A stretch of DNA of 34,523 nucleotides from a virus. The notes beneath the pieces are model-generated. The model made no database searches, was not told the DNA's origin, and saw nothing but the letters and a program-made list of their open reading frames with translations. Of this stretch, positions 1 through 34,523 are shown piece after piece. A program made the translations under genes and the position numbers. Numbering within the stretch: position 1 is the first letter of the stretch; every line of letters begins with the position of its first letter. The stretch spans positions 1-34,523 of IMG/VR virus record IMGVR_UViG_3300000553_000158. One strand, written 5' to 3'.

Positions 1-649
1 CATTAGTTCCTGCTTCGGCTTCTGTACATATATTGTAAAACAGCCCAGATGATCCATTGGGGGTGCTTAAAACCACTGCAGATCCACCAGTACTTAGTAT
101 GGGCTGCACTGACGCCCAAAGTGTATCTGCTTGATTACCAAGAAACGCACACTCATCAACTATTAATCTAGAGGCGGCAACGGACCTACCAGAATCTGAT
201 GCACTTGATACTGCAGTTATTTTTGAATCATTTTCTAATCCAACTGATAATTTATTCCATTCCTTTATAGCTGGCATTTTTTCTTTTATCCAAGCTGGTA
301 AATTTGTTATAAGTAATTTTACTTTATCAATAATACCAACTGCTACTGTTTGTTTCATTGCTATAACTAATGTGGTATGATCAGAATGAAAAATCATAAA
401 CCATGCTTCTAATGCTGCCATTACAGTAGATATACCCATTTGTCTGGATTTTAATATAGCTACTCTTAAATTATCAATACATGTAGTTATAAGATCTTTC
501 TGAAATGGATATAAATCAAATTTTAATTTACCTCTTTTGGGGTGTTGTATAATACAGTATTTAGTAATAAAATAAACAGGATCTTTAGAACATCGTTCCC
601 ATTCTATATCAGTAAGTTTCTTTAAATCTAATTGAGTTTGTGTAGTCAT
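1..649 (-). CDS. terL: Terminase large subunit, N-terminal ATPase part (cut by window edge)
   Basis: This is the motor ATPase that pumps phage DNA into the prohead through the portal. Reading back from the ATG at 647-649 gives 216 open codons to the window edge. Visible motifs are a Walker A variant SRQMGIST (residues 68-75, the gp17-like form), Walker B LIVDE (162-166) with the catalytic Glu, and the coupling motif STPNG (195-199). An adenine-binding-like segment YPFQKDL lies at 48-54. The C-terminal RNase H-fold nuclease would lie outside the window. The gene has its own late-type promoter motif and a terminator-like double hairpin separates it from the upstream minus-strand genes. The family call is firm; the assignment to the T4/gp17-like group rests on the Walker A form. 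Confidence 0.95.
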   Translation of the reverse strand, partial: MTTQTQLDLKKLTDIEWERCSKDPVYFITKYCIIQHPKRGKLKFDLYPFQKDLITTCIDNLRVAILKSRQMGISTVMAALEAWFMIFHSDHTTLVIAMKQTVAVGIIDKVKLLITNLPAWIKEKMPAIKEWNKLSVGLENDSKITAVSSASDSGRSVAASRLIVDECAFLGNQADTLWASVQPILSTGGSAVVLSTPNGSSGLFYNICTEAEAGTN

Positions 650-660
650 TAAATATAGTA

Positions 661-678
661 TATTTTATATAAATATGG
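661..678 (-). promoter_or_regulatory. Late-type promoter motif before terL
   Basis: In the direction of transcription this reads ATATTTATATAAAATA, ending about 11 nt before the terL start codon. The core ATATTTAT followed by an A-rich run is shared with eight other minus-strand sites in this window. It does not match the Bacteroidota housekeeping consensus, so a phage sigma or modified polymerase is inferred. Confidence 0.6.
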
Positions 679-707
679 AATAGTTTAATTTTTTATGATA
701 TAAACAT

Positions 708-766
708 AAAAATAGCGGCACTATGTCCGCTATTCGATTAAGATTTTAATGGAGGTTATCTTAATC
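708..766 (-). terminator. Two tandem hairpins, probable Rho-independent terminator
   Basis: Two perfect inverted repeats lie between the stop at 787 and the terL promoter. The first met by minus-strand transcription pairs 758-766 with 736-744 (9 bp, 13-nt loop). The second pairs 727-734 with 711-718 (8 bp, AATAGCGG/CCGCTATT, 8-nt loop) and is followed on the minus strand by a T-rich stretch (TTTTTATGTTT). The GC-richer second stem plus U-tract fits an intrinsic terminator. Confidence 0.7.
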
Positions 767-786
767 CTATAATTTGTATTTCTAAC

Positions 787-1152
787 TTACCATCTATTAT
801 TTTTTCCATATATTAAACGATCATCTTCTTTCTTACCACGGTGTACTTTATTTTGTAATTCAGAATATTGTTTTGCTTTATCTAAAGTATCAAATACTTT
901 AAAGAAGCTTTGTTTATGTGCCATGGCATCAGCATAAATATATCCATAACCATTTCCTTTAAATGTTTTCATGTATCGTTGTGTTGGATCATTTGGATTT
1001 GTTTCAAATTCGGAATATCTCCATTTATCACCTCCACCACGAGTATAAGCTAGAAATCCAGTTTTCATATCTTCAGTAAATGGTTTTGCATCTTGAAGAA
1101 CACCTTCCGATATAATCTCTTTAATTAATTTTTTTAATTCTGATTTTTTCAT
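787..1152 (-). CDS. Small phage protein with N-terminal LKKLIKEII motif
   Basis: A 121-residue protein of unknown function. It opens with MKKSELKKLIKEIISEG, a basic amphipathic helix that recurs in the next gene upstream (1165-1710) and inside the product of 21669-21995. The remainder is basic and polar, with a GYGYIYADAM segment and a highly charged C-terminus (KVHRGKKEDDRL). The sequence IISE|G at residues 14-18 fits the (L/I)xE|G/A cleavage rule known for the T4 prohead protease, so this could be an internal capsid protein carrying a targeting peptide; that is inference. It lies 12 nt after the stop of the upstream gene in the same operon and is followed by a terminator. Start chosen because the motif begins at this ATG. 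Confidence 0.75.
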   Translation of the reverse strand: MKKSELKKLIKEIISEGVLQDAKPFTEDMKTGFLAYTRGGGDKWRYSEFETNPNDPTQRYMKTFKGNGYGYIYADAMAHKQSFFKVFDTLDKAKQYSELQNKVHRGKKEDDRLIYGKNNRW

Positions 1153-1164
1153 GTTATATTGATT

Positions 1165-1710
1165 TTATATTGTTTTAGCATTTTTCTGGAATACTCCTTG
1201 TTTAATTAAATCAGCTGTTATTCTTGTGGCTGTAAAAGGAAGTACTTTCATCGCCGTCATGATATGCTTGCATGTAACACCTTGTAACTTAGGGTTTCTA
1301 ATCATTGGGGCTCTTGGTTCTGGATATAAAGCATAGCCATGTTTAGTTCCTTTATATTGAAATCCCCAATATAGCCAACTTGGATCTGAACAATCTACTT
1401 TAATATTTCCAGCAATTGCTTTTCTTACTATTTCTAATGGTTGTAGAGTAGAACCAAATTCTTCTATTAATTTAAATAAATCTAATAATTTAATTTCTTG
1501 TCTATATATAATACCTCGTTCTGTTGTATGTGATGGAGTTTCAAAATGTACAATGCCATCTTGTGTAGTTGTAAGATAGTCTAACCCAGGTGTACTATCT
1601 GATTTTCTTTTTATATCTAAAAATCCATCACCTGACATTGCTATAAGATCTTTAGCAGTAAGTTCCTGTATTATTTCTTTAATGAGATGTTTAAGTTCCT
1701 GTTTATTCAC
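1165..1710 (-). CDS. Phage protein with LKxLIKEII N-terminus and SWIM-like C/CKH motif
   Basis: A 181-residue protein of unknown function starting at a GTG (1708-1710); no in-frame ATG is closer. The N-terminus MNKQELKHLIKEIIQEL resembles the start of the following gene. The C-terminal half holds CSDPSWLYWGFQY (from about residue 107) and later TCKH, a layout that recalls SWIM-type zinc-binding domains (CxC...CxH), although the second cysteine is replaced by Asp here. Related segments occur in other phage proteins of unknown role as I remember them. A late-type promoter motif lies 17 nt upstream of the start, so it should be made late, with terL-region functions. A head-internal or packaging role is possible but unproven. 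Confidence 0.75.
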   Translation of the reverse strand: MNKQELKHLIKEIIQELTAKDLIAMSGDGFLDIKRKSDSTPGLDYLTTTQDGIVHFETPSHTTERGIIYRQEIKLLDLFKLIEEFGSTLQPLEIVRKAIAGNIKVDCSDPSWLYWGFQYKGTKHGYALYPEPRAPMIRNPKLQGVTCKHIMTAMKVLPFTATRITADLIKQGVFQKNAKTI

Positions 1711-1719
1711 TATGCAATA

Positions 1720-1736
1720 TTTTTTATATAAATATT
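1720..1736 (-). promoter_or_regulatory. Late-type promoter motif before the 181-residue gene
   Basis: In transcription orientation this reads AATATTTATATAAAAAA, with the ATATTTAT core ending 17 nt before the GTG start. It sits back to back with the early-type promoter of the plus-strand island that begins at 1759. Confidence 0.6.
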
Positions 1737-1758
1737 AGATTAGTTAATTTTTAAAGAA

Positions 1759-1796
1759 AAATTTGGTTATATGATATATTTTTATTAATTTTATGT
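1759..1796 (+). promoter_or_regulatory. Early-type promoter, copy A
   Basis: The element starts AAATTTGGTTATATGATA and ends TTATTAATTTTATG. It carries TTTG at 1762-1765 and TAATTTTA at 1786-1793, 20 nt apart, matching the Bacteroidota -33 TTTG / -7 TAnnTTTG promoter at all but the last base. Two other copies (15575-15612 plus, 7184-7219 minus) align without gaps. Recognition by the host sigma factor during early infection is inferred. Confidence 0.75.
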
Positions 1797-1817
1797 ATAA
1801 TTTAAAAATAAAGAAAA
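1796..1817 (+). promoter_or_regulatory. Conserved translation-start leader, copy 1
   Basis: TATAATTTAAAAATAAAG followed by AAAA and the ATG. Nearly the same leader precedes the starts at 15635 and 16066. There is no Shine-Dalgarno sequence, in line with A-rich initiation regions known in Bacteroidota. Confidence 0.6.
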
Positions 1818-2000
1818 ATGACAACAATTAATTTAGAAAACTATTTACCGGAAGGTGTTGAATTAATACCTCATGATGTCGTATTAGAAGCAATGCAACA
1901 AGTTTGTGTTAAAGTTAAAGAAGCATGTATGAAAGAAGCAAGAGAAGCAGAAGTTTCATATGAATGCGAAGCAATAAATAATAATGTAATTATAAAATAA
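1818..2000 (+). CDS. 60-residue early protein of unknown function
   Basis: First gene of a plus-strand island with its own early-type promoter and conserved A-rich leader, so it is probably made soon after infection. The product is small and acidic with three cysteines (about residues 30, 37, 50) and a helical middle (VCVKVKEACMKEAREAEV); there is no signal peptide or membrane segment. I do not recognise a family. It is separated by only 3 nt from the next gene and sits two genes upstream of a radical SAM enzyme. This arrangement would allow it to be a peptide substrate (RiPP-like precursor), but nothing in the sequence proves it, and it may be an ordinary host-takeover protein. Confidence 0.7.
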   Translation: MTTINLENYLPEGVELIPHDVVLEAMQQVCVKVKEACMKEAREAEVSYECEAINNNVIIK

Positions 2001-2003
2001 TAT

Positions 2004-2288
2004 ATGCAAATACCAAATACATTTGACAATTATCGACAAAGACAATTAGCAAGAGGCTTAGAGACAATGTCTGAAACTGGATATAAAGGATATATTATCA
2101 GATTAAGATGTTATCATTTATCTGGTATACGAGTAACAATAATTAAACAATTAGAATCTGGTAAAAAATTAAAATTGAGAGAAGAAGGTTGGAATTATTA
2201 TGTTCCACTTGATCTCTTAAATAAAATGAAAAATTATATTGATAATTATGAAATTAATTTAATTAATAAATTAAATAAGTTACAATAA
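2004..2288 (+). CDS. 94-residue basic protein of unknown function
   Basis: Middle gene of the plus-strand island, 3 nt after the 60-residue gene and 1 nt before the radical SAM gene, so the three should be co-translated from one mRNA. The protein is basic, with a predicted beta-rich middle (GYKGYIIRLRCYHLSGIRVTI) and a helical, Asn/Lys-rich C-terminus. I looked for a PqqD/RRE-like peptide-binding fold because of the neighbouring radical SAM enzyme but could not recognise its usual motifs. No family assigned. Confidence 0.7.
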   Translation: MQIPNTFDNYRQRQLARGLETMSETGYKGYIIRLRCYHLSGIRVTIIKQLESGKKLKLREEGWNYYVPLDLLNKMKNYIDNYEINLINKLNKLQ

Positions 2289-2289
2289 T

Positions 2290-3261
2290 ATGAACATCAA
2301 AGATTACGAAATTTTCAAATCTAATCATTATTCTGAATTTATTAATAATGGTAAAACTTATCTAATAAATCAAGAACCATATTTAGATGTAGTATTGACT
2401 GATAAATGTAATGCAAATTGTTCATTTTGTATTGCTGATTTAATACATAATAAATTAAATATTAATTTTGAAGTATTAAAAGAAAAGATATTATTTGCAG
2501 TTAATAACATGCAAGTAAAAGAAGTATTATTACTTGGTGGAGAACCAACTGTTAGCAATTTATTATTACCTACCATTAAATTTTTAACTACTTTAAATCT
2601 TAATAAAATCATCATTACTACAAATGGAATTAATATTGCCAAAAATGATACTTATAGAGAATCAATATTAAGTTCCGGTATTACACATTTAAATATATCA
2701 TTTATGAGTAATTGCAATGCACATCAAAAAGATATTGTTAATTCCAATTACATATTATCAATAAATGATTTAAAAATTATAAAAGAATGTGCTGATAAAT
2801 ATAATGTCAAAATTAGAATTAATAACAATATATTTAAAGGTAATAATGATACAATCTATGATATCTTAGATTTTTATGAAAAAATTAAAGATTATTGTCA
2901 TTCAATTAAATTCAGTCCATTATTAAAAGTAGATGCATTTAGTGTAATAGATATTAAAACTAAATGGGTCAATGAACATATATTAACAGATGAAGAATAT
3001 GACAATTTATTTGATTCTGTTATTAGATATTTTAATTATAAAGGAGTACAGGAAATAGTAAATGATGAACAATTTGGATTTGTTAAAAATGTACTACTTC
3101 CTTTTACCACTCCAATAATTTTTAACTATAACCAACATGGGCAAATGATGAATAAAGTTATTAATGAAAATAAAATTAATAATTTAAAAATACTTCCAAA
3201 TGGAGAATTATCATTAAGTTGGAATAGAGAATTAACTGAATATTTCATTAAGACAAATTAG
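2290..3261 (+). CDS. Radical SAM enzyme
   Basis: A 323-residue radical S-adenosylmethionine protein. The [4Fe-4S]-binding CxxxCxxC motif is CNANCSFC at residues 40-47, the SAM-binding GGEPT is at 83-87, and a TTNG strand lies at 110-113, all in the spacing usual for a MoaA/PqqE-type TIM barrel. The tail after about residue 260 has no cysteine cluster, so there is no SPASM or twitch auxiliary cluster domain. QueE is unlikely because that family has a different cysteine spacing. It is the last gene of the early plus-strand island and meets the minus-strand gene 3258-3830 stop to stop with a 4-nt overlap. The substrate is unknown; a small peptide encoded upstream, a nucleotide or a host protein are all possible. 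Confidence 0.9.
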   Translation: MNIKDYEIFKSNHYSEFINNGKTYLINQEPYLDVVLTDKCNANCSFCIADLIHNKLNINFEVLKEKILFAVNNMQVKEVLLLGGEPTVSNLLLPTIKFLTTLNLNKIIITTNGINIAKNDTYRESILSSGITHLNISFMSNCNAHQKDIVNSNYILSINDLKIIKECADKYNVKIRINNNIFKGNNDTIYDILDFYEKIKDYCHSIKFSPLLKVDAFSVIDIKTKWVNEHILTDEEYDNLFDSVIRYFNYKGVQEIVNDEQFGFVKNVLLPFTTPIIFNYNQHGQMMNKVINENKINNLKILPNGELSLSWNRELTEYFIKTN

Positions 3262-3830
3262 AAATTTTTATCAGTAATGGCTTCATGTAATGCTTGTTTC
3301 ATTTTATAATAATCGGCTAAAATTTTAGCTTTAACATGTTCAACTGGCATACCTTCATATATCCAATCTTCTACATCTCCATTTTCTGTAATGTATTGTT
3401 TAGCATCTATATTATTAATATAATCTAATATTTCAGCTTCTGATTGTCCTAAATAAGTTAATATATTTTCTTTTATTTTTTTATCAGAATAGTCATCAAA
3501 TTTACCTTCTGCCATTAATTTAGTATCTTCTTTAATAACACAATCAAAACATTTTCCTCTTAATCCCCAAAATTTTTCATCCAAATGATGATTCATAATT
3601 ATATTACAGGAAGGACAAAATAAAGGAACAGAACATTCTTTCCGCATAGAAGAAAATTTAGTTTTATTACATTTTATACCATCTTTAATAGTCCATACTT
3701 TACCACCTTCTTCCCATTCATCTCCTTCTTTATGATGTACATTATTTTCATATCCAACATGTATTTCTGTGCTGGAAGTATAGTCACCATATAATATGTT
3801 TCTTATTCTGTTTACCTTTATGTTGTCCAT
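3258..3830 (-). CDS. Zinc-ribbon-like phage protein of unknown function
   Basis: A 190-residue protein with two CxxC pairs, CPSC (about residues 72-75) and CFDC (about 94-97), that should bind one zinc ion. Before them lies a KEGDEWEEGGKVWTIKDGIK segment and after them a long helical region. The layout matches conserved proteins I remember from T4-like marine and Bacteroidota phages, but their role is not known to me. It is the last gene of the glycosyltransferase-led operon and ends convergently with the radical SAM gene. No transcription terminator is visible between the two convergent genes. Confidence 0.75.
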   Translation of the reverse strand: MDNIKVNRIRNILYGDYTSSTEIHVGYENNVHHKEGDEWEEGGKVWTIKDGIKCNKTKFSSMRKECSVPLFCPSCNIIMNHHLDEKFWGLRGKCFDCVIKEDTKLMAEGKFDDYSDKKIKENILTYLGQSEAEILDYINNIDAKQYITENGDVEDWIYEGMPVEHVKAKILADYYKMKQALHEAITDKNF

Positions 3831-3842
3831 TGTTTAGTTTAA

Positions 3843-4016
3843 TTATTCGTTAATATAGTTTTCTAAATTTTTAACTGCTTCTATGTATGCTAGTCTTAAT
3901 TCATGAAATTTTTCATCCTCTATGTCATTAAAACTACTATAATACATAAAACAATAATGAAATCCTTCATTATTGATTTTGCTTCGCATATATTCTTTAT
4001 CTTCTAAGTCCATCAT
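3843..4016 (-). CDS. 57-residue acidic protein
   Basis: A short ORF that fills the gap between two listed genes. It starts MMDLEDKEYMRSKI and ends KNLENYINE, with a helical profile and the segment FHYCFMYYSSF in the middle. Its start overlaps the TGA of the upstream gene (ATGA arrangement at 4013-4016), which points to translational coupling, and it ends 12 nt before the next start. I do not recognise a family; size, spacing and overlap support it being real. Confidence 0.65.
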   Translation of the reverse strand: MMDLEDKEYMRSKINNEGFHYCFMYYSSFNDIEDEKFHELRLAYIEAVKNLENYINE

Positions 4017-4264
4017 ACTTCAAATGATCGTTTAGCATTTTTTAAAAATTCCATTATATTATTTACATCTTCTTGGGTTGTTAAAATTACATCGTCTAAT
4101 ACCACTTGATATAATGATGTATTTTTTACTGATACTTTCATGTCTTGATCCATAGTATCGCATTCATATACTTTAGTTTTAATATTTTCATATAAACTAA
4201 ATTCATCTTCTTGACCTTCAATTGGTCTGTCTTTACCTTTAAATGTTTGAATTTCTAACTTCAT
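4013..4264 (-). CDS. 83-residue hypothetical protein
   Basis: A small acidic protein starting MKLEIQTFKGKDRPIEGQ. It has alternating hydrophobic strands (TSLYQVVLDDVILTT) followed by a helix (EDVNNIMEFLKNAKRSF), suggesting a small alpha/beta fold. It lies 3 nt after the upstream glycosyltransferase-fragment gene and overlaps the next gene by 4 nt. Function unknown. Confidence 0.65.
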   Translation of the reverse strand: MKLEIQTFKGKDRPIEGQEDEFSLYENIKTKVYECDTMDQDMKVSVKNTSLYQVVLDDVILTTQEDVNNIMEFLKNAKRSFEV

Positions 4265-4267
4265 TGT

Positions 4268-4756
4268 TTAATTATTTATTGTTTTTAATTGTAAAACTTT
4301 TTCTATTTCTTTAAATATTATATTTGGTGATACATATGCTTTACTGCAATGTTGCGTTTGCTCCCAAATATTAAATTGATCTTTTCTTAAATACTTTCTA
4401 TTTTTTAAAAGATTTATATTTTCTGGATAACCAAATATATTAGGATCACTTTGTGAAAATATAACTATACCTTGTTTATCTAATTTTTCAGAATGAATTA
4501 GATGTGGTAGAAAACTATCAACTGATATCCAAATATCGCATTTATTAACTTCGTCCATTATTTCTTTAAATGTTCTATCATATAAATATTCATCTAGATC
4601 TTTTAATGGAGTTTCTTTTGATGTTAATATCTGAATAATATAATATTCATTTTCTTTTAATAATTTTATTAATTGATCCCAATATGGATAATTCTTTGGA
4701 TTTTCTTTTTGATTTGTTAATTTGTTGCTATATGCAGCAATTAAGATTTTTTTCAT
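4268..4756 (-). CDS. GT9-like glycosyltransferase, C-terminal half
   Basis: A 162-residue protein resembling the C-terminal, nucleotide-sugar-binding half of family-9 glycosyltransferases (heptosyltransferase type). The segment CDIWISVDSFLPHLIHS (from about residue 89) followed by GIVIFSQSDPNIFGYP corresponds to the family pattern of a DSxxxHLA-type helix and then a GPTDP-like loop. The N-terminal half expected of a GT-B fold is missing here, but a matching piece forms the end of the 803-residue product encoded 12 nt upstream. The two may therefore form one split enzyme. The GT9 link is by pattern, not by search, and a stand-alone nucleotide-binding protein remains possible. Confidence 0.65.
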   Translation of the reverse strand: MKKILIAAYSNKLTNQKENPKNYPYWDQLIKLLKENEYYIIQILTSKETPLKDLDEYLYDRTFKEIMDEVNKCDIWISVDSFLPHLIHSEKLDKQGIVIFSQSDPNIFGYPENINLLKNRKYLRKDQFNIWEQTQHCSKAYVSPNIIFKEIEKVLQLKTINN

Positions 4757-4768
4757 TTTAATTTTAAG

Positions 4769-7180
4769 TTACAAATACATTCTTTTATATGCTTCTATTA
4801 TAGATTGGTTCCAGTTATTATTTGCCATAAATAAATATAAATTCCATCTATCTAAATTGCCAAATGTTTGTTGTGCTTCTGCAATAGATGTTAATTTAAT
4901 ATTTTGTCCTTGAAATACTTCTGGATAGCAAACTGATAATATTAAGTTAGGATATTTCTTTTTTATTTCTGGTAAAAGAGATTTAAAAGCATAGTGATCC
5001 CCGATTCCGTTATTCAATACTATATATTTTGTCTCATTTCTAATACCCCAATCTCTTAATTTATCTTTAAAGATTTCTTCATCTTTATTAAACATAGACA
5101 TATCATTATCACTTCTAATACCACCAGTCATTTCATGATAATGCCAAGTAATGCAATTTGGAGTAAATAACAATTTCCATCCAGTTCTCTTCATTTCATA
5201 TGTAAATATAGTTTCCTCTCTAAATCCTTTTGGAGACAATTCCATACAATATCCATGTTTAGCAGCTTCTTTTTTAAATAGAAATGAACTATATAAATGA
5301 TCTACTTCTTTATTATTAAATGCTGTATTTGGTATATACCATTGTTCATTTAATCCTAAAAATATATCTTCTATTTTATTAGAAGCATTTGGATTATGAT
5401 TATAATTTCCTTTTGGGTCTATAATTAATCCAGCCACTGCTCCTATTTTTGAATTATCAATATTAAATAATAATGTTTCCAGTACATCAGGTTCCGGGAC
5501 ATTGTCGTCATCTAATCTCCAGATTAAATTATGTTTAGCTACTTCTAATGTAGTTTGATGATTTTTTACTTGTCCTTGTTTTTGTCCAAATACTACTTTC
5601 CAATCTATTCCTTTCTGATTAAAGATATGTAATATATTTAATATAACTGGAATTTCTCTAATATCTTTTTGTTCTCCATCATCAAAGATAAGTAATTCAT
5701 CAGGAACTATTGTTTGATTTGCAATTGCCATTAAGCATAATGGTAATGTAGTATAATATCTATTCTTAGTAGATATAGAACAAGTAACTTTTTTATCATT
5801 ATTAATTACTGGAAAATTAGTTTGACTATAATTATTAAAACTTGGAGTTTTATAAATTTTCTGTTCAGTATTCCAATCCATTAATAATAAACTAATTTCA
5901 ACCGGATGATTTAAAAAATTGCCATTTTCATCGATAAATGTATAATTAAATTCAGGAAAATCCAATTCAGTTAAACCATGTAATTTATGATGATGTCCCC
6001 AAAATCCTACTGGTTCTTTATATGGAATTGTTAATAATAATTGATTACAATGTTGTTTTAATTTCTGTGCTAATTCTTTACCATTTTCTAAATGTTCAAT
6101 TACTTCAAATGCAATTATAGTATCCCAAAATCCTTCTATAATATCGGTTTCTGCGTTAAATACTTTAAATTGTACATTATCTATATCTCCAAATTGTAAT
6201 TCTGCATATTCTATAATTTTCGGATCATAATCTAAACCTACATATTGTAAATCTTTTACATCTTTAAAATACTTCAATCCATATCCAGATGAGCAACCAA
6301 TTTCAAGAATTTTATTACCTTTAATTTTTTCTTTTGCCCAAGAATATCTAGCATGTTCTCTTGCAGGTACTAAATCTAATTTACCTATTACAGCTCTTTC
6401 AAAATCATTACACAGTTCTAATTTATGATTATGACTACCATATCTATCTATTAATTTTTGTCCATTTGCTTTAAAAATACTATCCCATTCCGGCATTAGA
6501 GTTTTATCATGCATAGTTCCTTCCCCAGGATGAAATATAGGAAAATCACTTATCATCATAGTATCAGTCCAGCTAACAGGACCATCAGGAACTTGATATA
6601 TATGATAACCGGCATTTTCTAATTTAATACAAAAATCAGTATCTTCTCCACCACCTGGTGAAAATATTTCATCTAATAATCCAAATTCATCAAATTTATT
6701 TCTTGGAATCATTACACAAAAGAATATAAGAAATCTCCTATTAATTTCAAAATTAAATCCCATCATTGCACCAGTAGCACCTGTTAATGTATCATTAATA
6801 AATGGTAATTCCATCATATCAATCCAAGCATTAAGATTTTGAGGAAGTAATGTACAATCATTATTAAGTAAAATTACATATTCTCCTAGTGCTGCTTGTA
6901 TACCAATATTAGTAGCTTTAGTATATCCAAGTGGTGCTTCTGACCATATACATTTAGATATAGCTTTTGGATCTTTAAATTTTTGAGTATCTTCTTGAAA
7001 TAATGAATAGTTATTATTAGTTAAATATTCATATGTATTATCTTTACATCCATTTGCAACTACTATTATTTCTACATTTGCTAAATTTGTATATTGGTTT
7101 ATTGATTCCAAACAAGGAGTTAATAAATCGTCGCAATGATTGTATGTAGGGATAATAATAGAGTATTTTATTTTTCTCAT
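4769..7180 (-). CDS. Multidomain GT2 - methyltransferase - GT2 - GT9N-like protein
   Basis: An 803-residue cytoplasmic fusion. Residues 1-240 form a family-2 glycosyltransferase (SIIIPTYN at 7-14, LLNNDC at 104-109, GGGEDTDF at 176-183). Residues 275-420 are a class I SAM methyltransferase (ILEIGCSSGYG at 291-301, FEVIEHLENG at 358-367). Residues 464-705 are a second family-2 glycosyltransferase (RLDDDN at 555-560). The last ~90 residues (YIVLNNGIGDHYAFKSLLPE) look like the start of a family-9 glycosyltransferase. Such enzymes could decorate virion proteins, DNA or host surface sugars; the acceptor is unknown. It leads a five-gene operon under early-type promoter copy C, whose -7 box is so close that the mRNA may be leaderless. 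Confidence 0.88.
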   Translation of the reverse strand: MRKIKYSIIIPTYNHCDDLLTPCLESINQYTNLANVEIIVVANGCKDNTYEYLTNNNYSLFQEDTQKFKDPKAISKCIWSEAPLGYTKATNIGIQAALGEYVILLNNDCTLLPQNLNAWIDMMELPFINDTLTGATGAMMGFNFEINRRFLIFFCVMIPRNKFDEFGLLDEIFSPGGGEDTDFCIKLENAGYHIYQVPDGPVSWTDTMMISDFPIFHPGEGTMHDKTLMPEWDSIFKANGQKLIDRYGSHNHKLELCNDFERAVIGKLDLVPAREHARYSWAKEKIKGNKILEIGCSSGYGLKYFKDVKDLQYVGLDYDPKIIEYAELQFGDIDNVQFKVFNAETDIIEGFWDTIIAFEVIEHLENGKELAQKLKQHCNQLLLTIPYKEPVGFWGHHHKLHGLTELDFPEFNYTFIDENGNFLNHPVEISLLLMDWNTEQKIYKTPSFNNYSQTNFPVINNDKKVTCSISTKNRYYTTLPLCLMAIANQTIVPDELLIFDDGEQKDIREIPVILNILHIFNQKGIDWKVVFGQKQGQVKNHQTTLEVAKHNLIWRLDDDNVPEPDVLETLLFNIDNSKIGAVAGLIIDPKGNYNHNPNASNKIEDIFLGLNEQWYIPNTAFNNKEVDHLYSSFLFKKEAAKHGYCMELSPKGFREETIFTYEMKRTGWKLLFTPNCITWHYHEMTGGIRSDNDMSMFNKDEEIFKDKLRDWGIRNETKYIVLNNGIGDHYAFKSLLPEIKKKYPNLILSVCYPEVFQGQNIKLTSIAEAQQTFGNLDRWNLYLFMANNNWNQSIIEAYKRMYL

Positions 7181-7183
7181 ACT

Positions 7184-7219
7184 ATAAAATTAATAAAAAA
7201 ATATCATATAACCAAATTT
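7184..7219 (-). promoter_or_regulatory. Early-type promoter, copy C
   Basis: On the minus strand it starts AAATTTGGTTATATGATA and ends TTATTAATTTTAT, aligning without gaps to copies A and B. The -7-like box ends only about 4 nt before the ATG at 7180, unlike the ~22-nt leaders of the other two copies. Confidence 0.7.
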
Positions 7220-7227
7220 ATTTTGAA

Positions 7228-9006
7228 TTATCTTGACGTGTTTACTGAATAAATATAAATTTCGTCATTTGCTTTAGTACCATATGTATTAAAAAATTCT
7301 AATTTAATATCGCTTAATCCATTTGGAAATTTTTCAATTGGAATATTTAAATTTAAATAAGAAGGAGTTATAGAATCTGAAATGGTAGGATATATTTTAA
7401 TATTTGATATGTTCCATTTACCACATGTCATAACAAATTTTAATTTACCTATTCCAGTATTATCTGCCATATAAGGTATCTTAACTTTATTATATCTAAA
7501 TTGTGTTGTTAATTTAGTATTAAAATTAAATGATGCAAGTAATTTACCATAGCTATCTGTATTATTAAATGCCGATCCACTTATATACATATTTAAACTG
7601 CCAGAAGTTTCAGTTGGAAATAATCCACCATTTATACCAAATTCAATTGAATATACATTATTTTGTATATGATTAATATTAACAGAACTACTATTTTCTA
7701 CTATAGCTTTATCATTTATTTTTTCATTATATAGTAATAATGAATTTGCTAATATAGTATTATTATATTCATAATTTGCAAATATTGATGATCCACTTGA
7801 AGGAGTTAAATTCCAAATCTCTGGTAGATATGATTGTGTTTTATAAAAATTACCAATATCATCATTAATAATGGTTCTATTATTATAAGTAAATATATTT
7901 TCTTTATTTACATTTAAATTTGCTATTTCTGTATAATCTGAATTATATAATAAATCTTTAACACTTATTTTTGTATTATGTATATATCCAGAATCCAATG
8001 ATAAATTTGATAATTGTATATTAATAAAAGAAGATGTATATGATGCAGTTGCATTAGTTGATATATCTTTTTTATAATTAATTGTATATATACTAGGATC
8101 GAATTTATTATAAATATGATAATTATCTCCTTCTGTTATTTTATATGGTGTCTCAAGTAATAATGTAGTATCATTAATGACATCAACAATTTTGGCAGAA
8201 TATGAACCTGATATTGAACAATATGGAGTTGGATTAATTGGATTATTAAATGTTATTATACCGCCAATAATATTAGTATAAGCAGTTTTTTCTGCTATAT
8301 CATTATATGACTCTAAATTTATATATGTTGTATAAATGGAATCATATATAGTAAAATTTGTAGGGCAAGTTATTATGGTATCTGCTGATATTTTATCATA
8401 ATAATTTATCTGTACTGGATATATAGAATTCCTTTTCTCATAAAATGTACCATTTGATTGTGTAATATATGAATTATTAGTATATATTTTTTTATATTTA
8501 TCATATAATTCATTATTATTAACTCCATTAAATTGTTTATAACTTCCAGAACCAAATGCTGATCCGGTAGTTGCTGAAGTAGCATATGATTTATTATTCT
8601 GTTTAATTACATTAATAATTGGAGTATTAGTAAAAATAATATCAGATTCTGTATATATAGTAGTATCTATATTAATTTCATATACATGTTTAATAGTTTT
8701 ATTATTATTGGTCGTTCCAAATATTGTTAAATATCCTATACCACTAGAAATAGATTTAGTAATTAATGTTGATATTAATATGTTATTATTTATGTCAACA
8801 TATTCTGGTAATTTATATTGTATTAAATTATCATCTTTATCTACTAATTCTAATTGATATTTTTTTATATTATTATCAACAAATATTTTAAATGAATTAT
8901 AACCAAGACCAAATAATGTAGGCATTCCATAAACTACAAAATGATATGCATCATCTATAATGTCAGATTTATAATATTTTAATCCTATTGGTTCTTGTTT
9001 ATTCAT
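7228..9006 (-). CDS. Probable virion (tail/baseplate) protein
   Basis: A 592-residue protein, rich in Asn, Ser, Thr, Ile and Tyr, with almost entirely beta-strand character. The first ~130 residues look like an Ig-like/beta-sandwich unit, followed by a linker with SAFGSGSYKQF and further strand-rich repeats. The composition is like that of the tail and fibre proteins at 19833-34523, with the SGS/SAF loops typical of them. It is monocistronic in appearance: a late-type promoter motif stands 19 nt before its ATG, and the promoter of the glycosyltransferase operon lies just after its stop. No catalytic motif seen. A fibre, baseplate or neck role is inferred from composition and promoter class only. 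Confidence 0.6.
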   Translation of the reverse strand: MNKQEPIGLKYYKSDIIDDAYHFVVYGMPTLFGLGYNSFKIFVDNNIKKYQLELVDKDDNLIQYKLPEYVDINNNILISTLITKSISSGIGYLTIFGTTNNNKTIKHVYEINIDTTIYTESDIIFTNTPIINVIKQNNKSYATSATTGSAFGSGSYKQFNGVNNNELYDKYKKIYTNNSYITQSNGTFYEKRNSIYPVQINYYDKISADTIITCPTNFTIYDSIYTTYINLESYNDIAEKTAYTNIIGGIITFNNPINPTPYCSISGSYSAKIVDVINDTTLLLETPYKITEGDNYHIYNKFDPSIYTINYKKDISTNATASYTSSFINIQLSNLSLDSGYIHNTKISVKDLLYNSDYTEIANLNVNKENIFTYNNRTIINDDIGNFYKTQSYLPEIWNLTPSSGSSIFANYEYNNTILANSLLLYNEKINDKAIVENSSSVNINHIQNNVYSIEFGINGGLFPTETSGSLNMYISGSAFNNTDSYGKLLASFNFNTKLTTQFRYNKVKIPYMADNTGIGKLKFVMTCGKWNISNIKIYPTISDSITPSYLNLNIPIEKFPNGLSDIKLEFFNTYGTKANDEIYIYSVNTSR

Positions 9007-9019
9007 TTCTATATATGTA

Positions 9020-9035
9020 TTTTATATAAATATTT
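9020..9035 (-). promoter_or_regulatory. Late-type promoter motif before 7228-9006
   Basis: Reads AATATTTATATAAAA in transcription orientation, with the ATATTTAT core ending 19 nt before the ATG. It lies just after the stop of the SbcC-like gene. Confidence 0.6.
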
Positions 9036-9053
9036 ATAAAGTAGATTTTAAAG

Positions 9054-11624
9054 TTAAATTTGAATTGAACTATAAGTTTTTGATGTATCTATTTCTATTA
9101 TTCTGTCAGTCATATCTCTCATAATTGCTAAATGAGAAATTACAAATACAAAATCAAATTCTGATTTAAGGTAATTAAATAATATTGGTATATTACTTAA
9201 ATTATCAGAATCTAAATTGCCCATTCCTTCATCTATAATTAAGAAATTTGGTTTTGTAATATTGGCTATTTTTGTTAGTGCCACTCTAATTGCTATAGAT
9301 GATATAAACTTTTCCATTCCACTTGTTAATTTAAGTGGCCAAGTTTTATCATTATATACAATATTCATTTCTATATTCTTTTCATCTATATAAATTAAAG
9401 TTTTAAAATCCACTATTTGTGATAATATATTATTAATTTCTTGTTCAAATATAGGTAATATTTTTTTAATTAATTCATATTGTATTCCATCTCTATGAGT
9501 AGCTTTTAGATAATGTTCATATGCAATAAATTTTTCTTCATATGTTTGCATTTGAGTAAGATTATCAGCTATTTGTAATCTCTTAGATTCTATTAATTGT
9601 AATTTACTATTTAATGTATTTAAATCATTACTTTCCTTTTTATGTTTAATTTTAATATCATCCAATAAAGAAGTTATATTTTCTATTTGTTCTTTTAAAG
9701 ATTTATTATTTTCAATTACTAATTGGTTATTATAATAATCTTCAATATTTGTAATTACATGTTTTAATCCAGACTTTTGTAATTTAAGTTTAGTAGTAAC
9801 AGTTTCTAAATTATTAGTTAATGTATTATATAAAGTTCTTAGTTTTTCTTTATAATCTAATAATTTTTTATATTTATCAGACTCTGTTTCTACTAATACT
9901 AATTCTTCTATGCTAGTATTTAATTCTATTAATTCATCTGATAATTTAACAAGTAAATCATTATTAGTAGCAAAATCTTGTTTAGTATTTATGGCATCTT
10001 TTACAAATATATTATTCATACAATAAGTACAATCAGGATCATATTCTAATTTATCTAATTTATCCAATTTATCTTTTTGATTTTTTATATTAACTTTTAA
10101 TATATTAATCTTATTAGATAATGTTTGTTTATATGATCTTAATTCTTCTAATTGTTTTAATTTAGTTTCAAATATTGAAAGATCATAAGTATTTAATTTA
10201 GTATTTACTTTCTTAGCATTAACAGCAATTTCTTTAATTTTTTCTTTTATAGAATCATATTCAATATCTAATCTTGATATTTCATTTTCATGATTAGTTT
10301 TTTGTAATTTTAAATCGTTTATATTACCATTAAAATTTATCTTTTGTAATTCTGAAGATAAAGATATAATTTGTTTAGAATAATCATCTTGTTGTATTTC
10401 ATATTCTTTTATTGTATCTTCTATTGTATCAATATCTATAAGTAATTTTTTATAATCTAATTCTAAAGTAAATAATTCAGTATCATAATTCTTCTTTTTA
10501 TATTCAGTTAATAATGTATTAACTTGTCTTGATTCTACATTAGCTAATTGATATAATCTTTCAAATATATCTATACCAAGAAATGATGATAATATATTTT
10601 TTCTTTCTGCTTGTGATTTATCTATTAATCCTGCATTATTATTTTGTAATGATATAGAAGTTAAAATTATATTATCATATAATCCAACCACATCCTGTAT
10701 ATTAGCATTGGTACTATTTCTTTGATCGCCATTTAAATTTTCTATTTTACCATTTAAATCTTCTGACCAGAAATTAGTTTTTATGGATACACTATCAGAA
10801 ATTCTTTTCTTAGCAGGTTTTCTAGTACCTGTTTTTTCAATGAAATAATTTATACCATTTAATTCAAATCTAATTTTAGAATAGAATTCATCTTTATCTA
10901 TATTCAAAAAATCAATTCCTTTAAATGCTCTTGAACTCTTATCAAATAATAAAAATAATATAATATCTAATAAAGAAGATTTACCAGTTTTATTGGCACT
11001 ATATAATCCATATATACCAGTTAAGTCTTCAAAATCTATATAATTATTTTCACCAAAACAAAATAAATTAGAAAACCATAATTCTTTTATCTTCCATTGA
11101 TTAATAGGAGGAGTTTCAAATGTATCTAATTTTACATTTAGTTCTCTATTTATCTTTTCAATTTCAGTTAATATGTTTGCTGTAATATTATGGCTATGTA
11201 AAGAAAGATATTGATTAATTAATGTATTTTGATAATCTACAGATTTAATATCTCCTAATACAGTCATACCAGATTTAGAAATATATTCTTTATCTGCTGT
11301 AGATACTATTGATAAACTCTTTATATTATAATTAGAACGTAATTGTATTATAAATTTTTCTAATTTAGTTATACTTACATTATGTACTAATAATCTTACA
11401 TGTGGAAATTTTGGCAATGTTAAATCCGTAGGAAATTTATTATTTTCAATTTTAATAGTAAAATATCCTACATCATTTGGAATTTGAATGAATTCATGCG
11501 TATTAGTATTTAAATTCCATTTTAATAAGCCATGCTCTGTAATATGCTCGCCATGATTCTGCTGGATTGTTGATGATGCGTAGCTGGTAGCTGGTAATTT
11601 CCTTTGTATTTTTATCTTAGTCAT
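9054..11624 (-). CDS. sbcC: SbcC/gp46-like ATPase with the SbcD C-terminus fused in front
   Basis: An 856-residue Rad50/SbcC-type recombination ATPase. Residues ~5-175 are not SbcC: they start with ATSYASSTIQQNHGE and HGLLKWNLN, which is the usual end of the SbcD/Mre11 phosphoesterase core, and continue as a cap-like domain. The SbcC part starts near 176; the P-loop is SANKTGKS (209-216, first Gly replaced by Ser). Long coiled coils flank the zinc-hook CTYC near 530. The ABC signature SGMEKF is near 765, Walker B FLIIDEG near 795 and the H-loop ISH further on. With the SbcD fragment encoded upstream it should process DNA ends for recombination-dependent replication. It overlaps the inserted 103-residue gene by 8 nt. 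Confidence 0.9.
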   Translation of the reverse strand: MTKIKIQRKLPATSYASSTIQQNHGEHITEHGLLKWNLNTNTHEFIQIPNDVGYFTIKIENNKFPTDLTLPKFPHVRLLVHNVSITKLEKFIIQLRSNYNIKSLSIVSTADKEYISKSGMTVLGDIKSVDYQNTLINQYLSLHSHNITANILTEIEKINRELNVKLDTFETPPINQWKIKELWFSNLFCFGENNYIDFEDLTGIYGLYSANKTGKSSLLDIILFLLFDKSSRAFKGIDFLNIDKDEFYSKIRFELNGINYFIEKTGTRKPAKKRISDSVSIKTNFWSEDLNGKIENLNGDQRNSTNANIQDVVGLYDNIILTSISLQNNNAGLIDKSQAERKNILSSFLGIDIFERLYQLANVESRQVNTLLTEYKKKNYDTELFTLELDYKKLLIDIDTIEDTIKEYEIQQDDYSKQIISLSSELQKINFNGNINDLKLQKTNHENEISRLDIEYDSIKEKIKEIAVNAKKVNTKLNTYDLSIFETKLKQLEELRSYKQTLSNKINILKVNIKNQKDKLDKLDKLEYDPDCTYCMNNIFVKDAINTKQDFATNNDLLVKLSDELIELNTSIEELVLVETESDKYKKLLDYKEKLRTLYNTLTNNLETVTTKLKLQKSGLKHVITNIEDYYNNQLVIENNKSLKEQIENITSLLDDIKIKHKKESNDLNTLNSKLQLIESKRLQIADNLTQMQTYEEKFIAYEHYLKATHRDGIQYELIKKILPIFEQEINNILSQIVDFKTLIYIDEKNIEMNIVYNDKTWPLKLTSGMEKFISSIAIRVALTKIANITKPNFLIIDEGMGNLDSDNLSNIPILFNYLKSEFDFVFVISHLAIMRDMTDRIIEIDTSKTYSSIQI

Positions 11625-11928
11625 TTGGAAGTATTTTAATTTGATTAGCTAGGAACCATTTTCCACCTTGAGTATCTGGACGTATAAATTCTGTATAATC
11701 TTTTATTTCTACTTTTAACCAGATTCTATCTTTTTCACTTAAATGTGGAGCATTTGGAGTTTCAGTACAATGCCAATATGGTCTAACTTTAAATCCTTTT
11801 GTAGGAATACATTCAGCTTGTAACCATTCATTTAATGGTAGTGATCTTGATTTATTGATAAATAATGAAGTTATATTACCAGATTTTAATTTTCTAAATA
11901 ACTTATAAGCAATTATTGTATTTGCCAT
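11617..11928 (-). CDS. Small conserved protein inserted within the SbcD coding region
   Basis: A 103-residue protein starting MANTIIAYKLFRKLKSG. The pattern SLFINK...LPLNEWLQAE...PTKGFKVRPYWHC...PHLSEKDRIW matches a small conserved family that I recall as common in phages and bacteria; its function is unknown. It starts inside the last codons of the SbcD fragment gene (16-nt overlap) and its stop overlaps the start of the SbcC fusion gene by 8 nt, each in a different frame. It therefore sits exactly where the SbcD coding sequence is broken. The intact family pattern shows it is a real gene and not a sequencing artefact. Co-translation with both neighbours is likely. Confidence 0.8.
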   Translation of the reverse strand: MANTIIAYKLFRKLKSGNITSLFINKSRSLPLNEWLQAECIPTKGFKVRPYWHCTETPNAPHLSEKDRIWLKVEIKDYTEFIRPDTQGGKWFLANQIKILPND

Positions 11929-12632
11929 CCTTGTGCTAAATATTGTTCTAGTTTAGATTCGTCTATTTCTAATTCTTCTAATTTATAGTCTTGTAATGTT
12001 TGATATTTATGTATATCACCAAGCATAGTAATATCAGCTCCAATAAATTTATCTAATGTCATATGATTAGTTGTCATTGCCATTCCATTATCTAATATAC
12101 ATCCATCTACTACTCCATGATATAAACATATTTTCTTACTAGCAGTCGATTCACTTACTGGAAAATAATTTTCTGGATTATCGAATACTGAAAATACTAT
12201 AAAATCTAAATCATATTGTGGTAATGAATAAATACCAGTATCTTTTAAATAAAATAAATTAGGATGATTTAGTAATTCTATAATAGGTAATAATACATCT
12301 AATCTATCTTTATTATTTAAATTACAATCATGATTTCCAGCTATAAGAAATGTAGGTGCTATATCTGCTAATGATCTTAAGAAAGTAGATATCATTTGTA
12401 TTAGTTCAGGACTCATATCTGTCTTAGCATGTGATATATCTCCTGTAACTACTATTATAAATTCTTCTGAAGTATCTTGCTTTATAGTTTCATATACTCT
12501 TTCAAATACATAATTATATTCAGTATGTCTTTTGAAGTTACGAATATGGATATCAGAGAGTTGATAGACATTATGCAGACTTTTTAGACTTAGATTTATC
12601 GAGTTTCTTTTGATTTCTTTTTTCGGCATCAT
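11913..12632 (-). CDS. sbcD: SbcD/gp47-like nuclease, catalytic core only (split gene)
   Basis: A 239-residue calcineurin-like phosphoesterase, the nuclease subunit of SbcCD/Mre11-Rad50. All metal-binding motifs are present: SDIH (26-29), TGD (63-65), GNHD (99-102), YHG (171-173) and GDIH (205-208). The family normally continues with a strand reading like YPGSLIQQNxGE and a cap domain; here the homology stops after HKYQTLQ (214) and an unrelated tail with ESKLEQYLAQGW follows. The missing strand and cap are encoded at the start of the SbcC-like gene. The start is uncertain: the first ~20 residues overlap the 3' end of the upstream gene by 62 nt and conserved sequence begins at NVYQLSDIH. Confidence 0.88.
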   Translation of the reverse strand: MMPKKEIKRNSINLSLKSLHNVYQLSDIHIRNFKRHTEYNYVFERVYETIKQDTSEEFIIVVTGDISHAKTDMSPELIQMISTFLRSLADIAPTFLIAGNHDCNLNNKDRLDVLLPIIELLNHPNLFYLKDTGIYSLPQYDLDFIVFSVFDNPENYFPVSESTASKKICLYHGVVDGCILDNGMAMTTNHMTLDKFIGADITMLGDIHKYQTLQDYKLEELEIDESKLEQYLAQGWQIQ

Positions 12633-12834
12633 TAATTAATTTAATCATTTTTTTGATTTCTGTAACTATTTTATCCGAAACTATAAAGTCCCAACCTACT
12701 ATTCTATTATCTTTAGTATAAGTAGCTGCTAACTTTGCTTTGTATTTTTTTAATTGTAACTTTTCAAATACTTCTTTTGATTCAGTGTATATCTTATATT
12801 CACCTTCTAAGTATTTCCATATTTCTTCATTCAT
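12571..12834 (-). CDS. 87-residue hypothetical protein
   Basis: A small basic protein with an N-terminal helix (EEIWKYLEGEYKIY), a hydrophobic middle (AATYTKDNRIVGWDFIVSD) and a strongly basic lysine/serine-rich tail (KLDKSKSKKS) that could touch nucleic acid. I recognise no named family. Its last 62 nt overlap the annotated start of the SbcD fragment gene in another frame, so its own tail or the SbcD start may be slightly misplaced. It follows the upstream gene after 11 nt in the replication operon. Confidence 0.6.
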   Translation of the reverse strand: MNEEIWKYLEGEYKIYTESKEVFEKLQLKKYKAKLAATYTKDNRIVGWDFIVSDKIVTEIKKMIKLINDAEKRNQKKLDKSKSKKSA

Positions 12835-12845
12835 TGTTTTAATAA

Positions 12846-13250
12846 TTATTTTTGATCATAATTTAATGTTTGTAATATTCCTGTAACTAAACCAATATAT
12901 TTATTTTCATTATTCATGTTATTAATAAGAGAAGTTTCGAATGTCTGTAATAATACATTAAATAATTCTTCTTTAGTTGAATATGAACAATCATATTGTA
13001 ATTGTATATATCCATCCCAAGGATGTATTTTATATTGTAAAGTAATATCAACTATTACATCTTTTATCTTGTATGTTACTAATAAATTGTAATGATATAA
13101 ATCACGATTAAATCTGCAATAATCTAACCACCGTTCTATTTGAGATTGTATTATCCATAATTTATCTTCATCTTTATTTAAAGGATTGATATTTTGTATT
13201 ATTGCTTTACAAATATCTTTAAAATTTGATTCATTGAATTCTCCATTCAT
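12846..13250 (-). CDS. 134-residue hypothetical protein in the replication operon
   Basis: An acidic protein starting MNGEFNESNFKDICKAI. It has helix-rich ends and a beta-rich middle (LLVTYKIKDVIVDITLQYKI, HPWDGYIQLQYDCSYS) suggesting an alpha/beta fold. It lies 4 nt after the primase gene, so the two are probably translated together. No motif that I recognise; a role in DNA replication is suggested only by position. Confidence 0.65.
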   Translation of the reverse strand: MNGEFNESNFKDICKAIIQNINPLNKDEDKLWIIQSQIERWLDYCRFNRDLYHYNLLVTYKIKDVIVDITLQYKIHPWDGYIQLQYDCSYSTKEELFNVLLQTFETSLINNMNNENKYIGLVTGILQTLNYDQK

Positions 13251-13254
13251 AACT

Positions 13255-14208
13255 CTACTTATTTTGTATTTTTAACTTTAACAATATTGATTCATTTAAT
13301 TTTGTAGCATTTTTAATATGTTCTTGACATTTTACATATCCTAATTTAGATGCATCTTCATCTGTTTTATAATTAATAATATATATATTCTTTCCTTCAT
13401 AAAAGAACTTTTCTGCAGTACTAATTACATTTTTTATTGCATCAGGATCTAAGAATAAATAAATATCTTTAACATCTTTTTCATATATTTTCTTAACTAA
13501 AGCATTTGATATATTTTTACCAAATCCTGGAATAGCATTATGTCTGATAGCTATGCCGTCCATTGCTCCTTCACATAATACTATTGGTTCATTCCAATTA
13601 ATAAAATTTTCATATCCTATTATTTCATTATATTCTACAGGTGGATTAGTAAATTTTAGACAATCTGCATCTTCGTAATATACTCTTGCTTGAAAATAAT
13701 TTAGATTATGATTAATGTCATAACTAGGAATAATTAATCTACCAGAATATTTGCCTTCTGGACAATAACCAATATTATATCTTTTAATATCATAATCAGT
13801 TAATTTTCTAATATTTCTTGCATAATGTATAGCATTTCTATATTCTACATCTTCAGGTCTTGGAATTAATAATGAAGTAAATTCTGATGGTAAATATAGA
13901 TATGATTTAGTTTTATCATCTTCTTTAACATATCTTTTAGATTTAAATATAGATTTTAAATATGATAATTCTTCTAATAATAATGATACATTTGCTTTCT
14001 TGAATAATTGAGATAATCCTTGACCTCCACTATTACATACCCAACAATGCCAAGAACCAAATTGCTTATTAGAATTATCTATATTAATAATCATCTTCTT
14101 TTTATGATGATGACATAAAGGACAATAAAATTCTACATCTCCATTCTTTAATGGAGTACCGGAACCTATTGTTCTTTGTAAGATAGAAAGTAACTGATTA
14201 TCGTTCAT
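13255..14208 (-). CDS. DnaG-type DNA primase
   Basis: A 317-residue primase that makes RNA primers for phage DNA synthesis. The N-terminal zinc ribbon has CPLC (29-32) and CWVC (55-58); the middle contains the primase core (about 110-200) with LIIPSYD; and the Toprim domain has LCEGAMDG (near 214) and the acidic FLDPDA (near 252) with a further DEDASKLG, the metal-binding residues. The length is close to gp61-like phage primases and shorter than bacterial DnaG, which has an added helicase-binding domain. No helicase domain is fused. It heads the run primase - 134 aa - 87 aa - SbcD - insert - SbcC and has a late-type promoter motif 13 nt before the ATG, which is odd for a replication gene. Confidence 0.92.
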   Translation of the reverse strand: MNDNQLLSILQRTIGSGTPLKNGDVEFYCPLCHHHKKKMIINIDNSNKQFGSWHCWVCNSGGQGLSQLFKKANVSLLLEELSYLKSIFKSKRYVKEDDKTKSYLYLPSEFTSLLIPRPEDVEYRNAIHYARNIRKLTDYDIKRYNIGYCPEGKYSGRLIIPSYDINHNLNYFQARVYYEDADCLKFTNPPVEYNEIIGYENFINWNEPIVLCEGAMDGIAIRHNAIPGFGKNISNALVKKIYEKDVKDIYLFLDPDAIKNVISTAEKFFYEGKNIYIINYKTDEDASKLGYVKCQEHIKNATKLNESILLKLKIQNK

Positions 14209-14218
14209 ATATAAATTT

Positions 14219-14230
14219 CTTATAAATATA
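14219..14230 (-). promoter_or_regulatory. Late-type promoter motif before primase
   Basis: Reads TATATTTATAAG in transcription orientation with the core 13 nt before the ATG. It is the weakest match after the core (AAGAAAT in place of the usual A-run) and would drive the replication/recombination operon. Confidence 0.5.
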
Positions 14231-14253
14231 AAGAACTTTTGTAAAATTAAAAA

Positions 14254-14559
14254 TTAAATTGCTACATGATCAGGATTCCAAGAATTTAAATTCCAGACAT
14301 ATACTAATCTATTATATTCATCTTCTGGTATAATTCCTTTTAAAGGTGTACATTGTCCTACTGCTGAAGATTTATATGATTCTCTTAAATCAAAATATTC
14401 CCAATACCAATCTTCAGGATCTTCATGTAAATTTATTAACATTACTATTTTGAAGTTATCTATAACTAATGTATCAATATATTTATCCAGAAATAATCTT
14501 CTTTCTTGATTATCAATTTCAAGTTGTATTAATGCTTTCTCAAATTCTTCTTCTGTCAT
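14254..14559 (-). CDS. 101-residue hypothetical protein
   Basis: An acidic protein with a long N-terminal helix (TEEEFEKALIQLEIDNQERRL) and a Trp-rich C-terminal half (DPEDWYWEYFDLRE, VWNLNSWNPDHVAI). I recognise no family. It starts 2 nt after the stop of a 26-residue ORF and is the last gene of the operon led by the spanin-like protein. No terminator is seen before the primase promoter. Confidence 0.6.
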   Translation of the reverse strand: MTEEEFEKALIQLEIDNQERRLFLDKYIDTLVIDNFKIVMLINLHEDPEDWYWEYFDLRESYKSSAVGQCTPLKGIIPEDEYNRLVYVWNLNSWNPDHVAI

Positions 14560-14561
14560 AT

Positions 14562-14642
14562 TTATGAATTTATTATGGTTTTAGATGCTGCTATACAAGA
14601 AGCATGGTTTTGTTTATTATATTTTCTATTATATAACTTCAT
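14562..14642 (-). CDS. Candidate 26-residue microprotein
   Basis: A tiny basic ORF starting MKLYNRKYNKQNHASC. Its ATG overlaps the stop of the preceding 23-residue ORF (ATGA) and it ends 2 nt before the next gene. The tight chain suggests translational coupling, but coding capacity this small could be chance in AT-rich DNA. Confidence 0.35.
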   Translation of the reverse strand: MKLYNRKYNKQNHASCIAASKTIINS

Positions 14643-14710
14643 TTTTTTTCAGTAATATGCTTATATATTTTATATGATTCTTCTTCACTAAGATATGTTA
14701 TATTTACCAT
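14639..14710 (-). CDS. Candidate 23-residue microprotein
   Basis: A tiny ORF starting MVNITYLSEEESYKIY and ending ITEKK, 2 nt after the stop of the spanin-like gene and overlapping the next tiny ORF by 4 nt. The spacing is like that of real operon genes, but there is no family evidence. Confidence 0.35.
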   Translation of the reverse strand: MVNITYLSEEESYKIYKHITEKK

Positions 14711-14712
14711 AA

Positions 14713-15510
14713 TTAAAAATTAAATAAGTTATATGATACTCCAACTCCTACATAAGGTCCTATTCTTACTATACCATCTTTACCGGCATTAAGTCCTACT
14801 CCAAGATTAAATCCTAATCCAAATTTCTTTTGTGGAAAATATGATTTTATTAGTGTACTTTTTTGTGGATCTATCAAAGCCCCATCTATACCTGATATTT
14901 CAAATCCAGGATAATCAGATCTTACAAATATATTTAATAATTTAGTTTTTGGATCTTCTTGTAATCCTGTAATAATATTAACTCTAAATGATATCTTATT
15001 ATCAATAAAATTTACATGAATTAATGTATCTTTAAATCCTAATCTTGTTTCTGAATAAAAACATAATTCATTTCCTTTTGAATATGTAGTATCGAAATTA
15101 TAATAAATAGATTGTTCTCCATTGGGCCATACCTTTATTATAGTGGTACCATTGCCTTGTAATGTTCCAATCTCTATTTTTAAATCTGCTATTATTTTAG
15201 TTAAAGTAATTACAGTACCTTTTTCTTTAGCTACTTCATCTGCTAATTCAGTACTTATAACTTTTAGATTTTGAAAATCTATTGCTAGAGTACTTCTTTG
15301 ATATTCTGTTTCATTTAGTTTATTTTTAACTATCTTTAATGAATCTTTATAATATGCAAGATTTTGTTCTAATTGTGTTTTTTCATTATCTATTGGAGTT
15401 CTTCCACATCCTTTAAATAATAATACTGCTAATATAAATATTGTTATTAATAATGCTATTCTTTGTATAGTTGGATTTTTTAAGTATCCTAAAATTGTTG
15501 TTATGTTCAT
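14713..15510 (-). CDS. Membrane-anchored coiled-coil protein, spanin-like candidate
   Basis: A 265-residue protein. Residues ~18-33 form one strong hydrophobic segment after a short basic N-terminus, followed by KGCG (Cys35), which could be either a membrane anchor or an imperfect lipobox. Residues ~40-115 form a coiled coil. The C-terminus is glycine-rich and strand-forming (FGLGFNLGVGLNAGK, GPYVGVGVSYNLFNF) and ends in Phe, like the last strands of outer-membrane beta-barrels. This envelope-spanning layout fits a one-protein spanin that would join inner and outer membranes at lysis; similar proteins are common in Bacteroidota phages. The function is inferred. It has its own late-type promoter motif 16 nt before the ATG, as expected for lysis. 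Confidence 0.65.
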   Translation of the reverse strand: MNITTILGYLKNPTIQRIALLITIFILAVLLFKGCGRTPIDNEKTQLEQNLAYYKDSLKIVKNKLNETEYQRSTLAIDFQNLKVISTELADEVAKEKGTVITLTKIIADLKIEIGTLQGNGTTIIKVWPNGEQSIYYNFDTTYSKGNELCFYSETRLGFKDTLIHVNFIDNKISFRVNIITGLQEDPKTKLLNIFVRSDYPGFEISGIDGALIDPQKSTLIKSYFPQKKFGLGFNLGVGLNAGKDGIVRIGPYVGVGVSYNLFNF

Positions 15511-15520
15511 AATGTTATAA

Positions 15521-15536
15521 TTTTATATAAATATTA
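15521..15536 (-). promoter_or_regulatory. Late-type promoter motif before the spanin-like gene
   Basis: Reads AATATTTATATAAAA in transcription orientation, with the core 16 nt before the ATG. It lies back to back with early-type promoter copy B, the same divergent arrangement as at 1720-1796. Confidence 0.6.
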
Positions 15537-15574
15537 GATATTTTAGAAGAATTAAATTTTAAACAGTTAAAAAT

Positions 15575-15612
15575 AAATTTGGTTATATCATAAATTATTA
15601 TTAATTTTATGT
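15575..15612 (+). promoter_or_regulatory. Early-type promoter, copy B
   Basis: Starts AAATTTGGTTATATCATA and ends TTATTAATTTTATG. It differs from copy A at only three positions over the 36-nt core. TTTG and TAATTTTA boxes are 20 nt apart, fitting the Bacteroidota housekeeping promoter. It drives three small plus-strand genes. Confidence 0.75.
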
Positions 15613-15634
15613 TATAATTTAAAAATAATAGAAA
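15613..15634 (+). promoter_or_regulatory. Conserved translation-start leader, copy 2
   Basis: TATAATTTAAAAATAATAG then AAA and ATG, nearly the same as the leaders at 1796-1817 and 16045-16065. Confidence 0.6.
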
Positions 15635-16054
15635 ATGAAAACAACTAACGTAAATGATGTATTTATTACAATTAAAACTGCAAAAAAAATAAAAGAATTA
15701 AATTTGCAAGTGCCATGTAATAGTTATTATGTAGAAGCAATTGAACCACATTGCAATAATGTTAATAATAGATGCAAAGACGTAATAGCAGGTGAAATTT
15801 GGATTGATGATGAATCGGCTGCTTATCCTGATTTATGTCCTGGATTAGTTAAAACTAAAATCTATCCTAGACCAACTCAAGCTAATTTACAAAAGTGGTT
15901 AAGAGATATGTATAATATAAAATTATCAATTCAATTCCTAAATAATTGGAAATGGTATGTAGATGATTTTAATTTTGGATATGATGTTCATGATACTTAT
16001 GAAGAAGCATTAGAAGAAGGATTATTTGAAGTATTAAATTCATCTATAATTTAA
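15635..16054 (+). CDS. Conserved early phage protein of unknown function
   Basis: A 139-residue protein. The C-terminal part, with YPRPTQANLQKWLRDMYNI, a short strand pair (WKWYVDDFNF) and the ending YEEALEEGLFEVL, follows the pattern of a small protein family I remember from many Bacteroidota phages and prophages; its function is not known. Four cysteines lie in the N-terminal half (CNSYY, CNNVNNRC, CPG). It is the first gene of the second plus-strand island, under early-type promoter B, so it should be expressed early. Start chosen at the ATG following the conserved leader. Confidence 0.75.
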   Translation: MKTTNVNDVFITIKTAKKIKELNLQVPCNSYYVEAIEPHCNNVNNRCKDVIAGEIWIDDESAAYPDLCPGLVKTKIYPRPTQANLQKWLRDMYNIKLSIQFLNNWKWYVDDFNFGYDVHDTYEEALEEGLFEVLNSSII

Positions 16055-16065
16055 AAATAAAGAAA
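16045..16065 (+). promoter_or_regulatory. Conserved translation-start leader, copy 3
   Basis: TATAATTTAAAAATAAAG plus AAA before the ATG at 16066. This copy overlaps the end of the preceding coding region and supplies its stop codon; no TTTG promoter box stands upstream, so the element is tied to translation initiation and not only to the promoter. Confidence 0.6.
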
Positions 16066-16248
16066 ATGGAACAATCAACTCAATTTATCGTACGTCCAAA
16101 TGATATGCTCTTAAATGCAAGAATTACAAATAATAAAAAAATAGCTTTAAGAGTACTTGCAAAAGCAAAGGAACAAGAAAGTCAATATGAGTATAAACAA
16201 GTATATGATCCTATTAGTAGATGTACTAAATTTGTAAAAATAATTTAA
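16066..16248 (+). CDS. 60-residue basic early protein
   Basis: Second gene of the plus-strand island, 11 nt after the stop of the first and preceded by the conserved A-rich leader. The product is basic and helical (MLLNARITNNKKIALRVLAKAKEQE) with a short tail DPISRCTKFVKII. No family recognised. Its size, charge and early position would suit a host-takeover or DNA-binding protein, but that is only an inference. Confidence 0.65.
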   Translation: MEQSTQFIVRPNDMLLNARITNNKKIALRVLAKAKEQESQYEYKQVYDPISRCTKFVKII

Positions 16249-16253
16249 TTTCA

Positions 16254-16439
16254 ATGTCAATGAAAATATATAAAATTTTTTTTAAAATTAAAGATGGTAT
16301 TAATACAGATACAGAATATAAACCAAATACATGTATAACTGAAACTATAATAGCTAATAATTTTATTGAAGCTACAAATATAATAAAAGAAAAATATAAA
16401 AATAGTTTTGGATTTTATCCTTGTTCTATGCCTACATAA
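16254..16439 (+). CDS. 61-residue hypothetical early protein
   Basis: Third gene of the plus-strand island, 5 nt after the previous stop. It begins MSMKIYKIFFKIKDG and has the pattern strand, loop, strand, helix (NFIEATNIIKEKYKNS), a small ferredoxin-like or similar fold by eye. Its stop is 2 nt from the stop of the convergent RuvC-like gene; no terminator hairpin is visible between them. The start could also be the second Met, two codons later. Function unknown. Confidence 0.6.
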   Translation: MSMKIYKIFFKIKDGINTDTEYKPNTCITETIIANNFIEATNIIKEKYKNSFGFYPCSMPT

Positions 16440-16441
16440 TA

Positions 16442-17143
16442 TTAAATCTTAACAATCTCTTTTAACAAAAAGGCATCATTAATATCTTCAATTGGTTTTG
16501 GTATATCTTTTACTTTTCTTATTTTATCCAAATTAACAAGTAAAAAGTCTTTCCAATTAGAATTAAAATTGCTTTCTATTATAGCGTCAAACATATCAAT
16601 TTTAGTAAAATTTCCACCTGATATGCCTTTATTATTCGGATTAATAACTTCGATTAATTTGAGCTTTTTCTTGCCAGTTTCTACCATTTTTGAACCATAA
16701 ACGACTCTACAAACATCAGTTTTTAATGATTTTGGTGCAAGAATTTTTAACTGGACATTTGATATCCCCTCATAGATTTTAGCACGGATGCAGCTTCCTA
16801 TACCAACTAAATCCAATATTTGACTACTACCCTTGCCGTATGAATAACCTTCAATGAAACATACAGTATCTTCTTTTATGTTAATAGTATTAATAATGTC
16901 ATTAAATAATGTAGTTGATATTTCTGAAAATAATTTTAATTTATTTACTTCAGAAGTGGAATAATCTTTCTTAATGGAATTGGTATAATCGTATGTTCTT
17001 ATATTAACATTATTCTCTCTACATAATTTGTTCCAAATATAATCTTTATCTTTGGTGTTATATGAAAAATAATATTCTTTGTTGTTAGCTTCTATTACCA
17101 TTGCAGTCGAAGCTTTTGAGATATCTAAGCCAATGTAATTCAT
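16442..17143 (-). CDS. RuvC-like Holliday junction resolvase
   Basis: A 233-residue protein with the RNase H-like fold of RuvC-type nucleases. The four expected acidic residues are visible in order: Asp7 in IGLDIS, Glu98 in CFIEGYSYG, and Asp220/Asp223 in IEDINDAFLL. Basic patches (GKKKLKL at about 157-163) could bind DNA. It would cut branched DNA before packaging, a job that endonuclease VII does in T4. It is the last gene of the helicase - HNH - RuvC operon, 4 nt after the HNH gene, which supports a joint role in recombination or DNA processing. Confidence 0.8.
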   Translation of the reverse strand: MNYIGLDISKASTAMVIEANNKEYYFSYNTKDKDYIWNKLCRENNVNIRTYDYTNSIKKDYSTSEVNKLKLFSEISTTLFNDIINTINIKEDTVCFIEGYSYGKGSSQILDLVGIGSCIRAKIYEGISNVQLKILAPKSLKTDVCRVVYGSKMVETGKKKLKLIEVINPNNKGISGGNFTKIDMFDAIIESNFNSNWKDFLLVNLDKIRKVKDIPKPIEDINDAFLLKEIVKI

Positions 17144-17147
17144 GTTG

Positions 17148-17921
17148 TTAATAAGTTAGAATTGTAGGAATATTATCAATACATTTTATATTTGAAAATT
17201 GATTATCAGTACCATCGACGAATTTAATACAAAAATTTGTATATAATCCATTTAATTTAACTTCAATATAATCTTCATATTGTAATGACTTATTATATTC
17301 AGGATGGTATTTAAATAATGCATGTACAAAATCAACTATTTCGGTATCATATATAAATTTATCAATTGGTAATTGAGATAAAATACATCTACAAAATTTC
17401 CTTATTTTAAGTTTGTTATTAAATGAATAAATACCTAATTTATATGTACCATTTAAATTTAAAAAGGTATATGCATCTTTACTATGTTTAGCATAATCAG
17501 TATTTTTATCTCTTACAATTATATTATCAACTAATTCATGATCATTATATTTATGGTAATATGAATGACAATATTCACATAAAGTAATTAAACTACTATT
17601 TGGATATAACCACGGATCTACTTTTTTTCTGTAATAATATGTATGATGAACTTGTAATCCTTTAGTTGCACCACATTCCATACATTTTTTATCTCTATTA
17701 ATAATTTCAAGTCTTTTAATAGCCCATTCTTTAGTTGCTAATAACATTGGATATGTAGCCGATGGATATTTTATAACTGCCGGAATTTCGTTGTTTTTAT
17801 TTACTATTTCTTGAACAATAGGTAAATTTGGTACTATTTTTATAACTTCTTCAATTACTTTAGAGTTAACTACTTTATATTTATTTGATTTTAATCGTTT
17901 CTTTCGTTTATATTTTTTCAT
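17148..17921 (-). CDS. HNH endonuclease
   Basis: A 257-residue protein with a very basic N-terminus (KKYKRKKRLKSNKYK), which may bind DNA. The HNH/ββα-metal fold lies at about 76-125: CMEC (80-83), VHH (91-93), Asn108 and CEYCH (115-119), so two CxxC pairs should hold a structural zinc and His92/93, Asn108 and a late His form the active site. The C-terminal ~130 residues are of unknown fold. It overlaps the helicase gene by 4 nt, suggesting an integral part of the operon and not a free-standing homing endonuclease, though a homing role cannot be excluded. Confidence 0.85.
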   Translation of the reverse strand: MKKYKRKKRLKSNKYKVVNSKVIEEVIKIVPNLPIVQEIVNKNNEIPAVIKYPSATYPMLLATKEWAIKRLEIINRDKKCMECGATKGLQVHHTYYYRKKVDPWLYPNSSLITLCEYCHSYYHKYNDHELVDNIIVRDKNTDYAKHSKDAYTFLNLNGTYKLGIYSFNNKLKIRKFCRCILSQLPIDKFIYDTEIVDFVHALFKYHPEYNKSLQYEDYIEVKLNGLYTNFCIKFVDGTDNQFSNIKCIDNIPTILTY

Positions 17922-19633
17922 AATATATTTAATTTTGGTCTAGTTACTATATATCCACTATATGTTTTTTTATTTATTGTTTTATTTTGCGGTCGAGATT
18001 CATAATAATTGCTGATATCAGAGCCTTTAGGTGCTTTAAAAATTTCTAATTTTTTATATATTTCGGCGAATGTTTTTTTTAATTTTGAAGATTCTATAAA
18101 ATCGCCATTATCAATAGCAAGTTCATTTTTTAACATGTAAAATATTTTATTTGATAATTCTATATCAGATTTAGCAATTAATGCATTTTTTATATTAGTA
18201 ACATTATAATTTTTTTTTCTGATACCGACATATCCTAACTTTTTAATTGCATCAATTAAAAAAGGCCATTTTTCATTTGCTAAATTAATCAATTCAAAAT
18301 CATTTTTATTAGCTTCAATTTCAATCATAGTATCTTTAAAAGTTTTATATACTCCGGTTAAATAAGTATCATGTACTCCTTCTGTAACCGAATATCCATT
18401 TGATTCATATTCCTTTGTTACATTAACACGCAATTTATATAATTCTTTAGTAATTTTAAAATTATAACGATCTAAATTAACTAAATTATAATCAACAATA
18501 TATTTATTATCTACTTTACTAAGATAAGCATTATTAAGTTTTTGAATTTGTTTAATAGCTGTATCTGATAAACTATTATATTCAAGAGCTAATTTTTTGC
18601 AATTATCAATCATATCTTCTGTAAATCTTACGTATTCTAGATAATCATTATTTTTTAATGAATATCTAGTATTTGTATATATATGATATATAGTATCCCA
18701 ATATTTAGTATTTCTAATTCTACCTGCAATCTGTTGAAATGCAGTTGATATATCTAATAATGTCGTAGAACGTTTACCATCAGATATAATATATATTATT
18801 GCATTTTCATCATAAATATCACAACCTTCAAATACTGTTTCAGTTAAAAAATTAATTTTTCTTGGTAAATCTAACACTGTACTTCGTTTTAATCCTGTTT
18901 CAGCAGTATTGCTTTCACTCCATATAGCTCTAGCATTATCATCATTTAAATTACATATTTTTACCATTAATTTTATAAAATCAACTGAATTTACGAAAAA
19001 ATATGCATTTCCAATTTTCTCATCATTTAAATATTCATATATTAATTTTACTATTTTATCATTTACATTGGTTCTACATTTAATAGAATTAACTGAAACT
19101 GTTTTTACGTTATCCCATACTGCTTCTACTAATTTAATATTTTTTAATTCTGTTAATATAAAATCTGTCTCTAATAATGTAGCTGTCATAAAACAGAATT
19201 CTTTATATCTAGTGTAATTTTCTAATACACATTTTACAGCATCATTTCTAAATGCATATTTAATAAATAACAAATGATATTCATCGATTAAAATATTATA
19301 TTTTGATGTATCGATTAAATCATTTAATTTATATAATGAATCATATGTTACCATTATTTTTGGTGACTTTGTAGTTTTTAAATATTCTTTTAATTTCTTT
19401 TTTGAAATATATCCATCTATTTTAAAAATCAAATCTTTATTTTGCTCATATTTATTTTTTATTAAAGCTCTATATGGTACTGCTATTACATAAGGATTTT
19501 TAGATTGTAATGCAATTGTAGTACCACCACATCCTACTTTACCTTTATCAAATATACAATTAGCTGGCAATTCAGATATAGCTGTACTAATATATTGAGT
19601 ACCATTTGGAATATTTATTATTTCTTTAATCAT
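17918..19633 (-). CDS. SF2 helicase-like ATPase with altered P-loop
   Basis: A 571-residue superfamily 2 helicase. Motif I is GKVGCGGTT (31-39), where the usual lysine of GxGKT is replaced by Gly37; motif II is DEYH (117-120); motif III is MTATLL (149-154); motif VI is QQIAGRIR (300-307), with the arginine finger. Segment VPYRALIKNK (52-61) is the motif Ia position. I remember related proteins with a GGTT-type P-loop in Bacteroidota phages. It could unwind branched or R-loop DNA together with the RuvC-like and HNH proteins in the same operon. The 5' leader is long (about 80 nt after a late-type motif) and holds small hairpins. Confidence 0.8.
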   Translation of the reverse strand: MIKEIINIPNGTQYISTAISELPANCIFDKGKVGCGGTTIALQSKNPYVIAVPYRALIKNKYEQNKDLIFKIDGYISKKKLKEYLKTTKSPKIMVTYDSLYKLNDLIDTSKYNILIDEYHLLFIKYAFRNDAVKCVLENYTRYKEFCFMTATLLETDFILTELKNIKLVEAVWDNVKTVSVNSIKCRTNVNDKIVKLIYEYLNDEKIGNAYFFVNSVDFIKLMVKICNLNDDNARAIWSESNTAETGLKRSTVLDLPRKINFLTETVFEGCDIYDENAIIYIISDGKRSTTLLDISTAFQQIAGRIRNTKYWDTIYHIYTNTRYSLKNNDYLEYVRFTEDMIDNCKKLALEYNSLSDTAIKQIQKLNNAYLSKVDNKYIVDYNLVNLDRYNFKITKELYKLRVNVTKEYESNGYSVTEGVHDTYLTGVYKTFKDTMIEIEANKNDFELINLANEKWPFLIDAIKKLGYVGIRKKNYNVTNIKNALIAKSDIELSNKIFYMLKNELAIDNGDFIESSKLKKTFAEIYKKLEIFKAPKGSDISNYYESRPQNKTINKKTYSGYIVTRPKLNIL

Positions 19634-19715
19634 CTCAAATTATATTTTTTTTCCATTATATATTAATATTATTTTTTATAATTTATAAAACCTAAAAATA
19701 GGAAATATTACTTTC

Positions 19716-19730
19716 CTCTATATAAATATA
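19716..19730 (-). promoter_or_regulatory. Late-type promoter motif before the helicase operon
   Basis: Reads TATATTTATATAGAG in transcription orientation. It lies about 80 nt before the helicase ATG, much farther than in the other copies. The leader contains a 6-bp hairpin (AGGAAA/TTTCCT) and a short CCTA/TAGG repeat. Confidence 0.45.
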
Positions 19731-19762
19731 TACTTTTTTAGAAAAACTATAAATAATTAAAC

Positions 19763-19811
19763 CAGTGAAGAAGAATTCTTCACTGCTTGGATCATACTTT
19801 GTATGATCCAA
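19763..19811 (-). terminator. Two tandem perfect hairpins after the structural operon
   Basis: Hairpin 2 (19787-19811) is an 11-bp stem TTGGATCATAC/GTATGATCCAA with a TTT loop; hairpin 1 (19763-19785) is a 10-bp stem CAGTGAAGAA/TTCTTCACTG with a 3-nt loop. Minus-strand transcripts from the tail genes meet them just after the stop at 19833. The run after hairpin 1 (TTTAATTATTTATAG) is T-rich but not a pure U-tract, so termination or RNA-end protection is likely. Confidence 0.75.
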
Positions 19812-19832
19812 TACTATTGTTTATAATCAATC

Positions 19833-21422
19833 TTAAATATCAAACCTAATAACATAGGTCATATCAATATCATTAAATTGTTTAACAGGTTTGCTTACTT
19901 TAGCAACTGCTAATAAATCTAAATTATCATTATACAGTCCAACTTCAGTTACATAAGGAGACCAAGCTGAAGATGATATAAAGCCTAAATAATTTTGATT
20001 AGTAGGATCTAATGGATTTTCTAAAGAAGTAGGATTAAGAGTATAATTTAATTCTCCAGCTGGTATAGTACAATTAACTTCAAATTCATGAATAGTTTTA
20101 GTACTTTTAAATTTAAGATCAAAATCATTAATTAAATTAGTATATTTAGGATCTTGAGAAGTAATAACTACATTTCCAGTTTTATAAAATACATTACCTA
20201 TATAATAATCATAATTAGTATTAATGACATTATTATTAAAATATGCAGAACTAGAAGTATCAGCAACATCCATAATTCTTAGATTATAGATACTACCATT
20301 AAAGAATTTAGGATATTGTTCTATGCTAGTTCCAAGTAAAATATCACAATTATTAGTAATAGTATTTAAATTAGAAGTACTACTCACTGAACTACTTTGA
20401 AATAAACTACTAGATACATCTATACAATAAGTTTCTAATGTATAAGTAGTTTTGGCTTTATTTAATGATACAAATATAGATCCTGTATAACTACTACTAA
20501 AATATGGGGATGATAATGAATAAGTATTAATACCATCATTAGCAAGATAATTTATACTAAATGCAGAACCGGAAGTATGATATTGAAATAAGAATGGATA
20601 AGGTTGATATATAGTTTCATCATTATTAGTTATATTATTAATTCTCATTCCATTTTTATATAAAATATCAACAGTATCTACAATTTGTAAATTATCAGGT
20701 TCTATTTGAAATTGTATAGTATAATCATCATTAAAATTAAATTTAGGATCATGATGTATTCTTGAATATGCATTAGTTGAATAATATGGTATTATATGAT
20801 TACTATTTAATTTAGAAGTAGTAGATGTTACCAAATTATGATGCATATAATTATGATTAGTTGAATAATCATAAGATTCATTAACATTAATAAAAATATC
20901 ATTACAAGGCCAATATCCAATTAATGAATCTCCATAATAAGTATCATAATAGTTAGACATAGATACTTGTAAATCTGTATCTATTAAATTACCAAATCCA
21001 TCATCCGTAATATTAATATTAGTAGTAAGATTATAATTTGATAATGATACAGTAGAACTCTTTAATTGTTCTCCATATGTATTCTGTGATATTGGAAATG
21101 ATATAAAAGTAGAATAAGGAATTCTTTTTTCTTCTTTATATGGAATATCTAATAAATTATATTGTTCTGTATTATAATTACTGTAATAAGTATTATAAAT
21201 AGAATCATATATCAAATAATCATAATATCCATTTGACATAGGTAATGCACTTATAACAGGATCATTTGTACTTGATATGTTATAAGGTGTATTATCATAA
21301 TTACTGTTTAATACATATAAACCATATGAAATAGAATTAACATTCGTTATTTCATATTGCTTATAAGCATTAAAAGGAGTAACCGTAATATCATTGGATG
21401 TTATTGATTGGAATATTGACAT
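19833..21422 (-). CDS. Tail/baseplate protein with LamG-like domain
   Basis: A 529-residue virion protein. The middle (about residues 165-390) has the strand order of a LamG/concanavalin-like jelly roll: LIGYWPCND, FNDDYTIQFQIEP, then a closing FFNGSIYNLRIMD. The C-terminal ~45 residues (VTEVGLYNDNLDLLAVAKVS, ending VIRFDI) closely match the end of the 360-residue product at 22008-23090, so the two share an assembly module. The composition is very rich in Tyr, Asn and Ser. It is the last gene of the structural operon before the double-hairpin terminator. Sugar binding at the host surface is possible for the LamG part but not shown. Confidence 0.75.
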   Translation of the reverse strand: MSIFQSITSNDITVTPFNAYKQYEITNVNSISYGLYVLNSNYDNTPYNISSTNDPVISALPMSNGYYDYLIYDSIYNTYYSNYNTEQYNLLDIPYKEEKRIPYSTFISFPISQNTYGEQLKSSTVSLSNYNLTTNINITDDGFGNLIDTDLQVSMSNYYDTYYGDSLIGYWPCNDIFINVNESYDYSTNHNYMHHNLVTSTTSKLNSNHIIPYYSTNAYSRIHHDPKFNFNDDYTIQFQIEPDNLQIVDTVDILYKNGMRINNITNNDETIYQPYPFLFQYHTSGSAFSINYLANDGINTYSLSSPYFSSSYTGSIFVSLNKAKTTYTLETYCIDVSSSLFQSSSVSSTSNLNTITNNCDILLGTSIEQYPKFFNGSIYNLRIMDVADTSSSAYFNNNVINTNYDYYIGNVFYKTGNVVITSQDPKYTNLINDFDLKFKSTKTIHEFEVNCTIPAGELNYTLNPTSLENPLDPTNQNYLGFISSSAWSPYVTEVGLYNDNLDLLAVAKVSKPVKQFNDIDMTYVIRFDI

Positions 21423-21424
21423 GT

Positions 21425-21688
21425 TTATTTATTAGATTCAAGTTCTAAATTAATTAAATTTATTGTATCTAAAATGCTATTACATAAACTTTCCTCATCC
21501 TCTTTATATAAGTCAATTCCTAATAATGCATTATTTTCTAACCATTCCGGAATTACATGTTCTCTTATATGTTCAATTTGTATATGTAATAATATATCTT
21601 TATTTTTAAGTTTATTAAAAGCTACTCTTTTGACATTAAATAAATATATTAATCTATTAATATCTTCATTATTTTCTATTAATACCAT
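21425..21688 (-). CDS. 87-residue hypothetical protein between tail genes
   Basis: A small acidic, helical protein (MVLIENNEDINRLIYLF..., IQIEHIREHVIPEWLENN). It lies 2 nt before the LamG-protein gene and overlaps the upstream 108-residue gene by 20 nt in another frame, so translation is likely coupled. No family recognised. Its position in a tail operon would suit a small chaperone or connector, but this is only positional inference. Confidence 0.6.
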   Translation of the reverse strand: MVLIENNEDINRLIYLFNVKRVAFNKLKNKDILLHIQIEHIREHVIPEWLENNALLGIDLYKEDEESLCNSILDTINLINLELESNK

Positions 21689-21995
21689 ATTTTTTATTTA
21701 ATTTGTCTGTATTAGCTCTTAATTCGATTATCATATTATGTAATTTAGATGCTTTTTCTTCATTTGATTCTTCTTTAAATATAACTTCTTTAATTAATTT
21801 CTTAAGTTCTGATTTTTTCATATTTTTAGATTCATGAAATGGAATGGCATAAAAATCACCATATTTATCTATATATTCTTCTGCTGACTTACATTCCATT
21901 AACTCACATATATCTAAAAATGCTTCCGATTGAGCTTTTATTGTATTTCTTGTTTTTGAAATGATATTCTTTAAAATGTCTTCTTTTGTTATCAT
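21669..21995 (-). CDS. 108-residue protein with internal MKKSELKKLIKEV motif
   Basis: The first 58 residues are helical (DICELMECKSAEEYIDKYGDF). At residue 59 the sequence MKKSELKKLIKEVIFKEE begins, the same motif that opens the proteins at 787-1152 and 1165-1710. In those proteins the motif is strictly N-terminal, so here either two ORFs have fused or a second start at 21821 gives a separate 50-residue protein ending NKKYGINRK. The sequence before the internal ATG (AATCTAAAAAT) is A-rich, as for other starts here. The gene sits between two tail genes and overlaps the next by 20 nt. Function unknown. Confidence 0.65.
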   Translation of the reverse strand: MITKEDILKNIISKTRNTIKAQSEAFLDICELMECKSAEEYIDKYGDFYAIPFHESKNMKKSELKKLIKEVIFKEESNEEKASKLHNMIIELRANTDKLNKKYGINRK

Positions 21996-22007
21996 ATAAT
22001 TTTAAAT

Positions 22008-23090
22008 TTAAAAATCTAATCTAATTCTTAATGTTGCTTCTTGATTAAATGCTTTTTGTAATGGTTGGCTAACTTTAGCAACTGCTAATAATTCATTATT
22101 ATCATTATATAAACCAACTGTAGTAATATAAACTTTAGGATCTGATATCATATCAGCATATCTTAAATCGCCTAATGAACCAGTAGTAAAAGAAGGATTA
22201 TTACTATAATTAAACATATTATTTAATACTCTTACAAAGTAATAAGTAGAATTAATAGTTTGATAATTTCTAGCAGAAAAATATGAGGCTGAATGAATAG
22301 CATTAAAAGTTACTATGTTATTATTAACAGCAGAACCACTACTATAAGGTATATTAGCAGATTGAGATACATGAGCTGAATCTAAAACTAATATTCCAGA
22401 TTGTGGATATGATAATCCATAATATATAGGATTAGTTCCACCATAAACTCCATTAGTAATACTTCCACTAACTATATTATATACTAATCCACCATCTGTT
22501 TCTGTACCTAATGGTTTAGTAGAATAATCATCAATAAGAGATAAATTAGTTCCGGTAATACCTTTTAAACGTAATTCCCATCCACCTGGATTCAATTCTT
22601 CTTTCAATCTTTCTCTTTTAAAATTTACTATGGTTATAGAATTCATTACAGTACCATCGGCAGTTACAAATTTATCACTTGAAGCTGGTAATAATACGTT
22701 TCTATATTGATAATAAGTAGTTTGAGTTGGATAATAGCTAGAAGACACTTGAGCAGATCCAGAACCATAATAATTACCATAAGCTATGGAATATTGTACT
22801 TCAGCATTAGATACTGTAGCAGGATCTGATTGATAAATATCTAAATAATATATACCAGAAGAATTGGATTGTGCTGTAGAAATATATGAAGAAGTTAATA
22901 ATCCAGCTGTAACACCTGAAGACCAAACTTGTTCTGTAATATTATCTACTACATTTGTTACGATATCTTGAGTTGGATTAAACGAACTAAATAATCCAGT
23001 ATATACTGGTGGATTAAATGTAATAGTTCCATTACTATTTGTAACTGTTCCTCCTGTAAATTCTGTAAGGTTATTGGATGACTTTGCCAT
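22008..23090 (-). CDS. Virion structural protein with the VGLYND C-terminal module
   Basis: A 360-residue beta-rich structural protein. The N-terminal part carries FTGGTVTNSNGTITFNPPVY; the middle is rich in SGS loops; and the end (ITTVGLYNDNNELLAVAKVS, then LRIRLDF) is shared with the LamG-like tail protein at 19833-21422. The VGLYND...LLAVAK...RLD pattern is one I associate with baseplate or tail proteins of T4-like marine phages. It follows the 223-residue structural gene after 19 nt and is better in GC and codon use than the small genes nearby, suggesting strong expression. Exact position in the virion not known. Confidence 0.7.
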   Translation of the reverse strand: MAKSSNNLTEFTGGTVTNSNGTITFNPPVYTGLFSSFNPTQDIVTNVVDNITEQVWSSGVTAGLLTSSYISTAQSNSSGIYYLDIYQSDPATVSNAEVQYSIAYGNYYGSGSAQVSSSYYPTQTTYYQYRNVLLPASSDKFVTADGTVMNSITIVNFKRERLKEELNPGGWELRLKGITGTNLSLIDDYSTKPLGTETDGGLVYNIVSGSITNGVYGGTNPIYYGLSYPQSGILVLDSAHVSQSANIPYSSGSAVNNNIVTFNAIHSASYFSARNYQTINSTYYFVRVLNNMFNYSNNPSFTTGSLGDLRYADMISDPKVYITTVGLYNDNNELLAVAKVSQPLQKAFNQEATLRIRLDF

Positions 23091-23109
23091 TGTATATTTT
23101 ATATTTTAA

Positions 23110-23781
23110 TTATAATTGAGAAATTCCTGTAAATACTTGAGCAGTAGCTATAGTTTCTTGTTTAACTGTCAAATTCATTACTACTCTACCACCAGTTTCA
23201 TTACCAATAATAGTTATAGTTGCAGTGCCGTCTGATAATAATTGTTGCTTAGCAGAAATTTCAAATTTAAATGCTGTTACCGCTACTGATTGTGCATCTA
23301 AACCAGCTAAAAATTCTGGCATGTAAGTTACATTAATAGATGAATTAGCAGCAGGATGAATGTTAGCTACATTTGAATTACTTAAAATTGCTGTATAACC
23401 ATAAGTAGCATTACCACCAGCATAGTTAATAGTTTGTGGAGTAATGATATAAGTTTGTCCTGCAGTTTGTAATGTTATATTAGTTTGTCCAACTGATATA
23501 ATTGGTATTCTAGCTGTATTTTTATTTAATGTTACTAATTTATATTTTAGTAATTGTGATTCATTTGGAGTAGCTTCTAATATAGGCATTGCTTCTAAAG
23601 CTGCACCATAATATGCTGAACCACCACTTGCATTTGGATTCCATAGTCTATAATCTATTTCATCATCTGCAACTGCGAATTTAGTAATATTAAAATTTGA
23701 TTGTCCTTTTGATAGTAATTCTCTTCCTTTATTAGTAAGAATAGCTTCTATCTGAATTGATGTATTATCTAAGTATGCCAT
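23110..23781 (-). CDS. Conserved virion structural protein (MAYLDNTSI family)
   Basis: A 223-residue protein whose N-terminus (YLDNTSIQIEAILTNKGREL, then FNITKFAVADDEIDYRLWNP) matches a structural protein pattern that I remember from T4-like phages of marine and Bacteroidota hosts, where it is found with tail or head completion genes. The rest is beta-rich, ending NLTVKQETIATAQVF. It has a strong late-type promoter motif 16 nt before its ATG and heads the operon down to 19833. The relatively high GC and Ala content compared with its neighbours points to high expression. The precise role is not known to me. Confidence 0.75.
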   Translation of the reverse strand: MAYLDNTSIQIEAILTNKGRELLSKGQSNFNITKFAVADDEIDYRLWNPNASGGSAYYGAALEAMPILEATPNESQLLKYKLVTLNKNTARIPIISVGQTNITLQTAGQTYIITPQTINYAGGNATYGYTAILSNSNVANIHPAANSSINVTYMPEFLAGLDAQSVAVTAFKFEISAKQQLLSDGTATITIIGNETGGRVVMNLTVKQETIATAQVFTGISQL

Positions 23782-23790
23782 TTGTATTTA

Positions 23791-23807
23791 TTTTTTAATA
23801 AATATTA
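23791..23807 (-). promoter_or_regulatory. Late-type promoter motif before the 223-residue structural gene
   Basis: Reads TAATATTTATTAAAAAA in transcription orientation, with the core 16 nt before the ATG. It shares the TTAAAAAA tail with the motif at 32688-32705. Confidence 0.65.
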
Positions 23808-23836
23808 ATTTTTTATGTTTTTATTATGATTTAATG

Positions 23837-26800
23837 TTAATCAGGAGTAATATTTAATGGAGATAATCCATCATAAGTTGATATAGCACTTACATTTAAA
23901 CTAGGTAATAAACTAGCAGCAGTACCTGTATATAAACTAGAAGTATTATATATTTTACATCCTAAATATCTGTTACGTCTCATCCCTGCCGATATAGATC
24001 TATTATCAGAACAACTAACATAAGTTACTCCATTAGTAGTTATTATTTGTGATAATGCTGTAGGTGACGTTATATATTCTTCAATAACACTTTGCATATC
24101 ATTACTAGAAACACTTCTATAAGATCTTAATCCAACTTCTATAGTTCCAGTATGTGTAATATTCATAGCTTGTATTTGTGTAATATTGGCAATATTAATT
24201 TCAGCTTCATTATATATTGACATACCACTTAAAGTATCATTATTTAATAAACTAATAGTATCTTCATATATAAGATTAATAATTGTTGGCTCTGATTTAA
24301 TGAAATTTATTTTAGATCTATCTAATATATGTGGTTCTACCACTAATCCAACTACTGTATTTGATCGTGCTGGACTTAAATCTTGTACATGATAGAAAAA
24401 TTCTTTATTATAAAATCTAATTAAATTATTATATTCATTAATATTAACTCCTGTATATTTGGAATTATATAATTCTTTTAATGTTCTTAAATCTTTATAT
24501 TCATCATCATAAATAGAATTCCATGAACCAATATAATCATCTATATTAACACCACCCATTTGATAAGCAATATCTTGATTAATTTCATTTGTTAATGAAA
24601 AATATACTCCAAATTTACTTGAATCATTAGGATAGATATCATAAGCAGAAACTTCTTTAGACTTAGTCATATCCAATTGTCCTTCTAAATAATTAGATTC
24701 TATTCTAATTTTATCAGATATAGATCTATTAGCAGATATATCAGGCCACGTAGTATGATGATAATCATATTCATCATTATAACCATAATCCATACTTGAA
24801 GTAACATTAATATTAAATACAACATTATTAGTATTTAATGACGACGTACTTGGATTATAATTTGGTACATTACTTGGAATATAATTTGATCCAGTAACTA
24901 ATGTATATTTTACATTATCACTTCCAAGTGGTAATCTACCAATTAAATTAGTATATGATTCAGTATCTGTAATACCATTATATGAACTTGGAGATAATAT
25001 ATGTTGTTTAAATATATCTATACTTTGTGTAATATCCCATATTTTAATTTCTTGTAATGATCCGGAAAAATTATTATGTATGATAAAATTATTATAATTA
25101 GGAGCTAATTCTGGTATTAATGTTATATAATCAGGATTTGTAAGATTATTAAGCCAATCATTAATTATATCTTTATTATACATTATAAACATTGCAGGAA
25201 ATACTTTATAAGTATTAACTCCACTATTCATACATATAATGGAATATAATTTATTATTATATGGATATACAATTACTCCATCTTGATGTTGGGTGTAATT
25301 TGAATAATTATTGTTCAATGCTACATTCATAATTACAGGATTACTCATATATTCTTCGAATAATCCAGTAGAATTATTAAATGTATAAAATCCATTTGTT
25401 TTAGAGATATTTCCAATTTCTCCTATATTACCATTATCATCTCCTACACATATACAATATAAATATCCATTATACTCAAACATATTCGGAAGCTCTGTAT
25501 ATCCTACATTCCAACAATAATCTGGTCTATTTAATCCTAATGTCTGAACTAATGTTAAAGACATATTGCTAAGACTACCACTCCATGTAAATATACATGC
25601 TACATATGGATTGGGTCTTAAATCATTCGAAAGTTGAACAGTTAGTCCAATATAGTGTATGCCTTTATAATATATATAACTTCCTTCAGACATTGCAACT
25701 ACATTACCACCATTAATAGTTCCTGTATAAGTAAATTTATTAGGACTATATGTATAATGAATAAAATCAGTAGTAGTCATTATTCCTACACCTTTGCTTA
25801 TCTGATCAAATAATAAAGTATGTATATTTCCATTTATATTATTACTACTCATACATGGTATAATCATAGAACTATTATCCATCCATGATGGTAATGTTCC
25901 TGTTGAAATTGGAGTTATAGTTGTCATGCTACTCCAATTAACAAAATCTATAGAAGTTGATTGTCCAAATCCTAAATAATTCGAACCATCATTATATACC
26001 AATAAAGATATAAACTTATTATTATATCTACTAACATATCTACAAACAGTATTTATATGTCCACTACTTATAGGTGTTAAATTCAAAGGAATCCAAGTCT
26101 GTTGAGGATTTCTAAATCCTACAATAGTATCAACCAAAAATTGAGAACCTACATTAATAGGAGCATGGGCATCAAATACAGATACAATTCTTACTGTTAA
26201 TGTATTATCACCTGAACTGCCAAGATTAAAAGTATTAGTAGAATATACAGTATCAGCAATAAATCCACCATGTGGATCAGAAACGACAGTAACAATTCTT
26301 GATGATGGTATTAAATTAGTACCTTCAGAAATCAAATTAAGAATTAATTCAGTGTCTACATTTATTTGTAAATCAATATTATATCCAGCAACTCTGGATG
26401 TTAAAGTAACTATACCAGAATTATAATTTGAAGAAAATAATGGATCTTCTATTGTTCCTATATAATTACTTGATATTTCTAAATTTATTGCTTTTGATAA
26501 ATTTTGTAATGTAATATTATCATCTGTTCCTATTAATATACTTCCATCTGAATGTCCAGATAAAGAATCATAAAATGTATAAATGGTTGTGATATCCGCA
26601 TTATTTGTTATAGATATTGTAGCCCCATCTGTTATAATTCCACCTGTACTTTCTAATGTCCAAATAACAGGCGTCGCAGGTACTTCAGGAATTAATCCTA
26701 TTTCTATAATTGCCCCATTATTTGTATCAGGATTCATTATTAATATTTGATCACCAACATTATACCCATTACCAGGATTTTCAATTATAAGTGAATCAAT

Positions 26801-29800
26801 AGAATTCACTATAATATAATATGATGTTTGACCATTAACTAATTGAAAATTAAATGTATTTGATGTTAGTTGATTTGATAATTGTAATATATAATCAGTT
26901 TGAGTTACTGGCTTTCCTATTATATACATTTGCCAATACTGAGCATTTGACATATTTTGTATATTTGGCAGTATTATTTTTTTGTCAATACTGATAATAT
27001 TATTAATCCAATCAACAGAAGTTATCTTAAATTCTTTTGTAATATCCACATAATTAGCTGATGAAGATATATCTATATTGTCATGTTTTATTAATGCAGG
27101 AAATATACTATACTCGATAACATAATTGGTATGTCCAAACGATAATTCTGGTAATAATGATTGATAATTAGGATTAGTACGATTATCAACCCAATTTTGC
27201 ACCAATTCATTATTATGCATAATAATTAAAGCAGGAATTACTTTATATGTATTACTACCTTCATTAAAACATGGCATCGCATATAACTTATTATTATATG
27301 GATATATTGGGCATGCATCTTGATGATCTCTATATCCTGTATATGCAGCATCAAATTCTACATTTAATATAATAGGATTACTCATATATTCTTCGAATAA
27401 TCCAGTAGAATTATTAAATGTATAAAGTCCATTTGTTTTTCCTACATTGCCAATTTCTCCGGCATATCCATTATCATCACCAACGCATATACAGTATAAT
27501 TTATTATAATATTCATACATTAATGGAAGTTCTGTATATCCACAGTTCCATGAATGTTGAGGTTTATTTAATCCTAATGTCTGAACTAATGTTAAAGACA
27601 TATTATTTAAATTACCTCCCCATGTAAATATACAAGCAACATATGGATTGGGTCTTAAATCGTTATCTAACTGGATTGTTAATCCAATATAATGAGTTCC
27701 ATTATAATACATATAACTACCTTCACTCATTAATACAATATTACCACCATTTATGGTTCCTGTATAAGTAAATTTATTAGGACTATATGTATAATGAATA
27801 AAATCAGTAGTAGTCATTATTCCTAATCCTTTGCCTATTTGATCAAATAATAAAGTATGTATATTTCCATTTATATTATTACTACTCATACATGGTATAA
27901 TAACAGATGTATTGTCCATCCATGCAGGTAAACTCCCAATTGATAAAGGAAATATACGATTAATATAACTCCAAGTAGTAAAATCATCAGATGTAGCAAT
28001 TCCATATCCTACATATGATAATCCTGCATTAAATAATATTAACGCAACAAATTTATCATTTTGTCTTGATATATATCTACATGTATGATTTACAAATGAA
28101 GGTAAAGTATATAATTCGTCTTTTACACTAAGTACTTTTATTGTTAAAGTGCCATCACCTGTACCAATAGTACCATCATCAGGTAATCTTTCTGAATATG
28201 TTGTGTTGATAATTTGATCTACTACACGTCCTCCTACATCATAAGGATTTCCGATATATATTAGTGGTGGTGGATTACTATCATCTATTGTAACATTATA
28301 TGGGCTATTAGTTACTTTTATTAGAAATGCTTGTGAATAATAATGTGGATTAGGATTACTATCTGTTATATATAATCCATCTCCATCAGAATAATTACTA
28401 CCCATATTATATATTTCTGCTGTATCTATTACACCATGAACTAAAATAGAAGGAGCGTCTTGTAATGCTGTTAAACTTAAAGGAATCCATGTTTGTTGTG
28501 GATTCCTAAATCCTACTTGTGATCCTGATACAAAAGTAGCAATTAGATCAGGATCTAATATAAAAGAATATTCAGTAACACTTGTACATCTAATAGTAAG
28601 ATTACCATCGCCAGTTCCTATATCACCAGGATTAGCTGGAATATGTTGACTATAACTAGTATTATAAACTCCACCTACTACATATCCTGGTTCAGCTGTC
28701 GTTATATTATAAATCCCTAAATTATATCCTCCTGTTACTCCAAGAATAAAAGATGTAGTATAATCTAATGTGCATATTGGATTAACAACATATAATATAT
28801 CTCCATTAGAATAATTCGATCCTTTATTAACAATTTCGGCAGTTACTAATTCGCCTGCATATGTTACAGTACCTTGATCTGGTACGATTTCAAATTTAAA
28901 TGTATTTGGATCTACTTGAGATGTCAATTGTAATAATGTAGTAGCAGATAATGGTGCAAATATATACATTTGCCAATATTGAGCATTGACTTTATTTTGT
29001 ATATTTGGTAAAATTATAGCTTTATCAACAGTAACAATATTGTTAATCCAATCAATACTTGTAACATGAAATTGATTAGTAGGATTATTATAACTATTTG
29101 TACTATTAATATTATCACCCATTATTACAGCTGGAAACATATTATCTCCAGATGATAATGAAAATGAACTACTATATAAAGTATCAATATATTTTTGATT
29201 TTTATGTCCAATATACAAATCACAATTATTATAATCTGAAATATTTATCATACAATTATACCACTCATCTTCTTGTATTTGAATTCCAGTAGAACCAAAT
29301 ACCATATCAGAATTATAATTTATAATTCCATTATCATCAGTATATAATATTAAATTATGATTTAAATCAGACACAATTACATTATTTTTTTGATTTAATT
29401 TAAATCTAAATTCAATACATTCATCCACAGCATTATTGATTATTCCAGTGATATTGCTGGTATTAACATTATCATTTTCAAAATAATATGAATAAAAATA
29501 CTTATTGTAATCATATACAGAATCAATATCTAATTTTTCAGGTCCGCCATATTCTTTAATTCTTAACATAGTATTTGGAATACCATAGCAATTAGCTAAA
29601 GCATTAATACCTTCTACAGTACCTTTTGTTTTATTAAGATAAGGTAAATTATTTAAAATTCTTTTCCATCCTTCAGTTATTATATCGACAGATTTAGACC
29701 CAGTGCTTAAATTAATTTGAGCAGATGAATGAGAAGGTATATTAGAATTATAATTCCATAATTCATCAAATTGTGCAGTACTTTGTACATCCCAACCATA

Positions 29801-31231
29801 AGAAACTAATGAATCATATATTAAACTTTTAGCAATTCCAATATTAATATCTTCATGTTTATCGTTAACATTTAATATATTGTCAACATATAATTTAATA
29901 TCATCAAAATATTGTCCTGATAAATATATCATTTGCATAAATTCATCATTATATTCATTAGTTGATATATAACCAGGAATTATTTTTTCTAAAGAATATA
30001 TGTTTTGTAAATCATAACTTTCTGCATAATCATATATATTTGCTTTCCAATTTTCAAATTGTGAAGATGTATATGAATATAATGTATATGGTTTATTAGT
30101 ATTTGATTTTGGATATGTTAAAGATGGATAAATAGATGCAGTTACATCTGTTAAACTCTTACTTTCAAAATATAGATATTGTTCATAATTATTAAATTTA
30201 TTAATAATATCAGCTTTATTATTTTGTAATATAGTTATATCATTAGTTAAAGAAGCAGTTGGATTAGATTGTAATATAGAATAATAATCTAAAATATTAC
30301 TATCATAATCTTGTATTTTCTTTACTTTTGTAATAAAATTATCTAATTGTACTGTAGCATTACTATAATAAACAAAATGTTCAAAATCTGTATAATCTAC
30401 ATTTAATTTCATTCCATAATTTTGTGAACTAGAATAACTATTCATCACAAAATCTGCTATACTATAATTATTAACATAATCTAATGTCGAACCTGTAGTA
30501 TGAGTTATTGATTCATATGATTGGTAACTCATATTAGATTGAGTATCTCTATTTATCTTGATACTAAAATTTGGTTGTTTAAGAATATTAACATTAGATA
30601 AAATATCTGAAGTGACTAAATTAATGTCTACAATAGTATCATTGGCTAATTTATATGTTACATAACATTTAGATTGCAAATCAAATTTAGGATCTAATGG
30701 AGTTTTTAATTTTATATATACACCCCCGGAAACAACATCTGGTAAGAAATTAATAATAGTATTATATTCATTATTTAATAAATTTAAATTATAATCTATA
30801 ATAATATTATCGACAGTTTTCTTATTAGTGGTATTTGTATTGTGTTTTAAAGAATTTATTTCATTAGTAATAATAGTATTTGGTGTAACTGGAATTAATA
30901 ATAATTCAGTTCTATCATTTGATATTTCTTGTATAAATAAATTATCATTAATACTACCAACTATATCTTGTTCTAATATATATTTTAACTTATATTGACC
31001 ACTATAATAACCAGCATTTCTAGCATCATTATGAATATCTAAAATTAAAGAAGGAATTGAATTTTTAGTAGAATATTTCCAACCTGTAATATTATAATTA
31101 GAAGATATATATAAATCATCAACAGAATAAACATGAAGATTTAATATAGCATTATTAGTACTAAGAGTTTTTTTTCCAATATCTAATGGTTTATTTATAT
31201 TAACTGGTATTGTTTTTTGTAAATCATTCAT
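23837..31231 (-). CDS. Giant tail/baseplate protein with duplicated propeller-like modules
   Basis: A 2464-residue virion protein. Residues 1-~590 form an all-beta start and a helical region ending in NLPYLNKTKGTVEGINALAN (about 527-546), a pattern I know from large Bacteroidota-phage tail proteins. A LamG-like jelly roll begins near 598 and runs to PAVIMGDN (about 705), then resumes at FSGSLQEIKIWD (about 2054). Between them sit two tandem modules of ~680 residues (721-1400 and 1401-2050), each with a beta unit (SVDWINN), GxxYxxGD repeats, RNPQQTWIPL and a GH43/sialidase-like propeller (TTTDFIHYTYSPN). The end has VVGLVVEPHILDRSK. Host-surface binding or sugar cleavage is inferred; catalytic residues were not identified. 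Confidence 0.8.
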   Translation of the reverse strand: MNDLQKTIPVNINKPLDIGKKTLSTNNAILNLHVYSVDDLYISSNYNITGWKYSTKNSIPSLILDIHNDARNAGYYSGQYKLKYILEQDIVGSINDNLFIQEISNDRTELLLIPVTPNTIITNEINSLKHNTNTTNKKTVDNIIIDYNLNLLNNEYNTIINFLPDVVSGGVYIKLKTPLDPKFDLQSKCYVTYKLANDTIVDINLVTSDILSNVNILKQPNFSIKINRDTQSNMSYQSYESITHTTGSTLDYVNNYSIADFVMNSYSSSQNYGMKLNVDYTDFEHFVYYSNATVQLDNFITKVKKIQDYDSNILDYYSILQSNPTASLTNDITILQNNKADIINKFNNYEQYLYFESKSLTDVTASIYPSLTYPKSNTNKPYTLYSYTSSQFENWKANIYDYAESYDLQNIYSLEKIIPGYISTNEYNDEFMQMIYLSGQYFDDIKLYVDNILNVNDKHEDINIGIAKSLIYDSLVSYGWDVQSTAQFDELWNYNSNIPSHSSAQINLSTGSKSVDIITEGWKRILNNLPYLNKTKGTVEGINALANCYGIPNTMLRIKEYGGPEKLDIDSVYDYNKYFYSYYFENDNVNTSNITGIINNAVDECIEFRFKLNQKNNVIVSDLNHNLILYTDDNGIINYNSDMVFGSTGIQIQEDEWYNCMINISDYNNCDLYIGHKNQKYIDTLYSSSFSLSSGDNMFPAVIMGDNINSTNSYNNPTNQFHVTSIDWINNIVTVDKAIILPNIQNKVNAQYWQMYIFAPLSATTLLQLTSQVDPNTFKFEIVPDQGTVTYAGELVTAEIVNKGSNYSNGDILYVVNPICTLDYTTSFILGVTGGYNLGIYNITTAEPGYVVGGVYNTSYSQHIPANPGDIGTGDGNLTIRCTSVTEYSFILDPDLIATFVSGSQVGFRNPQQTWIPLSLTALQDAPSILVHGVIDTAEIYNMGSNYSDGDGLYITDSNPNPHYYSQAFLIKVTNSPYNVTIDDSNPPPLIYIGNPYDVGGRVVDQIINTTYSERLPDDGTIGTGDGTLTIKVLSVKDELYTLPSFVNHTCRYISRQNDKFVALILFNAGLSYVGYGIATSDDFTTWSYINRIFPLSIGSLPAWMDNTSVIIPCMSSNNINGNIHTLLFDQIGKGLGIMTTTDFIHYTYSPNKFTYTGTINGGNIVLMSEGSYMYYNGTHYIGLTIQLDNDLRPNPYVACIFTWGGNLNNMSLTLVQTLGLNKPQHSWNCGYTELPLMYEYYNKLYCICVGDDNGYAGEIGNVGKTNGLYTFNNSTGLFEEYMSNPIILNVEFDAAYTGYRDHQDACPIYPYNNKLYAMPCFNEGSNTYKVIPALIIMHNNELVQNWVDNRTNPNYQSLLPELSFGHTNYVIEYSIFPALIKHDNIDISSSANYVDITKEFKITSVDWINNIISIDKKIILPNIQNMSNAQYWQMYIIGKPVTQTDYILQLSNQLTSNTFNFQLVNGQTSYYIIVNSIDSLIIENPGNGYNVGDQILIMNPDTNNGAIIEIGLIPEVPATPVIWTLESTGGIITDGATISITNNADITTIYTFYDSLSGHSDGSILIGTDDNITLQNLSKAINLEISSNYIGTIEDPLFSSNYNSGIVTLTSRVAGYNIDLQINVDTELILNLISEGTNLIPSSRIVTVVSDPHGGFIADTVYSTNTFNLGSSGDNTLTVRIVSVFDAHAPINVGSQFLVDTIVGFRNPQQTWIPLNLTPISSGHINTVCRYVSRYNNKFISLLVYNDGSNYLGFGQSTSIDFVNWSSMTTITPISTGTLPSWMDNSSMIIPCMSSNNINGNIHTLLFDQISKGVGIMTTTDFIHYTYSPNKFTYTGTINGGNVVAMSEGSYIYYKGIHYIGLTVQLSNDLRPNPYVACIFTWSGSLSNMSLTLVQTLGLNRPDYCWNVGYTELPNMFEYNGYLYCICVGDDNGNIGEIGNISKTNGFYTFNNSTGLFEEYMSNPVIMNVALNNNYSNYTQHQDGVIVYPYNNKLYSIICMNSGVNTYKVFPAMFIMYNKDIINDWLNNLTNPDYITLIPELAPNYNNFIIHNNFSGSLQEIKIWDITQSIDIFKQHILSPSSYNGITDTESYTNLIGRLPLGSDNVKYTLVTGSNYIPSNVPNYNPSTSSLNTNNVVFNINVTSSMDYGYNDEYDYHHTTWPDISANRSISDKIRIESNYLEGQLDMTKSKEVSAYDIYPNDSSKFGVYFSLTNEINQDIAYQMGGVNIDDYIGSWNSIYDDEYKDLRTLKELYNSKYTGVNINEYNNLIRFYNKEFFYHVQDLSPARSNTVVGLVVEPHILDRSKINFIKSEPTIINLIYEDTISLLNNDTLSGMSIYNEAEINIANITQIQAMNITHTGTIEVGLRSYRSVSSNDMQSVIEEYITSPTALSQIITTNGVTYVSCSDNRSISAGMRRNRYLGCKIYNTSSLYTGTAASLLPSLNVSAISTYDGLSPLNITPD
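25080..27031 (-). repeat. Tandem module, copy 2, inside the giant tail gene
   Basis: Second copy in translation order, encoding about residues 1401-2050. It begins FKITSVDWINN and ends near LIPELAPNYNN. Compared with copy 1 it holds an extra VIWTLESTGGIITDGATISI unit and fewer GxNYxxGD repeats. DNA around 25721-25860 is nearly identical to 27758-27897 in copy 1. Confidence 0.8.
27032..29071 (-). repeat. Tandem module, copy 1, inside the giant tail gene
   Basis: First copy in translation order, encoding about residues 721-1400. It begins FHVTSIDWINN, holds two GSNYSxGD repeats and a propeller-like segment ending near SLLPELSFGH. The offset to copy 2 is 2040 nt (680 codons) at both ends, dropping to 2037 nt in the propeller, so the reading frame is kept. 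Confidence 0.8.
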
Positions 31232-31232
31232 G

Positions 31233-32675
31233 TTATAATACTATTTGTTTAATGTCATTTAAATATTCATTATTAATATCTAATCTTGCAGATAATCCAT
31301 ATATAGCAGTAAGATGATCTCTTTTAAAAAATTCAGGAGAATCGGAATCATATTTGCCATATCCAGAAGTTTGTTTTTCTATATTATCTTCCCACCATCT
31401 GTAATTATAATAATAATGAGCAGTATCATATGATTTATTAAATGTTACAGTTACTACTATTTTTGTCGTTCCTATTGGAATTGGTATATATTGTTTATTT
31501 AAAGTAAAATACATTTTACCTCCATGTTGTATAGTAGTAAATGGAGTATATGATTTTAATATAATATTAGATGAATTTTTTGCTTCAAATGTTATTGTTA
31601 TAGAATCTTCAACTATATATTTTAATGTCGATGGATTTGTTCCTAATGGCGCAGTTTCTAATCCACCATTTCTATTACCTTTTCCTGCATATAATCCATA
31701 TCTAATAAATTGTGGGGATTCATTAATAGGAATGTTCCTACCAATATGTCCATAATTATCTCCCCAATTTCCTAAATATCCATGTATTAATAATGATACA
31801 TCATTTACTCCATAAATTTGTTTATCAATATAATCAGAGTATTCTGTAAGATCAATTTCTTGTATTAATTTAGTTAAAGTAATATCATTAAAAATTCCAC
31901 CTGTAATATAAAAATCATCTATATTTGTATAAATTTGTGAATTAACATTTGGTAATCCATTAAAATCATAATCAAATAATCCTGTAGTATTTTTAATATC
32001 CCAAAATGGCATTTGTTCAGGATTACCACTTATCACATTCCAATTAGATAATTCATTTTTAATTAAATTATTATTAAATGAAGTATTTTGTAATGGATCT
32101 TTAACCGTTATCGTTCCAATATCAATACTAGAACTACCATATTGATTATTTACAGTACAAGATAAATTTCCAGATGTATTATTAGTTACTAATAAATTAA
32201 GAAAATCTGTTAATGTTTTAGTACTTTCACTTCCTGCTGTCCAATTATAAATTAATCCAGTCATACTATTAGAAGGATCAGTAGCAGTAATAACAAATTT
32301 AATATTACTATTTATTAATGCTTGTATATCTGTAGAACTAAATAAATCTAAAACATTAGATCCTTCTATAATTGGTACTAATGTAGTTGTATCAATTAAA
32401 TCAGAAAAATTCATAGAATTAAATAATTCATAATTATCTGTACTTGGAACTGATTTATATATATTAATATTAAAATCTTCATATTTAAATCCATCTACAG
32501 AATCAACTATATTACTATTAGGTTCATATGTAATCTTATTAATAGGAGAATGTAATTTATCATTACCCATAAATCCAGGAGCCCAATATCCACCTTCTAT
32601 ATATGCTGAATCCATTACCCAATGTTCCCAGATATTAGTAATACTATTTAATCTTATAGTTTTAGTTGTTGGCAT
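31233..32675 (-). CDS. Virion protein with Ig-like region, tail/baseplate candidate
   Basis: A 480-residue protein directly in front of the giant tail gene (1-nt gap), so the two are co-translated. The N-terminus NSITNIWEHWVMDSAYIEGG is Trp/Tyr-rich; the region ~95-195 reads like an Ig or PKD-like fold (LIYNWTAGSES, SCTVNNQYGSSSIDIGTITV); the last 250 residues are a beta-sandwich with TLTKLIQEIDLTEY, LLIHGYLGNWGD and MYFTLNKQYIPIP, like a carbohydrate-binding fold. A late-type promoter motif lies 19 nt before the ATG. No enzymatic motif seen. Probably part of the tail tip or fibre with the giant protein. Confidence 0.65.
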   Translation of the reverse strand: MPTTKTIRLNSITNIWEHWVMDSAYIEGGYWAPGFMGNDKLHSPINKITYEPNSNIVDSVDGFKYEDFNINIYKSVPSTDNYELFNSMNFSDLIDTTTLVPIIEGSNVLDLFSSTDIQALINSNIKFVITATDPSNSMTGLIYNWTAGSESTKTLTDFLNLLVTNNTSGNLSCTVNNQYGSSSIDIGTITVKDPLQNTSFNNNLIKNELSNWNVISGNPEQMPFWDIKNTTGLFDYDFNGLPNVNSQIYTNIDDFYITGGIFNDITLTKLIQEIDLTEYSDYIDKQIYGVNDVSLLIHGYLGNWGDNYGHIGRNIPINESPQFIRYGLYAGKGNRNGGLETAPLGTNPSTLKYIVEDSITITFEAKNSSNIILKSYTPFTTIQHGGKMYFTLNKQYIPIPIGTTKIVVTVTFNKSYDTAHYYYNYRWWEDNIEKQTSGYGKYDSDSPEFFKRDHLTAIYGLSARLDINNEYLNDIKQIVL

Positions 32676-32687
32676 TTATTGTATATA

Positions 32688-32705
32688 TTTTTTAATAAAT
32701 ATTGG
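32688..32705 (-). promoter_or_regulatory. Late-type promoter motif before the tail operon
   Basis: Reads CCAATATTTATTAAAAAA in transcription orientation, with the core 19 nt before the ATG at 32675. It lies 36 nt after the terminator of the preceding gene. Confidence 0.65.
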
Positions 32706-32740
32706 AAATATATGTTTTTATGATGAGTATTTGACTGTAC

Positions 32741-32773
32741 ATAAAAAAAGTGGTAATAGTTAATTTACCACTT
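32741..32773 (-). terminator. Intrinsic terminator after the secreted CarboxypepD-reg-like gene
   Basis: A 9-bp perfect stem AAGTGGTAA/TTACCACTT (32748-32756 with 32765-32773) and an 8-nt loop, followed on the minus strand by seven T residues. This is the clearest Rho-independent terminator in the window and closes the single-gene unit 32799-33152. Confidence 0.85.
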
Positions 32774-32798
32774 CAATATATAGATGATTTTAGAGAAT

Positions 32799-33152
32799 TT
32801 ATTTGGTATTTTCTACAAGTTCTATTTCTAATGATGGTATTTCATTTGATTTAGCTATTGTTTGTTCAATTAAACTTGAATTGTATGAGATATAAGAAAC
32901 AACTATATTATAGTTCCCTTCTTTTACATTTTTAATTTCAAAATTGCCTTCCAAATCAGTATATACTTTATATTCTGAGTTTCCTATACTAATTGTTGCA
33001 CCTACTAAAGCTTCTTTTGTTTTCTTATCGATTACTTTTCCTTTAATTGTTATTTGTAAGTTGTTATTTGTTTCTGGAACAATTGGATTATCTGCTAATG
33101 TAAATTGTATTGATGTAATAAAGATAATTAAAAATAAAATGATTTGTTTCAT
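32799..33152 (-). CDS. Secreted carboxypeptidase-regulatory-like domain protein
   Basis: A 117-residue protein. Residues 1-20 form a signal peptide (basic start, hydrophobic run, cut probably after TLA). Residues ~33-105 are a CarboxypepD_reg-like beta-sandwich: GKVIDKKTKEALVGATISI, then YTDLEGNFEIKNVKEGNY and VVSYISYNS, the same pattern as the N-terminal domain of Bacteroidota SusC/TonB-dependent receptors. Nothing else is attached. The gene is a single unit with its own late-type promoter and a strong terminator, set among structural genes. It would be exported to the periplasm or outer surface. Roles as an envelope modifier, superinfection-exclusion factor or virion-bound decoy are guesses; acquisition from the host is plausible. 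Confidence 0.85.
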   Translation of the reverse strand: MKQIILFLIIFITSIQFTLADNPIVPETNNNLQITIKGKVIDKKTKEALVGATISIGNSEYKVYTDLEGNFEIKNVKEGNYNIVVSYISYNSSLIEQTIAKSNEIPSLEIELVENTK

Positions 33153-33168
33153 GAATTTGTAATATTAA

Positions 33169-33186
33169 TTTTTAATATAAATATTA
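33169..33186 (-). promoter_or_regulatory. Late-type promoter motif before the secreted protein
   Basis: Reads TAATATTTATATTAAAAA in transcription orientation, with the core 22 nt before the ATG. An imperfect GTAATATT/AATATTAC palindrome frames it. Confidence 0.55.
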
Positions 33187-33222
33187 CAATCCTGGTTACA
33201 ATATATTAATAAATTATTAAAT

Positions 33223-34523
33223 TTACTTTATAATCTTAAACTGATATCCATTAAAATACTTAACAGAGCCAGATGTATCTACTCCTTTAAATATAACATC
33301 ATAATATCTTTCTGGATATAGACTAGTACAATCTAACATAAAATAATTACCTTCTGTATTACAATTCAAAGCAGTATAATTAGTATCAAAATCTATTATA
33401 TAATTTTTAGAAATACTATCTTGTATAGCATATAAACTACCAGAAGGTAAATAATATGTTTCTCTTAAATATGCAGAAGAAGTAGTATAAGTTAATTTAG
33501 GATATTGATCTCTTACATGTAACTTAAATTTATTTATAGTATCATTTTTATATATACTTTGTAAATTATTAATAGCAACTACTGTTCCTTGTAAATTAGT
33601 AGCAGGATATAACATATTAGAACCAGTAATATAATAACTTTGAGAAGCGAAATTAGTATAAATAGTTCCAGATTCAGGTACTGTTACATGATATGAGCTA
33701 GTAACTTGAGTTAAACTACTAGAAGCCATAATATCAAATTCACCATTATAACTACCAGAAATAGTTAAATTAGTAAATGAACCAACCATACTAGCAGAAA
33801 TTAATCCTCTTAATGATCCTGAAACATCTAATATAGATAATTTAGAACTTGAATAATATGTTAAAGGTTTTGCAGCAGATTCTACTACACCATTAAAAGA
33901 AGCACTAATAATAGAACCATAATAATTAATAGTATCTACATATCCAGTAAAACTACCATTATAATCTCCAGTTAATAACATACCACTTATAGAACCACTA
34001 TTTTCATTTCCTGGTAAATCAATTAATATAGGAACCAATCCAGTAGTAGAAGAACTAGAAGTATATTGAGAACTAGAATTTATAGTTACTACATCATATA
34101 AATTTGTATAATAATCAATATTAGTAAAAGAAGTACTTGGAATAATTGGAGTATTATATGAAGTAGAAGTATTAGATACTATTTCTGTATAATAATAATT
34201 AGAACTAGATATAAAACTAAAATCATTTGATAGTATTTCTAATTTTGGTTGATATAATGTATTACTATCAAATGAATAATATTTTATTGTTCCATAAGAT
34301 TTATCATCTCCTTCTAATGTATTATCAAATTTAACTAATATACCATTATTAGTTATACTTCCATTTATCCAAGCATTAACAATATTAGTAATATCAATTG
34401 AAGTATTATGATCATCATCATAATAAAAGGATTGAGTACAATAATATTGACTATTATTTATAATAGTACCACCAGGAGTTACCCAACAAGAATTCATAGA
34501 ACTACTAGTCCAAGAAATACCAT
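33223..34523 (-). CDS. DNRLRE-like virion protein (5' end outside window)
   Basis: The frame stays open to the window edge. In-frame codons before the Met at 34495-34497 read GISWTSSS, which joins MNSCWVTPGG naturally, so that Met is not the start. At least 432 residues lie in the window. The first ~100 resemble a DNRLRE/CBM-like domain: SIDITNIVNAWINGSITNNG, then YGTIKYYSFDSNTLYQPKLE. The middle is a Ser/Gly-rich repeat region (SGSISGMLLTGDYNGSFTGY, SGSYNGEF). The C-terminus (KFKLHVRDQYPKL, LPSGSLYAIQDS, PERYYDVIFKG) follows a pattern I recall from large tail proteins of Bacteroidota phages. Probably a tail or fibre protein. Confidence 0.75.
   Translation of the reverse strand, partial: GISWTSSSMNSCWVTPGGTIINNSQYYCTQSFYYDDDHNTSIDITNIVNAWINGSITNNGILVKFDNTLEGDDKSYGTIKYYSFDSNTLYQPKLEILSNDFSFISSSNYYYTEIVSNTSTSYNTPIIPSTSFTNIDYYTNLYDVVTINSSSQYTSSSSTTGLVPILIDLPGNENSGSISGMLLTGDYNGSFTGYVDTINYYGSIISASFNGVVESAAKPLTYYSSSKLSILDVSGSLRGLISASMVGSFTNLTISGSYNGEFDIMASSSLTQVTSSYHVTVPESGTIYTNFASQSYYITGSNMLYPATNLQGTVVAINNLQSIYKNDTINKFKLHVRDQYPKLTYTTSSAYLRETYYLPSGSLYAIQDSISKNYIIDFDTNYTALNCNTEGNYFMLDCTSLYPERYYDVIFKGVDTSGSVKYFNGYQFKIIK

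Follow-up and report, generated by a model that had tools for sequence, protein, structure and literature searches.

An Mre11/Rad50-type phage nuclease gene likely split by a homing endonuclease, its product likely reassembled in trans through suture peptides

The reassembly of enzyme halves after a mobile endonuclease has broken their gene has been studied in only a few phage enzymes. In Aeromonas phage Aeh1, nrdA is split by a free-standing endonuclease (mobE), and the enzyme is active in pieces, as NrdA-a and NrdA-b (PMC2988022, PMC3267527, PMC3653736); the new C- and N-terminal tails at that break are reported to be essential for assembly (Crona et al. 2011). The topoisomerase gene 39/60 of T4, which encodes an essential DNA enzyme, is split by mobA into genes for separate subunits (PMC2988022), and to our knowledge no shared suture peptide is known there. 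Fractured genes for DNA enzymes, carrying split inteins and a free-standing Vsr-like endonuclease gene between the halves, have reportedly been described (Dassa et al. 2009). EDxHD homing endonucleases are an established family (PMC3943268). They are Vsr-like. Fusions of the Mimivirus R555 type, which join an Mre11-like N-terminus to a Rad50-like ATPase, are abundant in aquatic virus metagenomes (PMC3175470).

Here we describe an Mre11/Rad50-type nuclease that was likely split by a homing endonuclease and is likely reassembled in trans by suture peptides; this reading rests on no experiment, and both complex formation and activity are inferred. What appears to be new is a conserved suture across SbcD lineages, accompanied by endonuclease swap, decay, cargo replacement and re-fusion, while breakage and reassembly as such are already known. 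The literature that we searched contained no title or abstract on an endonuclease-split SbcD.

The split locus and its unbroken relatives

The window, by which we mean the whole 34,523-nt stretch of DNA analysed, is a 34.5-kb virus contig, and the features of the locus lie on its minus strand. The SbcD part (D, 11913-12632, 239 aa) displays the DIH, GD, GNHD, YHG and GDIH motifs of a calcineurin-type phosphoesterase (Metallophos match, E 1.5e-9). Its residues 1-209 (12006..12632) form the SbcD/Mre11 catalytic core, which holds all metal-binding motifs, ends in GDIHK and aligns to the N-terminus of intact fusions; residues 210-239 with the stop codon (11913..12005) form a tail, YQTLQDYKLEELEIDESKLEQYLAQGWQIQ, common to all complete split D proteins. 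The SbcC-like part (C, 9054-11624, 856 aa) begins with a leader of 16 residues that has its own start codon (MTKIKIQRKLPATSYA, 11577..11624) and continues with the SbcD closing strand (SSTIQQNHGE) and cap region (residues 17-120, 11265..11576), tethered to an SbcC/Rad50-like ATPase (residues 193-856, 9054..11048). The ATPase motifs are intact (P-loop TGKSS at residue 213, CTYC hook at 532, signature at 768, Walker B at 796), and C matches PHROG SbcC (phrog_77, E 4e-39), a Rad50 model (E 7e-14) and AAA_23 (E 8e-5, under the curated cut-off of that model). Between them, in the break, lies I (11617-11928, 103 aa), a member of phrog_12224 of unknown function, which shares 16 nt with D and 8 nt with C and is read in a different frame from both. 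D and C share one frame: their starts are 336 codons apart, with nine in-frame stops between. At the break, D reads GDIHKYQTLQ plus 25 residues and C reads 16 residues before SSTIQQNHGE; those last 25 residues of D belong to the tail found on every complete split D and are not junk.

The last metal-binding motif (12012-12020, D residues 205-208) is GDIH, not the GHxH usual in Mre11 and SbcD, and this is so in nearly all members of the family, intact or split.

Searching viral contigs with D yielded 80 loci, many of them with a single ORF (~1050 aa where complete), and about 100 related loci are unbroken. D residues 1-209 (or 1-217) and C residues 14-855 align consecutively to the intact ORF. 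The junction in the intact form is GDIHKPAQYLNEEKTIAYPGSLIQQNYAE, and intact relatives with 'GDIHKPAQYLNEEKTIAYPGSLIQQNYAEALVHG' identify 'SSTIQQNHGEHITEHG', that is, C from residue 17, as the missing SbcD piece. The 167 parsed loci, some of which overlap one another and many of which are truncated by contig ends, comprise 109 fusions, 48 split loci, 5 re-fused and 5 undecided. Among the phages with an intact fusion is a cultured one, Microcystis phage Mel-JY01. Viral Mre11/Rad50 fusions are already known (PMC3175470), so the parent form has precedent. The window locus has what defines an SbcD-SbcC fusion family member, Mre11 motifs and a Rad50 ATPase collinear with intact fusions, here as two adjacent ORFs; it also has what is expected of a gene split by a homing endonuclease, an unbroken allele in relatives and a break at one defined site. 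The window arrangement with the 103-aa gene was itself seen only once, and the window has no close relative; with dozens of other contigs sharing the same break, chance or an assembly error is nevertheless unlikely.

These results bear on a preliminary description made from sequence alone. Its layout (a 239-aa SbcD fragment, a 103-aa gene at the break that overlaps both neighbours, and an 856-aa SbcC-like protein) held, as did its claim, now supported by alignment to intact relatives, that SSTIQQNHGE and the cap at the start of C are the missing SbcD piece. It had also inferred an ancestral SbcD-SbcC fusion and proposed a search for an unbroken one in related phages: such fusions were found (the 109 above), and the inference held.

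Occupants and mobility of the break

The same break occurs in several other lineages, including phages in which SbcD is not fused to SbcC, and there the usual insert is a homing endonuclease (Vsr-like or TnsA-like) or the debris of one. We refer to groups as 'freshwater' or 'marine'; these are our own labels, and sample origins are not their basis. In the freshwater-type fused group, the break of L002 is occupied by a zinc-finger/HNH-like gene and that of L004 by the decayed gene of a Vsr-like endonuclease (MTES_1575, E 3e-7; Vsr, E 0.004), and L084 has a shorter remnant there. Two further members of this group, L015 and L088, and with them L017, have an sbcD-sbcC that has been re-fused, apparently through deletion of the insert, so that one frame runs through part of the tail and the leader. 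The marine-type clade (L005-L050) has a ~300-aa gene in the break that we named glycosyltransferase-like, on a weak heptosyltransferase match only (E 0.0024), and a 484-kb phage (L159, LR756508) has a zinc finger and a TnsA-like nuclease there (E 6e-6).

In the unfused type, intact SbcD is ~270 aa long (L214-L232), and the split loci have the order D core, ~300-aa zinc-finger endonuclease, then a 72-94-aa protein with the rest of SbcD. The endonuclease is of the TnsA-like type in L166, L173 and L203 (by similarity to L159) and of the Vsr/homing-endonuclease type in L198, L199, L216 and L226. Intact loci with an empty site (L214/L215) and split, occupied ones (L203/L213) are 87-88% identical, with the next gene matching. 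At L235 the endonuclease has been lost: 86 nt are left, encoding RFWGDDIKKKNF..NTIKEY, an end that resembles that of L198, and the halves are still separate. A homing endonuclease gene is present in the break of L159, L173, L198, L203, L216 and L226, and debris in that of L004, L084 and L235; the window break contains no homing endonuclease gene or remnant, only the 103-aa phrog_12224 gene. The C-terminal piece of SbcD is retained in every complete split locus examined.

Members of phrog_12224 occur elsewhere in 40 phage records without a related SbcD match, and in a contig stretch (L082) with no SbcD nearby. The 103-aa gene is thus a widespread stand-alone phage gene, and it is likely to be later cargo in the slot, its status as a passenger being inferred.

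The distribution of the break was compared with trees of the host gene. In the SbcD-core tree, freshwater-type splits are interspersed among intact fusions: L002 is sister to the intact L057 (100/99) and L004 to the re-fused L015 (100/96), while the placement of the window is unsure (long branch). Supported branches require at least four changes of fusion state in this tree, and at least three are forced in that of the unfused family. Co-conversion beside the break, the pattern expected of homing, is shown for one clear case, the freshwater-type pair L002/L003. L002 matches its sister L057 at 493 of 555 upstream nucleotides, but at only 17 of the last 30 near the break (Fisher p 2e-5); against the more distant split L003 it is 76% identical upstream, then 42 nucleotides are identical, with 97% over the first 60 nt beyond. 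The left flank of L203 compared with L214 showed no step or excess adjoining the break; the evidence for co-conversion is this one strong pair.

Other mobile elements, or candidates for them, were seen beside these loci. The separate SbcC of L199/L200 (6478-8675) has an intein-like insertion at the P-loop (Intein_splicing, E 0.001, below cut-off), so that one phage combines a spliced-type insert in SbcC with a suture-type break in SbcD. Near the split sbcD of L166 (minus strand, 2684-4456), a 590-aa ORF with a LAGLIDADG domain (Hom_end, E 6e-5) is probably an intein. In the window itself, an HNH endonuclease gene with DUF3223 (17148-17921, minus strand) overlaps by 4 nt the end of a DEAD-box helicase-like gene (17918-19633) and could be another free-standing mobile endonuclease. 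The window also encodes a 2464-aa protein (23837-31231, minus strand) with no PHROG match at E 0.001.

Tail and leader peptides and the predicted fold

In the tails of complete split D proteins, E, Y and GW are invariant in both SbcD types (pattern E..Y...GW), and in each of the 25 pairs compared, a fused-type and an unfused-type tail aligned better than shuffled sequences did (p 0.0005 to 0.026). Every C half begins with a basic leader; the leaders have a KIKIKR-like strand in common, and their similarity is weak between distant lineages. Such novel, conserved terminal extensions at the break are what characterizes a split enzyme of the Aeh1 NrdA type. Across 24 marine-type loci, dN/dS was lowest in the C segment after the leader (0.08) and in the core (0.10), and somewhat higher in the leader (0.16) and the tail (0.18-0.23); as a control, the tail read in the other two frames gave 1.0 and 2.0. 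Because synonymous substitutions approach saturation, these absolute values are only approximate. The marine-type tail and leader are selected as protein (purifying selection), although these loci contain no endonuclease. The tail also persists in the endonuclease-free L084 and L235.

The tail resembles the EELDKYLxxGW (EELDKYLxxGWxxG) module that ends phage HNH/GIY-YIG endonucleases, and this module is a possible source of it. A wider role of the tail, as a general suture on other phage genes, gained no support: a scan of viral-contig DNA and all fetched loci found the tail motif only on split SbcD and in endonuclease modules, which is weak evidence given that the loci are biased. Scanning with the start of C returned no relatives. 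An assignment of tail and leader to a DUF4177 domain is not claimed, the matches being too weak (E 0.1 and 0.02).

For structure prediction with AlphaFold, the window DNA was read through D into C residue 120 with the stops as Ser, giving a single chain with a junk linker. The alignment used (A8) consisted of fusions and trimmed halves; mixed alignments had misplaced tails and leaders. In the resulting model (pLDDT 78, pTM 0.77), D, the start of C, the tail and the leader are ordered, and the linker falls below 50. The tail forms strands at 211-214 and 217-223, a helix at 225-233 and a strand from 237 (block means 92, 81 and 75), and the leader strand has a block value of 89. All 24 PDB matches below E 0.001 are Mre11/SbcD, and their alignments must span both halves because they are 439-502 columns long. 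When D was predicted alone, with tails in the alignment, its core was still confident and the tail helix was kept, but the tail strands were lost and residues 209-218 fell below 50. TM scores to the same Mre11 chains rose from 0.37-0.45 for D alone to 0.51-0.63 with C (0.40 versus 0.63 for 3thn; 0.37 versus 0.51 for 3qg5_D). The models thus predict a single Mre11 fold, completed by D together with the start of C and with tail and leader ordered, and the predicted loss of the tail strands without C fits strand complementation by C. These predictions are limited by the single-chain device, the lack of a contact map, the different alignments of each run and the position of part of the strand at 237-245 in the linker.

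Alternative readings, proposed history and known systems

Among the alternatives, the one that survives best accepts that D and C reassemble in trans, and holds that the tail and leader are leftovers of a mobile gene (for example, a DNA-binding module) without a role, the large complementary interface of the nuclease domain being enough. The resemblance of the tail to the endonuclease end module favors it, as does the re-fused L015, which lacks the second half of the tail. We consider it unlikely: purifying selection acts on tail and leader in a marine clade without any endonuclease, the E, Y and GW positions are invariant across both SbcD types, and L084 and L235 have kept the tail without having an endonuclease.

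A second alternative does without reassembly: D would be either a nuclease sufficient in itself or a half in decay, and C an ATPase that works alone. In its favor, D has all metal-binding motifs and a confident core when predicted alone. Against it, the SbcD C-terminal piece is kept on C, or as the 72-94-aa protein in unfused phages, dN/dS in the marine clade is low both before and after the break, and the ATPase motifs of C are intact. Because no complete split locus examined has lost the C-terminal piece, D is unlikely to work alone, and we regard this alternative as a whole as very improbable.

Joining of the halves covalently or at the RNA level (intron, split intein or ribosomal bypass) is all but ruled out: the intein-like segment in SbcC of L199 indicates that such elements occur among these phages, but tail and leader evolve in the manner of protein sequence, the halves are separated by nine stops as well as by an overlapping gene (which makes read-through untenable), a bypass of ~290 nt is implausible, no Rfam intron matched in the window or 13 occupied loci, and neither a Hint/intein domain in D or C nor intein-type junction residues in tail or leader were found. 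Vsr-like endonucleases reportedly occur at split-intein loci (Dassa et al. 2009). They are also known from introns.

We therefore return to reassembly in trans by suture peptides as the preferred reading. The ancestor would have been a single SbcD-SbcC fusion polypeptide, now two proteins, and the break would lie within the nuclease domain, in the loop that leads from the last metal-binding motif (GDIH) to the closing beta strand. A homing endonuclease gene would invade phage sbcD at this position and spread by cutting alleles still uninterrupted, its flanks being copied along with it; it would then decay, be lost or be replaced, here by the 103-aa gene. Two additions would let the enzyme tolerate the break: a C-terminal tail on the upstream half (strand, helix and conserved Y...GW) and, on the downstream half, a short basic strand at the N-terminus that has its own start codon. 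In trans, the tail would pair with the leader, and C would supply the closing strand and cap that the nuclease domain lacks, no splicing being needed. That the window's own break started as an endonuclease insertion, with cargo replacement later, is inferred as the simplest order.

The preliminary description had held that insertion of the small gene broke the fusion. This is amended: because the same break in relatives usually holds an endonuclease or its debris, the breaker was probably a homing endonuclease, and the 103-aa gene a later occupant. Its claim of reassembly in trans, for which it had suggested predicting the complex of the two parts, is supported by the single completed Mre11 fold, predicted as one read-through chain and not as a multimer; assembly and activity remain inferred. 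It missed the D tail and the C leader, conserved peptides that probably aid reassembly.

A bolder reading, which we would not quite expect to hold, is that tail and leader together form a protein zipper that is portable and needs no splicing: a beta-alpha-beta docking domain in two parts, which travels with a homing endonuclease element. Such a zipper would achieve at the protein level what splicing achieves for inteins and introns, neutralization of the insertion, and it would outlive the endonuclease, leaving a lasting cargo slot inside a DNA-repair gene.

With one Mre11 break seen in occupied, decayed, cargo-swapped, re-fused and empty states, the origin, spread and neutralization of such an insertion can be traced stepwise. 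A working suture would be a split-protein pair made by nature, and would show how a selfish insertion can end as a stable two-subunit enzyme without any splicing. Relative to the R555-type fusions, which have the unbroken parent architecture, the window gene is broken inside the Mre11 domain; a direct relationship is not implied. The fractured genes of Dassa et al. have the same two-part layout of a DNA enzyme with a Vsr-like gene, whereas the split SbcD has a short tail and leader and no intein, and for that reason no ligation is expected. T4 gene 39/60 is likewise a DNA enzyme gene split by an endonuclease, for a different enzyme. As in Aeh1 NrdA, an enzyme gene appears to have been split by a free-standing homing endonuclease to give two polypeptides, with activity on the SbcD side inferred by analogy. 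Unlike Aeh1 NrdA, the enzyme and endonuclease are others, and the SbcD break recurs across lineages with one conserved tail type and displays swapped endonucleases, decay, unrelated cargo and re-fusion.
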